From NCBI GenBank assembly GCA_031275085.1, contig JAISPG010000041.1, forward strand, positions 62,001-126,000: DNA of 64,000 nt, written 5' to 3'. Below the pieces are notes generated by a model. The model had not been told where the DNA came from. It worked only from the letters and a program-made list of their open reading frames with translations, and searched no databases. Numbering within the stretch: position 1 is the stretch's first letter; each line of letters opens with the position of its first letter. Of this stretch, positions 1 through 64,000 are shown one piece after another. The position numbers were made by a program, and so were the translations under genes. This DNA comes from Bacteroidales bacterium (lineage in GTDB: Bacteria > Bacteroidota > Bacteroidia > Bacteroidales > ML635J-15).

Positions 1-312
1 TTGAATCCTAAAAATATTGTATGCCTGAAAATTCACGGGATGCAATTTTCAAATCCTGTTCAGGCAGGAGAGATATTAAAATTCAGCTCAAAAATAGTTT
101 ATACCGGACGAACAAGCCTTATTGCATATATAAATGTAACTAAAGAAGGTGAAGATAAAATCTTTGTTGAAGGATTCATTACTTTTATCCATGTAAATGA
201 AAATACTTCGCCAACTATTCATAACATAGAAATTCAGCCGAAAACCGAAGAAGATCTAAAATTGTTCAAACAGGCATCCGGACTAAAAAAAGATATTATT
301 ACCAGTTTATAA
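1..312 (+). CDS. Acyl-CoA thioesterase, C-terminal part (hotdog fold), cut by window edge
   Basis: The visible 103 residues match the second half of a hotdog-fold acyl-CoA thioesterase: a strand with the pattern F-x-x-P-V-x-A-G-E, then a strand with S-S-K-I-V-Y-T-G-R-T-S, then the usual V-x-x-E-G-F-I-T-F-I strand near the C-terminus. Enzymes of this family hydrolyse fatty acyl-CoA to free acid and CoA in the cytoplasm. The gene enters from the left, so the first codon here (TTG) is not a real start. Its 3' end overlaps the convergent T9SS gene by 14 bp. The family call is fairly secure; the substrate is unknown. Confidence 0.75.
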   Translation: MNPKNIVCLKIHGMQFSNPVQAGEILKFSSKIVYTGRTSLIAYINVTKEGEDKIFVEGFITFIHVNENTSPTIHNIEIQPKTEEDLKLFKQASGLKKDIITSL

Positions 313-1744
313 TTAATTTTTCTGTAGAAATAATATCACCTGCCAATAATCTTATAATATAAACCCCTGAGTTTATATTGCTTATGTTAATATATTTATT
401 ATTCTTTTCCGAAATAAGGATTTGTCCCTGATTGTTTATAATTTGTATTTCAAAATCATTAAGATATGTGCTGAGCTCAATCCATCCTCCGGTAGCAGGA
501 TTAGGATATACTGAAAAATTGTCCGATTCTGTAATTATAACATTTCTTATTGGAGAATAAGTAAAGTTTCCATCATAATCCGACTGTTTCAATCTATAAT
601 AATAAACTGTATTTTTATTAACGTCATTATCTGTATAGTTATATCTTATTTCAGTATTGGAATTTCCGGCTCCTGATATTGTTGCTATATTTTTAAAATC
701 TACAGCATTTTCACTTCTTTCAATATCAAACCTGTCGTTATTTAACTCACTGGCTGTTATCCATTCAATATTTACAGAGCCCGACAGCGGTTCAACAAAA
801 AATGAAAGCAGCTCTATCGGTAAAGGAGTATCAATCTTATTTGTTGAGGCAAAAGTAAAATATCCTAATTCATTTATAACTCCTGTATTTGATATATCAC
901 CTCTTTCTTCATCTCCATTTATAATTACAGATTCTTCCAGCTTTACCCATTCCGAACCATTATAACGTGCAATAGCCAGATTTGAAACGTCTCCTATCCC
1001 GCTATAATTACCATCATCCCAATATAAAGAAACAGAAAGGCCTGAATATGAACCTGATCTGTTATTTACAGACCAATACTCCATTTGGCTTATAGTTGAA
1101 ATGTTATCTCTGTCGAAATTATTCCAGTTTTCATGAGCATTCTTATAGTATCTGACTGTAAATGCTGTTTCAGTATCAGTATTTTTTACATTATTCAAAC
1201 TTATCCGTGCAAACTTATCTTTGTCCCCTGCCGGAAATATAAAGTCATTATTTGCCGATCCGAATATTTTACTGATATTACCATCAATAAAACTCCGGTC
1301 GCTTCCGTGTGTCCATGTTGCCAAAGCGTCAAAAATAAATTCACTATCATCCTTCATACTGATAATTCCCTTACTTAAATCTATATTACCAGTAAGTTTT
1401 AATGATGTATCAGCATAAATGGCATTGGAATTAACTAAAACATTAGAAAACTTAACAGGGCTTACACTATATATATTTTGCTCTTCAATACCGTTAAATT
1501 CAATTAGCCCGTCTCCAATAAATACGTCCTGCCTGCTTAGATTACTAAAATTTCCACTTATAGTAATAGTTCCATTCAGATAATATTTTCCATTATCATT
1601 ATTTCGTATATTATTTAATATCAGTACGGTTCCCTGATTTATTACAGTACTGCCTTCATTCACCCAATAGGTCTGGGCATTTAAGGAAATACTTATCAAT
1701 ATAAATAATAATGATTTTAATATATATACTATCATTTTTTCCAT
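299..1744 (-). CDS. Secreted protein with type IX secretion C-terminal sorting domain
   Basis: This is a 481-residue exported protein. Residues 1-23 form a signal peptide (charged start, hydrophobic core, cleavage near LNAQT). The middle is Ser/Asn/Asp-rich and beta-strand-like, with no catalytic motif I recognise; a segment around residues 310-400 (LPIELLSFFVEP, then a fibronectin-III-like stretch ending in YYYRLKQSDYDG) is common in Bacteroidota secreted proteins. The last 75 residues are a type A T9SS sorting domain, with VYPNPATGG, an inner I-x-I-x-N strand, SGVYIIRL and the final EKLIINW. The protein should cross the outer membrane by T9SS and be released or anchored at the surface. Function beyond this is unknown. 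Confidence 0.88.
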   Translation of the reverse strand: MEKMIVYILKSLLFILISISLNAQTYWVNEGSTVINQGTVLILNNIRNNDNGKYYLNGTITISGNFSNLSRQDVFIGDGLIEFNGIEEQNIYSVSPVKFSNVLVNSNAIYADTSLKLTGNIDLSKGIISMKDDSEFIFDALATWTHGSDRSFIDGNISKIFGSANNDFIFPAGDKDKFARISLNNVKNTDTETAFTVRYYKNAHENWNNFDRDNISTISQMEYWSVNNRSGSYSGLSVSLYWDDGNYSGIGDVSNLAIARYNGSEWVKLEESVIINGDEERGDISNTGVINELGYFTFASTNKIDTPLPIELLSFFVEPLSGSVNIEWITASELNNDRFDIERSENAVDFKNIATISGAGNSNTEIRYNYTDNDVNKNTVYYYRLKQSDYDGNFTYSPIRNVIITESDNFSVYPNPATGGWIELSTYLNDFEIQIINNQGQILISEKNNKYINISNINSGVYIIRLLAGDIISTEKLIINW

Positions 1745-1789
1745 AATAATTTCCTTTAAGACTTTTTAATTTTACTATAGTATATCATT

Positions 1790-2605
1790 CTATTTGCTTT
1801 CAGTCATTTTTACATGCATAAAAACCTTTGTATTCCCAAAATTTGTTCCGCTATAATCAACAACCATGAACTCACAGAAATAAAAATATTTTTCATCAGG
1901 ATCGGTACTCATAAGGGTATATTGCCTTTTTTCAATATCGTTCCTTGTTTCAATTCCAGCTCCTCCCCAACCGTACCAGACATCTCGTTGTAAAACATTT
2001 GTATTACGTACATCTCCAAGCCCAAAAGCAGTACTTCCACTTTCGGAATAAAGTTCACGTTCGAATTCTCCGCTTGCCATGGAAGCCAATTCTACCGAAG
2101 ATTTTGTACCTACATATTTTATTTGTGTTATTATTTTATCATCTGTTACTGTATATTTTCCTACCTGATCGGATTTGACATAAAAACGAAAGCAAAAGTC
2201 TCCCAGTTTTATACCGTTTTCCTCCTGATCAAAATATCTTCCAATGAAACTTGTTGAATAATATTCAGGTTCAGGCGAATTTTCTCCGGTATTATTATAT
2301 TCAACAGACTTATTATGTAAAACTCTCCATTCTTTTCCATTCCAGAATACAAAACCTTTTATCTCAAAATTTTCATTATCTCCGGTATTATAAACTAATA
2401 GCCCTTCTGCCGGATCTTCTATTGTAACCTGATCCGTATTACTTGTAAGTGTAACTCTGGGAATCAGCACCCCTTTTGAATCGCTTTGAATATCAAGCAT
2501 TGCAGATGAATCCGGATTACTGCCATTTGTATTTATGGCCACCTGAGAATAAGCATGTCCTAAAAACAGCGATAATAATATCGTTATCAAATATTTCATT
2601 TTCAT
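1790..2605 (-). CDS. Exported surface protein with Bacteroidota 'MLDIQS..KGVLIPR' N-terminus
   Basis: The 271-residue protein starts with a signal peptide (about residues 1-20, cleavage near HAYSQ). It then carries the motif SSAMLDIQSDSKGVLIPRVTL, typical of the N-terminus of many Bacteroidota secreted or surface proteins, followed by an E-G-L-L-V-Y-N-T segment and F-W-N-G-K-E-W. The remainder is beta-rich with no recognised active site. It lies 45 bp upstream of the T9SS-sorted protein on the same strand, so the two may be co-transcribed. No C-terminal sorting domain is seen. Function unknown. Confidence 0.75.
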   Translation of the reverse strand: MKMKYLITILLSLFLGHAYSQVAINTNGSNPDSSAMLDIQSDSKGVLIPRVTLTSNTDQVTIEDPAEGLLVYNTGDNENFEIKGFVFWNGKEWRVLHNKSVEYNNTGENSPEPEYYSTSFIGRYFDQEENGIKLGDFCFRFYVKSDQVGKYTVTDDKIITQIKYVGTKSSVELASMASGEFERELYSESGSTAFGLGDVRNTNVLQRDVWYGWGGAGIETRNDIEKRQYTLMSTDPDEKYFYFCEFMVVDYSGTNFGNTKVFMHVKMTESK

Positions 2606-2956
2606 TTCTTTTATTTTTTATTAATTAGTATTACAATACTATAATTACAAAAATTATACCAACTTTTAACTTATTAATACTCTACTATTTAACTAAATTA
2701 TTGTATACCGGTCATGCAACAATTTAAATATAGTATTCAAATGCCAAAATTACAAAAAAAATAAATTACCTCAAAAAAAATTTTCAAAAAAATATAAATT
2801 CTCCTGTGTCTGATTCAAATTCCGGCAAGACAATTTGCAGGCTTTTATGGACTTAATTATAACATTGATAAGGATTTACAATAATCAAGAAAAGTTGCCA
2901 TACACAAAATTATAATATATTTCATTTTGTCATTATCTATATAAATATAGAAATAA

Positions 2957-2988
2957 TAAGGGTGTGTCAAAATTTAAGCACACCCTTA
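2957..2988 (-). terminator. Hairpin terminator after the FAD/Fe-S fusion gene
   Basis: A perfect 10-bp stem (2957-2966 with 2979-2988) encloses a 12-nt loop and is followed, on the minus strand, by a T-rich run. It lies 26 bp past the stop codon of the leftward 3014-6244 gene. The rest of the 408-bp gap (2606-3013) is AT-rich and shows nothing else I can support. Confidence 0.7.
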
Positions 2989-3013
2989 CCATATTATTAT
3001 AATATTTTCTGTT

Positions 3014-6000
3014 CTATTTAAATGCAGCTTCGGACAATCCGGCACCAGAAAGTTTTAATTCATTAAAATAATCGGGCACTGGTCTGCCCATTAAGCTATC
3101 GGTATAAAGTTTAGCAAGATACTGGCATAACATAAAACCATGTCCGCGCATACCAATAAATAAGCCATTTTCCGGATCAACTATGTATCTTGGTTCAACA
3201 TAATATCCGGACCACACTGCCTGAAATCCCACATCCGATAGTCTTGGGATCCAGTCGACAAATACTTCTGAAACTATTTCCAGAAATTCTTTTGATGATA
3301 TACTAAGGTCTTTATCTGTTTCCATCGGGTCAACAAGCGGCGATGCACAACCAATTATCTGTCCTGTTTCTGCTAACTGTTGTCCGTAAACAGCTGAAAA
3401 TCCTTTATATTTACGACGATCTATCAACATATCAAGATTTACTCCGTTCTTACCCAGGAAAGGAAGGCGTCTTGTAATAAATGCCTGATGTTTTACCGGA
3501 TAAAGACCGGTTTCTATCCCCAGTTTATCCGCAAAAATACCTGCCTCTGCTCCCAAAGCATTTATAAAATGTTCACATTCATATTCAAGATACTCTTTAT
3601 TATGATCCCTGACAAGTATAATAAAGTTATTTTTATCTTTCTGTACATCCACAAGTTCACAATCTTCAAGGACACTTCCCCCTTTGCTTATACCTATCCT
3701 GCGCAAAAGATCTATAGTTTTTCCCGGTGTTGCCTGCCAGCAATCATTTGTAACCAGTGCAGCTTTATATGTTTGTATCCTGGGATTGAAATACGGAGAT
3801 ATTTCTTTAATAAAGTCTTTTTTATCTACCATAAAAGCATCCGACCAGGCTCTGGAAACGTCCAGGGCTTTATAAGTGGCGTCATCATGGGCAAAACTTA
3901 TATATCTTATAGGTTTGTAATCAATATTTGAAATCTTCTGAAGTTCGACAAACAATTCCCTGTTCTTCAATGCAATGTCTGCTAATGCAGGAAGAGAAAA
4001 TGCAGGACGACCACCGGCAATATTCCTCCACGAAGAACCTCTCTCTTTATTAAGAAGAACAGGGCTCATTCCTGCTTCTGCCATAAACCTGAACAGAGAA
4101 GAACCTGCCATTCCACCTCCTGCTATCAAAGTCTGAACTTTAATTCTCTTATTTGCTTTTTTATGAATATTGGTATATGTATTTTCTTTTTCATGTGGAA
4201 AAAGGTCTCCCATATTGACCTGACTCGACAAAGGAGCTCTCGGTGTGGCATCTCCTATTATTTCTATTCCATATGGAGCTATAGCCTGTTTTAGCCTTTT
4301 AATACAACGTTTACCCCTGCAGGCTCCCATACCAAGCCTTGTCGTATGCTTAACCTCATCGATAGAAATAAACTTCCTGTCACCAATTGTTTTAAGAATA
4401 TCCTCAAGTTTTACATCATCACAATGACATATATAGGTTTCTGATTTTATTTCACCATCTAAATGATTTAGGATTAAAGGTTCCGGATAATTCTCCTTAA
4501 TAACAAATCCCCTTGCTTTTGTCAGGTTTTCTCCATGCAAATCTTTTGACTTAACACGTGCTACATTTGTTTTATTAGGTTTAAATAAAATCTTTTCGAT
4601 CACACCTTCTCCTAATTTTTTCCCGTTATTATCCACCAGATAAACTTCCTGTCCTTCTTTTGCTTCATATTCTATAGGTAAAAACAACCAGTCCTTTTTC
4701 TCGTTATAACCGAACATTGCAAGACCCGGACATTGATATACACAATCCATACATCCTACACATTTTTCATAATCAATATGAGGTACAGTACTTGTGGATG
4801 TTTTTGTTATTGCATTGTGGGGACATGCAAATTCACAAGGATTACATGCAAAACCATATAAACAATCAATTAATACATATGGTTTACTTTCTGCCCTCTC
4901 TCTTGAAGGCAAAAACGGATCTTTAATAACTCTTACAGGATGTTGTTGAGAATCAATATATTCCTTGGATATACTTAGATAATCATTATAATGATACCTT
5001 ACTCCAAGATTCTCAAGTATTTCGTATGCAGCCTGTTTGCCTCTTAACACAGCAGAAGTTCCCTCTCCTATCCTTGAAGCATCTCCAACCGAATGCGCAT
5101 CTCTTCCGAATAAAAGAACACCTTTAATCATCAACTGATCATCAGGGACCAGACCGGTGCAAATATTAATTGCATCTATGCCTGTTATAGTTTTTTCTGT
5201 TCCGGGTATGGGTTTAAAATTTTCACATTCAGCAATAACTGCTCCTATTACTCCGCTATAATCATCATTAGGAATTGCTTCTATAAGCGTATGTTTTGTA
5301 ATTACAGGTATTCCAAGGCGTCTTACACGATTAGCCTGAACAGGAAAACCTCCCTCATGCGGAGCTGCTTCTATTATTGCCTTAACCTCAGCACCTGCCT
5401 GCATCAACTGATAAGAAGTTAAATAACCTATGTTGCCGGCTCCAATAGTAAGAACTTTTTTTCCTAAAAGTGTAAATTCATTATTCATCATTTTCTGAAC
5501 AACAGCAGCTGTATAGACTCCCGGAACATCATCATTCTTAAATGCCGGCATAAACGGTATTGCTCCTGTTGCTACAATTAAATGATCTGTTTTTACATAA
5601 AATATTTCATTAGTATCAATATTTTTAACAGCAAGTTTTTTCCCTTCAAGTATATCCCAGACAACACAGTTCAGCATAATGCCATCTCTATTCTCGCCTG
5701 CAAGAGTTTCTGCAATTTCGAAACCTCTCATTCCGCCGAATTTTTTTTCCTTTTCAAAAAAGAAAAACTGATGTGTCTGCATCAGAAATTGTCCACCGAT
5801 TTTATCATTATTATCAACAACGATATTTGAGACTCCATATTTATTCAGCAATTCACGTGCAGCTAAACCGGCAGGTCCGGCACCTATTATTGCAACATCG
5901 GTTTTATAAACAGATATAGACTTATCTGAATTTATTTCTTTTTTTTCAGGAAGAAATCCTGATGTTATTTCCGAAACTTCATTGACATTATCAACTTTTG

Positions 6001-6244
6001 TAATACAGATCCTACGTATATTACCATCTACAAGCATTTCACAGGCTCCACACTTTCCAATACCACATTCCAGCGAACGGTTCCTGTCATCCAGAGAATG
6101 ACTGTGTACCGGATAACCTGCCTGATGTAATGCTGCAGCAACTGTAAATCCTTTGTTTCCTATTATAGTTTTTCCATTAAATTTAAATTCTTTTTTTTCT
6201 GTTTCAGGAACATTAAGAATAGGGTGTTTTTCTATTTTCTGCAT
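3014..6244 (-). CDS. Fused FAD/2Fe-2S/4Fe-4S dehydrogenase (HcnABC / sarcosine oxidase / hydroxyproline dehydrogenase-like)
   Basis: This 1,076-residue protein joins modules that are normally separate subunits. In order: a 2Fe-2S ferredoxin-like domain with Cys60, Cys65, Cys68 and Cys80; a pyridine nucleotide-disulfide oxidoreductase domain with an FAD-binding GAGPAG near residue 122 and a second dinucleotide site (IGAGNIG); two 4Fe-4S motifs (CNPCEFACP and CVGCMDCVYQCPG); a BFD-like [2Fe-2S] domain (CHCDD ... CRGKRC); and a second, DAO-type FAD domain starting at GGGMAG near residue 710. These correspond to the HcnA, HcnB and HcnC parts of the hydrogen cyanide synthase/opine oxidase/D-hydroxyproline dehydrogenase family, which oxidises an amine or imino acid. 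The cytoplasmic location is inferred from the lack of a signal peptide. The substrate is not readable; amino-acid catabolism is likely. Confidence 0.85.
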   Translation of the reverse strand: MQKIEKHPILNVPETEKKEFKFNGKTIIGNKGFTVAAALHQAGYPVHSHSLDDRNRSLECGIGKCGACEMLVDGNIRRICITKVDNVNEVSEITSGFLPEKKEINSDKSISVYKTDVAIIGAGPAGLAARELLNKYGVSNIVVDNNDKIGGQFLMQTHQFFFFEKEKKFGGMRGFEIAETLAGENRDGIMLNCVVWDILEGKKLAVKNIDTNEIFYVKTDHLIVATGAIPFMPAFKNDDVPGVYTAAVVQKMMNNEFTLLGKKVLTIGAGNIGYLTSYQLMQAGAEVKAIIEAAPHEGGFPVQANRVRRLGIPVITKHTLIEAIPNDDYSGVIGAVIAECENFKPIPGTEKTITGIDAINICTGLVPDDQLMIKGVLLFGRDAHSVGDASRIGEGTSAVLRGKQAAYEILENLGVRYHYNDYLSISKEYIDSQQHPVRVIKDPFLPSRERAESKPYVLIDCLYGFACNPCEFACPHNAITKTSTSTVPHIDYEKCVGCMDCVYQCPGLAMFGYNEKKDWLFLPIEYEAKEGQEVYLVDNNGKKLGEGVIEKILFKPNKTNVARVKSKDLHGENLTKARGFVIKENYPEPLILNHLDGEIKSETYICHCDDVKLEDILKTIGDRKFISIDEVKHTTRLGMGACRGKRCIKRLKQAIAPYGIEIIGDATPRAPLSSQVNMGDLFPHEKENTYTNIHKKANKRIKVQTLIAGGGMAGSSLFRFMAEAGMSPVLLNKERGSSWRNIAGGRPAFSLPALADIALKNRELFVELQKISNIDYKPIRYISFAHDDATYKALDVSRAWSDAFMVDKKDFIKEISPYFNPRIQTYKAALVTNDCWQATPGKTIDLLRRIGISKGGSVLEDCELVDVQKDKNNFIILVRDHNKEYLEYECEHFINALGAEAGIFADKLGIETGLYPVKHQAFITRRLPFLGKNGVNLDMLIDRRKYKGFSAVYGQQLAETGQIIGCASPLVDPMETDKDLSISSKEFLEIVSEVFVDWIPRLSDVGFQAVWSGYYVEPRYIVDPENGLFIGMRGHGFMLCQYLAKLYTDSLMGRPVPDYFNELKLSGAGLSEAAFK

Positions 6245-6557
6245 AGTTTCTCTCTAAATAATATAATGTAATTTTTTCCGTATTAAAAATACAAAAATAA
6301 AAAAACTATATTAACTGAGATTTATCAGAAAAAAAAACTTACTAATCAAAAACAAAAAAAATTTATTTCACAAAAAACTACACAGGGAATATTATCTGTA
6401 ATTTACATTATAAAAGTTCGTGTTATACTAATTTTATTGATACTACAAATTATGAACACATATAAAACAAAACCAGCTTTGTTCTATGAACCTATAAGAA
6501 ATATTTGCTTAAACAGAGTTAACAACAGGGCTAAATACAACCAAAGGATAAACAGTT
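6245..6557. other. AT-rich intergenic gap
   Basis: About 310 bp rich in A and T runs. It must hold the promoter of the leftward fusion gene. A plus-strand ORF at 6437-6628 exists but overlaps the TfoX-like gene and has no recognisable protein character. I see no RNA gene or repeat here. Confidence 0.5.
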
Positions 6558-6812
6558 TCAACCTGTTACCGAATCATAAAACACTTTTAATTCTTGTTTT
6601 CTTTTTTCAGGTAGATTGTGCCATCTGATCCCCTCAATGGCGCCTTCAAGTGCATATAAAATACTCCTGCTGGTATTCTTATTAACTTCGTAAAGTTTTA
6701 AAAATGTTTTCTCCGCACCTAAAGACTTTAGTTCTTCAAAACTATCTATCCCAAGCTCATAAAGCCTTAACTCCAACACTTTTCCAATGTTATGAATCCC
6801 TATAATTCCCAT
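6558..6812 (-). CDS. TfoX C-terminal-domain protein
   Basis: An 84-residue protein matching the C-terminal domain of TfoX/Sxy: N-I-G-K-V-L-E-x-x-L, then L-G-I-D-S-F-E-E-L-K-S-L-G-A near the centre, and the closing L-Y-A-L-E-G-A-I-E-G-I-R-W-H-N-L-P-E. This is a helix-hairpin-helix-like fold. In full-length TfoX it accompanies an N-terminal domain tied to competence control; stand-alone copies such as this are common and their role is unclear. The reading frame continues 15 nt upstream to a TTG, but the ATG at 6812 is the better start and places the first conserved glycine correctly. Confidence 0.8.
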   Translation of the reverse strand: MGIIGIHNIGKVLELRLYELGIDSFEELKSLGAEKTFLKLYEVNKNTSRSILYALEGAIEGIRWHNLPEKRKQELKVFYDSVTG

Positions 6813-7123
6813 ATTAAAATTAATCAAAATATTACGTCTTAAAAGTAGGCAAGTTATTTAACAAGTGGAGATTACCTAATTTCATTTTATACTACAAATT
6901 ATATTATAAATATTTATATCATATATTTTTAATATAAGTAAAACAGTATACAATTATTTGACTTATACTTAAATATAACTATTTTAACATTATTGAACAA
7001 ATATTTTAAATAAATAACAATAAATTTAATATACAAATATTGATTTTAAAAAAACAAATTTACTACTATGAATATATTAAAAGAATTATTTTTCTGATAT
7101 AATCCACAAATATTTCATCTTTT
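6813..7123. other. AT-rich intergenic gap
   Basis: About 310 bp of very AT-rich sequence between two leftward genes. No ORF, RNA gene or convincing terminator hairpin is visible. Confidence 0.4.
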
Positions 7124-8656
7124 TTATTTAATACCTATATCTCTCCAAATAAAAATATCCTCTTTAGTTTTAGGTCTTATTTCATCCAACCATCGGAAAT
7201 TCTCTAAAAATAATTTATCATTATTTACCTGCTCGATCGGGATCATCTCCCCATCCGGATTACCATAAAACCACAAATTTTCTATCTGATTATCCTTCAT
7301 ATGGAAAGTCATATCAACACAATATAATCTGTTCAGGGCTACAATTTCATCAACTTCATCGTCAATTAAATAGTATATTGTTTTACTATTTTTGTACATA
7401 TCTATTTTATAAAGCTCACTATTATCGAAATGCCCTTCGATATTATCGCATTTAGCCTGATTATAATGTACGGAATCTATTTGTTCGATTGCATAAACGT
7501 TATGTTTCAAATAAAATGTCTTTGGTTCCTCATTTTCAAAATAAACCGAAATATGGTCGGCGGTTATCTGTTTATTTCCTTCTGCCCAGATAACAGGATC
7601 ATAATACATGTGTGCAATGGAGTCAAAAGAATAAAATGTTAATGAATCACAACGTCCCTGTATATCATCATTAAAAATCTGGACTTTCCTGAATGCCCGC
7701 ATAAGTCTGTAATTCAATGTATCTACAGTAAGCAGTATTGTATCCGAATGAATATATATACTGTCTCCTTCGTTTACATATATGACCTGTGCCCTTTTTG
7801 TTAGCAAAGCATTTTCAGGTTCTTCATAAAAATATCCGTAATCTCCGGTTGCAATAATATTCTCAACCGTATCAATTATAAATACATTATTAAAGCCTTC
7901 TCCAAAACGTATTTTCCTGTCATAATACAGGCTGTCTCCCATAAGATAATTAGATCCCGATCTTATCCATGCATTTTGCGAAAAAGCTGCCTCATCATTA
8001 TTTGTATTGTAATATCCATTTTCACAATATATAAAGTTTGAATCGGAAACTATATCAGTAGCACCATAAAAATATGCGATCTCATAATCGGTATTGTACC
8101 TCATGGTGTCTGTATTGATAACATATTGCGGATTCCTGAGAATTACCGAATCAACAGCATAATAATCTTTAAACTGCGTATAATAATATCCTCTTTTGCT
8201 AAATAACCTGTTATCTGCATCAAATATTCTTCCGCCGCCAAAATAATAAGCCATATCCTGATTCCTGTCGTAATCAAGAGAGTCCGTAACAAGATAAGAT
8301 TTGTTATGTTTAAGAACGACCGAATCACGCATTCTTGCGATACGCTCATTACCTTCATATTCCATATATTTTGCTATCATAAGAATACTGTCACCCTGTC
8401 TTATCCTTACATTATTGTATGCAATGGCTGTATTTATATCGTCAAAAAAATATGCCGAATCACAAAACATGTACATATCTTCATGCCTGAAAATAACATC
8501 TCCGATCAATCTTTTTGCCCCTTCTCCGACTTTTTCGCTGAACTCCATGCTATTAGCCTTGATTATATCTATTTTCCTGACTTCCTGTGAATAATACTCA
8601 AAAAAGGCAATGATAAAAAATATAAATAATATTATTTTTCTTATGTTTTGGACCAT
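7124..8656 (-). CDS. OstA-like outer-membrane assembly protein
   Basis: This 510-residue protein has an N-terminal hydrophobic signal (about residues 5-24). It then has repeated beta-strand units of the OstA/LptA jelly-roll type, seen in repeats such as A-x-x-M-E-F, G-D-V-I-F-R-H-E-D, M-Y-C-D-S-A-Y-F and D-S-L-Y-Y-D-R. Bacteroidota carry such OstA-like proteins (OstA_3 family) as envelope proteins thought to help lipopolysaccharide transport across the periplasm. The stop codon directly abuts nothing downstream; its start lies immediately after the MoxR gene, with no gap at 8656/8657, so the pair is one operon. The family call is good; the exact role is inferred. Confidence 0.8.
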   Translation of the reverse strand: MVQNIRKIILFIFFIIAFFEYYSQEVRKIDIIKANSMEFSEKVGEGAKRLIGDVIFRHEDMYMFCDSAYFFDDINTAIAYNNVRIRQGDSILMIAKYMEYEGNERIARMRDSVVLKHNKSYLVTDSLDYDRNQDMAYYFGGGRIFDADNRLFSKRGYYYTQFKDYYAVDSVILRNPQYVINTDTMRYNTDYEIAYFYGATDIVSDSNFIYCENGYYNTNNDEAAFSQNAWIRSGSNYLMGDSLYYDRKIRFGEGFNNVFIIDTVENIIATGDYGYFYEEPENALLTKRAQVIYVNEGDSIYIHSDTILLTVDTLNYRLMRAFRKVQIFNDDIQGRCDSLTFYSFDSIAHMYYDPVIWAEGNKQITADHISVYFENEEPKTFYLKHNVYAIEQIDSVHYNQAKCDNIEGHFDNSELYKIDMYKNSKTIYYLIDDEVDEIVALNRLYCVDMTFHMKDNQIENLWFYGNPDGEMIPIEQVNNDKLFLENFRWLDEIRPKTKEDIFIWRDIGIK

Positions 8657-9628
8657 TTAGTTTTTAAGTAATTCATCAATTATATCTTCAATACTTATCC
8701 TATCTGCTTCAGCTTTATAATTTTTAATAATACGATGTCTTAATATTATTTTTGCAACAGCCTTTACATCTTCTATATCAGGAGAATATTTTCCATTTAA
8801 AACTGCATGTGTTTTGGCTCCTATTACAAGATATTGTGAAGCTCTCGGACCTGCTCCCCATTGTAAATATTTTTTTGTAATTTCCGTAGCAAAAGAAGAC
8901 CCGGGACGTGTCTTATTGACTAGCGTAACTGCATATTCAAGAACATTATCGGTTATAGGGACTTTTCTTATTAATTTCTGAAAAAATACTATTTCTTCTG
9001 CTGTCAATACTTGTTTAAGATTAAATTCCTTATCTACGGTAGTATTTTTCACAACAGTTAATTCGTCTTCATAACTCGGATATCCTACCATAATATTGAA
9101 CATAAACCTGTCGAGTTGTGCTTCCGGTAAAGGGTATGTTCCTTCCTGTTCAATAGGGTTCTGTGTTGCCATTACAAAAAACGGTTCATCCAGTTTATAT
9201 TCTACTCCTGCTGCTGTAACCGAACGTTCCTGCATAGCCTCAAGTAAAGCTGCCTGAGTTTTTGGCGGAGTTCTGTTTATTTCGTCAGCTAAAATAAAAT
9301 TAGCAAAAACAGGACCTTTCACAAATTTAAACTGCCTGTCTTCTCCTAAAATTTCCGTACCAATAATATCTGAAGGCATCAGGTCGGGCGTAAACTGGAT
9401 CCTTTTATTTTTTAATCCCAATACTTCTGCAATTGTAGTAACCAAAAGAGTCTTTGCCAGGCCGGGAACTCCTACAAGTAAACAATGTCCACGACTAAAG
9501 ATGGAAATTAAGACTTCTTTCACAACCTGCTCCTGACCGTAGATTTTTTTTTCTACTTCTCTGAGCAATTCCTGATATTTTTGCCTTAACGAATCTATAG
9601 CTGTCACATTGTCTTTATATTCCGTCAT
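8657..9628 (-). CDS. MoxR-family AAA+ ATPase
   Basis: A 323-residue AAA+ ATPase. The Walker A motif is G-V-P-G-L-A-K-T (about residues 52-59), and Walker B is I-L-A-D-E-I-N-R with the MoxR hallmark R-T-P-P-K-T-Q-A-A-L-L-E-A-M-Q-E-R after it. The sensor region is F-x-V-M-A-T-Q-N-P-I-E-Q-E-G-T-Y-P-L-P-E-A-Q-L-D-R-F. The C-terminal lid (AAA_lid_2) includes G-A-G-P-R-A-S-Q. MoxR ATPases act as chaperones that help fold or insert metal cofactors into partner proteins, often with von Willebrand A-domain proteins. No such partner is next to it here; instead it shares an operon with the OstA-like gene. Confidence 0.92.
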   Translation of the reverse strand: MTEYKDNVTAIDSLRQKYQELLREVEKKIYGQEQVVKEVLISIFSRGHCLLVGVPGLAKTLLVTTIAEVLGLKNKRIQFTPDLMPSDIIGTEILGEDRQFKFVKGPVFANFILADEINRTPPKTQAALLEAMQERSVTAAGVEYKLDEPFFVMATQNPIEQEGTYPLPEAQLDRFMFNIMVGYPSYEDELTVVKNTTVDKEFNLKQVLTAEEIVFFQKLIRKVPITDNVLEYAVTLVNKTRPGSSFATEITKKYLQWGAGPRASQYLVIGAKTHAVLNGKYSPDIEDVKAVAKIILRHRIIKNYKAEADRISIEDIIDELLKN

Positions 9629-9961
9629 AATTTTTTATATTTATTAATGACAAAAATACTATTATTATTGTAATATGAAAAAGCTAAATTTCCGATTCTA
9701 TTTAAAAAAATAAAAACAAAGTTTAAATCTTATTGTATTGAATTAAAATCAACATGCTGGTTTAAATTTTATCCAATTATTAATTTAATCTTAATAAAAA
9801 AGGCATTTTTATGCACAAATAAAATTATAAGAAAATTTAATTCGAGTTTTTAAAAACAAAATATTTTAATTTAAAACTTTGTTCCCTTATTTTCAGTTTA
9901 TGTTTAGTAATGTAAAAGTCAAATAATAAATTATTTTATATATTTTTGTGAAAAAAAAAAT
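9629..9961. other. Divergent promoter gap; plus-strand -7 box at 9941-9948
   Basis: This 333-bp gap separates the leftward MoxR operon from the rightward DUF4293 gene and is very AT-rich. A TATTTTTG at 9941-9948 fits the Bacteroidota -7 element TAnnTTTG and lies 14 bp before the DUF4293 start codon. I could not place a -33 element with confidence. Nothing else is seen. Confidence 0.5.
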
Positions 9962-10426
9962 ATGATACAAAGAATTCAGACTTTCTTCTTAATACTGGCA
10001 CTGGCTTGTATGGTTGTACTTTTTTTCGTTCCGTTCGGAGCAATTATTACAAATAACGGAGAACTTATATCCCTGGATGTTTTCGGATGTGATTATACAA
10101 ATGATAATGGGGATTTAATGAATTTTGCTTCATGGCCGATATTGATTATCTTAATACCTAGCGTTTTAATAACTTTTATTTCCATTTTTTTATATAAAAA
10201 AAGAATACTGCAAATGCGTCTGAATATTTTAAATATGATCCTGCAATTAGGTTCAACAGGATTGATGTTTTTTTACTTATATCTGGCTTCAAATAAATTT
10301 GGAACAGATTTTGTAACAAAGTTTACAATAATATTACCTGTAGCTGCAGCTATTCTAACTTTTTTGGCAATAAGGGGAATAGCAAGGGACGAGGCTTTGG
10401 TAAGATCATTAAACAGGATAAGGTAA
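9962..10426 (+). CDS. DUF4293 family membrane protein
   Basis: A 154-residue protein opening with the family signature M-I-Q-R-I-Q-T-F-F-L. It has four hydrophobic segments, at about residues 4-26, 46-70, 78-98 and 108-128. The short C-terminus is positively charged and contains D-E-A-L-V-R-S-L-N-R-I-R, also typical. DUF4293 proteins are confined to Bacteroidota and have no known function; they are predicted inner-membrane proteins. A strong -7 element lies just upstream, and a strong terminator follows, so this looks like a single-gene unit. Confidence 0.85.
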   Translation: MIQRIQTFFLILALACMVVLFFVPFGAIITNNGELISLDVFGCDYTNDNGDLMNFASWPILIILIPSVLITFISIFLYKKRILQMRLNILNMILQLGSTGLMFFYLYLASNKFGTDFVTKFTIILPVAAAILTFLAIRGIARDEALVRSLNRIR

Positions 10427-10453
10427 TTCAATAAATATATTGTTTCCGGATAT

Positions 10454-10503
10454 AAAAATAACCGGTTTATTTCGAACCAAACTGAAATAAACCGGTTATT
10501 TTT
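10454..10503 (+). terminator. Strong 20-bp hairpin terminator after DUF4293 gene
   Basis: A perfect 20-bp inverted repeat (10454-10473 and 10484-10503) with a 10-nt loop lies 27 bp after the DUF4293 stop. The distal arm ends in a T-run, as expected of an intrinsic terminator. The rest of the 213-bp gap to the KamA-like gene shows nothing certain. Confidence 0.8.
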
Positions 10504-10639
10504 ATGTTTTATATTATATAGTCAACACAAATTGATATTAAAACTTGTATTAACATCTTATACAAGTAAGCATAAATCAAACTATCAACCGGGCATGTAA
10601 GTAAATGTGCTGATTTTTCTTAATGAATAATTTTATAGT

Positions 10640-11731
10640 ATGGATTGGAAACACGAATTAAAAAATAATCTCACAAAAGCCGAAGATCTTGATAATTTTT
10701 CAAACCTTTCGTCAGATCAACAAAAAAAATTAAAAAAATTATTATTGAAATATCCTATGTCTGTAACAAGATATTATTTTTCTTTAATAGATCAAAAAAA
10801 CAATAATGATCCGATAAAAAAAATGTGTATTCCATCAAAATCGGAAACAATTCCCGATGGAAGCTACGATACCAGCGGAGAAGCAAATAACACGATATTG
10901 ACCGGTTTACAGCATAAATATGACGAAACAGCCATGATACTATCCACAAATCAATGTGCAATGTACTGCCGCCATTGTTTTAGAAAAAGACTTGTAGGTG
11001 TTCCCGAACAGGAAACTATAGAAGATCTTACCCCTATTGAAAATTATGTAAAAAAACATAAAGAAATTTCTAATGTGCTTATTTCAGGTGGCGATTCTTT
11101 TCTTAACAATAACAAAACAATCAAAAAAATTCTGGATGTATTTTCCGGAATTGAGCATCTTGAATTTATAAGATTCGGAACTCGTACGCCTGTAGTTTTT
11201 CCCGAAAGAATTACCAAAGATGAAGAACTGACACAAATTTTGAAAGATTATAATTTAAAGAAACAAATATATGTAGTAACCCAATTTAATCATCCTGCGG
11301 AAATAACAACTGAATCGCAAAAAGCTGTAAAAGCTCTTATTAGCTGCGGAATTCCTGTAAGAAACCAGACTGTTCTCTTAAAAGGAATAAATGATTCTTC
11401 CAAAACATTGGGAACTTTACTGAAAAAACTGACTTCTATCGGAGTATTGCCTTATTATATATTTCAATGTCGTCCGGTGAAAGGTGTAAAAAATCAGTTT
11501 CAGGTTCCGTTAAAAAGAGGGCTGGAAATAGTTGAAAAAGCAAAGAGCATGCAAAACGGCCAGGGAAAAGGATTTAAATTTTGTATGTCACATGTTAACG
11601 GTAAAATAGAAATTTTAGGTATCTATGAAGATGATAACATGATATTCAAATATCATCAGGCAAAAGATAAAAAAGAAAACGGTAAAATCTTTTCACAAAA
11701 AATAGATGATGAGCAATGCTGGTTAAAATAA
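10640..11731 (+). CDS. KamA-family radical SAM protein (lysine 2,3-aminomutase-like)
   Basis: A 363-residue radical SAM enzyme. The cluster motif is C-A-M-Y-C-R-H-C (CxxxCxxC, about residues 106-113), followed by F-R-K-R-L-V-G, as in lysine 2,3-aminomutases and EpmB. Downstream are the conserved I-S-G-G-D-S-F (S-adenosylmethionine-binding GGD) and R-F-G-T-R-T-P-V-V-F-P-E-R-I. These enzymes use SAM and PLP to move an amino group on lysine or a related residue. The protein is shorter than classical KamA (about 415 residues) and lacks its long C-terminal part, so an EpmB-like or uncharacterised relative is possible. The substrate is uncertain. Confidence 0.85.
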   Translation: MDWKHELKNNLTKAEDLDNFSNLSSDQQKKLKKLLLKYPMSVTRYYFSLIDQKNNNDPIKKMCIPSKSETIPDGSYDTSGEANNTILTGLQHKYDETAMILSTNQCAMYCRHCFRKRLVGVPEQETIEDLTPIENYVKKHKEISNVLISGGDSFLNNNKTIKKILDVFSGIEHLEFIRFGTRTPVVFPERITKDEELTQILKDYNLKKQIYVVTQFNHPAEITTESQKAVKALISCGIPVRNQTVLLKGINDSSKTLGTLLKKLTSIGVLPYYIFQCRPVKGVKNQFQVPLKRGLEIVEKAKSMQNGQGKGFKFCMSHVNGKIEILGIYEDDNMIFKYHQAKDKKENGKIFSQKIDDEQCWLK

Positions 11732-11787
11732 TTTTCTACATTTGTTGTTTAACAAGCAAATAATTAAAAAACTTAAAGCAAAATAAT

Positions 11788-12345
11788 ATGAAAAAAAGAA
11801 TTTTACCACTTCTGACAGTTATATCATTTTCATTATTTAATATTGCTTGTTCCCAATCTCAGGTTTCAGAATTTAAACCTGAAGATTTAGGTAAAAAAGA
11901 AAATATTGTTCAGCAGATCACTGCAGAAGACATCAATACTATTATAGAACACAAGGAATATACTGCATTATTTTTTTATACTACATGGTGCGGTGCTAGT
12001 ATAGAAAATTTAGAAACGCATATTAAGAATACTCTGGACACCCTGGATTTAGATGATGAAGAACTGAGTATAGCCATAATAGGATTAGCAAAAAACAAAA
12101 ACCAGATTGAAGAATTAACAAAAAAATACGACATAAATTATACTACATATTATTTGAATAGTCCTATCGGAAGTGGAATAGATAAATCAGTTATTAACAA
12201 AACCCTAAAAAAGATATTTAATGATTATGAATCAAAAAATTCTGTTCCGATAGGGTTATTATGTAATAACAAAAAAGAAATACTTTTACCACCGGCAGGA
12301 TACATTTTCAATAACATTATAGAAGCATATTACAGACAAAAATAA
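11788..12345 (+). CDS. Thioredoxin-like lipoprotein with WCGAS active-site remnant
   Basis: This 185-residue protein starts with a lipoprotein signal (residues 1-21; lipobox F-N-I-A-C). A thioredoxin-like strand follows: T-A-L-F-F-Y-T-T-W-C-G-A-S, in which the first active-site cysteine is kept but the second of the usual CxxC is serine. A later V-P-I-G-L-L strand fits the cis-proline region of the fold. It is thus probably a membrane-anchored thioredoxin-fold protein that cannot form the usual internal disulfide; a monothiol role or a purely structural role are both possible. It lies 56 bp after the KamA-like gene on the same strand. No named family is recognised. Confidence 0.65.
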   Translation: MKKRILPLLTVISFSLFNIACSQSQVSEFKPEDLGKKENIVQQITAEDINTIIEHKEYTALFFYTTWCGASIENLETHIKNTLDTLDLDDEELSIAIIGLAKNKNQIEELTKKYDINYTTYYLNSPIGSGIDKSVINKTLKKIFNDYESKNSVPIGLLCNNKKEILLPPAGYIFNNIIEAYYRQK

Positions 12346-12356
12346 TTTAATAATCC

Positions 12357-13724
12357 TTACTCCGAAATTTGTATCTGCTGATCCTCTTCCGAATCGGTAA
12401 AAGCCTGTGTAATAATATCTGAAGGTAAGGATTTTGTTGTTTTAGCACCAAGTTTTTTGATAATTTCTGTTTGTTTTACAAGATTTCCTGATCCTGTGGA
12501 AAGTTTTTTCATAGCATTCTCATAATCGGAACTGGCTTTTGACAAACTTTGTCCAATCCTGTTAAGATCTTCAACAAAACTTACAAATTTTTCATAAAGT
12601 TTACCGCCCCGTTCTGCAATTTCCAAAGCATTTTCTGTTTGTAAAGTTTGTTTCCAGATAGTTGAAACCGTCATTAAAGTTGCAATCAAGGTTGCCGGGC
12701 TTACAATAACAATTTTATTATCCCAGGCTTCATTAAAAACAGAATTATTATATGTCATTGCCGCACTAAAAGAAGCTTCAATAGGTATGAACATTAATAA
12801 ATATTCCGGATTTTCTATCCCGATATTATTTATATAATCTTTTGAGGATAATTCTTTTATGTGATTTCTAATTGATTGTACATGCTCTTTTATATATTTA
12901 GACCGTTCGTCGTCATTTTCAGCACTGCAGTATTTTTCATAAGCAACCAATGAAACTTTTGAATCTATAATAATATGCTTATTTTCAGGCAGATAAATAA
13001 CTGCATCCGGACGAAAACGTTTTCCTGAATCAACTGTAAAAGAATCCTGTAATTTGTATTGTATACCTTTTTCCAATCCTGATGATTCCAGTATTTTTTC
13101 AAGTATCATTTCACCCCAGCGACCTTGTTTTTGTGAATCACCTTTTAAGGCTTTCGTTAAATTTGATGCTTCTTCTTGCAATTGAAGGTTTAAACGTTGT
13201 ATTTGTTTTAATTCGGTAGATAGTTCTGTACGTTCTTTTAGCCCTTTTTCGTATGTTTCTTTTACGGTTGTTTTAAATTCTTTCAAATTCTCGTTGAAGG
13301 GATTCAAAATAGCATTTAGTTGGTTTTTATTAAATTCGTTAAATGACCTTGTTTTTTCTTCAAGAACTTTATTGGCAAGGTTCTCAAATTCGAGTACTAA
13401 TTTCTTTTGTAATGCTTCTATTTCTGTTTTTTGGGTTTCAAGTTTTTCGCCAAGATTCTTAATATTAGTCTCTGCTACTTTTAACGATGAATTCAGATCT
13501 TTATTCTCATTAGTTATTGTATTTATTTCGTTCTTATATTCATAATTCAGTTTTTCAAATTGATTTTTCTCAGTTTCAAATTTTGCTATATTTTTTTCTA
13601 ATTCTATATTTTTATTTTGCAGGTCAGTGATCTTATCTGAATTTATATTTCCTTTCGGTCTAAAAATTATCCATGATATAACAAAACCGGTAACAAATCC
13701 TATTATGGTTAATATTATTTCCAT
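12357..13724 (-). CDS. rmuC: DNA recombination protein RmuC
   Basis: A 455-residue protein with an N-terminal membrane anchor (residues 2-21), then a long coiled coil (about 30-200), then the RmuC nuclease-like domain. Hallmarks include G-D-S-Q-K-Q-G-R-W-G-E-M-I-L-E near residue 195, D-S-G-K-R-F-R-P-D-A-V-I-Y-L-P, I-I-I-D-S-K-V-S-L-V-A-Y-E and the later I-E-A-S-F-S-A-A. RmuC limits inversions at short inverted repeats and its fold belongs to the PD-(D/E)xK nucleases. Length and domain order are normal for the family. The gene is leftward and convergent with the thioredoxin-like lipoprotein gene, with only 11 bp between them. Confidence 0.93.
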   Translation of the reverse strand: MEIILTIIGFVTGFVISWIIFRPKGNINSDKITDLQNKNIELEKNIAKFETEKNQFEKLNYEYKNEINTITNENKDLNSSLKVAETNIKNLGEKLETQKTEIEALQKKLVLEFENLANKVLEEKTRSFNEFNKNQLNAILNPFNENLKEFKTTVKETYEKGLKERTELSTELKQIQRLNLQLQEEASNLTKALKGDSQKQGRWGEMILEKILESSGLEKGIQYKLQDSFTVDSGKRFRPDAVIYLPENKHIIIDSKVSLVAYEKYCSAENDDERSKYIKEHVQSIRNHIKELSSKDYINNIGIENPEYLLMFIPIEASFSAAMTYNNSVFNEAWDNKIVIVSPATLIATLMTVSTIWKQTLQTENALEIAERGGKLYEKFVSFVEDLNRIGQSLSKASSDYENAMKKLSTGSGNLVKQTEIIKKLGAKTTKSLPSDIITQAFTDSEEDQQIQISE

Positions 13725-13754
13725 TTATTATTTATTATTTATTATTTATTATTT
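13724..13754. repeat. Tandem heptamer TTTATTA, four copies plus a partial one
   Basis: Four head-to-tail copies of TTTATTA, then a partial copy, begin on the last base of the rmuC start codon. Simple repeats here could change spacing of the rmuC promoter by slippage, but this is only a possibility. Confidence 0.7.
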
Positions 13755-13829
13755 AAGATTCAAAATTAACGATTTAAAGTTAAAGATTCAAAACGGCTCA
13801 AAATATATTTATTCCTGTAAAGGCATAAG

Positions 13830-13881
13830 TAAATAGTTAATGTGTGAATAAAAGGATGCTTATTCACACATTAACTATTTA
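13830..13881. terminator. 22-bp perfect inverted repeat between YfhO and RmuC genes
   Basis: Arms at 13830-13851 and 13860-13881 pair perfectly over 22 bp with an 8-nt loop. It lies downstream of the leftward yfhO-like gene (stop at 13944) and upstream of rmuC. It is most simply the terminator of the YfhO gene, though no long T-run follows directly on the minus strand, so another structural role is possible. Confidence 0.6.
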
Positions 13882-13943
13882 TTTATCAACTATTTACTCA
13901 GTTTATTAAGATTATTCCACAAATTACAAAATGTTTATAATTT

Positions 13944-16520
13944 TTATTTTGTAACATTAATCTCATTCTTATTTTTCCTGTATTTCAAAAATATTGCTCC
14001 ACCTATCATTAGCAACAAGGCAATAGAACATAAATAAGAAATCAATACTCCGGTTTTATAGGATTGAGGTTCAAAGCTGAATTTTATAATATGTTCACCT
14101 GCCGGTATTCTCATAGCACGAAGAACATAATTCACCCTGAAATGCTCAATATCTTCACCGTCAATAGTAACTTTCCAGCCTTTAGGATAATATATTTCCG
14201 AAAAAACAGCCAATTGTTCCGAATCTGTTTTAGATTCATATGTAACCATATTAGGATTAATATCAACCAGACGAATTTCTCCTGAAATATCGTCAGGAAC
14301 TCTAAATCCCTCCAGCTGATTCTGGAATTGTTTACTTACAATTACCTGTCGTGACGGATCGATATTCCTAAGCTCCATAATTTCCTGATCGGGATTTTCC
14401 ACCCATACAATGTCTTCAACAAACCATGCATTTCCTAATGCCTTGTCATTAACAACAGGAGCAGAATTAGGATCATAAATAATATATTTTGCATTCAGCA
14501 TATCAAGGATCGGAGTTTTTGACTGCGACCTAAATAATGATTGCACCTGCGAAGCGTCAAACCCATTCTGATAACCGGTATTTATGAGATATAAGGATAT
14601 TTGCATTTCACGACCCATTATAGAATCATATAATTCCTGATATCTACGTATTTTTGCACCACTGTATCCTCCTATAGAATTATGATAATATGAAGTACTT
14701 CCGTCATTAAATGCACTTACGGCAATATTACATACTCTGTAGTGAATATCTTTATCTTTAAGAATAAAATCATCAGCTTTAGATTTATCATAGGGAACTT
14801 CAAACTTTTTCCTGGAAGCAAAATTATCGTCATTAAGATATCTTTTATCTATTGGCCACAAGTCTACAAGAATAATTACCCCCATAGAGATCAAAGCATA
14901 TTTTGCTTTTATTTTATTTTGGATCACGAGATATACTACAACAGCTCCAAGCATAATAAATACCAAAGACCTGAATGCGTCTTTCCTTACCAACGATGCT
15001 CTGTCTTCGTACACAGCATTGGTCATTGATACTTCAAATTCGTTTTTAGCTTGTTCATACTGGGGGTCCTGCGGAAAATAAGAAACAAGTGTATTTACAA
15101 ATTCTTTTTCCGAATTATTTTTTCCGCTCAATCCGGTTATTGATGGTGTTATTACAAAAATCATGCATATAATACCTGTAGTTCCCAATGCAATATAAAA
15201 ATAATTAATCAGTTTTTTCTTGTCTATTTTTCCTTTAAATATTTCAACAAGACCAAGTACAGCCATAAATGGGATTGTAAATTCGGCTATTACCAATATC
15301 ATCGAAACTGTACGGAATCTGTTATATCCCGGTACATAATCAAGGAAAAAATCCGTAAGAAAATTTAAATTATGTCCCCATGATAATAGTATTGATAAAA
15401 TCGTCACGGAAAGTAACCACCATTTTATCCTGCCTTTTACGACAAACAGGCTCAATACGAATAAAAATATCACAAAAGCTCCGACATATACAGGTCCTTG
15501 CGTAAAAGGCTGATCACCAAAATAGGTAGGCATATTTTTAACAACATCTTTTGCAGCCCGTTTTCCAAAAAAACTATCAATAACACCATACGAAGCAGAA
15601 CTTTCACTTAACTGGCCGTATGAAGCTCCTCCTTTCATATTAGGGATAAGCAGTGTGAATGTTTCATCTATCCCGTAACTCCAGGCTGTAGCATAAGACT
15701 TATCCAGCCCGCTGGTCCTGTCGTGTATTCCTGAGGAAAGTTCAGACTCGCCCCTTATAGAATAAGGCATATATTCATTAATTGTCAGCAGGGATGCAGC
15801 ACTAATACCTACAGCTAACACTACTCCTATGGCTAATATCCCTACTGTTTTGAAAAATCTTGGAACATATTTTTCTTTTATTGCATTTACCAGTTCAAAA
15901 GTACCGTATACAAAAACTATGATGCCGGTATAATAAGTAATCTGTACATGATTGGCAATTATTTGCAGCGCCATAAAAAAGCTGACAATCAACATGCCTA
16001 TCCAGGGGCGTTTACGGTCGAAAGCATAATAAACACCTCCTATTATAGGAGCCATGTATCCTATTGCTGTTGCTTTAGTAAAATGGCCGGCATCTATTAT
16101 TATAAAAAAGTAAGAAGAAAATGCAAAAGCCAGTGCTCCAAGTAGCGAAACCCACGGATTTACCCTGAACAAATTCAAACAAATATAAAATCCGAGTAAA
16201 TACCAGAATATTAAGTTAAATGGAGTAAAACTTCCGAAAATAAAAAGAGAATATATTTTAGCAAAAATATTTTCCTGTTTAGGAGATGTTATCAAATACG
16301 AAGGCATACCGCTAAACATATTATTATTCCACAATGTTATTTCTCCGGTTTCTTTTTCATAATCGGCATTAGCCTTGGTAATAGCTGTGTATACGCTATA
16401 GTCGTGAGTAATAATCTTTTTACCCTGGAATAAAGGCATACAATATATGGCAGCAAGCAGCAAAAAAGCCGATACGGCAACAATATGAGGTAAATTACGT
16501 TTAAAGAAGTTCTCTTTCAT
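13944..16520 (-). CDS. YfhO-family integral membrane protein
   Basis: This 858-residue protein has about a dozen hydrophobic segments spread over residues 12-535 and one more near 830-850, with a soluble domain between. The N-terminal region (H-D-Y-S-V-Y-T near residue 40, W-N-N-N-M-F-S-G-M-P-S-Y near 62) matches the first loop of the YfhO family, GT-C-like membrane glycosyltransferase relatives. The C-terminal periplasmic part has the family's E-I-Y-Y-P-K-G-W-K-V-T-I-D-G and V-N-Y-V-L-R-A-M-R-I-P-A-G-E-H. It probably works on a lipid-linked sugar in the envelope, but no substrate is known for the Bacteroidota members. It stands alone, with a hairpin after it. Confidence 0.85.
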   Translation of the reverse strand: MKENFFKRNLPHIVAVSAFLLLAAIYCMPLFQGKKIITHDYSVYTAITKANADYEKETGEITLWNNNMFSGMPSYLITSPKQENIFAKIYSLFIFGSFTPFNLIFWYLLGFYICLNLFRVNPWVSLLGALAFAFSSYFFIIIDAGHFTKATAIGYMAPIIGGVYYAFDRKRPWIGMLIVSFFMALQIIANHVQITYYTGIIVFVYGTFELVNAIKEKYVPRFFKTVGILAIGVVLAVGISAASLLTINEYMPYSIRGESELSSGIHDRTSGLDKSYATAWSYGIDETFTLLIPNMKGGASYGQLSESSASYGVIDSFFGKRAAKDVVKNMPTYFGDQPFTQGPVYVGAFVIFLFVLSLFVVKGRIKWWLLSVTILSILLSWGHNLNFLTDFFLDYVPGYNRFRTVSMILVIAEFTIPFMAVLGLVEIFKGKIDKKKLINYFYIALGTTGIICMIFVITPSITGLSGKNNSEKEFVNTLVSYFPQDPQYEQAKNEFEVSMTNAVYEDRASLVRKDAFRSLVFIMLGAVVVYLVIQNKIKAKYALISMGVIILVDLWPIDKRYLNDDNFASRKKFEVPYDKSKADDFILKDKDIHYRVCNIAVSAFNDGSTSYYHNSIGGYSGAKIRRYQELYDSIMGREMQISLYLINTGYQNGFDASQVQSLFRSQSKTPILDMLNAKYIIYDPNSAPVVNDKALGNAWFVEDIVWVENPDQEIMELRNIDPSRQVIVSKQFQNQLEGFRVPDDISGEIRLVDINPNMVTYESKTDSEQLAVFSEIYYPKGWKVTIDGEDIEHFRVNYVLRAMRIPAGEHIIKFSFEPQSYKTGVLISYLCSIALLLMIGGAIFLKYRKNKNEINVTK

Positions 16521-16624
16521 AACATTTATAGTATTAATTCAGCAACAAAGAAAATATAAAAAGATTAAAGTTCAAAGTTAAAAGAATTTAGAACAATATA
16601 TTATCCTAACTCTGTATATATCGA

Positions 16625-17044
16625 TCAACTAATTTTATTTCTTTTATCAAAAACCTCAGCCAGTTTATGAGCAAAAATCAGATTTATTACAACAATGCAA
16701 ACCCCAATAAAAGTCCAAAAAAACATTTCGGAAATTTGAAAGATCTGATTATTTAAAATATAATATAATGAAAAAGAACAATATATCAATGCAATAAAAC
16801 TTGTATAAATAGCCGGAATATATTTTTTAAAAACCAACCACTGCAATATATGTACTAATAAATGTACAAAAAATCCCATAAATAATCCGAACCAAAGTAA
16901 ATATGTCTTAAATATAATTGATAAAACTGTAACAATACTAAGCAAAACAAATTCTTCGGCTACTGCTATACAAAATCCCTGAACCGACAATCCTTCAAAA
17001 CGCCGTAAAAAAGATTTTGATAAGGCCGGAAATTTTTCTGACAA
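16625..17044 (-). CDS. HXXEE-type small membrane protein
   Basis: A 139-residue protein with four or so hydrophobic helices. It has the pattern of the HXXEE family: a helix with A-V-A-E-E-F near residue 30 (the first His of HxxEE is Ala here), then H-L-L-V-H-I-L-Q-W-L-V-F-K-K-Y-I-P-A-I about 50 residues later. The frame opens with a TTG start; no in-frame ATG precedes the first helix, and the frame is closed by a stop only 24 nt upstream. The start is thus uncertain. Function unknown; family call moderate. Confidence 0.6.
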   Translation of the reverse strand: MSEKFPALSKSFLRRFEGLSVQGFCIAVAEEFVLLSIVTVLSIIFKTYLLWFGLFMGFFVHLLVHILQWLVFKKYIPAIYTSFIALIYCSFSLYYILNNQIFQISEMFFWTFIGVCIVVINLIFAHKLAEVFDKRNKIS

Positions 17045-17235
17045 GACATTTTTATTCTTCTCTATCTAGGATTTGAAAAATATTATTTCTTCAAAATCGT
17101 GAATCATAAATATTACAGGTAACAGCCAGACTATTATTTCGAAATCCGATATTTCCATAGGTTATATAAAAAATCATAAACAATATTTTTAAAATTTTAT
17201 AATTGTTTATGAACGAAACATTCTGCAATTTAACA

Positions 17236-17269
17236 AAAAAACTGATGTTAAAAAATAACACCAGTTTTT
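17236..17269 (-). terminator. Hairpin terminator after the DUF6265 gene
   Basis: A-rich arm, a stem of about 13 bp with one mismatch, a 5-nt loop and a T-run lie about 25 bp past the stop of the leftward 17293 gene. A separate perfect 11-bp inverted repeat (17174-17184 with 17202-17212) follows further left in the same gap. Confidence 0.65.
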
Positions 17270-17292
17270 AATAAAGCTATAATATATTTCTT

Positions 17293-17757
17293 TTATTTAA
17301 TTTTTCTCATGGGATATGATTCTCTCTCTTCTTTTCCGTCATTAATCCCTGAAATTTCAGCTATCAATGATTTTTTACCTGTTCTTGTATAAGAGATAAC
17401 CTGAGGAAAATCGTGTTCAGGATTTTCAAATATTAATTTATCGCCGGTAATAAGTTTTGAATTAAAGTATACAGGTAAATCATTATTTTCACCTTTTACT
17501 ATCGGAATGTAAAATACTTTTTCTTGTTCATGTACAATTCTCATTGTTTCGAATACAATTGTATCTGTGCCTTTCAATACATAACTTTTCCCTGCCAGTT
17601 CATTATCATTTATTTTTATCCATTCTTCATAAATACTTCCCCTGTCTGTTTTATTTTCCCAGACACCTATAAGCCATTTTGCTGTTTTTAGTTCCTGTGA
17701 GAAAATATTACAAAAAATAAACGAACCAACAATTATTAACAATATTCTTTTATTCAT
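17293..17757 (-). CDS. DUF6265 family exported protein
   Basis: A 154-residue protein with a signal peptide (about residues 1-20, cleavage near IFSQ). The mature part matches DUF6265: W-L-I-G-V-W-E-N near residue 29, Y-E-E-W near 43, a V-F-Y-I-P strand, and the C-terminal F-E-N-P-E-H-D-F-P-Q-V-I-S-Y. These are small beta-barrel (lipocalin-like) proteins of unknown role. It ends 12 bp past the VOC gene on the same strand, so the two, with the AraC gene upstream, may form one operon. Confidence 0.75.
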   Translation of the reverse strand: MNKRILLIIVGSFIFCNIFSQELKTAKWLIGVWENKTDRGSIYEEWIKINDNELAGKSYVLKGTDTIVFETMRIVHEQEKVFYIPIVKGENNDLPVYFNSKLITGDKLIFENPEHDFPQVISYTRTGKKSLIAEISGINDGKEERESYPMRKIK

Positions 17758-17768
17758 ATTATCACTTT

Positions 17769-18137
17769 TTATTTATTAGAATGTATTGCCATTTTATTTC
17801 CCTCAGTATCTATAAACATTGCAAAATATCCCATTTCCGGACTGATTTGTGTTTTAGGCACTATCACTTTGCCATTATTTGGTTCAACCTTGTCAAGTAC
17901 ACGCTGTAAATCATTTCCACCATTCAAATATGCAACAACACCGTCCGTTGAAGGGTTATAATCTTCTCCCTGAACAATTGCCCCTGATACATTTTTACCG
18001 TCATAAGGAAAAAATCCCATTTTTGTACCGAACATATCGGTTTCATTGATTTCAATATTTAATATTGCTTTATAAAAAGATACTGCCCTGCTAAAATTTA
18101 TTGCGGGTATTTCAAACCAGTTAATTAAATTTTCCAT
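17769..18137 (-). CDS. VOC-family (glyoxalase-like) protein
   Basis: This 122-residue VOC-superfamily protein begins M-E-N-L-I-N-W-F-E-I-P, followed by A-V-S-F-Y-K-A-I-L (the first helix of the glyoxalase fold) and ends G-Y-F-A-M-F-I-D-T-E-G-N-K-M-A-I-H, the usual last strand. Such proteins are small metal-dependent enzymes or binding proteins. The frame extends 24 codons further upstream, but that extension is hydrophobic and unlike the family, so I place the start at 18137. It lies 3' of the AraC-type regulator; the two are commonly found together. Confidence 0.8.
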   Translation of the reverse strand: MENLINWFEIPAINFSRAVSFYKAILNIEINETDMFGTKMGFFPYDGKNVSGAIVQGEDYNPSTDGVVAYLNGGNDLQRVLDKVEPNNGKVIVPKTQISPEMGYFAMFIDTEGNKMAIHSNK

Positions 18138-18211
18138 TTTTATAATTTTTATTTTATTGGTTACAAAGTAATAAATATTCAATAATATAAAATTGTAAAA
18201 ATGCGACAAGC

Positions 18212-19027
18212 TTAATCCATTCCATAAAAAATAAAAGACATTCGCAGATTTTTTCCGTAAAATTCTTTAGGAGTATATCCTGTAAATTCTTTAAAATCTT
18301 TTATAAAATGAGCCTGGTCATAATATTCTCCGTAATGAGCCAAATCAATAAAATTTGTAAATTTTCCGCTCATTAATAATTTTAAAACCATTTGTAATCT
18401 GACAATCTTTGAAAGCTGCTTAGGACTTAATCCGATTGCAGAAGAAAATTTACGTTCCAGCTGCCTCCGGTTTGTATCTATTTGTCTGGTAAGATCTTCA
18501 ACAGAAATTTGTCCGTTTGCAGTTAAAATAGTTTCTACTGTTGATTTTATCATCCGGTCAATAGTTTCTGTCCGGGATAACTTATTTATTAAAAATTCTT
18601 CAATATGTTTTATTTTGTCAAAAACGGAACCGGATTTTACAATTTTCTGTTCTATTTCGTATCCATCCTTTCCAAATAATTCTTTCAGGGAAACAGCTCT
18701 GTTTTCCATTTCTTTTATCGGGATAGTTGCAAACGGCATAAAGCCTTCAGGATGAAAACGAACTGAAAAAATTTTCGTTTCTCCTGTAGGTTTTATTTTA
18801 AGCGGACGAGTCAATTGTCCGATAACAAAACATCTCGGTTGTATTATACTAGTTCCGTTTTCATCATATTGTTCGTACAGATCTGCACAATGAAAAATCA
18901 TTTCCATACAACCGTCAGGAACAATTTCCTGCACTTCGGGATATGTTTCTTCCGGATTTTCCAGAATCCAATAACATTTAACAAATGTTCTTAAATTCTC
19001 ATCGGGTTCAAATGTTTGATAATTCAT
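18212..19027 (-). CDS. AraC-family transcriptional regulator
   Basis: About 271 residues. The N-terminal half is the ligand/sensor part seen in DUF6597-type regulators (C-Y-W-I-L-E-N near residue 20, I-V-P-D-G-C-M-E-M-I-F-H, V-G-Q-L-T-R-P). The C-terminal half is a two-helix-turn-helix AraC domain: V-E-D-L-T-R-Q-I-D-T-N-R-R-Q-L-E-R-K-F at about 175-195, then H-Y-G-E-Y-Y-D-Q-A-H-F-I-K-D-F-K and T-P-K-E-F. It probably controls the VOC and DUF6265 genes that follow it. The ATG at 19027 is preferred over an in-frame GTG nine bases upstream. Confidence 0.85.
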   Translation of the reverse strand: MNYQTFEPDENLRTFVKCYWILENPEETYPEVQEIVPDGCMEMIFHCADLYEQYDENGTSIIQPRCFVIGQLTRPLKIKPTGETKIFSVRFHPEGFMPFATIPIKEMENRAVSLKELFGKDGYEIEQKIVKSGSVFDKIKHIEEFLINKLSRTETIDRMIKSTVETILTANGQISVEDLTRQIDTNRRQLERKFSSAIGLSPKQLSKIVRLQMVLKLLMSGKFTNFIDLAHYGEYYDQAHFIKDFKEFTGYTPKEFYGKNLRMSFIFYGMD

Positions 19028-19102
19028 CGCTTTCACAAATTGGTTATCATAACTGATATATACTATAGTTGCAAGTAAGTATTAAGCTGATATCAACAAA
19101 AA

Positions 19103-19882
19103 TTATTTTTCCGCAAGTATAAACGGTAAATATTCTTTATTTTTTTCATACTCACTTTTTAGCATTTTTTTCAGGTTCTCATTATTTCTCATAAGTAAGA
19201 ACATTGCTCCCTGCGCCCGTAATAGCCTTTCGTTTTGGTCTATGCCAAGGTTCACTTTATATAGTTCCCTGATTGATTTCACAAATTCGTCGTACATGCT
19301 AAATTCTTCGCTTTGGTAATGTTTGATTATTGAAGAAAAGCAGAATGCTTCAATATAAGGCTTTCTTTCTTCTTCTGTTTTTTTTATGTCGTTAAGCCCG
19401 GCACAAACTTTACCAACATAATTTCCTTCATCATTCAATCTTATAATTGAAAAGTATTTTACTGCAATATTCAGTAGGTCATCAAAAGTTACGGTATCTT
19501 TTGGCAACGTTTTTTCTAATGTCTTGTTTACAAATCCATACATAACCGAATTAAATAAACTGTCATTCTTTAAATCCGAAATATATGCTTTGTGTAAAGA
19601 CAGACTATCGCTTATCATCAAAAGTTCCTGATAATTTGTATTTGAATAAAAGTGTGTCAGTAAATAGTCAAAAATATTAATATTATTGTTGACGAGACCG
19701 GAAATACAACTTTCCTTATTTGTTTCTACAATTCTTTTTACCAAATAATAATTATCATTATAAGAAAATCTGCTAACTATTATAAAATCTTCATAATGAT
19801 CCCTGATATCACAAGTTGTCTGCCCGTAACCCTGAAGTAAAAGAATTGCAGAAATGAGTAATGTTAAAAATGATCTTTTCAT
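19103..19882 (-). CDS. Hypothetical exported protein
   Basis: A 259-residue protein with a clean signal peptide (about residues 1-20; K-R-S-F-L-T-L-L-I-S, cleavage near GYGQT). The mature part is mostly helical and rich in Asn, Glu and Lys, with three or four cysteines near residues 24-190. I recognise no family. Its upstream gap holds no obvious promoter. It is leftward, like its neighbours, and separated from them by about 70-85 bp. Confidence 0.6.
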   Translation of the reverse strand: MKRSFLTLLISAILLLQGYGQTTCDIRDHYEDFIIVSRFSYNDNYYLVKRIVETNKESCISGLVNNNINIFDYLLTHFYSNTNYQELLMISDSLSLHKAYISDLKNDSLFNSVMYGFVNKTLEKTLPKDTVTFDDLLNIAVKYFSIIRLNDEGNYVGKVCAGLNDIKKTEEERKPYIEAFCFSSIIKHYQSEEFSMYDEFVKSIRELYKVNLGIDQNERLLRAQGAMFLLMRNNENLKKMLKSEYEKNKEYLPFILAEK

Positions 19883-19967
19883 CGTTTTACTGTTTTTGTT
19901 AATAATTAAGTTCTAAGGTTCTCAAAGTATGAGATTAACAGGGTTAACTGTTTATTATGATAGTTCA

Positions 19968-20501
19968 TTATTTCCATTTGATATTTGTTATCTTATTTAC
20001 AGTAAATCCCAATGATTCAAATTTATCACGGACTTCATCAGGATTCTGTATTTTATATTTCGGGATTATCAAATATGTTCCTGCTTTTATTTTAATAAAG
20101 AAATGTTTTTCCGTTTCATCAACTTTATCTATTTCCGATATGTTTAATGTGGCTTCTCCTGTACTGTCTTTCATGAAAATGGCCTCATCTTTTATTTCAA
20201 TATATTCTGTTTTTTCAAACCTGTTAGAATAATTTTCTTTAATATAGGTTTTGTAATGTTTTTTGTATCTCCATCTGAAATACATTGGATAGAATAATCC
20301 GCTAACAATAGCTGCAATTCCGAAATAAACTGCCATTATTATGTTATATTTAAAATAAAAACAGGCGGATATTATTCCCAAAATAAGTGTCAAAAATATC
20401 CAGCCATTTATCATTTTTCGTTTTATTCTATCAGATTGCGAGGCTGTAAATAACTGAAAATCTAAAAAATCCTGCTCGCTGGTTTTAAATTCTATTATCA
20501 T
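19968..20501 (-). CDS. YcxB-like membrane protein
   Basis: A 177-residue protein. Two closely spaced hydrophobic helices (about residues 34-74) follow a short cytoplasmic segment. A beta-rich C-terminal domain then shows the YcxB signature: I-E-I-K-D-E-A-I-F-M, I-S-E-I-D-K-V-D-E-T-E-K-H-F-F-I and Y-L-I-I-P-K-Y-K-I-Q-N-P-D-E. The function of this family is not known. It stands alone between two hypothetical genes. Confidence 0.7.
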   Translation of the reverse strand: MIIEFKTSEQDFLDFQLFTASQSDRIKRKMINGWIFLTLILGIISACFYFKYNIIMAVYFGIAAIVSGLFYPMYFRWRYKKHYKTYIKENYSNRFEKTEYIEIKDEAIFMKDSTGEATLNISEIDKVDETEKHFFIKIKAGTYLIIPKYKIQNPDEVRDKFESLGFTVNKITNIKWK

Positions 20502-20712
20502 ATTTTAATTTAAACTATTCTAAAATATCAAAAAAATTGTACTTCTAAAACTTAATAAACATTTTATTTATATTGCTTCATTTTTTTAACTATTTTTATT
20601 AATATATTTTAGCTATTTATATGACATTTTAGTCAAAATAAACAACACAATATACATAAAACTACCGAATTTATTTTCACCTATTTACATATTAAACGTG
20701 TATAAGACAGCT

Positions 20713-21831
20713 CTATACATCTGGATCTCTAAAATTATCTGAATCCCAGATAAATACATTTTCATAATTTTTTAATTGGTCTTTCAATGTTTCTATATAT
20801 GAGTCTATTTTTTTCTCTTTTTCGTCATATTTTGTTTTATCAACGTTTTTATAATATTCACAGAAATCATAGTATGCAATCAATAAGGCTATTTCATGTA
20901 CTCCCATCTGCGAAAAAAACATTGTTTCACTCAGGTTTGTTGCTGATCTCAAATTAGCAGAATATAAATCTTTTTTCAGGTTATCTATTTCAGAGTCTTT
21001 TTCTGCTAAAAAAGATAAGGTACTGTAAAAATGATTGAAATAAGAAGATAATCTCGGCAAATTTCCTTTATATAATTGTTGAACTGTTTCTTTTTCATAT
21101 CTGCCATCCGGAAATCCTTCTATCCTGTGGTTTTCATCATAATTTGCCCGGTTTTCAATTAATTTATTTTCAATATCCTGTATAGTTTTATCTTCAATAA
21201 ATCCATTTATAACAGTATTTACTGTTTTTAATTTTATTGTGCTTATAATTCTTTTGTTTAATTTAAAATTTGCTTTTTCTCCACCTGAATTTTTTGTAAG
21301 TATTCCACTTAAAAATATTTCAAATGCAATATATTCAATATCTGATTTTACATTTTTATCTAAAGAGAAATCTTTTTTGTTTTTATTTTCATTTTCTATG
21401 ATATCCAAAACACAGATATAAATACTTTTAAATTCATAAAAAAGGAAATGAAAAGAAGGTTGCCCTTTAATGCTACTTTTATATAAGTACATATTATTTA
21501 CAATATCCCTGTATATATCTATAAATCTTTGCATGCTATTTTCCAGCCTTTCTACGGAGATATCATTTCTTTGTTGTTTGTTTGCATCAAACTGAATCCA
21601 GAAAGCAAGAAAAGTCAAAAATGCTGCCACAATGGCAATAAATGGCCCCATAACGCCTCCTATCACACTTCCAACCCATCCTTTATCTGAAAAATCAATT
21701 CCTAACAGGGGATAATTTGTAAACAAATAAGGTAAAGAACATATCAGTGCTACAAGTCCTAAAAAAACGATAAGAAAAATTAAAAACTGTTTTTTATTTG
21801 ATGCGTTATTCATATTATTGATTATTAGCAT
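20713..21831 (-). CDS. Putative AbiC-like phage abortive-infection protein
   Basis: A 372-residue protein with two N-terminal hydrophobic segments (about residues 17-37 and 53-80), the second carrying G-P-F-I-A-I-V-A-A-F-L-T-F-L-A-F-W-I-Q-F. A helical cytoplasmic region with M-Q-R-F-I-D-I-Y-R-D-I follows, and later G-V-H-E-I-A-L-L-I-A-Y-Y-D. This membrane-anchor-plus-helical layout matches the 'putative phage abortive infection protein' family named after lactococcal AbiC. If correct, it would stop phage growth in an infected cell. It lies about 1 kb from the prophage boundary in host-type AT-rich DNA. The start could be the second ATG (21813). The family call is moderate. Confidence 0.5.
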   Translation of the reverse strand: MLIINNMNNASNKKQFLIFLIVFLGLVALICSLPYLFTNYPLLGIDFSDKGWVGSVIGGVMGPFIAIVAAFLTFLAFWIQFDANKQQRNDISVERLENSMQRFIDIYRDIVNNMYLYKSSIKGQPSFHFLFYEFKSIYICVLDIIENENKNKKDFSLDKNVKSDIEYIAFEIFLSGILTKNSGGEKANFKLNKRIISTIKLKTVNTVINGFIEDKTIQDIENKLIENRANYDENHRIEGFPDGRYEKETVQQLYKGNLPRLSSYFNHFYSTLSFLAEKDSEIDNLKKDLYSANLRSATNLSETMFFSQMGVHEIALLIAYYDFCEYYKNVDKTKYDEKEKKIDSYIETLKDQLKNYENVFIWDSDNFRDPDV

Positions 21832-21931
21832 TTTTACTTATTTCAATATTTAGTCGTCCGGTAAAAACAAACTAAAATCTAATCTTCCACATAATATTAC
21901 TTTATGTACAAAATTATAAAATTTCCCGACT

Positions 21932-22444
21932 TTATTTTAGCGCTTCCAAATATGTTTCATCCCAATTTTCTAAAAGTAAAACGAGTTGTTTATAATTCAT
22001 ATCTTCAGGTAATTTATTACTCCAATGTTTTATAATTTTTTGCAGCTGTTTTTTATCCCTTCTTAAAAAAGCTTTTGTCCCGTTTACATAAAAATACCAC
22101 GCACGTCCGTCTTCTCCACCAAACCAACGATAAAATATATTTGATGTTTTTCTAAAATATTTTATTGCTTTCGTATTTTTTTCTGCATTTGCAAAAAGTT
22201 GACCGGCATGCCATTTTAACGAATGCTTATTTTCAGGCTTGCCTTCTTTTAAGTATTCCAAAATCAAATTTGCGCCTTCTTCATATTTTCCTGAATCAGC
22301 AAGTTTGCGCCAACAGCAAGTATCACTATCAAATTCAGCCTGTGAATAATTGATTTCCGGATTTTGGGCAATCGCAGAAATTGAAAACAGTATGCAAAGA
22401 GGTAATTTTGCTTTTAATAATATTGATAACATTCTTGATAACAT
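21932..22444 (-). CDS. Hypothetical exported helical-repeat protein
   Basis: A 170-residue protein. An N-terminal signal peptide (about residues 8-26, cleavage near AIAQ) is followed by a helical part with TPR-like spacing (A-D-S-G-K-Y-E-E-G-A-N-L-I-L-E-Y, then W-H-A-G-Q-L-F-A-N-A-E-K, then G-R-A-W-Y-F-Y-V-N-G-T-K-A-F). No family is recognised. A second ATG four codons in (22432) is an alternative start. Confidence 0.6.
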   Translation of the reverse strand: MLSRMLSILLKAKLPLCILFSISAIAQNPEINYSQAEFDSDTCCWRKLADSGKYEEGANLILEYLKEGKPENKHSLKWHAGQLFANAEKNTKAIKYFRKTSNIFYRWFGGEDGRAWYFYVNGTKAFLRRDKKQLQKIIKHWSNKLPEDMNYKQLVLLLENWDETYLEALK

Positions 22445-22534
22445 TTTGGTAATAATTCATATTCCAGGTTTCTTCCCGCTCCGAAAAACAATCGGAATTG
22501 AATTTCTACCTGCTATATTCTTTTTATAATTTTT

Positions 22535-22858
22535 CTATTCCTCCATTAAAAAAATATCCCCCATACACTTTTTCCAATGTGTCTCAACGGATTCAAATGT
22601 TTCGCCATTGAAACGATATACTTCAAAGTGATAATCTCCACAACGTCTTTCATAATCGTACATTCCATTCAGGTCGTCTTCAGTGTACTCAATAGTTATT
22701 GTTTTTGTTTCCGCATCATAACCAAATTGTTCTACACTTCCAAACCGGGAATTTAATTCGTACTCAAAATTGTTTATAAATCCGTTATTTTCAAAATGCA
22801 GCAATTTTATATATTGGTTTAAACAGGCACTAAGAACAATAGTACATTTTATAACCAA
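22535..22858 (-). pseudogene. 5'-truncated host gene at the prophage junction
   Basis: This open frame of 107 codons has host-like AT-rich codon use (for example F-E-N-N-G-F, Y-D-A-E-T-K-T-I-T-I-E-Y). It has no ATG until codon 66; its nominal start is a TTG lying in the direct repeat at 22849-22858, and a stop codon stands right before it. The C-terminal part (Y-D-Y-E-R-R-C-G-D-Y-H-F-E-V-Y) reads as the end of a folded protein. The simplest reading is that the prophage inserted into this gene and the 5' part lies beyond the right edge of the window. No family is recognised. Confidence 0.55.
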
Positions 22859-22930
22859 TTATAGCCAACCCCCTGTAAAACAGTCTTTTTAATTGGCACT
22901 TTGGAACTAAGCGTTTCAACTTATAACCAA
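22849..22930. repeat. Candidate left attachment region: 10-bp direct repeats TTATAACCAA
   Basis: The decamer TTATAACCAA occurs at 22849-22858 and again at 22921-22930, 72 bp apart, directly downstream of the integrase stop. Base composition and codon use change here from host to phage type. The repeats could be integrase arm sites or part of the attachment core. The matching right attachment site is outside the window, so the exact core cannot be set. Confidence 0.45.
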
Positions 22931-22938
22931 GTAGGTAA

Positions 22939-24282
22939 CTAAGAATTGGGTTCTTTTTTGGGTTTGCCCTTTTTAGGTTCTTTTTCCTTTTTCTCTTGAA
23001 CCTTAAAGTTATCGAATTTTTCCATTTCGGAAGCCTTTAGTTTATCCACGATTTTAATATAAGGTTTCATAGCCTTATAATCACTATGGCCCGTCCACTT
23101 CATTATAACTTCGGCCGGAACCCCAAGCCTTAAAGCGTTCACTATAAAAGTACGCCTTCCGCAATGAGTTGTAAGAAGGGCGTATTTCGGTAATACTTCT
23201 TCGTGGCGTTGGTTTCCCATAAAATAAACGATTCTTTGGGGTGTAGTAAGCCCGGCTTCCTTTCCCATTTCTTTAAGGTTTTCGTTCATTTTTACGTTGC
23301 TTACAACCGGCAGGGCCATATCATTAGGAAGCCCTACGTTTTCGTACTTCTTTAGTATTGCCTTGCTATACTTGTTTAGTTCAATAATAAGGCTATCGAC
23401 CGTTTTTTGAGTAATAACGGTAATATAGCCTTTCTTTACGTCGCTTTTCTTTAGCTTAGCTACATCAGAATAGCGAAGACCGGTAAAGCAGCAAAAACAA
23501 AACACATCCCGGACGGCCGGAAGGGACGTTTTAGCGGGCGGAAACTTGAAAGAATATAATTCTAACAGTTCTTCCCATTCCAAGTATATAATTTCCTTAG
23601 AATTGCCGTCTACCCCCTTAAACTTAGGCTTAAAGGATTCGTGTAGCTTCCCTTCATAGTAGCCAGCGTTAAAAGCCCAACGAAGGAACCAGCGGAAGAA
23701 GGAAATATATTTAGATATGGTAGTATTGCGTAGGTCGGAGTTTTGAAGGCTTACGACAAATTCCCGTAGTTCCTTTTCGGTTAGCGTTTCTAAAGCAAGG
23801 GTTTTGCTATAATTGCGCAAGTGTTCTAATAACGAATTGAATTTAGTATAGGTTGCCTGCGTCCAATTATTTTGCCGGCCCATAGTTTCCATAAATTCCG
23901 CGTAGGCTTCATAGAATTGCTTACCGGGTTCTTGGGGTTCCGGTTCCGTTCGCCCGGCTATTTCATCGAAGGCCGCCTTTAGTTCGTTTGTTGTAGGTAC
24001 GCGCTTTTCCAATAGTTCGTAGCGGGTAAATACTTCTTCTACCAATTCTTCGCAACTTAGGATAGTTTTGTTTATTTCTCCGGCAGTTTGTTTGAAGCGA
24101 TTCTTTGACCCGGCAATAACCCGCCCTTCTTCGGCGTTCCATTTTTCCGGCTCAATACTATACCCTACCCTTATATCTACCCTATTGCCCGCATAACTAA
24201 CACGCATACGGATAGGCCTACATTCAACTAATACGCCGTTTACTTTCTTCGGGAATAGGTCAAATTTTACGGTTCGTTTCAT
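22939..24282 (-). CDS. Tyrosine recombinase / phage integrase
   Basis: About 447 residues. An N-terminal arm-binding part (R-V-G-Y-S-I-E-P-E-K-W-N-A, typical of Bacteroidota integrases) is followed by a core-binding SAM-like domain (about 120-220) and the catalytic domain. Catalytic residues seen: Arg in T-G-L-R-Y-S-D-V, the His-x-x-Arg box in L-T-T-H-C-G-R-R-T-F, the His in W-T-G-H-S-D-Y, and Tyr in M-K-P-Y-I-K-I. It integrates or excises the prophage. The frame extends upstream to a TTG, but the ATG at 24282 is preferred. It overlaps the upstream small regulator gene by 23 bp. The lysine-rich tail past the catalytic Tyr is unusually long. Confidence 0.93.
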   Translation of the reverse strand: MKRTVKFDLFPKKVNGVLVECRPIRMRVSYAGNRVDIRVGYSIEPEKWNAEEGRVIAGSKNRFKQTAGEINKTILSCEELVEEVFTRYELLEKRVPTTNELKAAFDEIAGRTEPEPQEPGKQFYEAYAEFMETMGRQNNWTQATYTKFNSLLEHLRNYSKTLALETLTEKELREFVVSLQNSDLRNTTISKYISFFRWFLRWAFNAGYYEGKLHESFKPKFKGVDGNSKEIIYLEWEELLELYSFKFPPAKTSLPAVRDVFCFCCFTGLRYSDVAKLKKSDVKKGYITVITQKTVDSLIIELNKYSKAILKKYENVGLPNDMALPVVSNVKMNENLKEMGKEAGLTTPQRIVYFMGNQRHEEVLPKYALLTTHCGRRTFIVNALRLGVPAEVIMKWTGHSDYKAMKPYIKIVDKLKASEMEKFDNFKVQEKKEKEPKKGKPKKEPNS

Positions 24283-24580
24283 TCTTAAACATTTTTCCCC
24301 GACCAAGTAACAGCCATTCGGTCGAAATACTATAATTAATACATAAGCTATGTAGGGCTTCTAATTCGATTTGTTTATAACGGGAAGGCTTTGAATTTGG
24401 ATTAGGCGTTATTCCGTAGGTTAGGCGTATTTCACGATACCGAGAAGGACTAAGGCCGTATAGCTTACAAAAGGATTCTAACGAAGATACCCGCCCAAGG
24501 CTTACAATGGCTTCCATTGCCACAAAGAAGCGGCGGTTTATTCCTTCGACTATTGGGGTTATTACCTTCGTTGTTTTCAT
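24260..24580 (-). CDS. Small phage HTH-type regulator
   Basis: A 106-residue protein. The centre (S-F-C-K-L-Y-G-L-S-P-S-R-Y-R-E-I-R) looks like a helix-turn-helix, and the end reads I-S-T-E-W-L-L-L-G-R-G-K-M-F, the closing segment found after the HTH in many Bacteroidota phage repressors. It starts at an ATG overlapping the stop of the 58-residue gene upstream (TAATG), which suggests translational coupling, and it overlaps the integrase start. It may control integration or act as an excision regulator. The role is inferred from position. Confidence 0.6.
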   Translation of the reverse strand: MKTTKVITPIVEGINRRFFVAMEAIVSLGRVSSLESFCKLYGLSPSRYREIRLTYGITPNPNSKPSRYKQIELEALHSLCINYSISTEWLLLGRGKMFKNETNRKI

Positions 24581-24756
24581 TACTTTTTATTTTGATATCC
24601 TGAAAGCATACTTTCAAATTCAGCTTTCGGAACTTCTGCCGTTTCCTTCCCTTCCAAAAAAGCAGCTTCCAAAGTATTAAATACAACTTCCGGCATAAAG
24701 GGGAAGTATTGGGGTTTGTTGTAGTATTCCGTTATTGCTATTTCTATTGTTTCCAT
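24580..24756 (-). CDS. Small phage protein, 58 residues
   Basis: This short leftward frame starts at the ATG at 24756 and ends at 24580, its stop sharing one base with the start of the next gene. The protein begins M-E-T-I-E-I-A-I-T-E-Y-Y-N-K-P-Q-Y and ends S-M-L-S-G-Y-Q-N-K-K; its codon use is phage-like. It sits in the integrase-regulator operon. No family is recognised. Confidence 0.6.
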   Translation of the reverse strand: METIEIAITEYYNKPQYFPFMPEVVFNTLEAAFLEGKETAEVPKAEFESMLSGYQNKK

Positions 24757-24792
24757 ACCTATTTTTTTATTGTTTTTCGTATTAATATAAAC

Positions 24793-25227
24793 TTACTTTT
24801 GAATTTCCGAACCACTTGCAGCGGCACATATTACATTGTCGTCCGCTTGGGCAACCGTTTTTTTCAGGGCTTCGCTTTGATTCTTTATTACTTCCTGTTG
24901 GCTTTCGATAAGCCGTAATAGCCTTTCTTCTTTTTCTATATAGTTTTTACGCAGTTCTTCCAATATTTCCATTGGCGAAGCCCCGGAAGGCTTGGCTTCT
25001 TCTTTCTTTTCGCTGCCTTGAAGCATTTCGCCGTTTCCCGTAAGTAGCCAAATCGGATTCAAGTCGGGGAAATGTAGAGAAATACTCTTCATTTTGTTTG
25101 GCAAAATAGAGTGTTTTATGCCTTTCACATACCCATTTGATAAATCGCATAACCTTTCAAACTCCCTAATGGAAATTTTTTTGTACAAAATAAATTCTTT
25201 AAGTCGTTCTTTTACAGAATTTTCCAT
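24793..25227 (-). CDS. Phage XRE-type repressor (likely CI-like)
   Basis: A 144-residue protein. Residues 1-45 form an HTH (I-S-I-R-E-F-E-R-L-C-D-L-S-N-G-Y-V-K-G-I), then D-L-N-P-I-W-L-L-T-G-N-G-E-M-L, the standard post-HTH segment of Bacteroidota prophage repressors. A coiled coil (about 85-125) probably makes it a dimer. It lacks a peptidase (LexA-like) domain, so induction may depend on the antirepressor encoded just across the divergent control region rather than on self-cleavage. It is transcribed leftward from a region full of inverted repeats and is the best candidate for the lysogeny repressor. Confidence 0.75.
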   Translation of the reverse strand: MENSVKERLKEFILYKKISIREFERLCDLSNGYVKGIKHSILPNKMKSISLHFPDLNPIWLLTGNGEMLQGSEKKEEAKPSGASPMEILEELRKNYIEKEERLLRLIESQQEVIKNQSEALKKTVAQADDNVICAAASGSEIQK

Positions 25228-25248
25228 GTTTTATTAAAATATTATTCC

Positions 25249-25310
25249 GCAAAATGTAGAAAAATAATCTAAATAAATTTGCGCAATGCGGATTATTATT
25301 CTACATTTGC
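25249..25310. promoter_or_regulatory. Divergent control region with paired repressor-operator candidates
   Basis: An inverted repeat of about 20 bp (25249-25269 with 25291-25310; one mismatch and one single-base gap) lies between the leftward repressor and the rightward antirepressor. Two rightward -7 elements fall within it: TAAATTTG at 25274-25281 between the arms and TACATTTG at 25302-25309 inside the right arm. A leftward arm element, TACATTTT, is close to consensus. This is the layout expected of a repressor binding site that covers early promoters. Confidence 0.65.
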
Positions 25311-25331
25311 AGAGTTAAAACTAATTCGGTA

Positions 25332-25358
25332 CAAAGATAGCGAATTAATATAATACGA
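25332..25358 (-). promoter_or_regulatory. Leftward promoter for repressor with palindromic site
   Basis: On the minus strand TATCTTTG (25339-25332) is a perfect -7 element with a near -33 match (TTTT at 25362-25359) at the usual 19-bp spacing. The spacer holds an imperfect copy (25340-25358, 17 of 19 bases) of the palindrome found at 42871 and 52736. It would drive the repressor gene with a leader of about 100 nt. Confidence 0.55.
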
Positions 25359-25398
25359 AAAATAACAAAAAACACCTAATAGATAAATAATTAAAGTT

Positions 25399-26226
25399 AT
25401 GAATGAAATTCAAATTTTTAAGAATGAAATGTTTGGCGAAGTGAGAGTAGCCGGAACAAAAGAAGAACCGTTATTCTGTCTTGTAGATTTATGCAGGATA
25501 TTAGAACTAACTCCAAGCAAGGTATCCCAACGTTTGGAAGATGGGGTACTTTCAAAGTACCCCATAGTAGATAACATTGGCAGGGAGCAACTTGCCAACT
25601 TCGTAACCGAAGACGGATTATATGACGTAATACTCGACAGCCGGAAACCGGAAGCTAAGCAATTCCGCAAGTGGGTAACTTCGGAAGTATTACCTTCAAT
25701 TAGGAAAAACGGCGGCTATATGGTTTCACAGCCGGAAGAAACGCCGGAAGAAATTATGGCCCGCGCGTTGCTTTTGGCACAACGAACCATAGAAGCGCAA
25801 AAGGTACGCGCCGATTACGAAACAGCCCGCGCCGACGCTTTGGAAAAGCAAACCACAAAGCTAAATGTTCAGATAGAAGAACGCGACAAACAGCGTACAA
25901 AAGACCTTCCGAAAATAACCTTTGCCCACGCCGTAGAAACTTCCGATAAGGCGGTACTTGTAGGCGAATTGGCTAAAATAATTTGCCAAAACGGGGTAAA
26001 TATCGGGCAAAACCGCCTTTTTCATTGGTTACGCGAAAACGGCTACTTAGGATACAAAGGCGAGTATTATAACCTTCCTACTCAAAAATCAATGAACGCC
26101 GGACTTATGGAAGTAAAGAAAACTTCAATTATCAAACCCGACGGAACTACGTTAGTAACTACAACGCCAAAAATAACCGGAAAGGGGCAAATATTTTTCA
26201 CGAACAAATTTTTAACTAATAAATAA
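25399..26226 (+). CDS. Phage antirepressor (Bro-N plus KilAC-type C-terminus)
   Basis: A 275-residue protein. The N-terminal Bro-N domain (about 1-105) has F-x-x-x-x-F-G-E-V-R-V, L-F-C-L-V-D-L-C-R-I-L, and the closing K-Q-F-R-K-W-V-T-S-E-V-L-P-S-I-R-K-N-G-G-Y. A helical linker (about 115-165) leads to a KilAC/ANT domain with L-A-K-I-I-C-Q-N-G-V-N-I-G-Q-N-R-L-F-H-W-L-R-E-N-G-Y-L. Such proteins bind and inactivate phage repressors. It is the first rightward early gene, opposite the repressor, so it may switch the phage from lysogeny to growth. Confidence 0.88.
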   Translation: MNEIQIFKNEMFGEVRVAGTKEEPLFCLVDLCRILELTPSKVSQRLEDGVLSKYPIVDNIGREQLANFVTEDGLYDVILDSRKPEAKQFRKWVTSEVLPSIRKNGGYMVSQPEETPEEIMARALLLAQRTIEAQKVRADYETARADALEKQTTKLNVQIEERDKQRTKDLPKITFAHAVETSDKAVLVGELAKIICQNGVNIGQNRLFHWLRENGYLGYKGEYYNLPTQKSMNAGLMEVKKTSIIKPDGTTLVTTTPKITGKGQIFFTNKFLTNK

Positions 26227-26232
26227 CAAACA

Positions 26233-26502
26233 ATGACAACAACAAAAAATTACAAATTGGGATTTTCGGGCGGCTTCTCGCAGCTCCAACTAAAAGACAT
26301 AAGCAAAGCGCAAGCAGAACTATACGAAGCGTTAGGAGTAAATAACCGTACTTCATTCACACAGTACAAAAACGGAAAAATTGAGCCGAAAGCCAGCCAA
26401 GCGGAAGCGGTAGAAAAAGTTTTTGAAAAATATGGTATAACCGAAAATATTTGGGAAAAATGCGAAGCGACGTACGACTTACGACCCGTGAGAAACAAGT
26501 AG
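26233..26502 (+). CDS. Small DNA-binding-like phage protein
   Basis: An 89-residue protein seven bases after the antirepressor gene. Residues 20-75 (I-S-K-A-Q-A-E-L-Y-E-A-L-G-V-N-N-R-T-S-F-T-Q-Y-K-N-G, then A-V-E-K-V-F-E-K-Y-G-I-T-E-N-I-W) resemble a small helix-turn-helix fold common in Bacteroidota phages. Its 3' end overlaps the LuxR-type gene by about 43 bp in another frame. The role is inferred only. Confidence 0.6.
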   Translation: MTTTKNYKLGFSGGFSQLQLKDISKAQAELYEALGVNNRTSFTQYKNGKIEPKASQAEAVEKVFEKYGITENIWEKCEATYDLRPVRNK

Positions 26503-26855
26503 CCGAGTTGCTGGCATGGGGAGCGGCCAAGAAGGAAGTAGCCGACATGCTTTGTATTTCGCCCCGAACGGTAGAGAACCAAGCGCGAAGCGTTTACGAA
26601 AAAATAGGTATTCAAAAAGCTACTGAATTGTGCGTATGGTGGTTTTGTACACATTGCGGCGTTTCCTTCGACCTTTCCCCAATTAAGCGTAGGCTTCTTT
26701 CTATCGCCTTGCTTCTAATAACACTTCCACAAATTGCCGATTCAAACGAAGACATAGTAAGGCAATTCAGAACGCCAAGAACGCAAAACGTAAGGGTTTG
26801 CAGGGCAAGGAACGGAAGGCGACGGAACGAAAACGATTTTTATTTAGAAGTTTAA
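26460..26855 (+). CDS. LuxR-type HTH regulator with membrane segment
   Basis: A 131-residue protein. The N-terminal half is a GerE/LuxR HTH: L-T-T-R-E-K-Q-V-A-E-L-L-A-W-G, K-K-E-V-A-D-M-L-C-I-S-P-R-T-V-E-N, then A-R-S-V-Y-E-K-I-G-I-Q-K-A-T-E-L. A hydrophobic segment (L-L-S-I-A-L-L-L-I-T-L-P) near residue 80 and an Arg-rich tail follow. This layout is seen in other Bacteroidota prophages. The ATG at 26460 is preferred to a TTG nine bases earlier. It overlaps the gene before it. It could bind the palindromes found at the late promoters, but that is a guess. Confidence 0.75.
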   Translation: MRSDVRLTTREKQVAELLAWGAAKKEVADMLCISPRTVENQARSVYEKIGIQKATELCVWWFCTHCGVSFDLSPIKRRLLSIALLLITLPQIADSNEDIVRQFRTPRTQNVRVCRARNGRRRNENDFYLEV

Positions 26856-26872
26856 TTTTTAATAGTTTGAGT

Positions 26873-26971
26873 ATGAAAAGGATAAAAATTTATGAAGGCG
26901 ACTTAGTAATAATTGCGGTAGCGGTTTTCGCCCTGTTTGTAATGTTTGGTTTGCCCCTAATTTTTGAATAA
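26873..26971 (+). CDS. Small membrane protein, 32 residues
   Basis: An ATG at 26873 opens a frame of 32 codons: M-K-R-I-K-I-Y-E-G-D-L, then one hydrophobic helix (V-I-I-A-V-A-V-F-A-L-F-V-M-F-G-L-P-L-I-F). It lies six bases before the next gene and has the spacing of its neighbours. Function unknown; a single-pass membrane peptide. Confidence 0.5.
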   Translation: MKRIKIYEGDLVIIAVAVFALFVMFGLPLIFE

Positions 26972-26977
26972 AACGAC

Positions 26978-27226
26978 ATGGAAGCAACTAAATATAATTG
27001 GAGTACGGAATTTATTACGGCCGATAACTTAATGATTCACACATTTAGCGACAGGGTTAAGGTTGTAACGAATATTAAGACCGGAGAAGTAAAAACATTC
27101 CGGGACGACGAAGAAATAGACCGCCGTAACGATATGCCAATATCAGAGTACGAAAGGTTTCTACTTATGATTGCGAAGGACGCTACAAAATTACAAGGTT
27201 TTACGAATTATGACGAACTTAAATAA
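26978..27226 (+). CDS. Hypothetical phage protein, 82 residues
   Basis: Acidic, soluble-looking protein with T-N-I-K-T-G-E-V-K-T-F-R-D-D-E near its middle. Phage-like codon use and close spacing support a real gene. No family recognised. The DUF3853 gene starts inside its last codons. Confidence 0.55.
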   Translation: MEATKYNWSTEFITADNLMIHTFSDRVKVVTNIKTGEVKTFRDDEEIDRRNDMPISEYERFLLMIAKDATKLQGFTNYDELK

Positions 27227-27518
27227 ACGGCTTATAGACGTTACCGTAGGGGAACTTTTAGACCTTATCGAAGAACGGGTAAATACTAAGGTAGTAGTAG
27301 ACACTACGAAAGAAAGCAAGCGATACGTTTACGGGCTTGCCGGAATTGCCGAAATATTTAACTGTTCAAAAACTACTGCCAACCGGATAAAGCAAAGCGG
27401 TAAGATAGACGGGGCTGTAAGGCAAATAGGGAACCTAATAGTAGTAGACGCGGATTTAGCAATAGCACTCGCCGGAAGGATAGAAAAGAATAAATACACT
27501 AAGAAAAAAAAGTTATGA
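27210..27518 (+). CDS. DUF3853 family protein
   Basis: A 102-residue protein starting at the ATG at 27210 (the frame extends 13 codons more, inside the previous gene). It carries the DUF3853 pattern: L-I-D-V-T-V-G-E-L-L-D-L-I-E-E-R near the start, then Y-V-Y-G-L-A-G-I-A-E-I-F-N-C-S-K-T-T-A-N-R-I-K-Q-S-G-K-I-D and I-G-N-L-I-V-V-D-A-D-L-A. The central part is an excisionase/MerR-like winged helix. Probably binds DNA. It overlaps the next gene by ATGA. Confidence 0.85.
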   Translation: MTNLNKRLIDVTVGELLDLIEERVNTKVVVDTTKESKRYVYGLAGIAEIFNCSKTTANRIKQSGKIDGAVRQIGNLIVVDADLAIALAGRIEKNKYTKKKKL

Positions 27519-29545
27519 AGAAAGATGTAACAGTAAAAGAAATGACCCTTTTAAACTTTAAGGGCATTCAGAAACGAACTATTAAGTTCGGACAAACGAC
27601 GGAAATACGCGGGGCAAACGCTACCGGTAAAAGTACAATTAACGACGCGTTTATGTGGGTTCTATTCGGAAAAGACGCGCACGGAAACGGAGATACTAAG
27701 TTTGGTATTAAAACGGTAGGGCCGGACGGAAAGGCTTACGAAAAGTTAGACCACGAAGTAACGGCTATTTTGGACGTAAACGGCGAAGAAGTTACCCTAC
27801 GCCGTTGCTATACGGAAAAGTGGGTAACAAAGCGCGGTAGTTCTTCGCCTGTACTTGAAGGACATACTACGGACTATTTCTATAACGGGGTTCCCCTGAA
27901 GGAAGGCGAATACAAAGCCAAGATTAACGCCCTTATAGAAGAACAATTATTTAAAATGATAACTAACCCGCTTCACTTCGCCGGGTTGGATTGGCCGGTA
28001 CAACGGGAAATACTATTACAGATTGCCGGCGGGGTATCATACGAAGAAATAGCCAACTCAAAAGACGAATTTAAGGCTATTCTTACGCAGCTTTCCGGGA
28101 AAGACTTAGCCGAATTTAAGGCGGAAATTTCTGCCCGGAAAAAGAAGATACAAGAAGAACTAACTAAGATTCCGACGCGTATAGACGAAATTACCCGTAA
28201 TACACCGGTTACACCGGATTACGCAGCATTGGAAGCGGAAAAAGAAAGACTTAGTAAAGCATTGGAAGCCGTAGAAACGGCTATGAATGATAAGTCGAAG
28301 GCGAACCGCGAACACTACGAAAAGGCGCAAGCTACCCAAAAGGAAATAAACGGCTACCGATCGGAACAACAAAACATACTTTTTGAAGCTAAGCAAGCGG
28401 CGCAAAAAGAAGGTTACGAAAAGAACGCCAAGGCCAACGAAGCCAAGAACCAATACGAAGCCAAGAAGCGCGAATTTGATAGTTATATAGCTTCTTCCGA
28501 CCGGGAAATAAGCGACATAAACCGCAATATTTCCACTATTGAAGCGGATATAACAACGCTTACGAATAAGGTTATAGATAAGCGCAAGGAATGGAGCCAA
28601 AAGGACGAAGAAACGTACCAAGTTTCTACTACCGGCCTTACTTGCCCGATTTATAAAACGCTTTGTTCGGATGCCAGCGTTTTACAAATGGATTCCGAAG
28701 CTAAGGGCAAGGCAAAAAAAGCATTTGAAGAAGCCAAGGAAAAAGCACTTACCGAAATTCATAACGCCGGTTGCGAACTGAACAACCAAATAGCCGAAAA
28801 GAACAAAGTTTTATCCGGGCTAAGAACGCAGCTTACCGAACGAACCGCCGAAATTTCTAACAAGAAAACGGAATATACGACCGAATTAGGACGTTTAAGC
28901 GACCTTGTTAAAAATACCCCTTTGGAAGAAGTAAACACAAATATAAAAGGGGAAGATTTGCCGACTTGGAACGAATTAGAAGCCAAAATTAAAACGCTTT
29001 CGGCTTCCATCGAAGAAGAACCCGTTACCGATAATTCAGAACTTACAGCGCAAAAAAGAAGCCTTACGGCGGAATTGGACGAAGTTAAGCGTAAACTTTC
29101 CCTTCGTTCGGTTATTGAGAGCAACGAAAAGCGTAAAGCCGAACTTCTAAGCCAAGAAAAGGACTTAGCCCAACAAAAGGCGGACTTAGAAAAACAGGAA
29201 TTTGTAATAGACGACTTTACAAAGGCGCGTATGGAAGAAGTAGAACGCCGAGTAAACGAAAAGTTCCAATTAGTACGCTTCCGTATGTATTCCCAGCAAA
29301 TTAACGGCGGAGAAAAACCGGACTGTATTCTAATAAGCAAAACTACCGGGGCGAAGTTCTTAGATACCAACAACGCCGATAAGATAAATATCGGATTGGA
29401 TATTATTAATACCCTTTGCGACTTCCACGAAGTAAGCGCGCCTATTTTCATAGATAACGCCGAAGGGGTAAACGAAGTATTCCCGGTTTCTTCCCAGCTA
29501 ATAAAGCTAATTGTAACTACCGAAAAAGAATTAACAATAGTATAA
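27515..29545 (+). CDS. SbcC/Rad50-like phage ATPase
   Basis: A 676-residue protein. Walker A (G-A-N-A-T-G-K-S-T-I) is near residue 35, with the Q-loop region L-H-F-A-G-L-D-W-P about 150. Two coiled-coil arms (about 190-340 and 395-590) surround a hook-like segment C-P-I-Y-K-T-L-C near 365; this has two cysteines but not the CPxC spacing of a Rad50 zinc hook. The C-terminal Walker B-like segment is A-P-I-F-I-D-N-A-E-G-V. Such ATPases work with phage recombinases and nucleases in DNA end processing. It is next to the Bet/RecT gene, supporting a recombination role. No nuclease partner is certain, though the MBL protein may serve. Confidence 0.85.
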   Translation: MKKDVTVKEMTLLNFKGIQKRTIKFGQTTEIRGANATGKSTINDAFMWVLFGKDAHGNGDTKFGIKTVGPDGKAYEKLDHEVTAILDVNGEEVTLRRCYTEKWVTKRGSSSPVLEGHTTDYFYNGVPLKEGEYKAKINALIEEQLFKMITNPLHFAGLDWPVQREILLQIAGGVSYEEIANSKDEFKAILTQLSGKDLAEFKAEISARKKKIQEELTKIPTRIDEITRNTPVTPDYAALEAEKERLSKALEAVETAMNDKSKANREHYEKAQATQKEINGYRSEQQNILFEAKQAAQKEGYEKNAKANEAKNQYEAKKREFDSYIASSDREISDINRNISTIEADITTLTNKVIDKRKEWSQKDEETYQVSTTGLTCPIYKTLCSDASVLQMDSEAKGKAKKAFEEAKEKALTEIHNAGCELNNQIAEKNKVLSGLRTQLTERTAEISNKKTEYTTELGRLSDLVKNTPLEEVNTNIKGEDLPTWNELEAKIKTLSASIEEEPVTDNSELTAQKRSLTAELDEVKRKLSLRSVIESNEKRKAELLSQEKDLAQQKADLEKQEFVIDDFTKARMEEVERRVNEKFQLVRFRMYSQQINGGEKPDCILISKTTGAKFLDTNNADKINIGLDIINTLCDFHEVSAPIFIDNAEGVNEVFPVSSQLIKLIVTTEKELTIV

Positions 29546-29564
29546 ACATTCAAAAATTGAAATT

Positions 29565-29972
29565 ATGAACAAAGAAGTAATTATTACAGACAGAGTAAAA
29601 ACGTTTGAAGACGCTTGTAACATTTTAGGATTAGACCCTAAACAACATCCCGTAGCGGATCTTTTGCCGGAAAAAGACCGCAGGGCTATAATAGCTTTCT
29701 ATAAGCTAACTGTGATTGTTCGCGCTCTTAATGAAGGTTGGGAGCCTAATTGGTTGGATTGGAACGAATGGAAGTATTATAATTGGTTCTACTTAGATTC
29801 TGCGGGTTTCGGCTTTGCGGCTACGAATATCGCGGCTACGTGTGCGAGTACGTCTATCGGCTCCCAGCTTTGCTTTAAAACGTCCGCGTTAGCACGTTAC
29901 GCCCGCGAAACGTTCCGGGATTTATATTTTGAGTTTCTATTTATTGACCTTCCAAAAAATTACGGAAAATGA
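29565..29972 (+). CDS. Hypervariable phage protein A (candidate DGR target)
   Basis: A 135-residue protein of a family I know only from Bacteroidota phages, with A-L-N-E-G-W-E-P-N-W then Y-Y-N-W-F, S-A-G-F-G-F and L-C-F-K-T near the C-terminus. It is a paralogue of the gene at 31889. An 83-nt block (29799-29881, about residues 79-106) is nearly identical between the two except for 13 bases, all at codon positions 1 or 2. It lies between the SbcC-like and Bet genes and overlaps Bet by 4 bp. The function is unknown; the variation pattern suggests a binding surface under selection or targeted mutagenesis. Confidence 0.7.
   Translation: MNKEVIITDRVKTFEDACNILGLDPKQHPVADLLPEKDRRAIIAFYKLTVIVRALNEGWEPNWLDWNEWKYYNWFYLDSAGFGFAATNIAATCASTSIGSQLCFKTSALARYARETFRDLYFEFLFIDLPKNYGK
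29799..29881 (+). repeat. Variable-region block 1 (paired with 32267-32349)
   Basis: This block matches 32267-32349 over 83 bases with no gaps. The first 21 and last 16 bases are identical; the 13 differences lie between, confined to codon positions 1 and 2. In 9 of the 13 one copy has A. All differences could derive from adenines in a common template. Confidence 0.7.
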
Positions 29973-30730
29973 GTAACGAAACAAAAGCAGTAGCAACGCC
30001 CGATAAAGGTAAAGTTACCTATTCGGTTGCAGGGCAAGACGTAACATTGTCTTATCAGATTGTACGGAACTTCCTTACAAAAGGGAACGGGCAAGTTTCC
30101 GACCAAGATTTAACGCAATTCATTTGTATTTGCAAGTACAACCAGCTAAACCCCTTCTTAAACGAAGCCTATTTAGTTAAGTTTGGAGATAAGCCGGCCC
30201 AAATGATAGTAAGCAAAGAGGCCTTAATGAAGCGGGCGGAAGCCTGCGAGCAATACGAAGGAATACAGGCGGGAATTATCGTAATGAGAAATAACGAAGC
30301 GGTAGAACTTGAAGGATGTTTTTACTTGCCTACCGATAAGTTAGCAGGGGGCTGGGCTAAGGTTTTCCGAAAAGATAGAAAGTTTCCGATAATAGCAAAA
30401 GTACGCTTAGAAGAATACGACAAAAAACAAAGTACTTGGAACGAAAAACAAAGTACAATGATTAGCAAGGTCGCAAAAGTACAAGCGTTACGCGAAGCGT
30501 TCCCGGCACAATTAGGGGCTATGTACACCCAAGAAGAAAGCAACGTAGTAGATACCGAATATATCGACGTTACGGACAAAGTAACGGTAGAAATAAAGGA
30601 GAACGCGAACGCAGGGGGAACGTTAAACTTTGACGACCAACCCAAGCCGGAAGACCAACAACCGGCCGGGCCTGGCCCGGAAGCAACGCAAGCAACGCCT
30701 AAGAATAACGCTAAAACACCCGGTTTTTAA
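29969..30730 (+). CDS. bet: Phage recombination protein Bet (RecT family)
   Basis: A 253-residue single-strand annealing protein. Family signature: D-L-T-Q-F-I-C-I-C-K-Y-N-Q-L-N-P-F-L-N-E-A-Y-L-V-K-F near residue 55, M-I-V-S-K-E-A-L-M-K-R-A-E near 85, A-K-V-Q-A-L-R-E-A-F-P near 175. The Pro/Glu-rich tail after residue 205 is disordered and ends N-A-K-T-P-G-F. Bet anneals complementary strands in phage recombination. It overlaps the preceding gene by ATGA and is followed two bases later by the MBL gene. Confidence 0.9.
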   Translation: MSNETKAVATPDKGKVTYSVAGQDVTLSYQIVRNFLTKGNGQVSDQDLTQFICICKYNQLNPFLNEAYLVKFGDKPAQMIVSKEALMKRAEACEQYEGIQAGIIVMRNNEAVELEGCFYLPTDKLAGGWAKVFRKDRKFPIIAKVRLEEYDKKQSTWNEKQSTMISKVAKVQALREAFPAQLGAMYTQEESNVVDTEYIDVTDKVTVEIKENANAGGTLNFDDQPKPEDQQPAGPGPEATQATPKNNAKTPGF

Positions 30731-30732
30731 TT

Positions 30733-31473
30733 ATGATTCTGAAAGTATTAGGCAGTAGTAGCCGGGGTAATTGCTACATATTGGAGAACGAAAGCGAAGC
30801 CCTTATATTGGAAGCTGGCGTTAAGTTTACGGAAGTAAAACGCGCCTTAGACTTCAATATAAAGAAGGTTGTCGGCTGCCTAATTACCCACGAACATAAA
30901 GACCACGCCGGATATATTAACGAGTTTTTAGGGGCTTGTATTCCCGTTTGGGCTTCCGAAGGAACTATTAAGAATACAACTATAAAAGGCGACCGGTTGC
31001 CGCTTTATTGCGAAGCCGGCGCGCTTTTCAAATTGGGCGGCTTCCAAATAATACCCTTCAATACTATGCACGATTGCGCGGAACCTTTGGGCTTCTTCAT
31101 TAACCACGAAGAAACGGGAAGGGTTCTATTTGCTACCGATACTTATTACTTGCCTTGCAAGTTCGCAGGCCTTAATAACGTATTGATAGAATGTAATTAC
31201 CGATTAGACATTTTGGAAGACAATATAGCCGCCGGTCGGGTTCCTTCCGTTGTTCGCAACCGTACTATAAAATCACATTTCAGCTATAAACATTGTTTGG
31301 AAGCCTTACAAGCAAACGACATTAAGGCGGTAAATAACATTGTTCTTATACACCTTTCCGACGGGAATAGCGACGCTAAAGCATTCCAAGAAGGAATAAA
31401 AGAAGCTACCGGAAAAAGGGTATTTATAGCGGAACCCGGATTAGAAATAAACTTTAATAAAACCCCTTTTTAG
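30733..31473 (+). CDS. MBL-fold metallo-hydrolase
   Basis: A 246-residue protein with the metallo-beta-lactamase motif H-E-H-K-D-H-A-G (about residues 54-61), G-S-S-S-R-G-N-C-Y near the N-terminus, F-A-T-D-T-Y-Y near 135 and H-L-S-D-G-N near 205. It matches the YycJ/PhnP-like MBL group, members of which act as exonucleases or phosphodiesterases. Found beside Bet and an SbcC-like ATPase, it may be a recombination nuclease, but this is inferred from position. Confidence 0.8.
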   Translation: MILKVLGSSSRGNCYILENESEALILEAGVKFTEVKRALDFNIKKVVGCLITHEHKDHAGYINEFLGACIPVWASEGTIKNTTIKGDRLPLYCEAGALFKLGGFQIIPFNTMHDCAEPLGFFINHEETGRVLFATDTYYLPCKFAGLNNVLIECNYRLDILEDNIAAGRVPSVVRNRTIKSHFSYKHCLEALQANDIKAVNNIVLIHLSDGNSDAKAFQEGIKEATGKRVFIAEPGLEINFNKTPF

Positions 31474-31475
31474 CC

Positions 31476-31877
31476 ATGATAAAAGGATTCGAAAACGAAA
31501 CACAGCCATTAACCGATTACGAAGCGGAGGTACTTCTTCCGCTTTTAATTCGAGGTTTACATACGAAAATAGGACATAATAGCGCGGTTACAAACAAACA
31601 TATAGTAACATCGCTAAAACATACTTATAATATTTCAGACGCAAGGGTAAGGAAAATTATAAACCATATTCGTACTAACGACCTTGTACCAGGACTTATA
31701 GCAACTTCCGAAGGATATTTTATTGCAGAAACGGAAGACGAACTTTTAGAGTACGAAGAAAGCCTAAAAGGCCGCGAAGATGCTATAAAGCAAGTACGGT
31801 TAAGTATTGCAAGACAAAGACGGATTCTTTACCAGCAAACAAGAGAGGGTAAACAAGGTAATTTATTTAACAATTAA
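31476..31877 (+). CDS. Hypothetical phage protein with winged-helix look
   Basis: A 133-residue protein. L-T-D-Y-E-A-E-V-L-L-P-L-L-I-R-G-L near the start and S-D-A-R-V-R-K-I-I-N-H-I-R-T in the middle give the look of a small winged-helix domain of the kind found next to phage replication genes. The tail is a charged helix. It follows the MBL gene by two bases. No certain family. Confidence 0.5.
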   Translation: MIKGFENETQPLTDYEAEVLLPLLIRGLHTKIGHNSAVTNKHIVTSLKHTYNISDARVRKIINHIRTNDLVPGLIATSEGYFIAETEDELLEYEESLKGREDAIKQVRLSIARQRRILYQQTREGKQGNLFNN

Positions 31878-31888
31878 ATTAAAAAAAA

Positions 31889-32419
31889 ATGAAACAAAAT
31901 TTTTTCATGAATTATGCCGACGGCCAAGGCGCGCCAACGGTTAAGTATGACAACGAAACGACTGCTACAAAAGAAGCGGAACGTTTAGCCGAAAAATTAG
32001 GCGTAGAAGTAACTACGCTAAAGGCTGTAACGAAAACAGCCCCAAAGGATATTAGAAAGCGTATAAAGACTTACCCGGACGCTTGCGAGTTCCTTAAGGT
32101 TGAACCAATTGTAGACGAAGTTCTACTAAAGTTAGGTTTTACAAAGGACGAAATAGCTTACCGTAAGTTAAAGACCATTGCTAAAGCCCTTAACGAAGGT
32201 TGGGAACCTGATTGGACTAATAGCAATGAGTATAAGTATTGGCCTTGGTTTATTTATAACGGCGCGTCTGCGGGTTTCGGCTTTGCGCATGCGAATTACT
32301 CGGCTTCGTATACGGGTACGGGTATCGGCTCCCGGCTTTGCTTTAAAACCCGTGAACTCGCCGCGTACGCCGGAAAAACGTTTGAAGACCTTTATAATGA
32401 TTTCTTTTTAATAAAATAA
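31889..32419 (+). CDS. Hypervariable phage protein B (candidate DGR target)
   Basis: A 176-residue paralogue of the 29565 gene. It adds an N-terminal extension (about 65 residues, Lys/Glu-rich), then shares I-A-K-A-L-N-E-G-W-E-P-D-W, W-P-W-F and the block S-A-G-F-G-F ... G-S-R-L-C-F-K-T followed by E-L-A-A-Y-A-G-K-T-F-E-D-L-Y. The 83-nt variable block is at 32267-32349. Outside it, the two genes differ at third positions in the normal way. The pair suggests a phage-encoded diversified protein, unusual for lying among recombination and replication genes rather than tail genes. Confidence 0.7.
   Translation: MKQNFFMNYADGQGAPTVKYDNETTATKEAERLAEKLGVEVTTLKAVTKTAPKDIRKRIKTYPDACEFLKVEPIVDEVLLKLGFTKDEIAYRKLKTIAKALNEGWEPDWTNSNEYKYWPWFIYNGASAGFGFAHANYSASYTGTGIGSRLCFKTRELAAYAGKTFEDLYNDFFLIK
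32267..32349 (+). repeat. Variable-region block 2 (paired with 29799-29881)
   Basis: In-frame match to 29799-29881; 70 of 83 bases are identical, all third codon positions are conserved and ten codons differ, each changing the amino acid. See the linked block for the comparison. Confidence 0.7.
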
Positions 32420-32422
32420 GCC

Positions 32423-33265
32423 ATGGATAATGTACAAACAAGAAAGGACGAAGTAAAATTTACCACTTCCAACATTAAAGAAATGTTTGGAAAATTCTTA
32501 TCAAAAAGAGTTTTAAATACTTGGAAAGAAGACTTTGTAGATGAGAGTTCTGGCGAAATAGTTACGATAGAACGTAACGAGGTTCTTTTTGAGAAAGGAA
32601 AGTACATCGATAACGACCTATTGACACAAATAAACTTTAGCCTTCAAAGTGGCGAGATACAGGAAGTAGAAGTAAGTAACCAACGAAGGTTAGCAACCCA
32701 TAATAAAAGAAATAGTTTATGGCCTTTCAAAATAAACGCGGTTATAGGCGGTAAAAATTACGCCTTCATACTACAGGCGCAAAGCGTAACAAAGGCTATT
32801 GAGGTTGCAACCGACTATATAGAACTTAATTATACTTCGGGATTTGATATTAGCGGGGTTAAAGCCTTAAAATCATTCATTATACTAAATGATAGGTTTA
32901 AGAAGCGTATTATAGATTCAGAAAGCAACGAAGAAGTAGCGGAAGTTTGGAAAAATGAAGAAAAAGAAAGCAACGATGGAGAAGAAAAGCGCGACGACAC
33001 AAAATATTACAAAATTGAAGCGAAGGTAGAAATTAGCAGCGATGAAGACGAAGAAACGGAAGGCTACCCCTATGATTTTCTTGTTAAAACAAAAGACGTA
33101 GATACAGCAAAGGTTGTAATTACATCATGGATTAACAACAAATTCAAGGAGAAAGGAGAAGACCGAATAATAGAACTATCTATACTTTCAGCTACCCCGT
33201 TCCCTTGTAATTCAATCATAGAAAAAGAATTTTGTTTAGCATATTTCGACAGTGAAGAAAAATAA
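32423..33265 (+). CDS. Hypothetical phage protein, 280 residues
   Basis: A soluble, charged protein. Two halves look related: each has a segment with F-K-I-N-A-V-I / Y-K-I-E-A-K-V-E-I, then a strand-helix unit with A-I-E-V-A-T-D-Y-I or T-A-K-V-V-I-T-S-W-I, then I-S-G-V-K-A-L or I-E-L-S-I-L-S-A-T. Thus it may be built from an internal duplication separated by an acidic linker (about 175-200). No family is recognised. It precedes the replication genes. Confidence 0.55.
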   Translation: MDNVQTRKDEVKFTTSNIKEMFGKFLSKRVLNTWKEDFVDESSGEIVTIERNEVLFEKGKYIDNDLLTQINFSLQSGEIQEVEVSNQRRLATHNKRNSLWPFKINAVIGGKNYAFILQAQSVTKAIEVATDYIELNYTSGFDISGVKALKSFIILNDRFKKRIIDSESNEEVAEVWKNEEKESNDGEEKRDDTKYYKIEAKVEISSDEDEETEGYPYDFLVKTKDVDTAKVVITSWINNKFKEKGEDRIIELSILSATPFPCNSIIEKEFCLAYFDSEEK

Positions 33266-33267
33266 CC

Positions 33268-33295
33268 AGCTACCCTGGCTCCGGTTGGGGTAGCT
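33268..33295 (+). terminator. Hairpin between early and replication genes
   Basis: An 8-bp stem (33268-33275 with 33288-33295, 12-nt loop) followed by TTTT lies 3 bp past the stop at 33265. It may be a terminator or an attenuator, since no clear promoter is seen before the next gene. Confidence 0.5.
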
Positions 33296-33312
33296 TTTAA
33301 AAGGCGTAAAAA

Positions 33313-34020
33313 ATGGCTAAAAGATTTATAGATTCAGACCTATTTAAAAAGAGGTTTATTAGGGGGTTAAAAGGAGCTTATAAACTCCTTTGGGTTTACC
33401 TTTTTTGTGAATGTGATAACGCCGGAATTTTGGAAGTAGATATAGAAGCAACGGAATTATATTGCGGACATAAGTACACTATAGAAGACATTAAGGAAGC
33501 CTTCGACGGTAGAATATATTTCTTCAATAACGACGCAAAGGCTTTTCTTCCTGATTTTATAGAATTCCAATACGGAAGCGAGTTAAACGAAAAGAACCCG
33601 GCACATAGGTCGGCTATAGAAAAACTTTCTAAGTATCAATTACTTAATATTCTAAAAGAATGGAGCCAAGAAGGAGAAGTTAAGCCCCTTTTAACCCCCT
33701 TACAAGGAGCTACGGAAGAAAAAGAAACTAAGGAAACAGGGAGCAAAAAGAAACTTTTTGTTAAGCCAACATTAGAAGAAGTAGCAGAATATTGTACAGA
33801 GCGTGGTAACGGCGTAGACCCGCAACAATGGATAGACCATTATACCTCTAACGGTTGGAAAGTTGGTAAAAATCCTATGAAGGATTGGAAAGCAGCCGTT
33901 CGCACTTGGGAGAAAAACGGAATTAATGTAAACGGAAATGAAAAAACAAGAACAACTAAGAGTGGATATAAAGAAATTTCGGGAAACACTGCAAAAAAGA
34001 CCTATCGAAACACGCTTTAA
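33313..34020 (+). CDS. Phage replication protein (helicase-loader/initiator type)
   Basis: A 235-residue protein beginning M-A-K-R-F-I-D-S-D-L-F-K-K-R-F-I, with L-L-W-V-Y-L-F-C-E-C-D-N-A-G-I-L near residue 30, the opening typical of Bacteroidota phage replication initiators and DnaD-like proteins. A linker with K-P-L-L-T-P-L-Q-G-A-T and a C-terminal domain with P-Q-Q-W-I-D-H-Y-T-S-N-G-W-K-V-G and M-K-D-W-K-A-A-V-R-T-W follow. It overlaps the DnaC-like gene by 83 bp in another frame. Likely helps load the host helicase at the phage origin. Confidence 0.75.
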   Translation: MAKRFIDSDLFKKRFIRGLKGAYKLLWVYLFCECDNAGILEVDIEATELYCGHKYTIEDIKEAFDGRIYFFNNDAKAFLPDFIEFQYGSELNEKNPAHRSAIEKLSKYQLLNILKEWSQEGEVKPLLTPLQGATEEKETKETGSKKKLFVKPTLEEVAEYCTERGNGVDPQQWIDHYTSNGWKVGKNPMKDWKAAVRTWEKNGINVNGNEKTRTTKSGYKEISGNTAKKTYRNTL

Positions 34021-34597
34021 GATAGATAAATATGTAGATGATATTCCAATAATGTTACGTGAATGCTATATAGATGAAGTAGCAAGGCGCGGAGTTGAGT
34101 TTAAAAATGATGAAGCAACTATAGAACACTTGAATAAAGCGGCAAAATGGATAACAGGCAATTTTAAGCCCGGATTACTTCTATACGGTTCGGTAGGTAA
34201 TGGGAAAACAACATTAATACGTGCGATTAGTAGACTTGTTGGGATTTTATATTATTCTACATATAGCGACGAAAGAAAATATATAGTACCTGTTTCGGCT
34301 TTAGAGTTAGCAAATATTGCAAAGGAGGAAACTGTACGTTTTGAAAGCATGAAAAAGGCGGGATTATTGGCTATTGACGACGTAGGGGTCGAACCTTCGA
34401 TTATAAAGGTTTGGGGAAACGAAATTAGCCCTTTCGTAGATACGATTTATTACCGATACGATAGGCAATTATTTACAATAATGACAAGTAATTTAAGCGA
34501 TGAACAATTAGCAGATAAATACGGCGAAAGAATAGCCGATAGATTTACGGAAATGTTCGATAAAATACACTTTGAAAATAAAACTTATAGAAGATGA
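33938..34597 (+). CDS. DnaC-like helicase-loader ATPase
   Basis: A 219-residue AAA+ ATPase. Walker A is G-S-V-G-N-G-K-T-T-L (about residue 91) and Walker B is L-L-A-I-D-D-V-G-V-E (about 145). The sensor I region is F-T-I-M-T-S-N-L-S, and the arginine finger region is G-E-R-I-A-D-R-F-T-E-M-F. This fits DnaC/DnaI-type loaders that place the replicative helicase on DNA. Its start lies inside the previous gene and its stop overlaps the next (ATGA). Confidence 0.88.
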   Translation: MKKQEQLRVDIKKFRETLQKRPIETRFKIDKYVDDIPIMLRECYIDEVARRGVEFKNDEATIEHLNKAAKWITGNFKPGLLLYGSVGNGKTTLIRAISRLVGILYYSTYSDERKYIVPVSALELANIAKEETVRFESMKKAGLLAIDDVGVEPSIIKVWGNEISPFVDTIYYRYDRQLFTIMTSNLSDEQLADKYGERIADRFTEMFDKIHFENKTYRR

Positions 34598-35166
34598 AAA
34601 TATACATTTCGGGACAAATTAGCGGACTTCCTTTAGAAGAAACAAAGGCTAAGTTTAGCAATATAGAAAGCGAATTAGTAGAGCAAGGTTATGAAGTTAT
34701 AAACCCGCTTAAAAATGGGATTCCATATAACGCCCCTTGGGAAGTTCATATAGCTATGGATATATTATTACTTATAGGTTGCCAAGCTATTTATTTGTTG
34801 CCGGATTGGGCTTATTCAAAAGGGTCTACACTTGAAAAAAAGATAGCAGAATTTACGGGAAAACAAATTATATATCAAGAAGTACCAACCTTTTTAGACA
34901 TAAAAGAAGCAATAGCCGAAACTATGGGAATTTCTTTTGTAGATATAGTAGGCCCAAGCAGGGAAAGAAAACAAGTTTACGCCCGTATGATATTCGCAAA
35001 TTATTGTAGGGAGCAAGGCGCAACGGTTCAGCGTATAGCTGATGAAATGAAGCATAACCACAGTACAATAGTTTACTACATACGAAAATACAAGGACGAC
35101 TACCAATATAACCCTGATTTCAGGGAGCGCGTAAAGTTGGTAGAAAACGCCCTGTCAAAGATATAA
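34594..35166 (+). CDS. DUF4406 - DnaA domain IV-like fusion
   Basis: A 190-residue protein with two parts. Residues 1-95 are DUF4406 (M-K-I-Y-I-S-G-Q-I-S-G-L, then D-I-L-L-L-I-G-C-Q-A-I-Y-L-L-P-D-W, S-K-G-S-T-L-E), a nucleoside 2-deoxyribosyltransferase-like fold. Residues 125-190 resemble DnaA domain IV (R-K-Q-V-Y-A-R-M-I-F-A-N-Y-C, then V-Q-R-I-A-D-E-M-K-H-N-H-S-T-I-V-Y-Y-I-R-K-Y), the double-strand DNA-binding part that reads DnaA boxes. The join is odd and suggests a nucleotide-sensing or DNA-targeting role in replication. It follows the DnaC-like loader. Confidence 0.75.
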   Translation: MKIYISGQISGLPLEETKAKFSNIESELVEQGYEVINPLKNGIPYNAPWEVHIAMDILLLIGCQAIYLLPDWAYSKGSTLEKKIAEFTGKQIIYQEVPTFLDIKEAIAETMGISFVDIVGPSRERKQVYARMIFANYCREQGATVQRIADEMKHNHSTIVYYIRKYKDDYQYNPDFRERVKLVENALSKI

Positions 35167-35198
35167 TTTTGCTCTAAACCGTCTTATTATAATACGCT

Positions 35199-36245
35199 AT
35201 GGATATTAATATTATATATAATAATGATTGCAAGAGCGGGCTAAAAAGCCTTCCCGACAATAGTATAGATTGTTGCGTAACTTCCCCGCCTTATTACGGG
35301 CTGCGGGATTACGGGAAAGACGAACAAATAGGCTTAGAGGACACGCCGGAAGAATATATAGACCGCTTAGTATTAGTAGGGGTTTTTATGGACGTTTATA
35401 GGGTATTGAAGCCAACTGGTACGCTTTGGATAAATATAGGCGATTCGTACTGGGGCGGGAAAGGGAAGTCGGGAAGTAGCAGCCAAGAATACCAAGAACA
35501 ACGATTTAAGGATAAAAACACTATAACCCCTTCGTGTTGTAACTTCGGGGGAAAAGGATATACAAGGCCAACCGATAAGAAGCACGAATATATTAAGCCG
35601 AAGGACTTAATAGGTATCCCTTGGATGCTTGCCTTTGCACTTCGTCGGGCCGGTTGGTATTTGCGACAAGATATTATATGGCATAAGCCCAACGCAATGC
35701 CCGAAAGCGTAAAAGACCGTTGCGGGAAAAGTCACGAATATATTTTCTTGCTAACCAAATCAGCAAACTATTACTTCGACAAAGAAGCGATACAGATACC
35801 AGCCAAAACGAAGGAAAACAGGCCTTCCGGCGTAGTTCGGAATAGGGAATATAACTACAACTCCAAACCGAACCTAAACCCAGCAGCTTACAGGATAGGC
35901 GGCAATAAAAGGACGGAAGTAGATACCGCCGACCCTATTTATAGAAAAAATACCGATAGGACTTTTACACCTACCGAAAAGGTTAATAAGCGGGACGTTT
36001 GGAGCGTACCGACAAAGCCAAGTAAAGAAAATCATTTTGCAGTATTCCCGGACACGCTTATAGTTGATTGCATTAAAGCAGGTTCCCCGGAAGGCGGGTT
36101 AGTTCTTGACCCTTTTATAGGTTCAGGTACTACCGCAATAGTAGCGAGGAAGTTAGACCGTAATTATATAGGATTCGAGTTAAACCCAGAATATGTAATT
36201 ATTTGTAACGATAAGATTAATAAAGAATTAGGAATTTTCAAATAA
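35199..36245 (+). CDS. DNA methyltransferase (N4-cytosine/N6-adenine class)
   Basis: A 348-residue enzyme. Motif IV T-S-P-P-Y-Y-G-L-R-D-Y-G (about residues 28-39) is of the N4-cytosine/beta-class type. The FxGxG motif I is at the C-terminus: D-P-F-I-G-S-G-T-T-A-I-V-A (about 310), followed by R-N-Y-I-G-F-E-L-N-P-E-Y. The order (IV then I) defines a beta-class enzyme. No partner endonuclease gene is adjacent; it is probably an orphan phage methylase that protects phage DNA from host restriction. Confidence 0.9.
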   Translation: MDINIIYNNDCKSGLKSLPDNSIDCCVTSPPYYGLRDYGKDEQIGLEDTPEEYIDRLVLVGVFMDVYRVLKPTGTLWINIGDSYWGGKGKSGSSSQEYQEQRFKDKNTITPSCCNFGGKGYTRPTDKKHEYIKPKDLIGIPWMLAFALRRAGWYLRQDIIWHKPNAMPESVKDRCGKSHEYIFLLTKSANYYFDKEAIQIPAKTKENRPSGVVRNREYNYNSKPNLNPAAYRIGGNKRTEVDTADPIYRKNTDRTFTPTEKVNKRDVWSVPTKPSKENHFAVFPDTLIVDCIKAGSPEGGLVLDPFIGSGTTAIVARKLDRNYIGFELNPEYVIICNDKINKELGIFK

Positions 36246-36251
36246 TCATTT

Positions 36252-38057
36252 ATGGAATATATTAGACTACTTTATATTGATTTGTTTTGTGGTGCCGGCG
36301 GCACAAGTACGGGGGTTGAAAAAGCACATTACAAGGGTAAGAAATGCGCTAAGGTTATAGCTTGCGTAAACCACGACGCGAACGCAATAGCCAGCCACGC
36401 GGCAAACCATCCCGAAGCGTTACATTTTACGGAAGATATTAGAACTTTAGAATTATCCCCTTTGATTAAACATATTTTGGAAGAACGCAAAAAGTACCCT
36501 AATGCGAAAGTAGTACTTTGGGCTTCTTTAGAATGTACAAATTTCAGCAAAGCCAAAGGCGGACAACCACGCGACGCGGATAGCCGGACACTTGCAGAAC
36601 ATTTATTTAGATACATAGACGCTATTAACCCCGATTTGATACAGATAGAAAACGTAGAAGAATTTATGTGCTGGGGGGATTTGGACGAAAACGGGAAACC
36701 AATTAGCAAAGACAAGGGAAGGCTATATTTACAATGGGTTGAAAACGTTAAGAATTACGGTTATAAATTCGATTTCCGATTATTAAACGCAGCCGACTAC
36801 GGGGCCTATACTTCCCGGAAGCGTTTCTTTGGAATATTTGCAAAACAAGGCATTCCTATTATTTTCCCGCAGCCTACCCACTCTAAAATAGGTGGTAAAG
36901 ACTTATTTGACGACTTAAAAAAATGGAAGCCGGTAAAAGAGGTATTAGACTTTTCAGACGAAGGGGTAAGTATATTTACCCGCAAAAAACCGCTTTCGCC
37001 TAAAACGTTGGAACGGATTTACGCCGGTCTTATAAAATTTGTTGCAGGCGGAAAGGACGCGTTTATGATTAAATACAATTCCGTAAACAAAAAAACAGGA
37101 AAACACGTACCGCCGTCGATAGATGAATCTTGCCCTACCGTAGCTTGCCAAAACCGGTTAGGAGTTGCAAAAATAAACTTCCTTACAAAATATTATAGCG
37201 GTAATCCGGAAAATAAAAACCAATCAATAGACGCACCGGCTGGAACCATTCGTACAAAAGATTGCTTTAGCCTTATACAATCCGAATTTTTATCAGCTTA
37301 CTACGGTAACGGGAATAATCATAGTATAAACGAACCTTCCCCTACAATTACGTGTAAAGACCGGTTAGCAAAGGTTACACCGTTCTTTATGAACTATTAT
37401 AGCGGCGGCGGGCAACATAGCGAAATAGATAGCCCTTGCCCCGGATTAACTACGATTCCCAAACAACGGTTAGTAGCTTGTAGGTTCATAGACCAACAAT
37501 TTGGACAATCAAAACCAGCAAGTATAAACCAACCACTTGGAGCAATAACGCAAAACCCGAAATATAACCTTGTTAATTGTGAACATTGGCTAATGAATAC
37601 CAACTTTTCCAATATAGGAAGCTCAATTATGGAGCCAAGCCAAACGATAACTGCTAATAGAAAATGGCATTATTTAATGAATCCCCAATTTTTTAATGCG
37701 GGCAGTTCGGTAGATAACCCTTGCTTTACTCTTATTGCGCGTATGGATAAAATGCCACCTTACCTGGTTGCAACCGAAGAAGGTTTTATAACTATTGAGG
37801 TTTACGAAACGGATAGCGAACCAATGATAAAGATTAAAGAGTTTATGGCCCTATACGGTATTGCAGATATTAAAATGAGAATGTTAAAAATACCGGAACT
37901 AAAACGAATTATGGGTTTCCCTGAGAACTACAAACTTATAGGAACGCAGGCAGACCAAAAGAAGTTTATAGGCAACGCGGTAGAAGTAAACATAGCGCGG
38001 GTACTTTGCGAAGCCTTGGTAGAAGAATTAAACGTAGCATTAAAGAAAGTTGCATGA
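36252..38057 (+). CDS. C5-cytosine DNA methyltransferase with repeated target-recognition segment
   Basis: A 601-residue enzyme. Motif I is Y-I-D-L-F-C-G-A-G-G-T-S-T-G (about residue 8), motif IV is A-S-L-E-C-T-N-F-S (its Cys follows E rather than the usual P), and motif VI is I-Q-I-E-N-V-E-E-F. Motifs IX/X are at the end (R-I-M-G-F-P-E-N-Y-K-L, then F-I-G-N-A-V-E-V-N-I). Between about 270 and 500 sit about seven units of roughly 33 residues (pattern Y-Y-S/G ... S-I-x-x-P-x-x-T-I-x-x-K). It methylates cytosine, probably for phage self-protection. Overlaps the next gene by ATGA. Confidence 0.88.
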   Translation: MEYIRLLYIDLFCGAGGTSTGVEKAHYKGKKCAKVIACVNHDANAIASHAANHPEALHFTEDIRTLELSPLIKHILEERKKYPNAKVVLWASLECTNFSKAKGGQPRDADSRTLAEHLFRYIDAINPDLIQIENVEEFMCWGDLDENGKPISKDKGRLYLQWVENVKNYGYKFDFRLLNAADYGAYTSRKRFFGIFAKQGIPIIFPQPTHSKIGGKDLFDDLKKWKPVKEVLDFSDEGVSIFTRKKPLSPKTLERIYAGLIKFVAGGKDAFMIKYNSVNKKTGKHVPPSIDESCPTVACQNRLGVAKINFLTKYYSGNPENKNQSIDAPAGTIRTKDCFSLIQSEFLSAYYGNGNNHSINEPSPTITCKDRLAKVTPFFMNYYSGGGQHSEIDSPCPGLTTIPKQRLVACRFIDQQFGQSKPASINQPLGAITQNPKYNLVNCEHWLMNTNFSNIGSSIMEPSQTITANRKWHYLMNPQFFNAGSSVDNPCFTLIARMDKMPPYLVATEEGFITIEVYETDSEPMIKIKEFMALYGIADIKMRMLKIPELKRIMGFPENYKLIGTQADQKKFIGNAVEVNIARVLCEALVEELNVALKKVA

Positions 38058-39010
38058 CTACCAAAGAACTACAAACCAGGCAAGGTTGGACTTTGAGCAA
38101 AAAAATAGACCATTCTTTAGGGGCTATCGAAGCGTTTGTTTCCCAAACGGGAAGAACGCCCTACGTTTCCTTTTCGGGCGGTAAAGATTCTACGGTTTTA
38201 CTTGACCTTATACGTCGCTTCTTTGATAAAGATATGAAGGCCGTATTTTGCAATACAGGCAACGAATACCCCGAAATAGTAAAGTTTGTAAGGAGTACGG
38301 AAAACGTAACGATAATTAGACCATTAAAAACGGTTCCCGAAGTATTGGAGTACTACGGCTTTCCGCTTATTTCCAAAGAGCAAGCGCACGGAATACGCCA
38401 AGCTAAGACCACTAAAAGCGAAAGATTACTTTCTATTCGGCTATACGGTTCAGACCCGAAGAAAGGACATACTACCGGCAAGATTTCCAACCGTTGGCAG
38501 TATTTAATTAACGCGCCTTTTATGATATCCGAAAAGTGCTGCGATTACTTGAAGAAACGCCCCTTTGAGATATACCAAAAAGAAACTAACGAAGTCCCTA
38601 TTATTGGGGTTATGGCTGGCGAAAGCGACCAAAGAAAACGCCAATACGTAAAGCGCGGCGGTTGCAACTCGTTTAATGAAAATAATTTAACAAGCTACCC
38701 TATTAGCATTTGGACGGATAGGGATATATGGGAATACCTACGGAAATTTAAGGTTCCGTATTGCGAATTATACGACAAAGGACACACACGAACGGGCTGT
38801 ATGTTTTGCGGCTTCGGCGCACACTTAGAAAAAGTATCCCGCTTTGAACTTCTTTACGATTTACACCCAAAGGCTTATAGACTATTTATGAATTACACTA
38901 ATAACGGGATTACCTACCGGGAAGCATTGCGAACGGTTGGAATACAACTACCGGACGAAAATAGACAACTAAAATTATTTAATAATTCGGATTATGAACA
39001 CACTATTTGA
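38054..39010 (+). CDS. PAPS reductase-like protein
   Basis: About 318 residues, from the ATG at 38054. The PP-loop motif S-F-S-G-G-K-D-S-T-V-L is near residue 38, and the C-terminal region carries C-M-F-C-G-F-G-A-H, a metal- or cluster-like site. The family uses an adenylated intermediate; phage copies are often found with DNA methylases and may take part in DNA modification or nucleotide sulfur chemistry. It follows the C5 methylase (ATGA overlap), which supports a joint DNA-modification role, but no dnd-type partners are seen. Confidence 0.78.
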   Translation: MTTKELQTRQGWTLSKKIDHSLGAIEAFVSQTGRTPYVSFSGGKDSTVLLDLIRRFFDKDMKAVFCNTGNEYPEIVKFVRSTENVTIIRPLKTVPEVLEYYGFPLISKEQAHGIRQAKTTKSERLLSIRLYGSDPKKGHTTGKISNRWQYLINAPFMISEKCCDYLKKRPFEIYQKETNEVPIIGVMAGESDQRKRQYVKRGGCNSFNENNLTSYPISIWTDRDIWEYLRKFKVPYCELYDKGHTRTGCMFCGFGAHLEKVSRFELLYDLHPKAYRLFMNYTNNGITYREALRTVGIQLPDENRQLKLFNNSDYEHTI

Positions 39011-39206
39011 TATTCCGCCAATAGATAAGAAAGAAAGCCTTCCTTATCCCAGAAAACATTGTAGGGATTGTAAGCACATAGCAAACCTTAATCCCTATTC
39101 TAATAGGTATTGGTATTGCACAATTAAAAAGAATAACCGTACCCCCTACGGGGTAAAAGCGGTTAAGCGAATGGATAACGCTTGTATGAGTTTTGAAAAT
39201 AAATAA
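38994..39206 (+). CDS. Small Cys-rich phage protein
   Basis: A 70-residue protein with C-R-D-C-K-H and W-Y-C-T-I-K-K and a final A-C-M-S-F, giving four cysteines that could hold a zinc ion. It overlaps the PAPS-reductase-like gene. Role unknown. Confidence 0.6.
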   Translation: MNTLFDIPPIDKKESLPYPRKHCRDCKHIANLNPYSNRYWYCTIKKNNRTPYGVKAVKRMDNACMSFENK

Positions 39207-39228
39207 TTAACAATTAAAACAGAAAATT

Positions 39229-39645
39229 ATGTTAGTAACAGAAATTATCGGCAATCTTGGCGCGGATGCCACAATTAAACAGTTTAGCGGCCAAAATTAT
39301 ATTTCTTTCAGCGTAGCGCATACCGAAAGTTATACGAACGCCCAAGGGCAAAAGCAAGAACGGACAACTTGGATTAGTTGCCTTAAATACGGGGAAAGCG
39401 CGGTAATAAACTATTTGAAGAAAGGAACGCGCGTATTTGTTCGGGGCGACCTTTCGGCAAAGATTTACGACGCTAACGGAACCCCGCAAGTTGGATTAAA
39501 TTGTAGGGTTAAAGAATTGCAGCTTTTAGGCGGAAACCGACCGACCGAACAACAAACGGAAAACAGGGAGCCTGCACCGGCTCCGGCATATCAACAACCC
39601 GAAGCCCAATTTTCAGATAACGGAAGCGACGACTTACCATTTTAA
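39229..39645 (+). CDS. ssb: Single-stranded DNA-binding protein
   Basis: A 138-residue OB-fold protein. Early strands L-V-T-E-I-I-G-N-L-G-A-D-A-T-I-K, F-S-V-A-H-T-E and W-I-S-C are typical, and the tail ends D-D-L-P-F, the acidic tip that binds partner proteins. A Gln/Pro-rich linker lies between. It coats single-stranded DNA in phage replication. Confidence 0.95.
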   Translation: MLVTEIIGNLGADATIKQFSGQNYISFSVAHTESYTNAQGQKQERTTWISCLKYGESAVINYLKKGTRVFVRGDLSAKIYDANGTPQVGLNCRVKELQLLGGNRPTEQQTENREPAPAPAYQQPEAQFSDNGSDDLPF

Positions 39646-39657
39646 CGGCTTATAGTT

Positions 39658-39849
39658 ATGGAATACAGGGTAAAAAAACAGGTTTACACCATTAACAGCA
39701 CTTGGCCGGAAGAAGAATACAACCAACCGGAAGTAATAATTTCCTTCGCCGTACAAGTTAAGAACTTCCTTTTTTGGCACACGGTAAAAGAGTTCAAAAA
39801 GATAAGGCAAGCAAACGAGTTATTAAACATTCTAAAACAAGAAATATGA
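39658..39849 (+). CDS. Hypothetical phage protein, 63 residues
   Basis: Starts M-E-Y-R-V-K-K-Q-V-Y-T-I and overlaps the next gene by ATGA. Phage-like codons. No family recognised. Confidence 0.5.
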   Translation: MEYRVKKQVYTINSTWPEEEYNQPEVIISFAVQVKNFLFWHTVKEFKKIRQANELLNILKQEI

Positions 39850-40376
39850 AAGTAGTAGTATTATTAAGTAAAACATTCTTCAAATATCATTTTAGAGGGG
39901 GCGAAGCTAACAATTTCGCGCAAAAAGTATTAGACCGCGAAAAGAAGCATACCTGTAGGAAGAATTACGAATATTGGAAGGATATAATAGACCGCCTAAA
40001 TGAGAAAGGCGGCGTTCTAAGCGTTCGGCAATGGATAGGAATGCCTTACCATAAGCCCGGCCAAGAAGTAATAATAGATATTCCGGCCGAACTTGTAGGG
40101 GTTCAGAAATTAGAACTTAGACGGGAAAAAGTAGAAACTTACGACGAATTGACAAACGTAGGAACCTATTATTACGATTGGACGGCCAAGGTAGAAGGGC
40201 GTAACACACCCGTAGAACTTATAGCAGCTAACGACGGGCTTACGTTAGAAGAATTTAAGGCTTGGTTTGCCCCTGTATTCGACGAAGCGGAAAAGAAGTA
40301 CCCGGAATTTTCCGCCGTTTCTAACGCTACTATTTTAGACTTCGCTATTATTCACTTCACTAAAGAAAGGTATTAG
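39846..40376 (+). CDS. Hypothetical phage protein, 176 residues
   Basis: The start is taken at the ATG at 39846 (a longer frame overlaps the previous gene). Segments K-K-H-T-C-R-K-N-Y-E-Y-W-K-D-I-I-D-R-L-N and S-V-R-Q-W-I-G-M-P-Y look conserved-like; the rest is mixed alpha/beta. I do not recognise the family. It is followed one base later by the MazG-like gene. Confidence 0.6.
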   Translation: MKVVVLLSKTFFKYHFRGGEANNFAQKVLDREKKHTCRKNYEYWKDIIDRLNEKGGVLSVRQWIGMPYHKPGQEVIIDIPAELVGVQKLELRREKVETYDELTNVGTYYYDWTAKVEGRNTPVELIAANDGLTLEEFKAWFAPVFDEAEKKYPEFSAVSNATILDFAIIHFTKERY

Positions 40377-40377
40377 T

Positions 40378-40965
40378 ATGAAAGCAAGGCCGAATATTCC
40401 CGAATTAGCAAAAGAAGTATTTGAAATAAACAAAGCTAAGGGATTCCACTGCGAAGAATATAGTAACGAACATTTTTTAATGTTAGTAGTAACGGAACTT
40501 TCCGAAGCGGTAGAAGCCGACCGAAGTAACCGTTTCCACAAACGGGCGGATATGGAGTGGTTTAATAGACGTATTAGTACAAGTAGGTACTACAAAGGAT
40601 TAGACCCGGAAGTGCCTAAAGAACGCGCCTACGAAGTAATATACAACGAAACTATAAAGGGTTCTATTGAAGAAGAATTAGCGGATACCGTTATACGGTT
40701 GCTTGACTTAATAGGGCTAAGGGGGTATAATGATATTAAAGACTTCCTTATTACCCCAACGGTAAGCGTAAAGAAGACTTTTACGGAAAATATATTTTCT
40801 ATTTGCAAGGATATTGTTTATTACAAATATTCGGAGCCGGAAAGGATTTCTTACGCACTACTTAATATTGAAAGGCTTTGCCAGCTTCTTAATATTGATT
40901 TGTGGTTGCACGTTGAATTGAAACTGCAGTATAACAAAAATCATAAAACCAGCAAAAATTATTAG
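40378..40965 (+). CDS. MazG-like nucleotide pyrophosphohydrolase
   Basis: A 195-residue all-helical protein. L-V-V-T-E-L-S-E-A-V-E-A-D-R near residue 37 and S-I-E-E-E-L-A-D-T-V-I-R-L-L-D-L near 95 give the E-x-x-E and E-x-x-D metal-binding pair of the MazG/all-alpha NTP pyrophosphatase family. It would hydrolyse nucleoside triphosphates, perhaps modified or alarmone-like ones. An additional C-terminal part (about 120-195) is not typical of minimal MazG. Confidence 0.8.
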   Translation: MKARPNIPELAKEVFEINKAKGFHCEEYSNEHFLMLVVTELSEAVEADRSNRFHKRADMEWFNRRISTSRYYKGLDPEVPKERAYEVIYNETIKGSIEEELADTVIRLLDLIGLRGYNDIKDFLITPTVSVKKTFTENIFSICKDIVYYKYSEPERISYALLNIERLCQLLNIDLWLHVELKLQYNKNHKTSKNY

Positions 40966-40967
40966 TT

Positions 40968-41564
40968 ATGGGATACAAGAACGTAGAAAAGCACTACGAT
41001 ATAAAACATATTGTAGCAGTTCATAATAAAAGAGAATACGGCGGCCGTTGTATTTGTATTGGTTCCCCTTACATACATGACATTATAGTAATAAGGATTA
41101 AAGACGCTAAAATAGTTAAGCAGTACAAAGACGGGAAATATAACGACGGTTGGAGTACAAACGAAGACTTAGCCCGGTATAATGAAGCTATAAAGGCGGA
41201 CGAACAAAACGGGGTATTAGCCAAGCTAATAGATACGCCGGATACCGTTATAGAATATTTACCCGTTTTCACGATTGAAAAAGGTTGCGTAGTTAGCGAC
41301 GTTTGCGAAGAATACGGCTGGCCTAATACAACACATTCCGGCGAAATAATGTATAATAATACATATTTCAAAACACGAAAAGAAGCCTACGCTTATTTGT
41401 TGGAAAGCACTTCTTCCGGCGTTCGTTATTGCAACTTCAAATACAACATGAAAGAAGCATTTGAACGCATAGGAAGAACTTCTAAGTATGGATTTATGCA
41501 GTGCTTTTATTGGGTTAAGGCCCGGACAGTTGGACGGTTTTATACTAAAAAGATACAACTATGA
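40968..41564 (+). CDS. Hypothetical phage protein, 198 residues
   Basis: Soluble mixed protein with V-V-S-D-V-C-E-E-Y-G-W-P-N-T in its centre and Arg/Lys-rich ends. No family recognised. It ends by ATGA overlap with the next small gene. Confidence 0.55.
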   Translation: MGYKNVEKHYDIKHIVAVHNKREYGGRCICIGSPYIHDIIVIRIKDAKIVKQYKDGKYNDGWSTNEDLARYNEAIKADEQNGVLAKLIDTPDTVIEYLPVFTIEKGCVVSDVCEEYGWPNTTHSGEIMYNNTYFKTRKEAYAYLLESTSSGVRYCNFKYNMKEAFERIGRTSKYGFMQCFYWVKARTVGRFYTKKIQL

Positions 41565-41776
41565 AAGGTATAATATTCAAATATACAAATAAAGACGGGG
41601 AAGAAGTTAAAGCCGTTGCTTTTAACGACGAACAAAAACCCGCTTTTTCAGACCATAGGAAAGCGTTTCTTAGGCTTTTGAACGAAGACTATACTTTCAA
41701 GACAAACGAAGAAGGTAAGAAGATTATAGCAGTAAAAAGCTACTCCGACTTAACGAAAATTGGATATTGGGATTAA
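41561..41776 (+). CDS. Hypothetical phage protein, 71 residues
   Basis: Starts M-K-G-I-I-F-K-Y-T-N-K-D-G-E-E; a strand-rich, charged small protein. ATGA overlap with the gene before. No family recognised. Confidence 0.5.
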   Translation: MKGIIFKYTNKDGEEVKAVAFNDEQKPAFSDHRKAFLRLLNEDYTFKTNEEGKKIIAVKSYSDLTKIGYWD

Positions 41777-41789
41777 AATAAATAAGATT

Positions 41790-41939
41790 ATGATAGTAAA
41801 ATGTATTAAAAACCCAAACGGGTATTATTTGACAGTTGGAAAATCGTATGAAGTACTTAAAAGAGCTTCGCGGGGATATTGGATTATAAATGATGTTGAT
41901 GTACAAACTTGGTATCCTTTCAATCTTTTTGAAGAATAA
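41790..41939 (+). CDS. Small phage protein, 49 residues
   Basis: An ATG at 41790 opens a frame of 49 codons starting M-I-V-K-C-I-K-N-P-N-G, with L-T-V-G-K-S-Y-E-V in its middle, a pattern common in tiny SH3-like phage proteins. It fits neatly between its neighbours. Function unknown. Confidence 0.5.
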   Translation: MIVKCIKNPNGYYLTVGKSYEVLKRASRGYWIINDVDVQTWYPFNLFEE

Positions 41940-41950
41940 AAATTATTGAT

Positions 41951-42142
41951 ATGAAAAGAAGGATAGCGAAAAAACGTAAGAAGACAGCCCTACGGAAGAT
42001 TAACAAGCTACTTAGTCGGCAAAAGATTGTAGTAGACCTTTGTTTAGGCGAAGAAATAGTAGTAGTAAATGAATATAGGGCTTTCTTCGATTCTTCGGCG
42101 AACGAATTAAAAGTAAGTTTAATAAAATCAACAAGATTATGA
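41951..42142 (+). CDS. Small basic phage protein, 63 residues
   Basis: The N-terminus is very basic (M-K-R-R-I-A-K-K-R-K-K-T), suggesting nucleic-acid contact. ATGA overlap with the next gene. No family recognised. Confidence 0.5.
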   Translation: MKRRIAKKRKKTALRKINKLLSRQKIVVDLCLGEEIVVVNEYRAFFDSSANELKVSLIKSTRL

Positions 42143-42483
42143 GTATAGAAAAGATTGAAGCATATACAATTAAGTGCGACCGTTGCGGGAAAAGATACGA
42201 AAAGGACGACTTTTTACCCGTTTTTTCTTCCGAGATTGAAGCGAAGAACGAAATAGGCGACCAGCCTTACAGATATTGGGAAGAAATAGACGGTAAACAC
42301 TATTGCTCGGATTGCCATACATACGACGAAGAAACGGACGAAGTAGAACCGCTACCGGAAGAATACGAATGTACAAATAGCAACCCCTACGGGAAGCACG
42401 AATATAGAGAAGGCTGTGTACAACATTGCGATGATTGCGACTACTACCAGCCAATAGAAAGGGGAAGTAATGCGACATATTGA
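42139..42483 (+). CDS. Zinc-ribbon-like phage protein
   Basis: A 114-residue protein with several CxxC pairs: C-D-R-C-G-K-R-Y near residue 12, Y-C-S-D-C-H near 55 and C-D-D-C-D-Y near 97. It is acidic between them. Probably holds one or two zinc ions. It overlaps the VRR-NUC gene by 14 bp. Role unknown. Confidence 0.6.
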   Translation: MSIEKIEAYTIKCDRCGKRYEKDDFLPVFSSEIEAKNEIGDQPYRYWEEIDGKHYCSDCHTYDEETDEVEPLPEEYECTNSNPYGKHEYREGCVQHCDDCDYYQPIERGSNATY

Positions 42484-42826
42484 AGATAACATACAAATAA
42501 ATTGCGTTACTTGGTTCGGCTATCAGTACCCCGACTTAGCTTTACTATTGCACCATTCCCCGAATGGCGGAAAAAGGAACGCAAGGGAAGCCGCCCGGTT
42601 TAAGAAGTTAGGAACCCGCGCCGGTTTCCCGGACTTAATATTACTTTTCCCTTCTTCCGGCTTCCACGCCCTTTTAATCGAAATGAAAACCGAGCAAAAA
42701 GGAAGCAAACAGACGGACAACCAAAAGGCGTACCAAGAAGCGGCCGGAAGGTATAACTACAAATACGTCGTTTGCCGTTCTTTAGACGACTTCCGCGATA
42801 CCATTAAGCAATACTTAGCCCTTTAA
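42470..42826 (+). CDS. VRR-NUC domain nuclease
   Basis: A 118-residue protein of the VRR-NUC family: H-H-S-P-N-G-G-K-R-N near residue 28, G-T-R-A-G-F-P-D-L-I-L-L, then L-I-E-M-K-T, the D-x-n-(E)xK nuclease core, and a final strand-helix Y-K-Y-V-V-C-R-S-L-D-D-F. Phage copies act as structure-specific or branch nucleases, e.g. on recombination intermediates. It is the last gene before the late promoter. Confidence 0.88.
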   Translation: MRHIEDNIQINCVTWFGYQYPDLALLLHHSPNGGKRNAREAARFKKLGTRAGFPDLILLFPSSGFHALLIEMKTEQKGSKQTDNQKAYQEAAGRYNYKYVVCRSLDDFRDTIKQYLAL

Positions 42827-42870
42827 TGTTGGTAACTTTTCAATTCTAAGTAATTGATTCTCTACTTTGA

Positions 42871-42904
42871 AAGCGTATTAATATAATACGCTTTTTTACT
42901 TTTG
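42871..42904 (+). promoter_or_regulatory. Late promoter with palindrome, ahead of the packaging operon
   Basis: A perfect palindrome (10-bp arms 42871-42880 and 42884-42893, 3-nt centre; core CGTATTA-ATA-TAATACG) lies 3 bp before TACTTTTG (42897-42904), a perfect -7 element. The packaging operon starts at 42927. The palindrome covers the spacer where RNA polymerase binds, so its ligand would repress or reshape this promoter. Confidence 0.7.
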
Positions 42905-42926
42905 TAACCATAACAAACAATCAGTT

Positions 42927-43343
42927 ATGGCAGAAAAAAAAATTATAAAGGCGAAGATAGACCAGCTTATCCCAGACGACGTAAATTTTAATAAGGGAAC
43001 CGAATACGGGCAAAGTTTAATAGAAAAAAGCCTACGACAATTTGGCGCGGGACGTTCTATTTTGCTCGACAAAAACAATAAGATTATAGCGGGGAACAAA
43101 ACCGTAGTAAACGCCGAACACCCTACCATGAAGCCCGTAAAGTTAGTAGGTCGGTTAATTCGCAATAGCAGCAAAGTTAACGACCTTATTATAGATTTCT
43201 TTTTAGGTTCCGGAACTACTTTAATAGCATCGCACCAATTAGAAAGAAATTGCTACGGGTTGGAAATTTCCCCTAAGTATTGCCAAGTAATAATAGACCG
43301 AATTAAGCTATTCGACCCCGAAGTAGAAGTAACCAAATTGTAA
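42927..43343 (+). CDS. ParB/methyltransferase fusion remnant with internal deletion
   Basis: A 138-residue protein. Residues 1-60 are a ParB-like domain (I-D-Q-L-I-P-D-D-V-N-F-N, G-A-G-R-S-I-L-L-D-K-N-N-K-I-I-A-G-N-K-T). Straight after it (about residue 67) the sequence becomes the C-terminal end of a beta-class DNA methylase: H-P-T-M-K-P-V-K-L, D-F-F-L-G-S-G-T-T-L-I-A-S, N-C-Y-G-L-E-I-S-P-K-Y-C. The full ParB-methylase has about 400 residues; the catalytic (D/S)PPY motif and everything between are absent, so it cannot methylate. It keeps an open frame and is the first gene of the packaging operon. Confidence 0.75.
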   Translation: MAEKKIIKAKIDQLIPDDVNFNKGTEYGQSLIEKSLRQFGAGRSILLDKNNKIIAGNKTVVNAEHPTMKPVKLVGRLIRNSSKVNDLIIDFFLGSGTTLIASHQLERNCYGLEISPKYCQVIIDRIKLFDPEVEVTKL

Positions 43344-43346
43344 GGT

Positions 43347-43865
43347 ATGGGAAGACCAACGAAATACAGCCAAAAGTTAGTAGATAAGATTTGTGCGCTA
43401 ATTGAAGCCGACACTTATACAGTAGCGGAAATTTGCCGTATGGTTAAGATTGACCGATCTACTTACTTCGATTGGCTTAACACGAAACCCGACTTTTCCG
43501 ACGCTATAAAAAAAGCCCAAGAAACAAGAACCGCCTTTTTCGTTGCCGAAGCCAAAAAAAGCCTTCTTAAAAAGATTCAGGGTTACACAGTACAAGAAAA
43601 ACATACTACTACAGTGGGTTCCGGAAAGTTCGATGTAAACGGCGTAGAAAAGCCCAAAATAAAAGAACAAAAGACGGTAGATAAACACTTTCAGCCGGAC
43701 ACGGCGGCAATCATATTTACACTTTGCAACGGCGAGCCGGAAAATTGGAAGAACCGCCAAAATACAGAAGTAACCGGAAAAGACGGTAAGGACTTATTCG
43801 GGAAATATACTGACGACGAATTAGACGCTAAAATAGCGGACTTAGAAAACAGGCTAAAGCAATGA
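43347..43865 (+). CDS. Terminase small subunit
   Basis: A 172-residue protein. An N-terminal HTH (Y-T-V-A-E-I-C-R-M-V-K-I-D-R-S-T-Y-F-D-W-L, about residues 23-45) is the DNA-recognition part. A central helical region with A-K-K-S-L-L-K-K-I-Q-G-Y and a C-terminal helix (D-D-E-L-D-A-K-I-A-D-L-E-N-R-L) for oligomerisation follow. It finds the packaging site on phage DNA and hands it to the large subunit, encoded one gene away. Confidence 0.8.
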   Translation: MGRPTKYSQKLVDKICALIEADTYTVAEICRMVKIDRSTYFDWLNTKPDFSDAIKKAQETRTAFFVAEAKKSLLKKIQGYTVQEKHTTTVGSGKFDVNGVEKPKIKEQKTVDKHFQPDTAAIIFTLCNGEPENWKNRQNTEVTGKDGKDLFGKYTDDELDAKIADLENRLKQ

Positions 43866-44188
43866 AAGTAATAATAAATAATATCATTCCATTTAAGGGT
43901 TTCGCGGCTATAAACCTATTCGGGGTTTTGTTCGTCCGGGAAGGGATAACTATAACCGACCGGCTAATACAGCACGAAACAATACATACCCGGCAAATGA
44001 AGGAACTACTATACCTTTTCTTCTACATATCCTACGTTTTGGAATGGCTTGTAAAACTTCTTTTCTACGGGAAGAAATCCTACCGAAATATCAGTTTTGA
44101 ACGCGAAGCCTACGCAAATGAAAAAAAGATAGGATACTTAGATAATAGGCCGTTCTATGCATTCTTAAAATACATTTTTCAAGTATGA
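43862..44188 (+). CDS. Small HExxH membrane protein within the terminase pair
   Basis: A 108-residue protein. It has H-E-T-I-H-T-R-Q (HExxH, about residues 40-44), the zinc-binding motif of metallopeptidases, followed by a hydrophobic segment (L-L-Y-L-F-F-Y-I-S-Y-V-L-E-W) and F-E-R-E-A-Y-A-N, whose Glu could be the third ligand. It overlaps TerS and TerL by ATGA-type joins. Similar short proteins are common in Bacteroidota, without known substrate. A role in head assembly or cell entry is possible but unproved. Confidence 0.6.
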   Translation: MKVIINNIIPFKGFAAINLFGVLFVREGITITDRLIQHETIHTRQMKELLYLFFYISYVLEWLVKLLFYGKKSYRNISFEREAYANEKKIGYLDNRPFYAFLKYIFQV

Positions 44189-45642
44189 CACGGAACGAAA
44201 GAATAGAGTATTTAGCAGCTTTGCAAGAAAGGTTAGTAAGGAAGGGCCGTACTGACCTTTTGCCGTTTACGCTTGCTACTATGCCTACTTTCGTTCCGGC
44301 GGGTTTTCATAAGCGTTATTATTCGGTTCTTACCGACTTTGCCGAAAAACTGATTAAAAAGTTAATGGTATTTATGCCGCCACAACATGGGAAAAGCGAA
44401 GGTTCTACCCGCCGTTTACCGGGTTATATACTTGGGCGGTATCCTGATACCAAGTTAGCCGTAGTTAGTTATTCTTCCCCTAAAGCGCGCAAATTTAACC
44501 GAGAAATACAAAGGGTAATAGATAGCCCGGAATATGCCGAAATATTCCCGGAAACGCGTCTAAATTCTAAAAACATTTCTACCGTTGCGGGTAGTTGGCT
44601 AAGGAACGCCGACGAATGCGAGATAGTAGGACATAGGGGCGGTTTCAAAACCGTAGGGGTTGGCGGGCCTCTTACAGGGGAGCCGGTAGATTGCCTTATT
44701 ATGGACGACATTTATAAGGACGCTAAAACGGCCTGGTCGCCCGTAGTTCGTTCGGCTATTGAAGATTGGTACGACACAGTAGCCGAAACCCGTCTACACA
44801 ATGATAGCCAACAATTAATAGTATTTACCCGTTGGCACGAATTGGATTTAGCCGGCCGCCTGTTGGAACAACAAGGTATTTATTCCGAAGACAACCCCGA
44901 CGGTTGGGTAGTCGTAATTTACCAAGCCATTAAGAAAGGGAAACCGACAGAATACGACCCGCGCGAAGAAGGCGACCCGCTATGGCCGGAAAGACACAAC
45001 TTGCAGAAGTTAGAAAGCGTAAGGAAGCGGAACCCTCACGTATTTGAAAGCCTTTACCAGCAAGAACCGAAGCCGTTAGAAGGGCTTATGTACGAAAACC
45101 CATTTAAGGAATACGAAATACTACCGGCTACCAAAACGAAGAAGGTAAAGAACTATACCGATACGGCGGACACAGGCGAAGACTTCCTTTGTTCTATTAC
45201 CTACTTGGAAACCGAAGTAGGGAACTTCGTACTTGACGTTCTTTATACCCAAAAGGCTATGGAGTACACCGAGCCGAAGACCGCCGAAATACTTACTAAA
45301 CACGCCGTAGAATTAGCCTTAGTAGAAAGCAACAACGGGGGGCGCGGATTCGCCCGGAACGTAGAAACCCAATGCCGGTTAATGGGTAACGCCAAGACCC
45401 GTATAAAGTGGTTTCATCAAAAGGATAATAAGCAAGTTCGGATATTCAGCCGAAGCGGGGAAGTTCAAAACCTAACCTACTTTCCGAGGGGTTGGGATAG
45501 AATGTGGCCGGACTTCTACCAAACTATTACGCGCTACATGAAAGTTGGCGGTAATAAGCACGACGACGGCCCGGACGCGCTTACCGGTACTATTGAATTC
45601 AGACCGAACGCCAAGAAAGGACGCGCCGCCGATTACTTCTAA
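44185..45642 (+). CDS. Terminase large subunit
   Basis: A 485-residue packaging motor. The Walker A region is M-P-P-Q-H-G-K-S-E (about residues 67-75), and Walker B with its Glu-like acid is D-C-L-I-M-D-D-I-Y-K-D-A. The coupling motif T-R-W-H-E-L-D-L-A-G is near 218. The C-terminal nuclease domain is RNase-H-like (D-T-A-D-T-G-E-D near 325, V-E-S-N-N-G-G-R-G near 385, D-D-G-P-D-A-L near 460). It pumps DNA into the prohead and cuts the concatemer. Confidence 0.93.
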   Translation: MTRNERIEYLAALQERLVRKGRTDLLPFTLATMPTFVPAGFHKRYYSVLTDFAEKLIKKLMVFMPPQHGKSEGSTRRLPGYILGRYPDTKLAVVSYSSPKARKFNREIQRVIDSPEYAEIFPETRLNSKNISTVAGSWLRNADECEIVGHRGGFKTVGVGGPLTGEPVDCLIMDDIYKDAKTAWSPVVRSAIEDWYDTVAETRLHNDSQQLIVFTRWHELDLAGRLLEQQGIYSEDNPDGWVVVIYQAIKKGKPTEYDPREEGDPLWPERHNLQKLESVRKRNPHVFESLYQQEPKPLEGLMYENPFKEYEILPATKTKKVKNYTDTADTGEDFLCSITYLETEVGNFVLDVLYTQKAMEYTEPKTAEILTKHAVELALVESNNGGRGFARNVETQCRLMGNAKTRIKWFHQKDNKQVRIFSRSGEVQNLTYFPRGWDRMWPDFYQTITRYMKVGGNKHDDGPDALTGTIEFRPNAKKGRAADYF

Positions 45643-45667
45643 ACACTAACAATTAAATTTATAAAAC

Positions 45668-47128
45668 ATGGACATTAAAAATTTATTAGCCAGCGAAGAC
45701 CATAGTATAGTTATCGCGGAATTAAAGACAGGGCGAACCACAGCCGAACCCGAAGTAGGTACTTTTGAAGCACAACTAAACCCGGACGGACACGATATTA
45801 ACGACCCAATAAAGCGGCCGGATAAGAAAGTAAAGATAGATAAGCCCGAAGATAACGGGAAAATAATACAGGTTACAAACGGGGAAACGGAAGAAAATAC
45901 CCGTACCGAGAAAGTAGCCCGTATAGCCTTGGCACTTCAAAAACTTATAGTAAAACGGGCGGTAGCCTTTACCTTCGGTAACCCGGTAGAACTTAACGCG
46001 GAACCGGAAGAAGGAACAAAGGAAGAAGACGTACTAAAAGCAGTAAACCGCGTTCTATTCGACACTAAAAGCCGGACGTTAAACCGCAAAATAGCCCGTA
46101 ATATATTCAGTTGTACCGAAGCGGCGGAACGTTGGTACCCGGTAGAAAAGCCTAACGAGAATTACGGGTTTTCTTCCAAGTACAAACTTCGGGTAGCCAT
46201 ATTTAGCCCCCTTCTTGGGGATAAACTTTACCCCTACTTTGACGAAACGGGCGATATGATAGCCTTTTCGCGCGAGTTTACCCGGAAGGATAACGCAGGG
46301 GTTAAGTTTACTTACTTTGAAACCTATACGGAAGACTTACACCAAATGTGGATAACTACTAACAACCAATGGGAAATAGTAGAAGGATACCCGAAAGTAA
46401 ATACAATAGGTAAGATTCCGGTTATTTACGGAAGGCAACCGGCCGTAGAGTGGGAAGACGTACAAGGGCTTATAGAACGCTTGGAAAAGCTACTTTCTAA
46501 CTTCGCCGATACGAACGACTACCACGCAAGCCCGAAGATATTTACAACGGGTACTATTGTAGGCTTTGCCAAGAAAGGAGAAGCGGGGGCTATCATTGAA
46601 GGGGAAGAAGGCGCAACCGCCGAATACTTGGCTTGGCAGAACGCGCCGGAAAGCGTAAAACTTGAAATAGAAACGCTTCTACGAATGATTTACACGATTA
46701 CCCAAACGCCGGACATTTCTTTTGAAGCCGTTAAAGGCCTTGGGGCTATTTCCGGGATTGCCTTAAAACTTCTTTTCTTGGACGCACATTTGAAGGTTCA
46801 GGACAAAATGGAAATTTTCGACGACTATTTACAACGCCGTTTAAGCGTTGTACAAGCGTACTTATCCGAAATGAATACTAAGGATAAGGAGTTTAAAACA
46901 GCTTGCCAAAGCCTTACTATTGAGCCGGAAATAGTGCCGTTTATGATTGAGGACGAAAAGGCGAAGGTAGATTTACTTGTAGCGGCCAACGGGGGCAAGC
47001 CGGTTGCATCGCAAAAGACCACTACGCAACTATTGGGCTGGGTTAATGATACCGAAGCGGAGTACGAACAAATATTACATGAAGAAGGGTTTAGTTCCTA
47101 TTCAGACATTAACGAACCAACAGTATAA
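45668..47128 (+). CDS. Portal protein (SPP1 gp6-like)
   Basis: A 486-residue protein. The pattern A-L-A-L-Q-K-L-I-V-K-R-A-V-A-F-T-F-G-N-P-V near residue 87, the wing/stem region F-A-D-T-N-D-Y-H-A-S-P-K-I-F, and S-G-I-A-L-K-L-L-F-L-D-A-H-L-K near 365 fit SPP1-type portals. It forms the ring through which DNA enters and leaves the head. It follows TerL and precedes the minor head proteins, as usual. Confidence 0.88.
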   Translation: MDIKNLLASEDHSIVIAELKTGRTTAEPEVGTFEAQLNPDGHDINDPIKRPDKKVKIDKPEDNGKIIQVTNGETEENTRTEKVARIALALQKLIVKRAVAFTFGNPVELNAEPEEGTKEEDVLKAVNRVLFDTKSRTLNRKIARNIFSCTEAAERWYPVEKPNENYGFSSKYKLRVAIFSPLLGDKLYPYFDETGDMIAFSREFTRKDNAGVKFTYFETYTEDLHQMWITTNNQWEIVEGYPKVNTIGKIPVIYGRQPAVEWEDVQGLIERLEKLLSNFADTNDYHASPKIFTTGTIVGFAKKGEAGAIIEGEEGATAEYLAWQNAPESVKLEIETLLRMIYTITQTPDISFEAVKGLGAISGIALKLLFLDAHLKVQDKMEIFDDYLQRRLSVVQAYLSEMNTKDKEFKTACQSLTIEPEIVPFMIEDEKAKVDLLVAANGGKPVASQKTTTQLLGWVNDTEAEYEQILHEEGFSSYSDINEPTV

Positions 47129-47129
47129 T

Positions 47130-47297
47130 ATGGCAAAGAAAAAAGTAAAAGAAGAAGGCGTTAATTGTTCATTCGGCGGAAGTGTAGAAAATTTCCTAAT
47201 TGATTGCAGCAACAAAGAAGCCAATCCGGGCGGATACAAAAAAGGAACATGGGAGCATATTTGTAAACACTATAAAGAAAAAGAAACATGGGAATAA
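47130..47297 (+). CDS. Small phage protein between portal and head genes
   Basis: A 55-residue protein from the ATG at 47130 (a longer frame begins inside the portal gene). Pattern N-C-S-F-G-G-S-V-E-N-F-L-I-D-C, then W-E-H-I-C-K-H-Y. It overlaps the next gene by 10 bp. Function unknown. Confidence 0.55.
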   Translation: MAKKKVKEEGVNCSFGGSVENFLIDCSNKEANPGGYKKGTWEHICKHYKEKETWE

Positions 47298-47758
47298 AGG
47301 TTAAAACAAACATAGATTTCACAAAGGTAAAGGAAGCCTTTTTAGAAAAAATAAACGGTAGAGTTATTAAGGCTTTTGCTTTGAGTTGCAAGGAAGCCGT
47401 TAATTACGCTAAAGAAAATAAAGGTTATACGGTACAAAGCGGGGCGTTAAGTGCTTCTACCGGATTTCAACTATACCAAGACGGCAATTTAATAGAAGAA
47501 TATTTTGAAACCGACCCGATAGGAAAAGAAGAAGGCGAAAAGGGTTTAAGTACAGGTAAAAAAGTTGCTTCGGCTTCGGCCGCCGAACTCGACGCGCCGA
47601 TAGTTGCGGTAATTGTTGCCGGTATGCCTTACGCTATTTATGTAGAAAGCAAAGGGAAGGACGTATTAACCGGCGCAACCTTACAACTACCTTCTATATT
47701 AAGTAAAAACCTTGAAACAATGTTTAGCGGAACTGGGGTAAGTTTTGAAATACAATGA
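47288..47758 (+). CDS. HK97 gp10-like head/tail completion protein
   Basis: A 156-residue protein. The layout - an N-terminal helix with F-A-L-S-C-K-E-A-V-N-Y-A-K-E, then V-Q-S-G-A-L-S-A-S-T-G and a closing P-Y-A-I-Y-V-E-S-K-G-K - matches gp10-type proteins, in which R/S-G-x-L-x-x-S and Y-x-x-x-x-E-x-G are characteristic. It probably joins the head to the tail. It overlaps the head gene after it by ATGA. Confidence 0.65.
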   Translation: MGIKVKTNIDFTKVKEAFLEKINGRVIKAFALSCKEAVNYAKENKGYTVQSGALSASTGFQLYQDGNLIEEYFETDPIGKEEGEKGLSTGKKVASASAAELDAPIVAVIVAGMPYAIYVESKGKDVLTGATLQLPSILSKNLETMFSGTGVSFEIQ

Positions 47759-49446
47759 AAAGGGACGACGAATTAAACAGGGAATTAGAAAAGATACTAA
47801 GGAAGTTACAGCAACTTATGCAACAAACGTATCTTTCGGGGCTTAATATTCCGCAAGTCCGTAATTCCCTTTCGGGGGATAAGCCGTTTTGGTTTTCGGG
47901 TAATTATTCGGCTAACAAAGCAATGGATAAGATATTAGCCGACTTTTCAAAACAAACAAATTCTTTGTTCTTGAACGGTATAGAACGTTCGTGGAAAATA
48001 GGGGAAGAAAGCGCGTTAGACAAAATACAGTTGCAAGTATCGAAAAACACCCGCCAACGAAAAGCCTACGACCAAATAAGAGCCGAAGCTACGCAAGAAC
48101 AACGCAATACAAGCGGTAAAGCTTCCGCGCTTCGCTTCGCTAACGAGAAAAAAGGCGGCGTAACACTTTCGGATAGGGTTTGGAAGCTTGGCGACGGAAT
48201 GAAAAAGGAAATAGAAACTATTATCCAAAACGGAATGAAGGAAGGAAAAAGTGCCGACGACTTAGCCCAAATACTAAAGAAGCACTTAAAAGAACCTGAT
48301 AAGCTATTTAGGAAGGTACGAAACAAAGAAACGGGGGAATTAGAACTAAGCGAAGCCGCTAAAAAATATCATCCGGGCCAAGGGGTTTACCGTTCGGCAT
48401 ATAAAAATGCTATGAGATTGGCAAGAACCGAAATAGCGGCAGCTTACAGGCGGGCAGCTTGGGAGAAATACCAAAACGACCCTATGGTAATAGGAATTCG
48501 TATAAAGCTATCAAATAATCATACTTGTATAAACCCTAAAACAGGACAGCCGGAACCGTTTACGGATATTTGCGACGACTTGGCCGGGGACTATCCTAAA
48601 ACATTCCTTTGGACGGGTTGGCACCCGCAGTGCCGTTGCGATATGTTCCCTATTTTAATAACAGGTAAAGAATTACGCAAAATGTACGACGCGAAGGCGG
48701 AAGGCAAAGAATACACACCAAAGCAGATAGAAGAACCGCCTAAAGCTTTAAACGAATGGATACAGGAAAATAAAGAACGCGCCAAAGGTTGGGAGAATAT
48801 GCCTTATTGGGCCAGGGATAACAAACAATTTATAGATAACGAATTTAACGTAGGTACTTATTCAAAAGACGAATATACTTTTACTCGGGCAAGAAAAGTA
48901 CAATTAGCTATGAATAGAGCCGTAAAGGAATTACGTGAATTATATCCCGAACTTGAAAATACAGAACTTGCGGCAATACATCACTATACTAAAGCGGGCG
49001 GAAATTACAGGCAATTAAATAAGCAATTAGATAAAGGAAAAATTACGGATTTTAACCAAGCTGCAGCAAGGTTAATAAGTAAAGGGCTTAACGAATTACC
49101 AAAAATAAACGGAACGGTATATAGGGGAACTATTCTAAAATTGAAAGAATACAAGCGGATATATTCGGGAAGCGTTGTTAATCATTCTATCTTTACTTCG
49201 GCTACTACTTCCCCTTCGGTTGCTATTGATTTTTCCGAATACAGGACGCTAAAGAAAACAGAAGTACAAGTAGTATTCGAGATACAAAGTAAAAACGGAA
49301 GGGATATATCGCGCATTTCGGAATTTAACGGTATCTTTGCCCCTAACAATCAGAAGGAAGTATTATTTGATAAAGGAACCAAGTTTAAAATTACCGACCG
49401 GATAGAAGACGGTAGTACAATTTGGATTAAAATGAGTGAATTATGA
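47755..49446 (+). CDS. Minor head protein (Mu F/SPP1 gp7-like) with ADP-ribosyltransferase domain
   Basis: A 563-residue fusion. The N-terminal 300 residues are a phage head-morphogenesis domain (A-R-T-E-I-A-A-A-Y-R-R-A, then W-T-G-W-H-P-Q-C-R-C-D-M near 285). The C-terminal 220 residues look like an ADP-ribosyltransferase of the R-S-E group: T-V-Y-R-G-T, F-T-S-A-T-T-S-P-S-V-A and N-Q-K-E-V-L-F (QxE rather than ExE). Head proteins with such domains are known; they can be ejected with DNA and modify host proteins. The three core motifs look intact. Confidence 0.82.
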   Translation: MKRDDELNRELEKILRKLQQLMQQTYLSGLNIPQVRNSLSGDKPFWFSGNYSANKAMDKILADFSKQTNSLFLNGIERSWKIGEESALDKIQLQVSKNTRQRKAYDQIRAEATQEQRNTSGKASALRFANEKKGGVTLSDRVWKLGDGMKKEIETIIQNGMKEGKSADDLAQILKKHLKEPDKLFRKVRNKETGELELSEAAKKYHPGQGVYRSAYKNAMRLARTEIAAAYRRAAWEKYQNDPMVIGIRIKLSNNHTCINPKTGQPEPFTDICDDLAGDYPKTFLWTGWHPQCRCDMFPILITGKELRKMYDAKAEGKEYTPKQIEEPPKALNEWIQENKERAKGWENMPYWARDNKQFIDNEFNVGTYSKDEYTFTRARKVQLAMNRAVKELRELYPELENTELAAIHHYTKAGGNYRQLNKQLDKGKITDFNQAAARLISKGLNELPKINGTVYRGTILKLKEYKRIYSGSVVNHSIFTSATTSPSVAIDFSEYRTLKKTEVQVVFEIQSKNGRDISRISEFNGIFAPNNQKEVLFDKGTKFKITDRIEDGSTIWIKMSEL

Positions 49447-49613
49447 CTTTTGAAGAATTAAAAGAACTACGGGATGAAAGGCGTACCTATTGGGACGACC
49501 TTAGAGAAAATAACCCGGAAGAATATAAACGGAAGCGTGAAGAATTAGAACCTGTTTACGACCGTTGGCAGTCTGAAACGGACGCTTTAACAGAAGAAGA
49601 AAGCCCCAATTAA
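49443..49613 (+). CDS. Small charged phage protein, 56 residues
   Basis: An ATG at 49443 overlapping the stop of the head gene (ATGA) opens a frame of 56 codons, very rich in Glu and Arg (M-T-F-E-E-L-K-E-L-R-D-E-R-R). It is probably a single coiled-coil helix pair. Its stop lies inside the terminator hairpin. It could be an antidote or partner of the ADP-ribosyltransferase, but nothing in the sequence proves this. Confidence 0.6.
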   Translation: MTFEELKELRDERRTYWDDLRENNPEEYKRKREELEPVYDRWQSETDALTEEESPN

Positions 49614-49621
49614 GGGGCTTT
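49600..49621. terminator. Bidirectional hairpin between head genes and antirepressor
   Basis: An 8-bp stem (49600-49607 with 49614-49621, 6-nt loop) between converging genes. It ends the rightward packaging operon and probably the leftward antirepressor gene as well. Confidence 0.7.
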
Positions 49622-49623
49622 AC

Positions 49624-50595
49624 TTATTTTAGCACTTTTCGTTCTAAGTCTTTTATGTAGGCTTCTTGGTATAAGGTAGCAAGTGCGTCTTTAACTAAGT
49701 TTAGCGAACTTGTAGCAACGTTCATAATAACGTTTTCCTTCCTTATTCCTGCAAGCGTTTTATACCGTTCAAGTTGTTGTATAACAATACAAGCTCCGCC
49801 TATTATTTCGGCAAGTTCCGGGCAAAGTTTCATAGGGATAGTTTCGGGAATTGCTTCTGTTTTCGGTATTATTTCTGTTTGTTTGGCTTCTATTACGTTA
49901 GGTTCCGAACGCATTACCGTAAGTACCTCACTTTCTATCCAGCCTTGAAGTATAGTTATTTCCTTGCCTACTTTACGGGAGAAAATACGCGAAAGATTAG
50001 GTTCGTCTATATAAGAAAGCACTTGAATGCCGCCTCCGGTTGGAGTTTCGATATAACGAAAACCGTTAAGGTTTAGTTTGTTCTTTAACGACGTGCCATT
50101 CTTAACGCCTATTGCACGGCAAATATCAATATAGCAAAACATTACTTCGTTTTCTACCGTAGTAGCACGTAGCCAACCGTAAGGGCTTTTAAATTCTTTA
50201 ATTGGATAAACATCTGCAGCTTGGCGTAACTTAACACTTCGCACAGAATAACCGCCCGTTTTGCGGATTTGCGGTAAGACTTCTTCTACTACCCAATCTT
50301 GGAATGATTCCGCTTCTTTCTTCCTGCTTTGAAAGATACAACGGTAAAGGTTCGGTTCGTCAATGAAAAGCATTTTTTGACGACCTCCGGAAGTAGGGAC
50401 TTCAATACTACTTAACCCCTTTTTTTGTAATCGTTTTTTTGTTTCTGTAACGTTGCTTAGCCCCAATACAGTACATACATCATTAAGACAAAATAAGGCT
50501 TCGTTATTTTTTGTTGATTGTACCCGCATTTGACCGAAAGCGGGATTTTGGAAGATTTGAACGCCCGTAGCGTTCGGATTTAAATTTGTTTCCAT
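49624..50595 (-). CDS. Antirepressor with two Bro-N domains
   Basis: A 323-residue protein with tandem Bro-N domains. The first (about 10-115) has F-G-Q-M-R-V, L-F-C-L-N-D-V-C-T-V-L-G-L and V-L-P-Q-I-R-K-T-G-G-Y; the second (about 135-235) has W-L-R-A-T-T-V-E-N, M-F-C-Y-I-D-I-C-R-A-I-G-V and W-I-E-S-E-V-L. A short helical C-terminus follows. It is likely to bind a phage repressor and release lysogeny, or to act against other prophages. It is leftward, against the surrounding late genes, and is preceded by a structured leader. Confidence 0.85.
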   Translation of the reverse strand: METNLNPNATGVQIFQNPAFGQMRVQSTKNNEALFCLNDVCTVLGLSNVTETKKRLQKKGLSSIEVPTSGGRQKMLFIDEPNLYRCIFQSRKKEAESFQDWVVEEVLPQIRKTGGYSVRSVKLRQAADVYPIKEFKSPYGWLRATTVENEVMFCYIDICRAIGVKNGTSLKNKLNLNGFRYIETPTGGGIQVLSYIDEPNLSRIFSRKVGKEITILQGWIESEVLTVMRSEPNVIEAKQTEIIPKTEAIPETIPMKLCPELAEIIGGACIVIQQLERYKTLAGIRKENVIMNVATSSLNLVKDALATLYQEAYIKDLERKVLK

Positions 50596-50630
50596 TTGTT
50601 AAGCATTTAATGGATTGTAGGCAAAGAAAA

Positions 50631-50709
50631 ACGGTTTCGCCTTTCCCGTTGCTTAACACCTCAAGGGCTGTGATTGCATTACGCGCACACACGGGGGTAC
50701 GAAACCGTA
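50631..50709 (-). promoter_or_regulatory. Structured leader of the antirepressor gene, with antisense target
   Basis: On the minus strand a 9-bp stem (50701-50709 with 50631-50639) closes a large hairpin followed by T-rich sequence. Inside it, 50649-50668 is complementary (10 plus 9 bases around a short bulge) to the small RNA encoded just upstream. The leader thus seems able to switch between paired states. Confidence 0.6.
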
Positions 50710-50728
50710 TATCTTGATTTACGGACAT

Positions 50729-50786
50729 AAAAAAGCCCGCAAAACAATTAGCGGGTACTCCGCCCTTGAGTATGTTAAGCAAGGGC
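50729..50786 (-). ncRNA. Candidate c4-like antisense RNA
   Basis: A short leftward unit. Its promoter is textbook for Bacteroidota: TTTG (50816-50813), 19 bases, TATCTTTG (50793-50786). The transcript, starting near 50781, can form a hairpin (7-bp stem 50780-50786/50762-50768 if the start is slightly earlier) and ends at a 5-bp GC stem (50751-50755 with 50736-50740) followed by six T. Its sequence TTGCTTAACA..CTCAAGGGC is complementary to the leader of the antirepressor mRNA. This is the layout of phage P1/P7 c4, which silences the ant antirepressor. Confidence 0.65.
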
Positions 50787-50849
50787 AAAGATACAATAAT
50801 TTTTGCAGTTTGCAAATAAATTGTTTACTTTGTGCAAAAAAAAATAGAT

Positions 50850-51278
50850 ATGAATAACACAGACTACAACAAAGCAATAGCTCATCTTCTTGAATGTGCC
50901 GTAGAGGCATCTAAGCCCGGCGGTCGTCTTTTTTCTATTTCCGATTATCTTCTACAAATTGGGATAAACGACAAAAGCATCAAAAACATAATTTTAGATA
51001 GAATAGCTTACGAACGATTAGCAGACGTGCGGGATACAGAGCGTATTTTTGCAACGCCTGTAACTCATTCTATAATAGAGAAAGGCGGATATTTGGTTTA
51101 CCTTGAAAATGAGAGAAAAGAAGCCGAGCGCGAAAAAATAAGAAAAACGAAGGAAGAAAATTATTACCATTGGCAAGGAACATTAGGCAAATGGTACTTT
51201 AAATTCCGTTGGCTTCCTTTTGTTTTTTCGCTTTTGGCTTTAATTGTTTCTATTATAGCCTTGTTTTGCAAGGATTAA
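50850..51278 (+). CDS. Hypothetical C-tail-anchored phage protein
   Basis: A 142-residue protein from the ATG at 50850 (a GTG lies 18 bases earlier in frame). A helical N-terminal domain (H-L-L-E-C-A-V-E-A, I-S-D-Y-L-L-Q-I-G-I-N) leads to a charged coil (about 85-110) and one C-terminal transmembrane helix (P-F-V-F-S-L-L-A-L-I-V-S-I-I-A-L). It is transcribed away from the antisense RNA. Its end overlaps the small gene on the other strand. Function unknown. Confidence 0.6.
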   Translation: MNNTDYNKAIAHLLECAVEASKPGGRLFSISDYLLQIGINDKSIKNIILDRIAYERLADVRDTERIFATPVTHSIIEKGGYLVYLENERKEAEREKIRKTKEENYYHWQGTLGKWYFKFRWLPFVFSLLALIVSIIALFCKD

Positions 51279-51433
51279 TCAAACCACTTAGCCAACCATT
51301 CAAATTTATTTGCCCATTTGTCGCAAGCCTCATTACCGCCAACAAAGAATATAAACACAAGCGGAATACAGAAGATTACAATCAATAAAAGGAAACCTAT
51401 AATCCTAAGTAGCGTTTTCTTTATTACTTTCAT
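51275..51433 (-). CDS. Small membrane protein, 52 residues
   Basis: An ATG at 51433 (minus strand) opens 52 codons: M-K-V-I-K-K-T-L-L-R, one strong helix (I-I-G-F-L-L-L-I-V-I-F-C-I-P-L-V-F-I-F-F), and an end with W-A-N-K-F-E-W-L-A-K-W. It has its own upstream control region. It may be part of a small-membrane-protein cargo such as superinfection exclusion, but that is only a guess. Confidence 0.55.
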   Translation of the reverse strand: MKVIKKTLLRIIGFLLLIVIFCIPLVFIFFVGGNEACDKWANKFEWLAKWFD

Positions 51434-51445
51434 ACCTGTTTTATT

Positions 51446-51518
51446 TTCCGCAAAACTACATTGTTTTGCGGAAGCAAAAATAGCAAAAAATACTCAATTC
51501 GTATTATAGTAATACGAA
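51446..51518 (-). promoter_or_regulatory. Control region of the 52-residue membrane protein gene
   Basis: Two perfect inverted repeats lie here. The first, 51446-51456 with 51463-51473 (11-bp arms, TTCCGCAAAAC), resembles the arm of the repressor operator at 25246 (TTCCGCAAAAT). The second, 51498-51506 with 51510-51518, is the CGTATTA-TAG-TAATACG palindrome. A leftward -7 element, TATTTTTG, is at 51482-51475. So this gene may answer to both phage regulators. Confidence 0.55.
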
Positions 51519-51531
51519 AATTAGAGATAAA

Positions 51532-51552
51532 AAAAGGGCGCGAAGCCCTTTT
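51532..51552 (-). terminator. Hairpin terminator after the lipoprotein gene
   Basis: An 8-bp stem (51532-51539 with 51545-51552) and 5-nt loop, followed on the minus strand by a T-run, just past the stop of the leftward lipoprotein gene. Confidence 0.75.
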
Positions 51553-51554
51553 GG

Positions 51555-51968
51555 TTATTGTTTTTTACATTTAATCTTTAGGCTTGCATCATCGCCTTTT
51601 TCGTACATTTTCAATTCGCATTCATTACCGCTAAGGGCTAATACATCATAGCGCAAATACTCATCTCCGCCAACTTTGGTAATAATCGTTTTTCCGACCG
51701 CAGTATAAGTTCCGGAGCCGTTACCAAATTCCCCACTTCCTGAATACGTGCCGTTAGAATTAAAGGTAGCGTAAGTAGGTTCAAATACCGATTCGGCAAT
51801 AGAGGAAGTAACATCAAAATAACTACCGTCTTTTTGTTCAACATGAGTAACCCGCCATTTACCAATAAGCAAATTAACATCATAATCAAACCCATTGTCG
51901 TCATCGTCCGAGCAACCCGAAAACAGAATAACGCTTACCAGCATTAACATAGAAAACATTTTCTTCAT
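51555..51968 (-). CDS. Lipocalin-like lipoprotein (phage cargo gene)
   Basis: A 137-residue lipoprotein. The lipobox is I-L-F-S-G-C, followed by acidic S-D-D-D-D-N, a sorting pattern for outer-membrane surface lipoproteins in Bacteroidota. The mature domain starts L-I-G-K-W-R-V-T-H-V, then Y-A-T-F-N-S-N-G-T-Y-S-G-S-G, typical of lipocalin-like proteins. It is encoded against the late genes, with its own terminator, so it is likely to be expressed from the prophage and to change the host surface. Confidence 0.75.
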   Translation of the reverse strand: MKKMFSMLMLVSVILFSGCSDDDDNGFDYDVNLLIGKWRVTHVEQKDGSYFDVTSSIAESVFEPTYATFNSNGTYSGSGEFGNGSGTYTAVGKTIITKVGGDEYLRYDVLALSGNECELKMYEKGDDASLKIKCKKQ

Positions 51969-52735
51969 AACTTATTAATTTTAAGTGATTGATAATTATA
52001 ATTAAACTGCAAAAATAACGCTTTCTAATCATTCCGCAATGGAAAGCCAAAAAAAGGTTTAAAACAAGGAGCAAGCAAGGGGCTTGGGAGACGCTATAAA
52101 GACCCACCCAAAGAGCCTATAAGGGGCTTGGAAGAAGCTTTATTTTTCGCGCGGGCTTTTTTAAAATTTTCGTAGCGAGCAAAAATACAATTAATTGAAA
52201 ATCAAATAAATAATTAAATTAAAACAAGCTGCTTGGAAGGGGCTTGTATAGCTCCTTCCAAGGGGCATATATAGCCCCTATGGATAAAGATAAGGATAAA
52301 TATTAATATATTATATTTATAATAGTGTTTAGTATTAGCGCGCGTACGTGTGTGCGCATACGCGTACTCGCGCGTAAGGGGAAATTCACGAAACAAGAAA
52401 ACTTTTTCTTCAAATCGGGAAAACCGGTAAAATTGGCTGCCGCCGAAACCGCAAAACAAGCCAAAAGGAATAGTACCCGAATTTAGCCTTTTTTCTTCGA
52501 TTTCTGCCACTCTTTACCCGCTTGTGGTATTCTTGTTCGCCCGAACAAAGAAAAACGCTTAAAACGCCTTATTTTGCTTTATAAAATACACTGCATTACT
52601 TTACGTTTGTTTTCGACTATAATTCCAAATTTATAAGCTAATACGCTCTACTACTGAATTAAACGCCTTCTTCGGCGATTCGCCTTCGTATTCATTGTTG
52701 AAAGAAAAACAATAACTACCCTTGCTTTTTTTGAA
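51969..52735. other. Long region without a convincing gene; hairpins and repeats
   Basis: About 770 bp. It contains three copies of AAGGGGCTTG (52077, 52121, 52237), a hairpin with a 13-bp stem (52232-52262), a second hairpin (52261-52279), AT-rich tracts and a 30-nt alternating purine-pyrimidine run (52338-52367). A minus-strand frame (52214-52510) is open for 98 codons but has no recognisable protein character and runs through the repeats. The parts coding-like on the minus strand recall the K-P-L-x-x-P-L low-complexity linker of phage replication proteins, so decayed gene pieces are possible. Confidence 0.5.
52338..52367. repeat. 30-nt alternating purine-pyrimidine run
   Basis: Thirty bases alternate purine and pyrimidine without a break, mostly GC and GT/AC steps. 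Such tracts favour left-handed (Z) DNA under supercoiling. It lies amid noncoding DNA; no function is known. Confidence 0.7.
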
Positions 52736-52763
52736 AACGTATTATAGTAATACGTTATTTTTG
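52736..52763 (+). promoter_or_regulatory. Late promoter with palindrome, ahead of the capsid operon
   Basis: A perfect palindrome (52736-52744 and 52748-52756, 9-bp arms, core CGTATTA-TAG-TAATACG) runs straight into a perfect -7 element TATTTTTG (52756-52763). The scaffold-like gene starts at 52801. It matches the site ahead of the packaging operon. Confidence 0.7.
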
Positions 52764-52800
52764 TGCCACAGGTTCAACCGAATAACAAATAATTAAAAAA

Positions 52801-53499
52801 ATGAAAGAAAAAATTTTAGCACTACTGCTGGCAGCTTTCGCAGGCGTGCGTAAAGACGGGCTTAACCAATTAGCTAACGCTTTGGCGTTACAGGTTACTA
52901 CCGAAGAAGAAGCAAGCACGGTCGTAGGCAAACTTACCGCCGACCAAGTAAACACTTTTGTAAACGATTGGCGAAAAGAAGCCGACGCAGAAATTACTAA
53001 GGCGAACAAAACCTACGAAGACGGCCTAAAGAAGAAGTACGACTTCACAGAAAAAAAGACGGAAGAAACCCCACAGGTACAAGTTCCGTCGGGAACCTTA
53101 GACGCGGCAGCAATTCAAAACATTGTTACGGAAGCCGTAAAAGCGGCAACTACCCCACTTTTGGAAAAGGTAGCTACGCTTGAAGGCGGAACAATAACCG
53201 CCAACCGCCGGGAACTACTTGTAAAAGAATTGGCAGACGTACCGGAAAGCTACAAAAACAAAGTTCTTAAAGACTTTGACCGTATGGCTTTTAAGGACGA
53301 AGACAGTTTTAACGAGTATTTGAACGACACAAAAACCGATGTAGCCAGCTTCGGCCAAGAATTAGCCGACCAAGGGTTAGGACAACAGGGTAAACCCTTC
53401 TTTGGAACCGTGAACCAAGAAGGCGTAAGCGCGGGCGTTCAAAACTACATCAAAGCGAAAACCGACGAAGGCAAAAGCCTTGGCGGAAAAGAAGTTTAA
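52801..53499 (+). CDS. Scaffold-like head protein
   Basis: A 232-residue helical, acidic protein. T-E-E-E-A-S-T-V-V-G-K-L-T-A-D-Q-V near residue 33, a linker rich in Lys/Glu, and L-V-K-E-L-A-D-V-P-E-S-Y-K near 142 give the look of a capsid scaffolding protein; the position just before the capsid gene supports this. No protease motif is seen. It is the first gene after the second late promoter. Confidence 0.65.
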   Translation: MKEKILALLLAAFAGVRKDGLNQLANALALQVTTEEEASTVVGKLTADQVNTFVNDWRKEADAEITKANKTYEDGLKKKYDFTEKKTEETPQVQVPSGTLDAAAIQNIVTEAVKAATTPLLEKVATLEGGTITANRRELLVKELADVPESYKNKVLKDFDRMAFKDEDSFNEYLNDTKTDVASFGQELADQGLGQQGKPFFGTVNQEGVSAGVQNYIKAKTDEGKSLGGKEV

Positions 53500-53517
53500 C
53501 GAATTAAATTTTAAGAC

Positions 53518-54102
53518 ATGGGTTTAACTATTAAAAAGCAAAAAGACGAACGCGTAATACGCGCGTTTACCCATAAGCTCGCAGATATTCCCGACGGTAT
53601 TACCGTTTCCGTAAAAGACTTCACACAGAAGAAGCTGGCGGAAGGTACACCGGTAGGAAAGGATTCCGACGGGCTTTACCACATTGTTAAGGTTGCAGTT
53701 CTTACGGCTGCAGCAACGGCAACGGCGACAACCTACAACGTAAAAAAGGGCCATAACTTCAAAGTAGGCGATTTTATTATGTTGAAGGAAGGCGGAAAGG
53801 CTTACGCTATTACCGCTATCGACACTACTACCAATTCTTCGCACGACGTAATAACGGTAGGTACTACTATTGGAGTTGCCGGCGCAATAGGCGACGCTGT
53901 TTACCAAGCAGCCGCAGAAAGTACCGGAACGGCTTCTAAGTTCTTGTATGAACCTAAAGCCCTTGTAGGCGAAAGTTACGACGTTGAAGCACTTAGTAAC
54001 CTTATTGTAAACGCTTGGACTATCGGCCAAGTGAGAGAAGCAAACATACCGGGCGTAGGTTCCGCCGTAAAAGCGAAACTTCCGGGTATTTCATTCATTT
54101 AA
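53518..54102 (+). CDS. Putative head decoration protein
   Basis: A 194-residue beta-rich protein with many Thr and Ala residues (V-L-T-A-A-A-T-A-T-A-T-T-Y), then F-K-V-G-D-F-I-M-L and I-T-A-I-D. Lying between a scaffold-like gene and the capsid gene, it is probably a capsid-stabilising or decoration protein. No firm family match. Confidence 0.5.
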   Translation: MGLTIKKQKDERVIRAFTHKLADIPDGITVSVKDFTQKKLAEGTPVGKDSDGLYHIVKVAVLTAAATATATTYNVKKGHNFKVGDFIMLKEGGKAYAITAIDTTTNSSHDVITVGTTIGVAGAIGDAVYQAAAESTGTASKFLYEPKALVGESYDVEALSNLIVNAWTIGQVREANIPGVGSAVKAKLPGISFI

Positions 54103-54118
54103 TTAAAAGGGAATTGAT

Positions 54119-55228
54119 ATGCAAAAATCGTTAATGATAGGCATAACCGAAAAGGATATGCAGGCCGTAATTAATACCTACGACCTTAAACCGTATTACT
54201 ACCCTACGCTTTTCCCTTTGAAGGAAAACTATACGCTTTCTTGGAAGGCACTCGAAGCGCAAGTAGGGTTAAAAATTGCCGGCGACCTGGTAGCAAGGGG
54301 CGCGAGTATTAACAAGAAGACACGCGAAGCAATAGCACGTATTCAGGGCGACATCCCTAAGATTGCTATTAAGCGTACTAAGGACGAAAACGAGTTGAAC
54401 GAATACGACATTATGGTCGCTATGACTTCGCAAAGCCCGGATTTGCGCGCCTTGGTTGAAGCGTGGGCGGAAGATACTAAATATTGTTGGGACGGCGTAG
54501 CCGCGCGTTTGGAGTGGATAGCTTTGCGAACCGCTTCTTTGGGTAAGGTTAAGTTCGACAATTCTAACAATAGTTCTGTAGTAACGGAATTTGATGTAGA
54601 CTACTTCGGGGACGACATCGCCGACCAAAAAGTAGGTTTTCAAACCGGCTCCGCTTCTTGGGCTACTTCGGCTTCGGCTAAGCCTTTTTCTAAGGACTTT
54701 AAGGCTATTGTAAAAGCCGCCAAAGCCAAAGGTATTTCTTTGAAGTTTGCATTTATGAACCTTGATACTTTCTCTACTTTGGTAGAAACCGAAGAAGTAA
54801 TTAAGTTATCGGCTTCATTTGCAAATAACGTATTGAACATTGCGCAAAGCCCAAGTTTGGAGCAAGTAAACGCAGCAATGCGCGGACTTGCATACCTCAA
54901 AGGTTTGCAAATTGTTATTATCGACCAAGATATAACCGTAGAACTTCCCGACGGAAGCCGTACTACCGGCAACCCATTTGCCGATAACGTAGTAATGTTT
55001 TCTGAAACTAAAGTTTTGGGGGCGACTTATTGGAAGAAGCCGGCGGATATGAACCTGAAAGGTTCGGCCGCAATTAAGGCGATGAACGGGCATACTTGCG
55101 TAAAGAAGTACAGTACGGAAGAACCGATAGAAGAAGTTACGATAGGATTAGCTAACGCTTTCCCTGCTTGGCTTTCTTCTCAACGTTCGTATCTAATGGC
55201 AACCGATAGTAATACTTGGAATAAGTAA
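54119..55228 (+). CDS. Major capsid protein (gpE-like)
   Basis: A 369-residue protein of the lambda gpE type. It begins M-Q-K-S-L-M-I-G-I-T-E-K-D, with P-Y-Y-Y-P-T-L-F-P-L-K-E-N-Y near residue 27, G-A-S-I-N-K-K-T-R-E near 62, and W-D-G-V-A-A-R-L-E near 124. A late D-N-V-V-M-F-S-E near 298 is also typical. It forms the icosahedral shell. The hairpin after it may set apart capsid from connector expression. Confidence 0.88.
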   Translation: MQKSLMIGITEKDMQAVINTYDLKPYYYPTLFPLKENYTLSWKALEAQVGLKIAGDLVARGASINKKTREAIARIQGDIPKIAIKRTKDENELNEYDIMVAMTSQSPDLRALVEAWAEDTKYCWDGVAARLEWIALRTASLGKVKFDNSNNSSVVTEFDVDYFGDDIADQKVGFQTGSASWATSASAKPFSKDFKAIVKAAKAKGISLKFAFMNLDTFSTLVETEEVIKLSASFANNVLNIAQSPSLEQVNAAMRGLAYLKGLQIVIIDQDITVELPDGSRTTGNPFADNVVMFSETKVLGATYWKKPADMNLKGSAAIKAMNGHTCVKKYSTEEPIEEVTIGLANAFPAWLSSQRSYLMATDSNTWNK

Positions 55229-55234
55229 CCTTTA

Positions 55235-55254
55235 GGGGAGCCTTCGGGCTTCCC
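55235..55254 (+). terminator. UUCG-capped hairpin after the capsid gene
   Basis: An 8-bp stem (one G-T pair) with a TTCG loop lies 6 bp past the capsid stop. The following T-run is weak. It may attenuate or protect the abundant capsid mRNA rather than end transcription fully. Confidence 0.6.
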
Positions 55255-55272
55255 TTCCCTAAATTTTACCCA

Positions 55273-55584
55273 ATGACTTACAAAGAATGGATAACAAAAA
55301 CGGCGGCTAAGTTTCAGATAGGCCCGGAAGAAGTAGAATTAATACTTTGTAACCAAAGTAAACTAATTCCCGACCCCGACGCTACGGTAGACGTTACGAC
55401 CGCTAAGAAAGCTCTTTGTTTTGAGTTTGCAACACTTATACCGTTGGCTAATATTGGGGAAGGCGGATATTCTATTAGTTGGAATTGGGAAGCTATAAAG
55501 TTTTGGTATAACGGGACTTGTGCCGAAGTTGGTATAGTACCAATAGGACAACCCAAAATAAGAAATAAAAGCAATATATGGTAA
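55273..55584 (+). CDS. Head-tail connector-like protein
   Basis: A 103-residue protein. N-terminal helix M-T-Y-K-E-W-I-T-K-T-A-A-K-F and E-V-E-L-I-L look like small connector (gp6-type) proteins. By position it joins head and tail. Ends overlapping the next gene. Confidence 0.55.
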   Translation: MTYKEWITKTAAKFQIGPEEVELILCNQSKLIPDPDATVDVTTAKKALCFEFATLIPLANIGEGGYSISWNWEAIKFWYNGTCAEVGIVPIGQPKIRNKSNIW

Positions 55585-55967
55585 TTACTTCTTATCAATA
55601 CCCGCAATACTTGTACGCCTTCAACAACGATGAAGAAACAGAACAATTACCTAACGGAAGTTGGAAAGAAACGATTCCTTCCTGGGAACTTAAAGCAGCT
55701 TGCAGGGAAGAAACGAACGGGAAGGGTAGCACTATCCAAACCGTAAACGGGGAAATCCTTGTATTTGCGTCGCTTATTCAGATTCCGAAGGGAACCGTCC
55801 GGATAAATGAAGGAACGGAAATTATAGTAACGCGGGAAGAAGTAAACCCTAATCAACTTTTAGAACCAGACTTTATAGATTCCGCTAAAATTTCGGGTTT
55901 GGTAATAGCTAAAGGAATTTGCCAAAAATACGACTTCGGTAGATTACATTGTAGATTATGGATTTAA
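55578..55967 (+). CDS. Head closure-like protein
   Basis: A 129-residue beta-rich protein with S-W-E-L-K-A-A-C-R-E-E and a central G-S-T-I-Q-T-V-N-G-E-I-L-V-F-A-S, as in head-closure/stopper proteins of SPP1-like phages. Assigned mainly from position. Overlaps the gene before it. Confidence 0.55.
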   Translation: MVITSYQYPQYLYAFNNDEETEQLPNGSWKETIPSWELKAACREETNGKGSTIQTVNGEILVFASLIQIPKGTVRINEGTEIIVTREEVNPNQLLEPDFIDSAKISGLVIAKGICQKYDFGRLHCRLWI

Positions 55968-55971
55968 GGTT

Positions 55972-56388
55972 ATGCTAAGTTTTGATACAGACGACATATT
56001 ATTTACAGTTCTAAACGCTTCGGACGAGCTAAAGGACGCTATTAAAGGCGGTATTTACGTTCAGGGGGAACGGCCTAATAATTCCGAAAAGGAAGACATA
56101 GTAATAAACAATATTGCTTTAAGTCATGGCTACCCACAAAGCGGAACTTCTAATATAAATATTCATGTTTCCGACCTTAAAATAAAAATCAACAAACAGG
56201 AACAACGAAAAGCAGACCGAGAAAGGTTACGTTTCCTTACAGGATTAGTAGTAAGTACATTAAAAACGGCTAACGTTGAAGGCCTTACTTTTTGGATTGA
56301 AACTGAAACCGTAATCAAAGAACCGGAAATTTCGCAGCACTATACAAACCTTCGTATCAATTGGAATATACATAAAATTAAAAATTAG
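55972..56388 (+). CDS. Tail completion-like protein
   Basis: A 138-residue protein. G-G-I-Y-V-Q-G-E-R-P-N-N-S-E near residue 25 and N-I-H-V-S-D-L near 58 resemble tail-completion proteins; the place just before the tail tube gene fits. Assigned mainly from position. Confidence 0.55.
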   Translation: MLSFDTDDILFTVLNASDELKDAIKGGIYVQGERPNNSEKEDIVINNIALSHGYPQSGTSNINIHVSDLKIKINKQEQRKADRERLRFLTGLVVSTLKTANVEGLTFWIETETVIKEPEISQHYTNLRINWNIHKIKN

Positions 56389-56393
56389 AAATT

Positions 56394-56894
56394 ATGAATG
56401 TTTACACATTAGGCCTATCAAAAATTGAAGTAGGCGACATAGCAAGCGACGGGGATATGGGTACTACCCTTGCTACTCTTGGTTACACCTACCAAGATAC
56501 CTGTACAATGACACAGGACGACCCGGAAACAACCGAACATTACGCGGAAGAAGTAGACGACCCTGTAGTAGTTTTAAGCCGTGCAGGAAAAACGAATTTT
56601 AATTTTTCCGTTATGGACGCGGATTTAACCACACTTGCCGCGCTTCTTGGCGGAACGGTAACAGGAACCGGAGATACGGCAAAATGGAACGCTCCGGATA
56701 AATTACCGGTTATTGAAAAATCGGTAAGGATTACACCCGAACAAGGGCTTATGTTCGAGGTTCCGCGTATGAAACTAACATCTAAGATTAACGCAACTTT
56801 CAGCAAAAGCGGAATTATGTTAATTGATGTAGTAGGAACGGTTTTACAGCCGACAAAAACAGGAATTGGAAAAATGGCAGCTTCAAAAATTTAA
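56394..56894 (+). CDS. Major tail tube protein
   Basis: A 166-residue beta-rich protein. D-P-E-T-T-E-H-Y-A-E-E-V-D-D-P near residue 42, F-N-F-S-V-M-D-A-D near 62 and E-K-S-V-R-I-T-P-E-Q-G near 108 fit tail-tube proteins of siphophages, which form the ring stacks of a non-contractile tail. No sheath gene follows, so this is a siphovirus. A terminator lies after it. Confidence 0.75.
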   Translation: MNVYTLGLSKIEVGDIASDGDMGTTLATLGYTYQDTCTMTQDDPETTEHYAEEVDDPVVVLSRAGKTNFNFSVMDADLTTLAALLGGTVTGTGDTAKWNAPDKLPVIEKSVRITPEQGLMFEVPRMKLTSKINATFSKSGIMLIDVVGTVLQPTKTGIGKMAASKI

Positions 56895-56920
56895 GATAGC
56901 CATTTTAAGTAATTAACCCG

Positions 56921-56954
56921 AAAGCCCCCAAATTACTGTTTCGGGGGCTTTTTT
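56921..56954 (+). terminator. Hairpin terminator after the tail tube gene
   Basis: A 9-bp stem (56921-56929 with 56943-56951) and six T (56949-56954). It would lower transcription of genes behind the abundant tube protein. Confidence 0.8.
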
Positions 56955-56967
56955 AGTATAAAATAAT

Positions 56968-57534
56968 ATGAATGAAGACGAAAAAACAAATATAGACTTA
57001 GAACGGGAACAACTTAATTTACTAATTAAACGCGGGGTAAAATTCGAGGTAGTAGCCAAAATACGCAAGCGGAATAAAGGGCTTAAGGGCTTCTTTAAAA
57101 AGCCGGAAATCTTGGAAGAAACTACCAGCTACGAAATACACGAACCTACCCTTTCAGTACTTGACCGCCTTAGTGAAATTTGGTTAGATATGGCAATAGA
57201 CGAAGAAGCCCTAAAAGAAGGGGCTGTAATAGTTGAAGCTAAGAAGGCAGCCAAACAAAACGCTAAGAAAATGGCGCGCGTTATTGCGATTGCAGTACTT
57301 GGGGAAGACTACCATATAACCGAGATTACGCGGGCCGGCAAAGTTAAGAGGTACAACGACGACAAAGAATTAAACCGCCTAACAAACATATTCTTTCACG
57401 CTATAAAGCCTTCTAAGTTGGCTTTATTAAGTACTACCGTAACCAACGTAAGCAATTTAGCGGATTTTATAACCTCTATGCGATTAATGAGCGGAGCAAG
57501 AACGACAAAACCGATAACGGGTCGTATAGAGTAA
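56968..57534 (+). CDS. Tail assembly chaperone (G part)
   Basis: A 188-residue helical protein. L-S-V-L-D-R-L-S-E-I-W near residue 60 and N-R-L-T-N-I-F-F-H-A-I-K-P near 145 are of the gpG type. The protein can be read alone or, after a shift into the -1 frame near its end, joined to the downstream frame ending at 57764. It guides tape measure protein and tube assembly. Confidence 0.75.
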   Translation: MNEDEKTNIDLEREQLNLLIKRGVKFEVVAKIRKRNKGLKGFFKKPEILEETTSYEIHEPTLSVLDRLSEIWLDMAIDEEALKEGAVIVEAKKAAKQNAKKMARVIAIAVLGEDYHITEITRAGKVKRYNDDKELNRLTNIFFHAIKPSKLALLSTTVTNVSNLADFITSMRLMSGARTTKPITGRIE

Positions 57535-57764
57535 CCGGGCTTAAAAGTCCCTTCGGCCGCCGGGGTTCGATTTGCGCCCGCTTCGGTTGGACTTGGGATT
57601 ATTTACACCACGATATAACGTGGGGCGTAGTACAAAGGATGTTAGTAGACGCGCCGGACGTAGTAGAAACGGACGGGCAAGGCCAAGGCCAAAGCGAAGA
57701 AATAAAACTAACGACCGACAACGCCGATAGAGTTTTAGAAATGATTAATAAGATAAACCGATGA
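57417..57764 (+). CDS. Tail chaperone T part, reached by -1 frameshift
   Basis: In the -1 frame to the gene before, sequence is open from 57417 to a stop at 57762-57764. It has no plausible start codon until deep inside, so it is likely made only as a fusion. It holds F-G-R-R-G-S-I-C-A-R-F-G-W-T-W-D-Y-L and W-G-V-V-Q-R-M-L-V-D-A-P, seen in T-type parts of Bacteroidota phage chaperones. Its stop overlaps the tape measure ATG (ATGA). I did not find a perfect X-XXY-YYZ slip site in the overlap (57417-57534). Confidence 0.7.
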   Translation, partial: VGFIKYYRNQRKQFSGFYNLYAINERSKNDKTDNGSYRVTGLKSPFGRRGSICARFGWTWDYLHHDITWGVVQRMLVDAPDVVETDGQGQGQSEEIKLTTDNADRVLEMINKINR

Positions 57765-60700
57765 ACATAAAAGGCGGGGCTTTGGAGTTCGATATAATAG
57801 CGAATAACGGCCAATTAAATAGCGCGTTGGAAGAAAGCAAGAAGCGGGTACAAGGTTTTTCCGACGCTACGGTAGAAGGCGGGGAAAAAATGGAACTTGC
57901 TTTTGAAGAAGCGGCCGCTTCCATTGAAAAAGCCTTTAAGGATATAGACGCGATGGCGGACACCCATAAGGCGGCAATAGATAAACTTGAAAAGGAATAT
58001 GCCGAACTTGGGGAAGCGTCGGCTAAGGCCTTTATGAAGGGTACGGCGAAAGGCGACCAAGAATATAAGGCTTTAGTACAGAAGCAAACAGCCATAAAGC
58101 AAGAAATTACTACCCGGAAGAACTTACTTACCGAAATAGAAACCACGGCCGACGCGTTGGCGAAGGAAGAACAACGGCTTAACTCTACCAAAGAAGCAAC
58201 CGAGAAGAACGCTAACGCGCAAGTTTCTTTACGTACCCAAATGCGTAAAGTTATAGAAGAATTGGCTACAATGGAAGAAGCCGGGCTACGTAATACGGAA
58301 GCCTACCGGAAATTACAGCAAGAAGCCGGACGGCTTACAAACGCTATGGGGGACGCGCAAACACAAGCCCGGATATTGTCGCACGATAACGCCGGATTAC
58401 AGGGCGTTATTTCGGCTATTGGCGGGGTAAGCGGTGCCTTTTCGGTAGCGCAAGGAACGGTAGCCTTATTCGCAGGGGAAAACGAAAACCTACAAAAGAT
58501 TATGGTTAAAGTTCAGTCCCTTATGGCTATAACAATAGGCTTGCAGCAAGTAGCGAATACCCTTAATAAAGATTCCTATTTTTCTATCGTATTGCTTGGC
58601 GGTATTAAAACTTGGTGGGCCGGGGTTGTAGCGAAAGCTACGGCAACCGAAACGGCTAACACGGTAGCAACGGTAGCCAATACGGAAGCCCAAAGAGCGC
58701 AAACAGCGGCAACGGCAACAAACACTACTACCCAAGCCGCGAATACAGCAGCTACCGGAGCGCAAGCGGCGGCGGCAACGGCCGGAACGGTTGCAAATAT
58801 AGGACTTGCCGGGGCCTTCCGGTTAGTTGGGGTTGCTATTAAAAGTATTCCCGTATTTGGTTGGATACTTGCCGGAATTTCCGGTATAATTTCCCTTGTT
58901 TCAATATTCAGTAGCAAAGCACGACAAGCCAAAAAGGAGCAAGAAGAATTTAACAAAGAGGTAGCCAAAATAGCAGGCAAACCCGTTGCGGCAATAAACG
59001 AACTTTCCCACGCTTGGGACAGATTAGGCGACAACCTGAAAGCGAAGGAAAAGTTTTTAGAAGACCAGTCCGCAAAGTTTAAGGAATTGGGGGTTTCGGT
59101 TAAAAGCGTAGAAGAAGCCGAAAACCTTTTAGTTAAGAACAAAACCGCTTTTATCAATTCCGAGATAGAAAAGGCTAAGGCTATGGCTATGCGGGCTAAA
59201 GCGGCTTCCTTAATTGAAGACGCGATTAAGAACCAAGAAAAATTAGAAGAAGCCGAAAGCAAGCCCAAAGTAACCCGGTACTATTCAAAAGGAATGTACG
59301 GCGGTATGGGTTCTTACGAAATAGATAACCCGGATATAGCTAAGTACGAAAAGAAAGGGCAAGAACTAAACCAAAAAATAACCGACATTTATAACAAAGC
59401 TGCGGATTACCAATTAAACGGTAGTAAGATATTGGCGGATTCAGAGATTAAAAGCGCAAATGATTATGAAGCCGGAACCGTTGGATATTGGGAAGCGGCT
59501 ATTTCAGCAAAACAAGAAGCGTTAAAAAAAATATCAAACCCCGAATTATACAAGGAAGCACTTAAAGAAATAGAAGGGTATCAAAAAGCTATCGACGCAA
59601 TTACAGGGGGAACGAAAAAAACAGGTTCCGGCAGCGGGGGCAAGAAAACCGACCCTTATACCGAAATGTTAGAGAGCCGGAAAAAGCAATATACGCAATA
59701 CTATAAGTGGGTTAATTCCAAAGACGAAATATTACAGAAAGCAGCAAAAACAGAGTTCGCCGGATTGCTTACGGAAGGAAACAATTATTTAGAGTTCCTA
59801 AAAAAGCAACGGGAAGCATTATTAGCCCTTTCTACCCGTACCCCAAAAGAAACGGAGAAACTAAAAAAGCTAAACGACGAAATAGCCAACGAAACGAAAG
59901 ATACCGTATTAGGGGAATTTGAAAAGGAACTACAAAACCAATTAGCCGGCGCGCGTTCTATTTTGGAAATGCTTAACATTTTGGAAGAACGCCGTAAGCA
60001 GTTGGCCGGGGACGGTAGCGACTTAGACAATAGCAAAAAGGATATTATAGACAGCGAGCAAGAAAACGTAGCGAAGAAGGCCAAGGAAGAAACCGACGCG
60101 CTTTTAGACCAATATAACCAATATTTGGAAAAGCGGATAAATAAAAGCGTTGAGTTTGAAAACCAAATGGCGTTACTACGTAGGCGCGCTTCTATGGCCG
60201 AAACCAAAGAAGAACGGGACAGAATAGAAGGCATTATAGAAATGTACGAAAAGCTACACGAACTACATATAGATAGCTTTGAAGAATTAGACCAAATAAA
60301 CGCCGATTCTATTTACCGCTTGGGAACCTTCGAGCAAAAAAGGTTAATGATAGTTCAGGAGTACGAAAAACTTATAGGAGCCGCCCGGCTTGCAGGCCAA
60401 GAGGACGTAGCCAAGAAGTTAGAAGGGGAACGCGATTTAGAGATAATGAAGGAAACGCGGCAATATCAAGAATTTTTCGGGGATATTTCGGAAGTTTCTA
60501 TAAAGACGTTGGAAAATACGCGTAGGGTTCTTCTTAAAATGATGCAAGAAGCATACAACGCCGGGAAGCTAACCGCCGACCAATACAAGAAACTTATAGA
60601 CGAAATAAACAAGCAAGCCGATAGCGCGTACAAAGGGCGCGGATTTGAGGCCTTATTTGGCAATACAAAGGGCGGCGGGTTTATGAATATGTTATTTGGC

Positions 60701-62017
60701 GAAGGGGATTTAGAAAGCAAATTAGGCAGCTTCAAAACTATGTTTTCCGGGGCTAAAACAGACATGGCGAGTATTGCCGGAAGTTCCGGCGAAGTTGCAG
60801 GGAACGCGGGCGAAGCGGCCGGGGCTATGCAGGGAGCCGCAGGCGGGGCAGCCGGTACGCTTTCAATAATAGACGCTATAATAAAAGGGGTTTACCAAAC
60901 CTTGCGGGCTGTTTCCGACACGCTTAACGTTATTGCAGAATACCAAGACAGTATAGGAAATTCCGACGCAGCCGATAACTTGGGGGATTGGGCGGATACT
61001 ATAAACGTTATCAACGAAACCGCTATGAGTGGTTGGGAAAACCTAAAGAGCGGTAACGTAATGGGGGCTATTTCGGATACTATTTCTTTGCCCTTCAAAT
61101 TGCTAACTACCCTAAATAAAATCCACGATAAAAAAATAGATAAAGCGATTACCAAACACGCGGACGCGGTTAAAGACCTAACGAACGCGTATAACGCCCT
61201 TTCTCACGCTATCGAAAACGCTTTAGGGGAAACGGTTTACGAAAGCCAAAAAGCGGCAATAGAGAATATGCGCCAACAGCAAGTACACTTAGAAGAAATG
61301 TGGCGCAAGGAAGAAAGCAAGAAAAAAACCGATAACAATAAGGTTAAGGAGTACCAAGAACAATACGCGGAATTGGGTCGGCAAGTAAAAGACGTTATAG
61401 CGGATATAGCCAACGATATAACACAAACTACCGCTAAGGATTTGGCAAGCCAATTAGGGGACTCTCTTGTAGAAGCCTTCGGGAAAGGGGAAGATGCGGC
61501 AAAATCATTTGAGAAAGTAGCTAACGACGTTATAAAAAACGCTGTCTTAAATCAATTAAAGAAAAACTTTTTAGAACAACAATTAGACCCAATATTAAAA
61601 CAGCTTCAAAAAGATATGGGTTTCGATGAAATCGGCGGCGGTTCTTGGAATGGATTATCCGATTCTGAAATGGATAAACTTAGAAGACAAATAGCGGAAG
61701 TTGGAAATAATTTTACAGAGCAATTAAAACTATATGAAAGTTTATTTAAGGATTTAGAAGAAGCTGGCGCCCCAACTACCAGCCTTTCCGGGGCTATTAA
61801 GGGAGCAAGCCAAGAAAGTATAGACCTTTTGGCCGGACAAACAAACGCCGTTAGAGTAAACCAAGTAGAAGGCAACGAAATAATGCGTAGCCAACTTTTA
61901 CACTTAGCAAGTATAGACGCTAAGGTAGGCGTTTCTAACGGATACTTAGCAAGTATAGATAGCAAATTAAGTAATAACAATTCCGACCCGCTAAGGGCGC
62001 AAGGTATAATAGACTAA
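57761..62017 (+). CDS. Tape measure protein
   Basis: A 1,418-residue protein, by far the longest in the window. A coiled-coil N-terminal half (about residues 15-230), a hydrophobic Ala/Thr-rich middle (about 260-385) including V-F-G-W-I-L-A-G-I-S-G-I-I-S-L, then further helices with K-A-K-E-E-T-D-A-L-L-D. A Gly/Ala-rich membrane-like stretch is near 1010-1040. It sets tail length; 1,418 residues would give a tail of about 200 nm by the usual 0.15 nm per residue rule. Confidence 0.92.
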   Translation: MNIKGGALEFDIIANNGQLNSALEESKKRVQGFSDATVEGGEKMELAFEEAAASIEKAFKDIDAMADTHKAAIDKLEKEYAELGEASAKAFMKGTAKGDQEYKALVQKQTAIKQEITTRKNLLTEIETTADALAKEEQRLNSTKEATEKNANAQVSLRTQMRKVIEELATMEEAGLRNTEAYRKLQQEAGRLTNAMGDAQTQARILSHDNAGLQGVISAIGGVSGAFSVAQGTVALFAGENENLQKIMVKVQSLMAITIGLQQVANTLNKDSYFSIVLLGGIKTWWAGVVAKATATETANTVATVANTEAQRAQTAATATNTTTQAANTAATGAQAAAATAGTVANIGLAGAFRLVGVAIKSIPVFGWILAGISGIISLVSIFSSKARQAKKEQEEFNKEVAKIAGKPVAAINELSHAWDRLGDNLKAKEKFLEDQSAKFKELGVSVKSVEEAENLLVKNKTAFINSEIEKAKAMAMRAKAASLIEDAIKNQEKLEEAESKPKVTRYYSKGMYGGMGSYEIDNPDIAKYEKKGQELNQKITDIYNKAADYQLNGSKILADSEIKSANDYEAGTVGYWEAAISAKQEALKKISNPELYKEALKEIEGYQKAIDAITGGTKKTGSGSGGKKTDPYTEMLESRKKQYTQYYKWVNSKDEILQKAAKTEFAGLLTEGNNYLEFLKKQREALLALSTRTPKETEKLKKLNDEIANETKDTVLGEFEKELQNQLAGARSILEMLNILEERRKQLAGDGSDLDNSKKDIIDSEQENVAKKAKEETDALLDQYNQYLEKRINKSVEFENQMALLRRRASMAETKEERDRIEGIIEMYEKLHELHIDSFEELDQINADSIYRLGTFEQKRLMIVQEYEKLIGAARLAGQEDVAKKLEGERDLEIMKETRQYQEFFGDISEVSIKTLENTRRVLLKMMQEAYNAGKLTADQYKKLIDEINKQADSAYKGRGFEALFGNTKGGGFMNMLFGEGDLESKLGSFKTMFSGAKTDMASIAGSSGEVAGNAGEAAGAMQGAAGGAAGTLSIIDAIIKGVYQTLRAVSDTLNVIAEYQDSIGNSDAADNLGDWADTINVINETAMSGWENLKSGNVMGAISDTISLPFKLLTTLNKIHDKKIDKAITKHADAVKDLTNAYNALSHAIENALGETVYESQKAAIENMRQQQVHLEEMWRKEESKKKTDNNKVKEYQEQYAELGRQVKDVIADIANDITQTTAKDLASQLGDSLVEAFGKGEDAAKSFEKVANDVIKNAVLNQLKKNFLEQQLDPILKQLQKDMGFDEIGGGSWNGLSDSEMDKLRRQIAEVGNNFTEQLKLYESLFKDLEEAGAPTTSLSGAIKGASQESIDLLAGQTNAVRVNQVEGNEIMRSQLLHLASIDAKVGVSNGYLASIDSKLSNNNSDPLRAQGIID

Positions 62018-62020
62018 AAT

Positions 62021-62539
62021 ATGAAATTAAACAAAGAATTAGCCTTAGAAGCTAAGAAGCATAACATTTGCGAAGATTGGTTTAACGACCTATTACACAC
62101 AGAGGGCAAAGAACGGCTTATAGAAATGTACCTCGACGGTATAGACTTTTGCCTAAGTAATGAATACCCGTCCCTTTCCTTCATTAAGCAAAATTTTGTA
62201 GGGGTTATGGAAAAATACGGGATATTCTTAGACGGAAATATAAATAGCTTGAATTTCCGGCACGTTGTAGCCCTTGGTTCTTGCGAAGGGATAGCCGAAT
62301 ATACGGGGTTTGAAGTAGGCCAAGTTTTCGTAAAGCACGAAAGCAAACTAACTATTAAGGCTTCCGGGAACGCTTTTGTAATGGTAGATATGTTCGACCA
62401 AAGCGAAGTAGAAATAGTTGCTTCCGAGAACGCCAAAGTTTGCGTAAACCATTACGGCGGGGAACTAAGCACTATTACCGATTCCGAACCGGGGAACGCT
62501 ATTATAAAAGTAATTCGTAAACATTCAAAAACATACTAA
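62021..62539 (+). CDS. Tail protein with beta-helix-like repeats
   Basis: A 172-residue protein. The N-terminal half is helical with C-E-D-W-F-N-D-L-L near residue 17; the C-terminal half has repeated strands of the form S-K-L-T-I-K-A-S-G-N-A, E-V-E-I-V-A-S-E-N-A and V-C-V-N-H-Y-G-G, as in a short right-handed beta-helix. It follows the tape measure gene. I do not recognise a named family. Confidence 0.55.
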   Translation: MKLNKELALEAKKHNICEDWFNDLLHTEGKERLIEMYLDGIDFCLSNEYPSLSFIKQNFVGVMEKYGIFLDGNINSLNFRHVVALGSCEGIAEYTGFEVGQVFVKHESKLTIKASGNAFVMVDMFDQSEVEIVASENAKVCVNHYGGELSTITDSEPGNAIIKVIRKHSKTY

Positions 62540-62540
62540 C

Positions 62541-63749
62541 ATGGCTAACGAAAATAATTTAATTCTTAATATGCCGTTCGACGAACCTAACGGCTCTTTA
62601 ATAGCTTATGACTATTCGCAAAGCAGGGCGGACGGCGAAGTAGTACAAAGTAATTTTGTTTCGGGAAGGCAAGGGAATTGTATAGAGTTCACGGGCGAAG
62701 GATACTGCGAAATACCGCAAAACCTTATTAACCTTTCGGGTAGTTTTTCCCTTTTGGCTTGGTTGAAAAGTAAACACTTCCCGGACGGGTTTACCGGGAA
62801 GAAAATAGGCTTTTTTGTTCGTTGGGAAGCTATGGACGGATACAGGGAAACGTGGGTAAGCCTTCCTACGGATTCTTGGGGATATTTCGCAGTAGTTAAG
62901 AACGGGCTTAATATCTACATTTACTTGGATACGCAGTTAATACAAACTATTACCTTGCCGGCCCAACCTACCGGCTTCGCCTTTTTGCAAGATATTTATT
63001 CTACCGAAAACGGTTACGGATATGTAGACGAAATTAAGGTTTATAATATTGCGCTTACCCAAGAACAAATAGCCGAACTACTTAATTCGGTATCCCAACT
63101 TTCGTATAGTTTGGAAGGAATAGACTTTAAGCAATGGGATATATACGTATCGGAAAGTAACGGTATTCTTGACCGCCCGAAGCTAAAAAGCCCGCTTAGG
63201 GTAGATTGGGACGACTACCACGGCGAAGTAATAGACCTTCAAAAGAAGCGCGTAGAAGCGCGGGAAATAACGCTTAATTGCTTTATGAAGGCTAACGGTA
63301 AAATGGACTTTGTAAATAAACTAAACGATTTCTTAGACATATTCAGCAAGGACGGTACGCAACGTTTAACGATAGACATACACCCGACTAAGCCGCTTGT
63401 TTATGAAATCTACAACGAAAGCGGGGTTTCCATTAGTAAGCGTTGGCATGACGAATTAATGGTAGGAACTTTTAGCTTGAAACTTAAAGAGCCTAATCCG
63501 GTAAAACGAGTTATAAGACACCAGCGAATAAGCGAAGCTACGAAGAAACTTACGATTACGGTTACTTCAAACAGGGCTTTAACTATATTTTGGGGCGACG
63601 GTACTAAAAACGAAGATGTTTACGGCGAAAATGTAACGGTAAACCACGAATACACAAGCGAAGGTATTTATTACGCTATTGTAGCGGGGGTTATTGAAGA
63701 TATTACGAACTTTTCCACTAACGGAATAGTCGTGTGGCAAAAAATTTGA
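62541..63749 (+). CDS. Tail protein with LamG-like and PKD-like domains
   Basis: A 402-residue protein. Residues 5-190 are a LamG/concanavalin-like jelly roll (L-I-L-N-M-P-F-D-E, then G-F-T-G-K-K-I-G-F-F-V-R-W, Y-G-Y-V-D-E-I-K-V-Y-N-I-A-L). Next comes a distal-tail-like part (about 200-320), and the last 75 residues are PKD-like (F-W-G-D-G-T-K-N, V-N-H-E-Y-T-S-E-G-I-Y-Y). It probably sits at the tail tip and may bind surface sugar. Family call good for the domains, moderate for the role. Confidence 0.7.
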   Translation: MANENNLILNMPFDEPNGSLIAYDYSQSRADGEVVQSNFVSGRQGNCIEFTGEGYCEIPQNLINLSGSFSLLAWLKSKHFPDGFTGKKIGFFVRWEAMDGYRETWVSLPTDSWGYFAVVKNGLNIYIYLDTQLIQTITLPAQPTGFAFLQDIYSTENGYGYVDEIKVYNIALTQEQIAELLNSVSQLSYSLEGIDFKQWDIYVSESNGILDRPKLKSPLRVDWDDYHGEVIDLQKKRVEAREITLNCFMKANGKMDFVNKLNDFLDIFSKDGTQRLTIDIHPTKPLVYEIYNESGVSISKRWHDELMVGTFSLKLKEPNPVKRVIRHQRISEATKKLTITVTSNRALTIFWGDGTKNEDVYGENVTVNHEYTSEGIYYAIVAGVIEDITNFSTNGIVVWQKI

Positions 63750-63760
63750 GATTAAAGTAT

Positions 63761-63794
63761 TATCTTTGTGGCTTAATTTTTAAACATTTAAGCC
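63761..63794 (+). promoter_or_regulatory. Promoter and start-codon-adjacent hairpin of the last gene
   Basis: TATCTTTG (63761-63768) is a perfect -7 element. A 7-bp stem (63770-63776 with 63788-63794) ends right at the ATG of the lipoprotein at 63795. The hairpin would be at or near the 5' end of the mRNA and could affect translation. Confidence 0.55.
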
Positions 63795-64000
63795 ATGAAG
63801 AAAGTATTATTTTTATCTATTTTAATTATAGGGCTAATTTCTTGTACTAAAAATCCAACAGAAAAGGCAATAAATTTGATTAAAGAAGAATTAAGGGAAA
63901 CCCTTCACGATTATAATAGTTATGAAAGTGTTAAGATTGGGGAATTAGATTCTATTTTTACTTCCGCCGAAAACGACCCGATTGGAAGAGATTACATAAT
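63795..64000 (+). CDS. Lipoprotein, cut by the window edge
   Basis: The first 68 codons are visible: a signal peptide with lipobox G-L-I-S-C (Cys17), then a helical, charged part (A-I-N-L-I-K-E-E-L-R-E-T-L). It is a membrane-anchored lipoprotein carried by the prophage, with its own promoter amid tail genes. Composition is more AT-rich than the genes around it, so it is probably a cargo gene. No family recognised. Confidence 0.65.
   Translation, partial: MKKVLFLSILIIGLISCTKNPTEKAINLIKEELRETLHDYNSYESVKIGELDSIFTSAENDPIGRDYI

Follow-up and report, generated by a model that had tools for sequence, protein, structure and literature searches.

The question raised by this locus is whether two small prophage genes lying among recombination and replication genes were written by a diversity-generating retroelement (DGR) and, if so, what became of its reverse transcriptase (RT). 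Discussion of phage DGRs has mostly centred on their role in diversifying tails. The window, the whole 64,000-nt stretch analysed here, contains the left end of the prophage, marked by what we take to be an integrase-like gene (22939..24306, - strand); all other window features named below are on the + strand. The two genes encode early variable proteins, VP1 (135 aa, 29565..29972) and VP2 (176 aa, 31889..32419), both matching phrog_11581 in their N-parts. The left neighbour of VP1 is an SbcC-like AAA ATPase (27515..29545, phrog_77), which is kept in relatives by synteny. Between the VP genes are a RecT-like ssDNA annealing protein (29969..30730, phrog_2760), a metal-dependent hydrolase (30733..31473, phrog_392) and a phrog_2113 protein (31476..31877), the left neighbour of VP2; a phrog_35807 protein (32423..33265) is its right neighbour. 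These PHROGs matches agree with the recombination and replication setting given in a preliminary description of this DNA.

Variable repeats in three genes of one prophage

The variable repeats of VP1 (29799..29881) and VP2 (32267..32349) were aligned without gaps over 83 nt, with 13 mismatches distributed over codon positions 1, 2 and 3 as 8, 5 and 0. The mismatches changed 10 of 27 residues, and at 9 of the 13 one copy had A. Recomputation gave the same values as the preliminary description, including the ordinary divergence that it had reported just upstream: third positions differed in 56 of 92 aligned codons of the flanks of the two genes versus 0 of 27 in the repeat (Fisher p = 2e-9). This contrast ruled out chance similarity or ordinary paralogy of the blocks. 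An RNA element was also considered and was dropped, as an Rfam scan of the window returned no family at gathering score.

A third copy was found 6.6 kb past the window end, in a tail gene of the same prophage, VP3 (L037:11371-12705; locus L037 is C33:120001-140000 of contig C33). Its variable repeat spans C33:132621-132697, equivalent to window positions 70621-70697. When the three copies were compared, 19 of 81 sites were variable, with 9, 9 and 1 at codon positions 1, 2 and 3. The lone third-position site was in the last counted codon, at the block edge. A search of the 3.08 Mb assembly found only these three coding copies and no template repeat. The same repeat was found in none of 25 other genomes of the genus and none of 30 of the family (those 25 included), and its pattern had no match in IMG/VR.

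Template adenines in related phages

Relatives with similar gene order carry an RT and a template. The sibling phage G061 is 85.6% identical to this prophage over 33 kb of aligned pieces, and its cassette is intact: tail gene, accessory gene, template, RT and endolysin follow one another directly. It has two early VP genes, orthologs of VP1 and VP2, each placed after the same left neighbour as in the window; the phrog_35807 gene has no match there. In IMG/VR, RVT_1 was present in 23 of 28 records with a relative, and 5 of 28 had no RT, some of these being fragments. The preliminary description had taken a lack of RT and template in related phages as evidence against a DGR; both are present. 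Phages with the VP family differ widely in gene content.

Against the G061 template (74 nt), mismatches were at template adenines in 15 of 17 cases for VP1, 16 of 18 for VP2 and 17 of 19 for VP3, with two non-A mismatches each in the VP1 and VP2 repeats. Each of four relatives' templates had adenines at 16 of the 19 sites that vary among the three copies (13/15 in the core), leaving 3 of 19 unexplained by them. The chance of such coverage was about 1e-7, or 6e-5 to 1.3e-4 when only codon positions 1 and 2 were considered; the four templates are alike, and their tests are not four independent ones. Scored with the relatives' templates, the mismatches of the window's repeats are thus nearly exclusive to template adenines, and the adenine-specific DGR mark proposed earlier was upheld. 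With its own template missing, the adenine origin of this prophage's repeats rests on the templates of relatives.

Nine phages supplied ten cognate non-tail repeats; of their 126 mismatches to the phage's own template, 124 fell on template adenines: G061 8/8 and 13/13, G005 11/11, G007 10/10, G018 8/8, G019 14/15, G064 14/14, G066 14/14, Versailles 15/16 and PV4-TP1 17/17. These counts were made within BLAST local alignments of 68-112 nt, and the sum leaves out the second early copy of G064, which is no longer cognate (8/15 over 50 nt). The enrichment of variable sites for template adenines across relatives, proposed earlier as a check, was thus observed. Template-gene pairs were less clean in L008 (14/17), L014 (16/19), L023 (18/21) and L028 (18/21), and L013 and L015 had an RT and no clear template in this comparison.

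A distant non-structural target shares its template with a tail target in G005, G007, G018, G019, G064, G066, Versailles and PV4-TP1. G061 belongs to this type incompletely, its tail repeat not being cognate with its template (62.5%). The window belongs to it by synteny and by the repeats that VP1 and VP2 have in common with VP3.

A broken cassette behind VP3

Against G061, the alignment breaks off within the accessory gene and picks up again only in the final ~56 nt of the RT gene. The scar between these points (L037:13033-14182), inside which the G061 template position maps, is filled with unrelated sequence carrying an HNH endonuclease gene (L037:13631-14188). The presumed accessory gene behind VP3 (L037:12758-13084) is a phrog_19665 homolog with 83-87% identity to L075-L077, its last part replaced. 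It had no Pfam match, and its position suggests that it may act as Avd does. The intact RT gene that a functional DGR cassette needs is missing from this prophage. An RT elsewhere was sought in the one genome that holds the window and was found neither by RVT_1 (PF00078; control positive in 3 of 14 genomes) nor by a relative's RT protein, in a search without positive control; with an assembly of 78 contigs at 89% completeness, failure to find an RT is not proof that it is absent. The preliminary description was right that the window holds no RT, Avd or template; the cassette is, however, broken in the prophage and not merely out of view. The search of the remaining genome that it had suggested found neither RT nor template, and did find the third coding copy.

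We consider, with a probability of roughly 0.9, that VP1 and VP2 are targets, in a recombination and replication module, of a DGR that once stood behind VP3 and has since been broken. They would very probably be real DGR targets, now orphaned. An adenine-error-prone RT would have copied the template RNA of the cassette behind VP3, and the mutated cDNA would have overwritten the 3' repeats of one gene for a tail protein and two for small non-tail proteins. Later the accessory gene would have lost its end, while the template and almost the whole RT gene disappeared and the HNH-bearing sequence took their place. The three variable repeats are thus probably a frozen record of past diversification. 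At the level of sequence, the DGR origin, the shared template type, the place in a DNA-metabolism module and the broken cassette are established.

Possible role of VP1 and VP2 and alternative explanations

Outside the variable stretch, dN/dS was 0.16 for VP1 and 0.17 for VP2, indicating that the VP body is under purifying selection; in the variable repeat, pN exceeded pS (0.28 versus 0.10 for VP1, 0.21 versus 0.10 for VP2). Hydropathy of four members revealed no strongly hydrophobic segment (19-residue maximum 0.66 to 1.05). VP1 and VP2 had no match among PADLOC families; as regards a C-type lectin fold, the family had no Pfam match, and its profile had none in PDB. One weak fold match of VP3 (E 0.0055) was judged spurious. 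The SbcC-like ATPase had 15 weak PADLOC matches to ATPases of defence systems, which were taken as general ATPase likeness.

Since the VP genes have DNA-metabolism neighbours, no strongly hydrophobic segment and a body under purifying selection, a cytoplasmic early role is suggested, with the early timing read only from gene position. We infer, at somewhat less than even odds, that VP1 and VP2 are early cytoplasmic binders that use the variable stretch to bind a host factor which itself changes, with counter-defence as the likeliest purpose. Alternatively, the early VPs could be virion proteins, such as an alternative adhesin or a decoration protein, that are produced late or enter the particle even though their genes lie in the DNA-metabolism module. 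Their variable stretch is the same as in the tail protein VP3, a single template feeds both tail and non-tail targets, the Versailles copy is annotated 'tail protein', and the C-part has a PHROGs 'tail' match (E 5e-6 for VP2, 0.024 for VP1). The profile of the VP family, however, aligned with VP3 over 15 columns, all within the variable stretch (probability 37%), and the 'tail' label can therefore arise from the repeat alone. The slot among SbcC-like, RecT-like, hydrolase and replication genes also speaks against virion proteins, as does the lack of a strongly hydrophobic segment. SbcC-like, RecT-like, NinB-annotated or SSB-like genes are near the VP genes in several phages, and in L024 an ATPase gene and one for a DNA transposition protein adjoin the VP gene, and portal and terminase are encoded on the opposite strand. 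We regard a virion role as unlikely.

A further alternative concerns the broken cassette, which might have been lost as dispensable, with the RT and template of an occasionally co-resident phage continuing to diversify the repeats in trans. Cassette-less relatives do keep open, mutually different targets: the L009, L011, L016 and L029 records have no RT, and the cassette carried by the near relative L020 is missing there at its place. In the near-identical phages L016 and L020, the VP-pair repeats differed at 23 of 148 sites, all 23 at template adenines, with 0 of 1383 sites differing in the flanks. The L016 loss could, however, postdate its diversification. L011 and L020 differed at only 1 of 148 repeat sites, as expected if mutation ended at loss, and this genome yielded no RT; diversification in trans is improbable, more so than a virion role. 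Gene conversion among the three repeats with diversifying selection on a binding loop, and no retroelement, would draw on the presence of three homologous blocks within a single genome, on a RecT-like gene and on L084, whose VP2-like front is joined to a VP1-like end, an apparent product of recombination at the repeat, but it is scarcely credible, as selection would not put changes at the relatives' template adenines (16/19), G061 has template, RT and all its early-repeat mismatches at template adenines, and the accessory gene and RT-end remnant persist here.

Returning to past diversification by a lost DGR, we suggest, yet more tentatively than the role of VP1 and VP2, that a single protein family found in Bacteroidota phages, with genes in modules for recombination, replication or transposition, is a hypervariable intracellular binder for counter-defence or host take-over. 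One template might tune both tail adsorption and intracellular conflict, and phages might shed the mutator after fixing a favourable combination, as this prophage and the L011/L016-type phages would have done.

Comparison with known systems

As in the Mtd DGR of Bordetella phage BPP-1, the 3' repeat of the VP genes is rewritten specifically at adenines. BPP-1 has a single tail target with the cassette adjoining. In Quimbyvirus, the sections of the paper used here describe one DGR with two targets (Benler et al. 2021, PMC8008677). One is in the tail module; the other is a distant gene, thought to be non-structural, whose neighbours include a nuclease, methyltransferases and a tRNA ligase. PV4-TP1 likewise has a VP-family gene in such a neighbourhood; in its tail repeat 16 of 17 mismatches were at template adenines. 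Its annotated RT gave two separate RVT_1 hits under the Pfam cut-off, recalling the frame-split RT of Quimbyvirus as those sections present it. The Quimbyvirus non-structural target is probably a VP family member.

In the excerpts consulted on induced gut prophages, four prophage species carried a further variable repeat, distant from the RT and close to counter-defence genes, in a target whose gene family these excerpts do not name (Nature 2025, PMC12629997); DGR-positive genomes there required both RT and repeats, unlike this RT-less prophage. Bacuni phages of Bacteroides uniformis have two targets, one far from the RT, with template-adenine substitutions; unlike VP1 and VP2, both targets are described, in the portion drawn on, as fimbrial-tip-like adhesins (PMC8143477). 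Broken cassettes as such are already known, because crAss-like phages hold complete DGR cassettes and fragments, according to the relevant part of that study (PMC12386605). Within the parts covered of the open-licence literature examined, including the Quimbyvirus, Bacuni, tentaclin, Faecalibacterium and 2025 prophage papers, no orphaned targets of this kind are described.

The preliminary description had proposed remote targets or a diversified early protein not described before. Remote DGR targets they appear to be; the novelty is partial, as distant non-structural DGR targets are already in print with Quimbyvirus (PMC8008677). As the orphaned state here shows, a gene found without an RT may still be a genuine DGR target, and surveys centred on the RT would overlook it. 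Versailles, PV4-TP1 and BT-TP2, which have recorded hosts, carry the VP family, making testable what is gained from hypermutating a probably non-virion protein. As far as those sections go, this prophage differs from Quimbyvirus in its RecT/SbcC-like module, two VP genes and broken cassette. Less known are the place of VP genes in recombination and replication modules, the two copies per phage and the repeated cassette absence: a small family whose body is under purifying selection is rewritten from the tail's template and yet sits in a DNA-metabolism module.

Variable repeats of the window prophage

The preliminary description had paired the blocks at 29799-29881 and 32267-32349, which lie in the genes of two small early variable proteins (VPs), VP1 (29565..29972) and VP2 (31889..32419). 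The pair was confirmed: over 83 gapless nucleotides there were 13 differences, which altered ten residues and left third positions untouched. Third codon positions differed in 0/27 codons within the block versus 56/92 aligned codons elsewhere in the two genes (p = 2e-9). The block was searched against the assembly (3.08 Mb, 78 contigs, 89% complete; the window is C33:62001-126000), and exactly three matches were obtained, two within the window and one at C33:132621-132697. The third copy is located 6.6 kb beyond the window and lies 3'-terminally in VP3, a tail gene encoding 444 aa (phrog_5302). Synteny with the sibling phage record G061 places all three repeats within one prophage, extending from an integrase-like gene (22939-24306) to about 74.1 kb, with its endolysin gene at 72976-73500 (both window-equivalent).

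Loss of the cassette

G061 (48.9 kb) was 85.6% identical to the window prophage over 33 kb of aligned pieces, and most of its proteins were 71-95% identical to those of the prophage. It carries two early VPs and an intact cassette of a diversity-generating retroelement (DGR), that is, accessory gene, template and reverse transcriptase (RT) gene. One early VP lies between an ATPase gene and a partly matching recT, and the other follows the same phrog_2113 gene that precedes VP2; the right neighbour of VP2 had no match in G061. Mismatches between the G061 early repeats and their own template were all at template adenines (8/8 and 13/13). The repeat of its tail gene (oriented 44060-45379) was not cognate with this template (62.5%), which leaves the two early genes as the only matching targets found in G061.

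When the window repeats were compared with the G061 template, 15/17 mismatches in VP1, 16/18 in VP2 and 17/19 in VP3 were at template adenines. Outside the repeat, VP1 and VP2 are under purifying selection relative to G061 (dN/dS 0.16 and 0.17, respectively), and inside it pN exceeded pS (0.28 vs 0.10 for VP1, 0.21 vs 0.10 for VP2).

The window prophage retains VP3 and the presumed accessory gene (phrog_19665). Its alignment to G061 ended inside the accessory gene (L037:13032/G061:45709, L037 being C33:120001-140000) and restarted within the final ~56 nt of the RT gene (L037:14183/G061:46974); by this alignment the template and the remainder of the RT gene are missing. The gap is filled by about 1.15 kb of other sequence, which contains an 89-aa ORF and a gene for a NUMOD4/HNH endonuclease. 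In 118 kb of the prophage's own contig no match to a relative's RT had an E-value below 1.3, and the 3.08 Mb, 89% complete assembly gave no match to it. An RT could be hidden in the missing tenth of the assembly, a minor worry because the scar occupies the cassette's own place. These comparisons show, at the level of sequence, that a single repeat was rewritten at adenines in both tail and non-tail genes and that the window prophage lost the cassette afterwards.

By eye, the 89-aa ORF (L037:13248-13517) resembles the C-terminal part of an antirepressor-like protein (window 49624-50595, minus strand), and from this likeness the scar filling may derive from the prophage's own gene.

DGR targets among relatives

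The survey of IMG/VR indicates that the VPs are a DGR target family. The VP2 query matched 30 loci in 28 records, several of them fragments, and an RT above the Pfam cut-off was present in 23/28. At 17/30 loci a second repeat near the VP genes differed from them mostly at that repeat's own adenines, cleanly in L003 (16/16), L012 (12/12, 13/13, 10/10), L020 (14/14, 11/11) and L028 (7/7, 9/9), less cleanly in, for example, L008 (14/17), L014 (16/19) and L023 (18/21). L013 and L015 have an RT, yet the template search near their VP genes gave no clear template. The fetched VP match was <=1.4 kb from the RT domain in 19 of the 23 RT-bearing records. In the other four (G005, G007, G018, G019) the two were separated by 36 to 40 kb of the record, or, by arithmetic from the coordinates, by roughly 10 kb on the shorter path if these phages circularise; in the fragment G066 the distance on the record was 9.8 kb. 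Named genomes gave 12 loci with Bacteroidota titles, and 8 had an RT match within the locus.

Judging from gene order and repeats, relatives have conserved early targets at a distance from the cassette. G005, G007, G018 and G019 have most of the window's gene order in common: tail target, accessory gene, template and RT precede the endolysin gene, and a single VP follows an SbcC-like ATPase. A RecT-like gene comes after the VP in three; no recT match was found in G019. Mismatches at template adenines in early and tail repeats were 11/11 and 9/9 in G005, 10/10 and 8/9 in G007, 8/8 and 9/9 in G018, 14/15 and 12/12 in G019, 14/14 and 15/15 in G064, 14/14 and 8/8 in G066, and 15/16 and 12/13 in Bacteroides phage Versailles; PV4-TP1 had 17/17 (non-tail) and 16/17 (tail). 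The second early copy of G064 was not cognate (8/15 over 50 nt), and its aligned part is interrupted by a stop. Summed over cognate repeats, template adenines accounted for 124/126 mismatches in ten non-tail repeats of nine phages and 89/92 in eight tail repeats. BT-TP2 (host B. thetaiotaomicron; 10/10), whose VP spans the record ends, was left out of both sums.

The RT match of G007 (G007:2396-3007) has one internal TAG, either recent decay or amber reading, and its repeats still look freshly mutated. Near the repeat 3' end, the templates of G005, G007, G018 and G019 have AAT where the target repeats seen have CTT, with two adenines altered in each; this is perhaps a fixed mark telling template from target.

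No RT was found in the records of L009, L011, L016 and L029, two of which are fragments under 40 kb. These loci are without the accessory-template-RT segment of L020 at its place, L016 retaining a piece of the accessory gene and L011 not. We read this absence as probable loss, because their repeats also differ from the L020 template almost only at template adenines. Between L016 and L020, 23/148 repeat bases differed, all 23 at template adenines, and all 1383 flanking bases were identical; L011 differed from L020 at 1/148 repeat and 2/1383 flanking bases.

Possible role of the early proteins

VP neighbourhoods in various phages contain SbcC-like, RecT-like, NinB-annotated, SSB-like and replication genes. 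In Versailles the annotated run is SbcC-like, recombinational DNA repair protein, metal-dependent hydrolase, NinB, hypothetical, VP, two hypotheticals and replisome organizer. Methyltransferases and a tRNA ligase are near the VP of PV4-TP1, a transposition protein and an ATPase near that of L024, and a primase and an integrase near that of L089, where 5/8 scanned neighbours had no match. These neighbourhoods suggest a role in DNA metabolism or counter-defence. That the VPs are instead virion parts appears unlikely. We tentatively favour, at a probability of about 0.4, that VP1 and VP2 would be made early and remain in the cytoplasm (judged by hydropathy only), where their variable stretch would bind a changing host factor.

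A VP on a Tannerellaceae MAG contig (L084:559-1107) resembles VP2 in its front part and VP1 at its end; the two early proteins seem to have exchanged ends by recombination across the variable repeat.

Relation to known systems

In the open-licence papers searched, we found no account of the family-wide VP pattern in recombination modules, of a double early DGR target, or of early targets left orphaned by a cassette loss whose scar has been mapped. As a kind, distant or second DGR targets are already known. Roux et al. 2021 state that their own survey misses targets distant from the RT, and two-target cassettes are the main subject of the tentaclin paper. Bacuni phages likewise have a distant target (PMC8143477), a 2025 prophage study (PMC12629997) describes four species in which a second, distal repeat lies close to counter-defence genes, and Quimbyvirus has a non-structural second target for which phage-host conflict was suggested (Benler et al. 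2021, PMC8008677).
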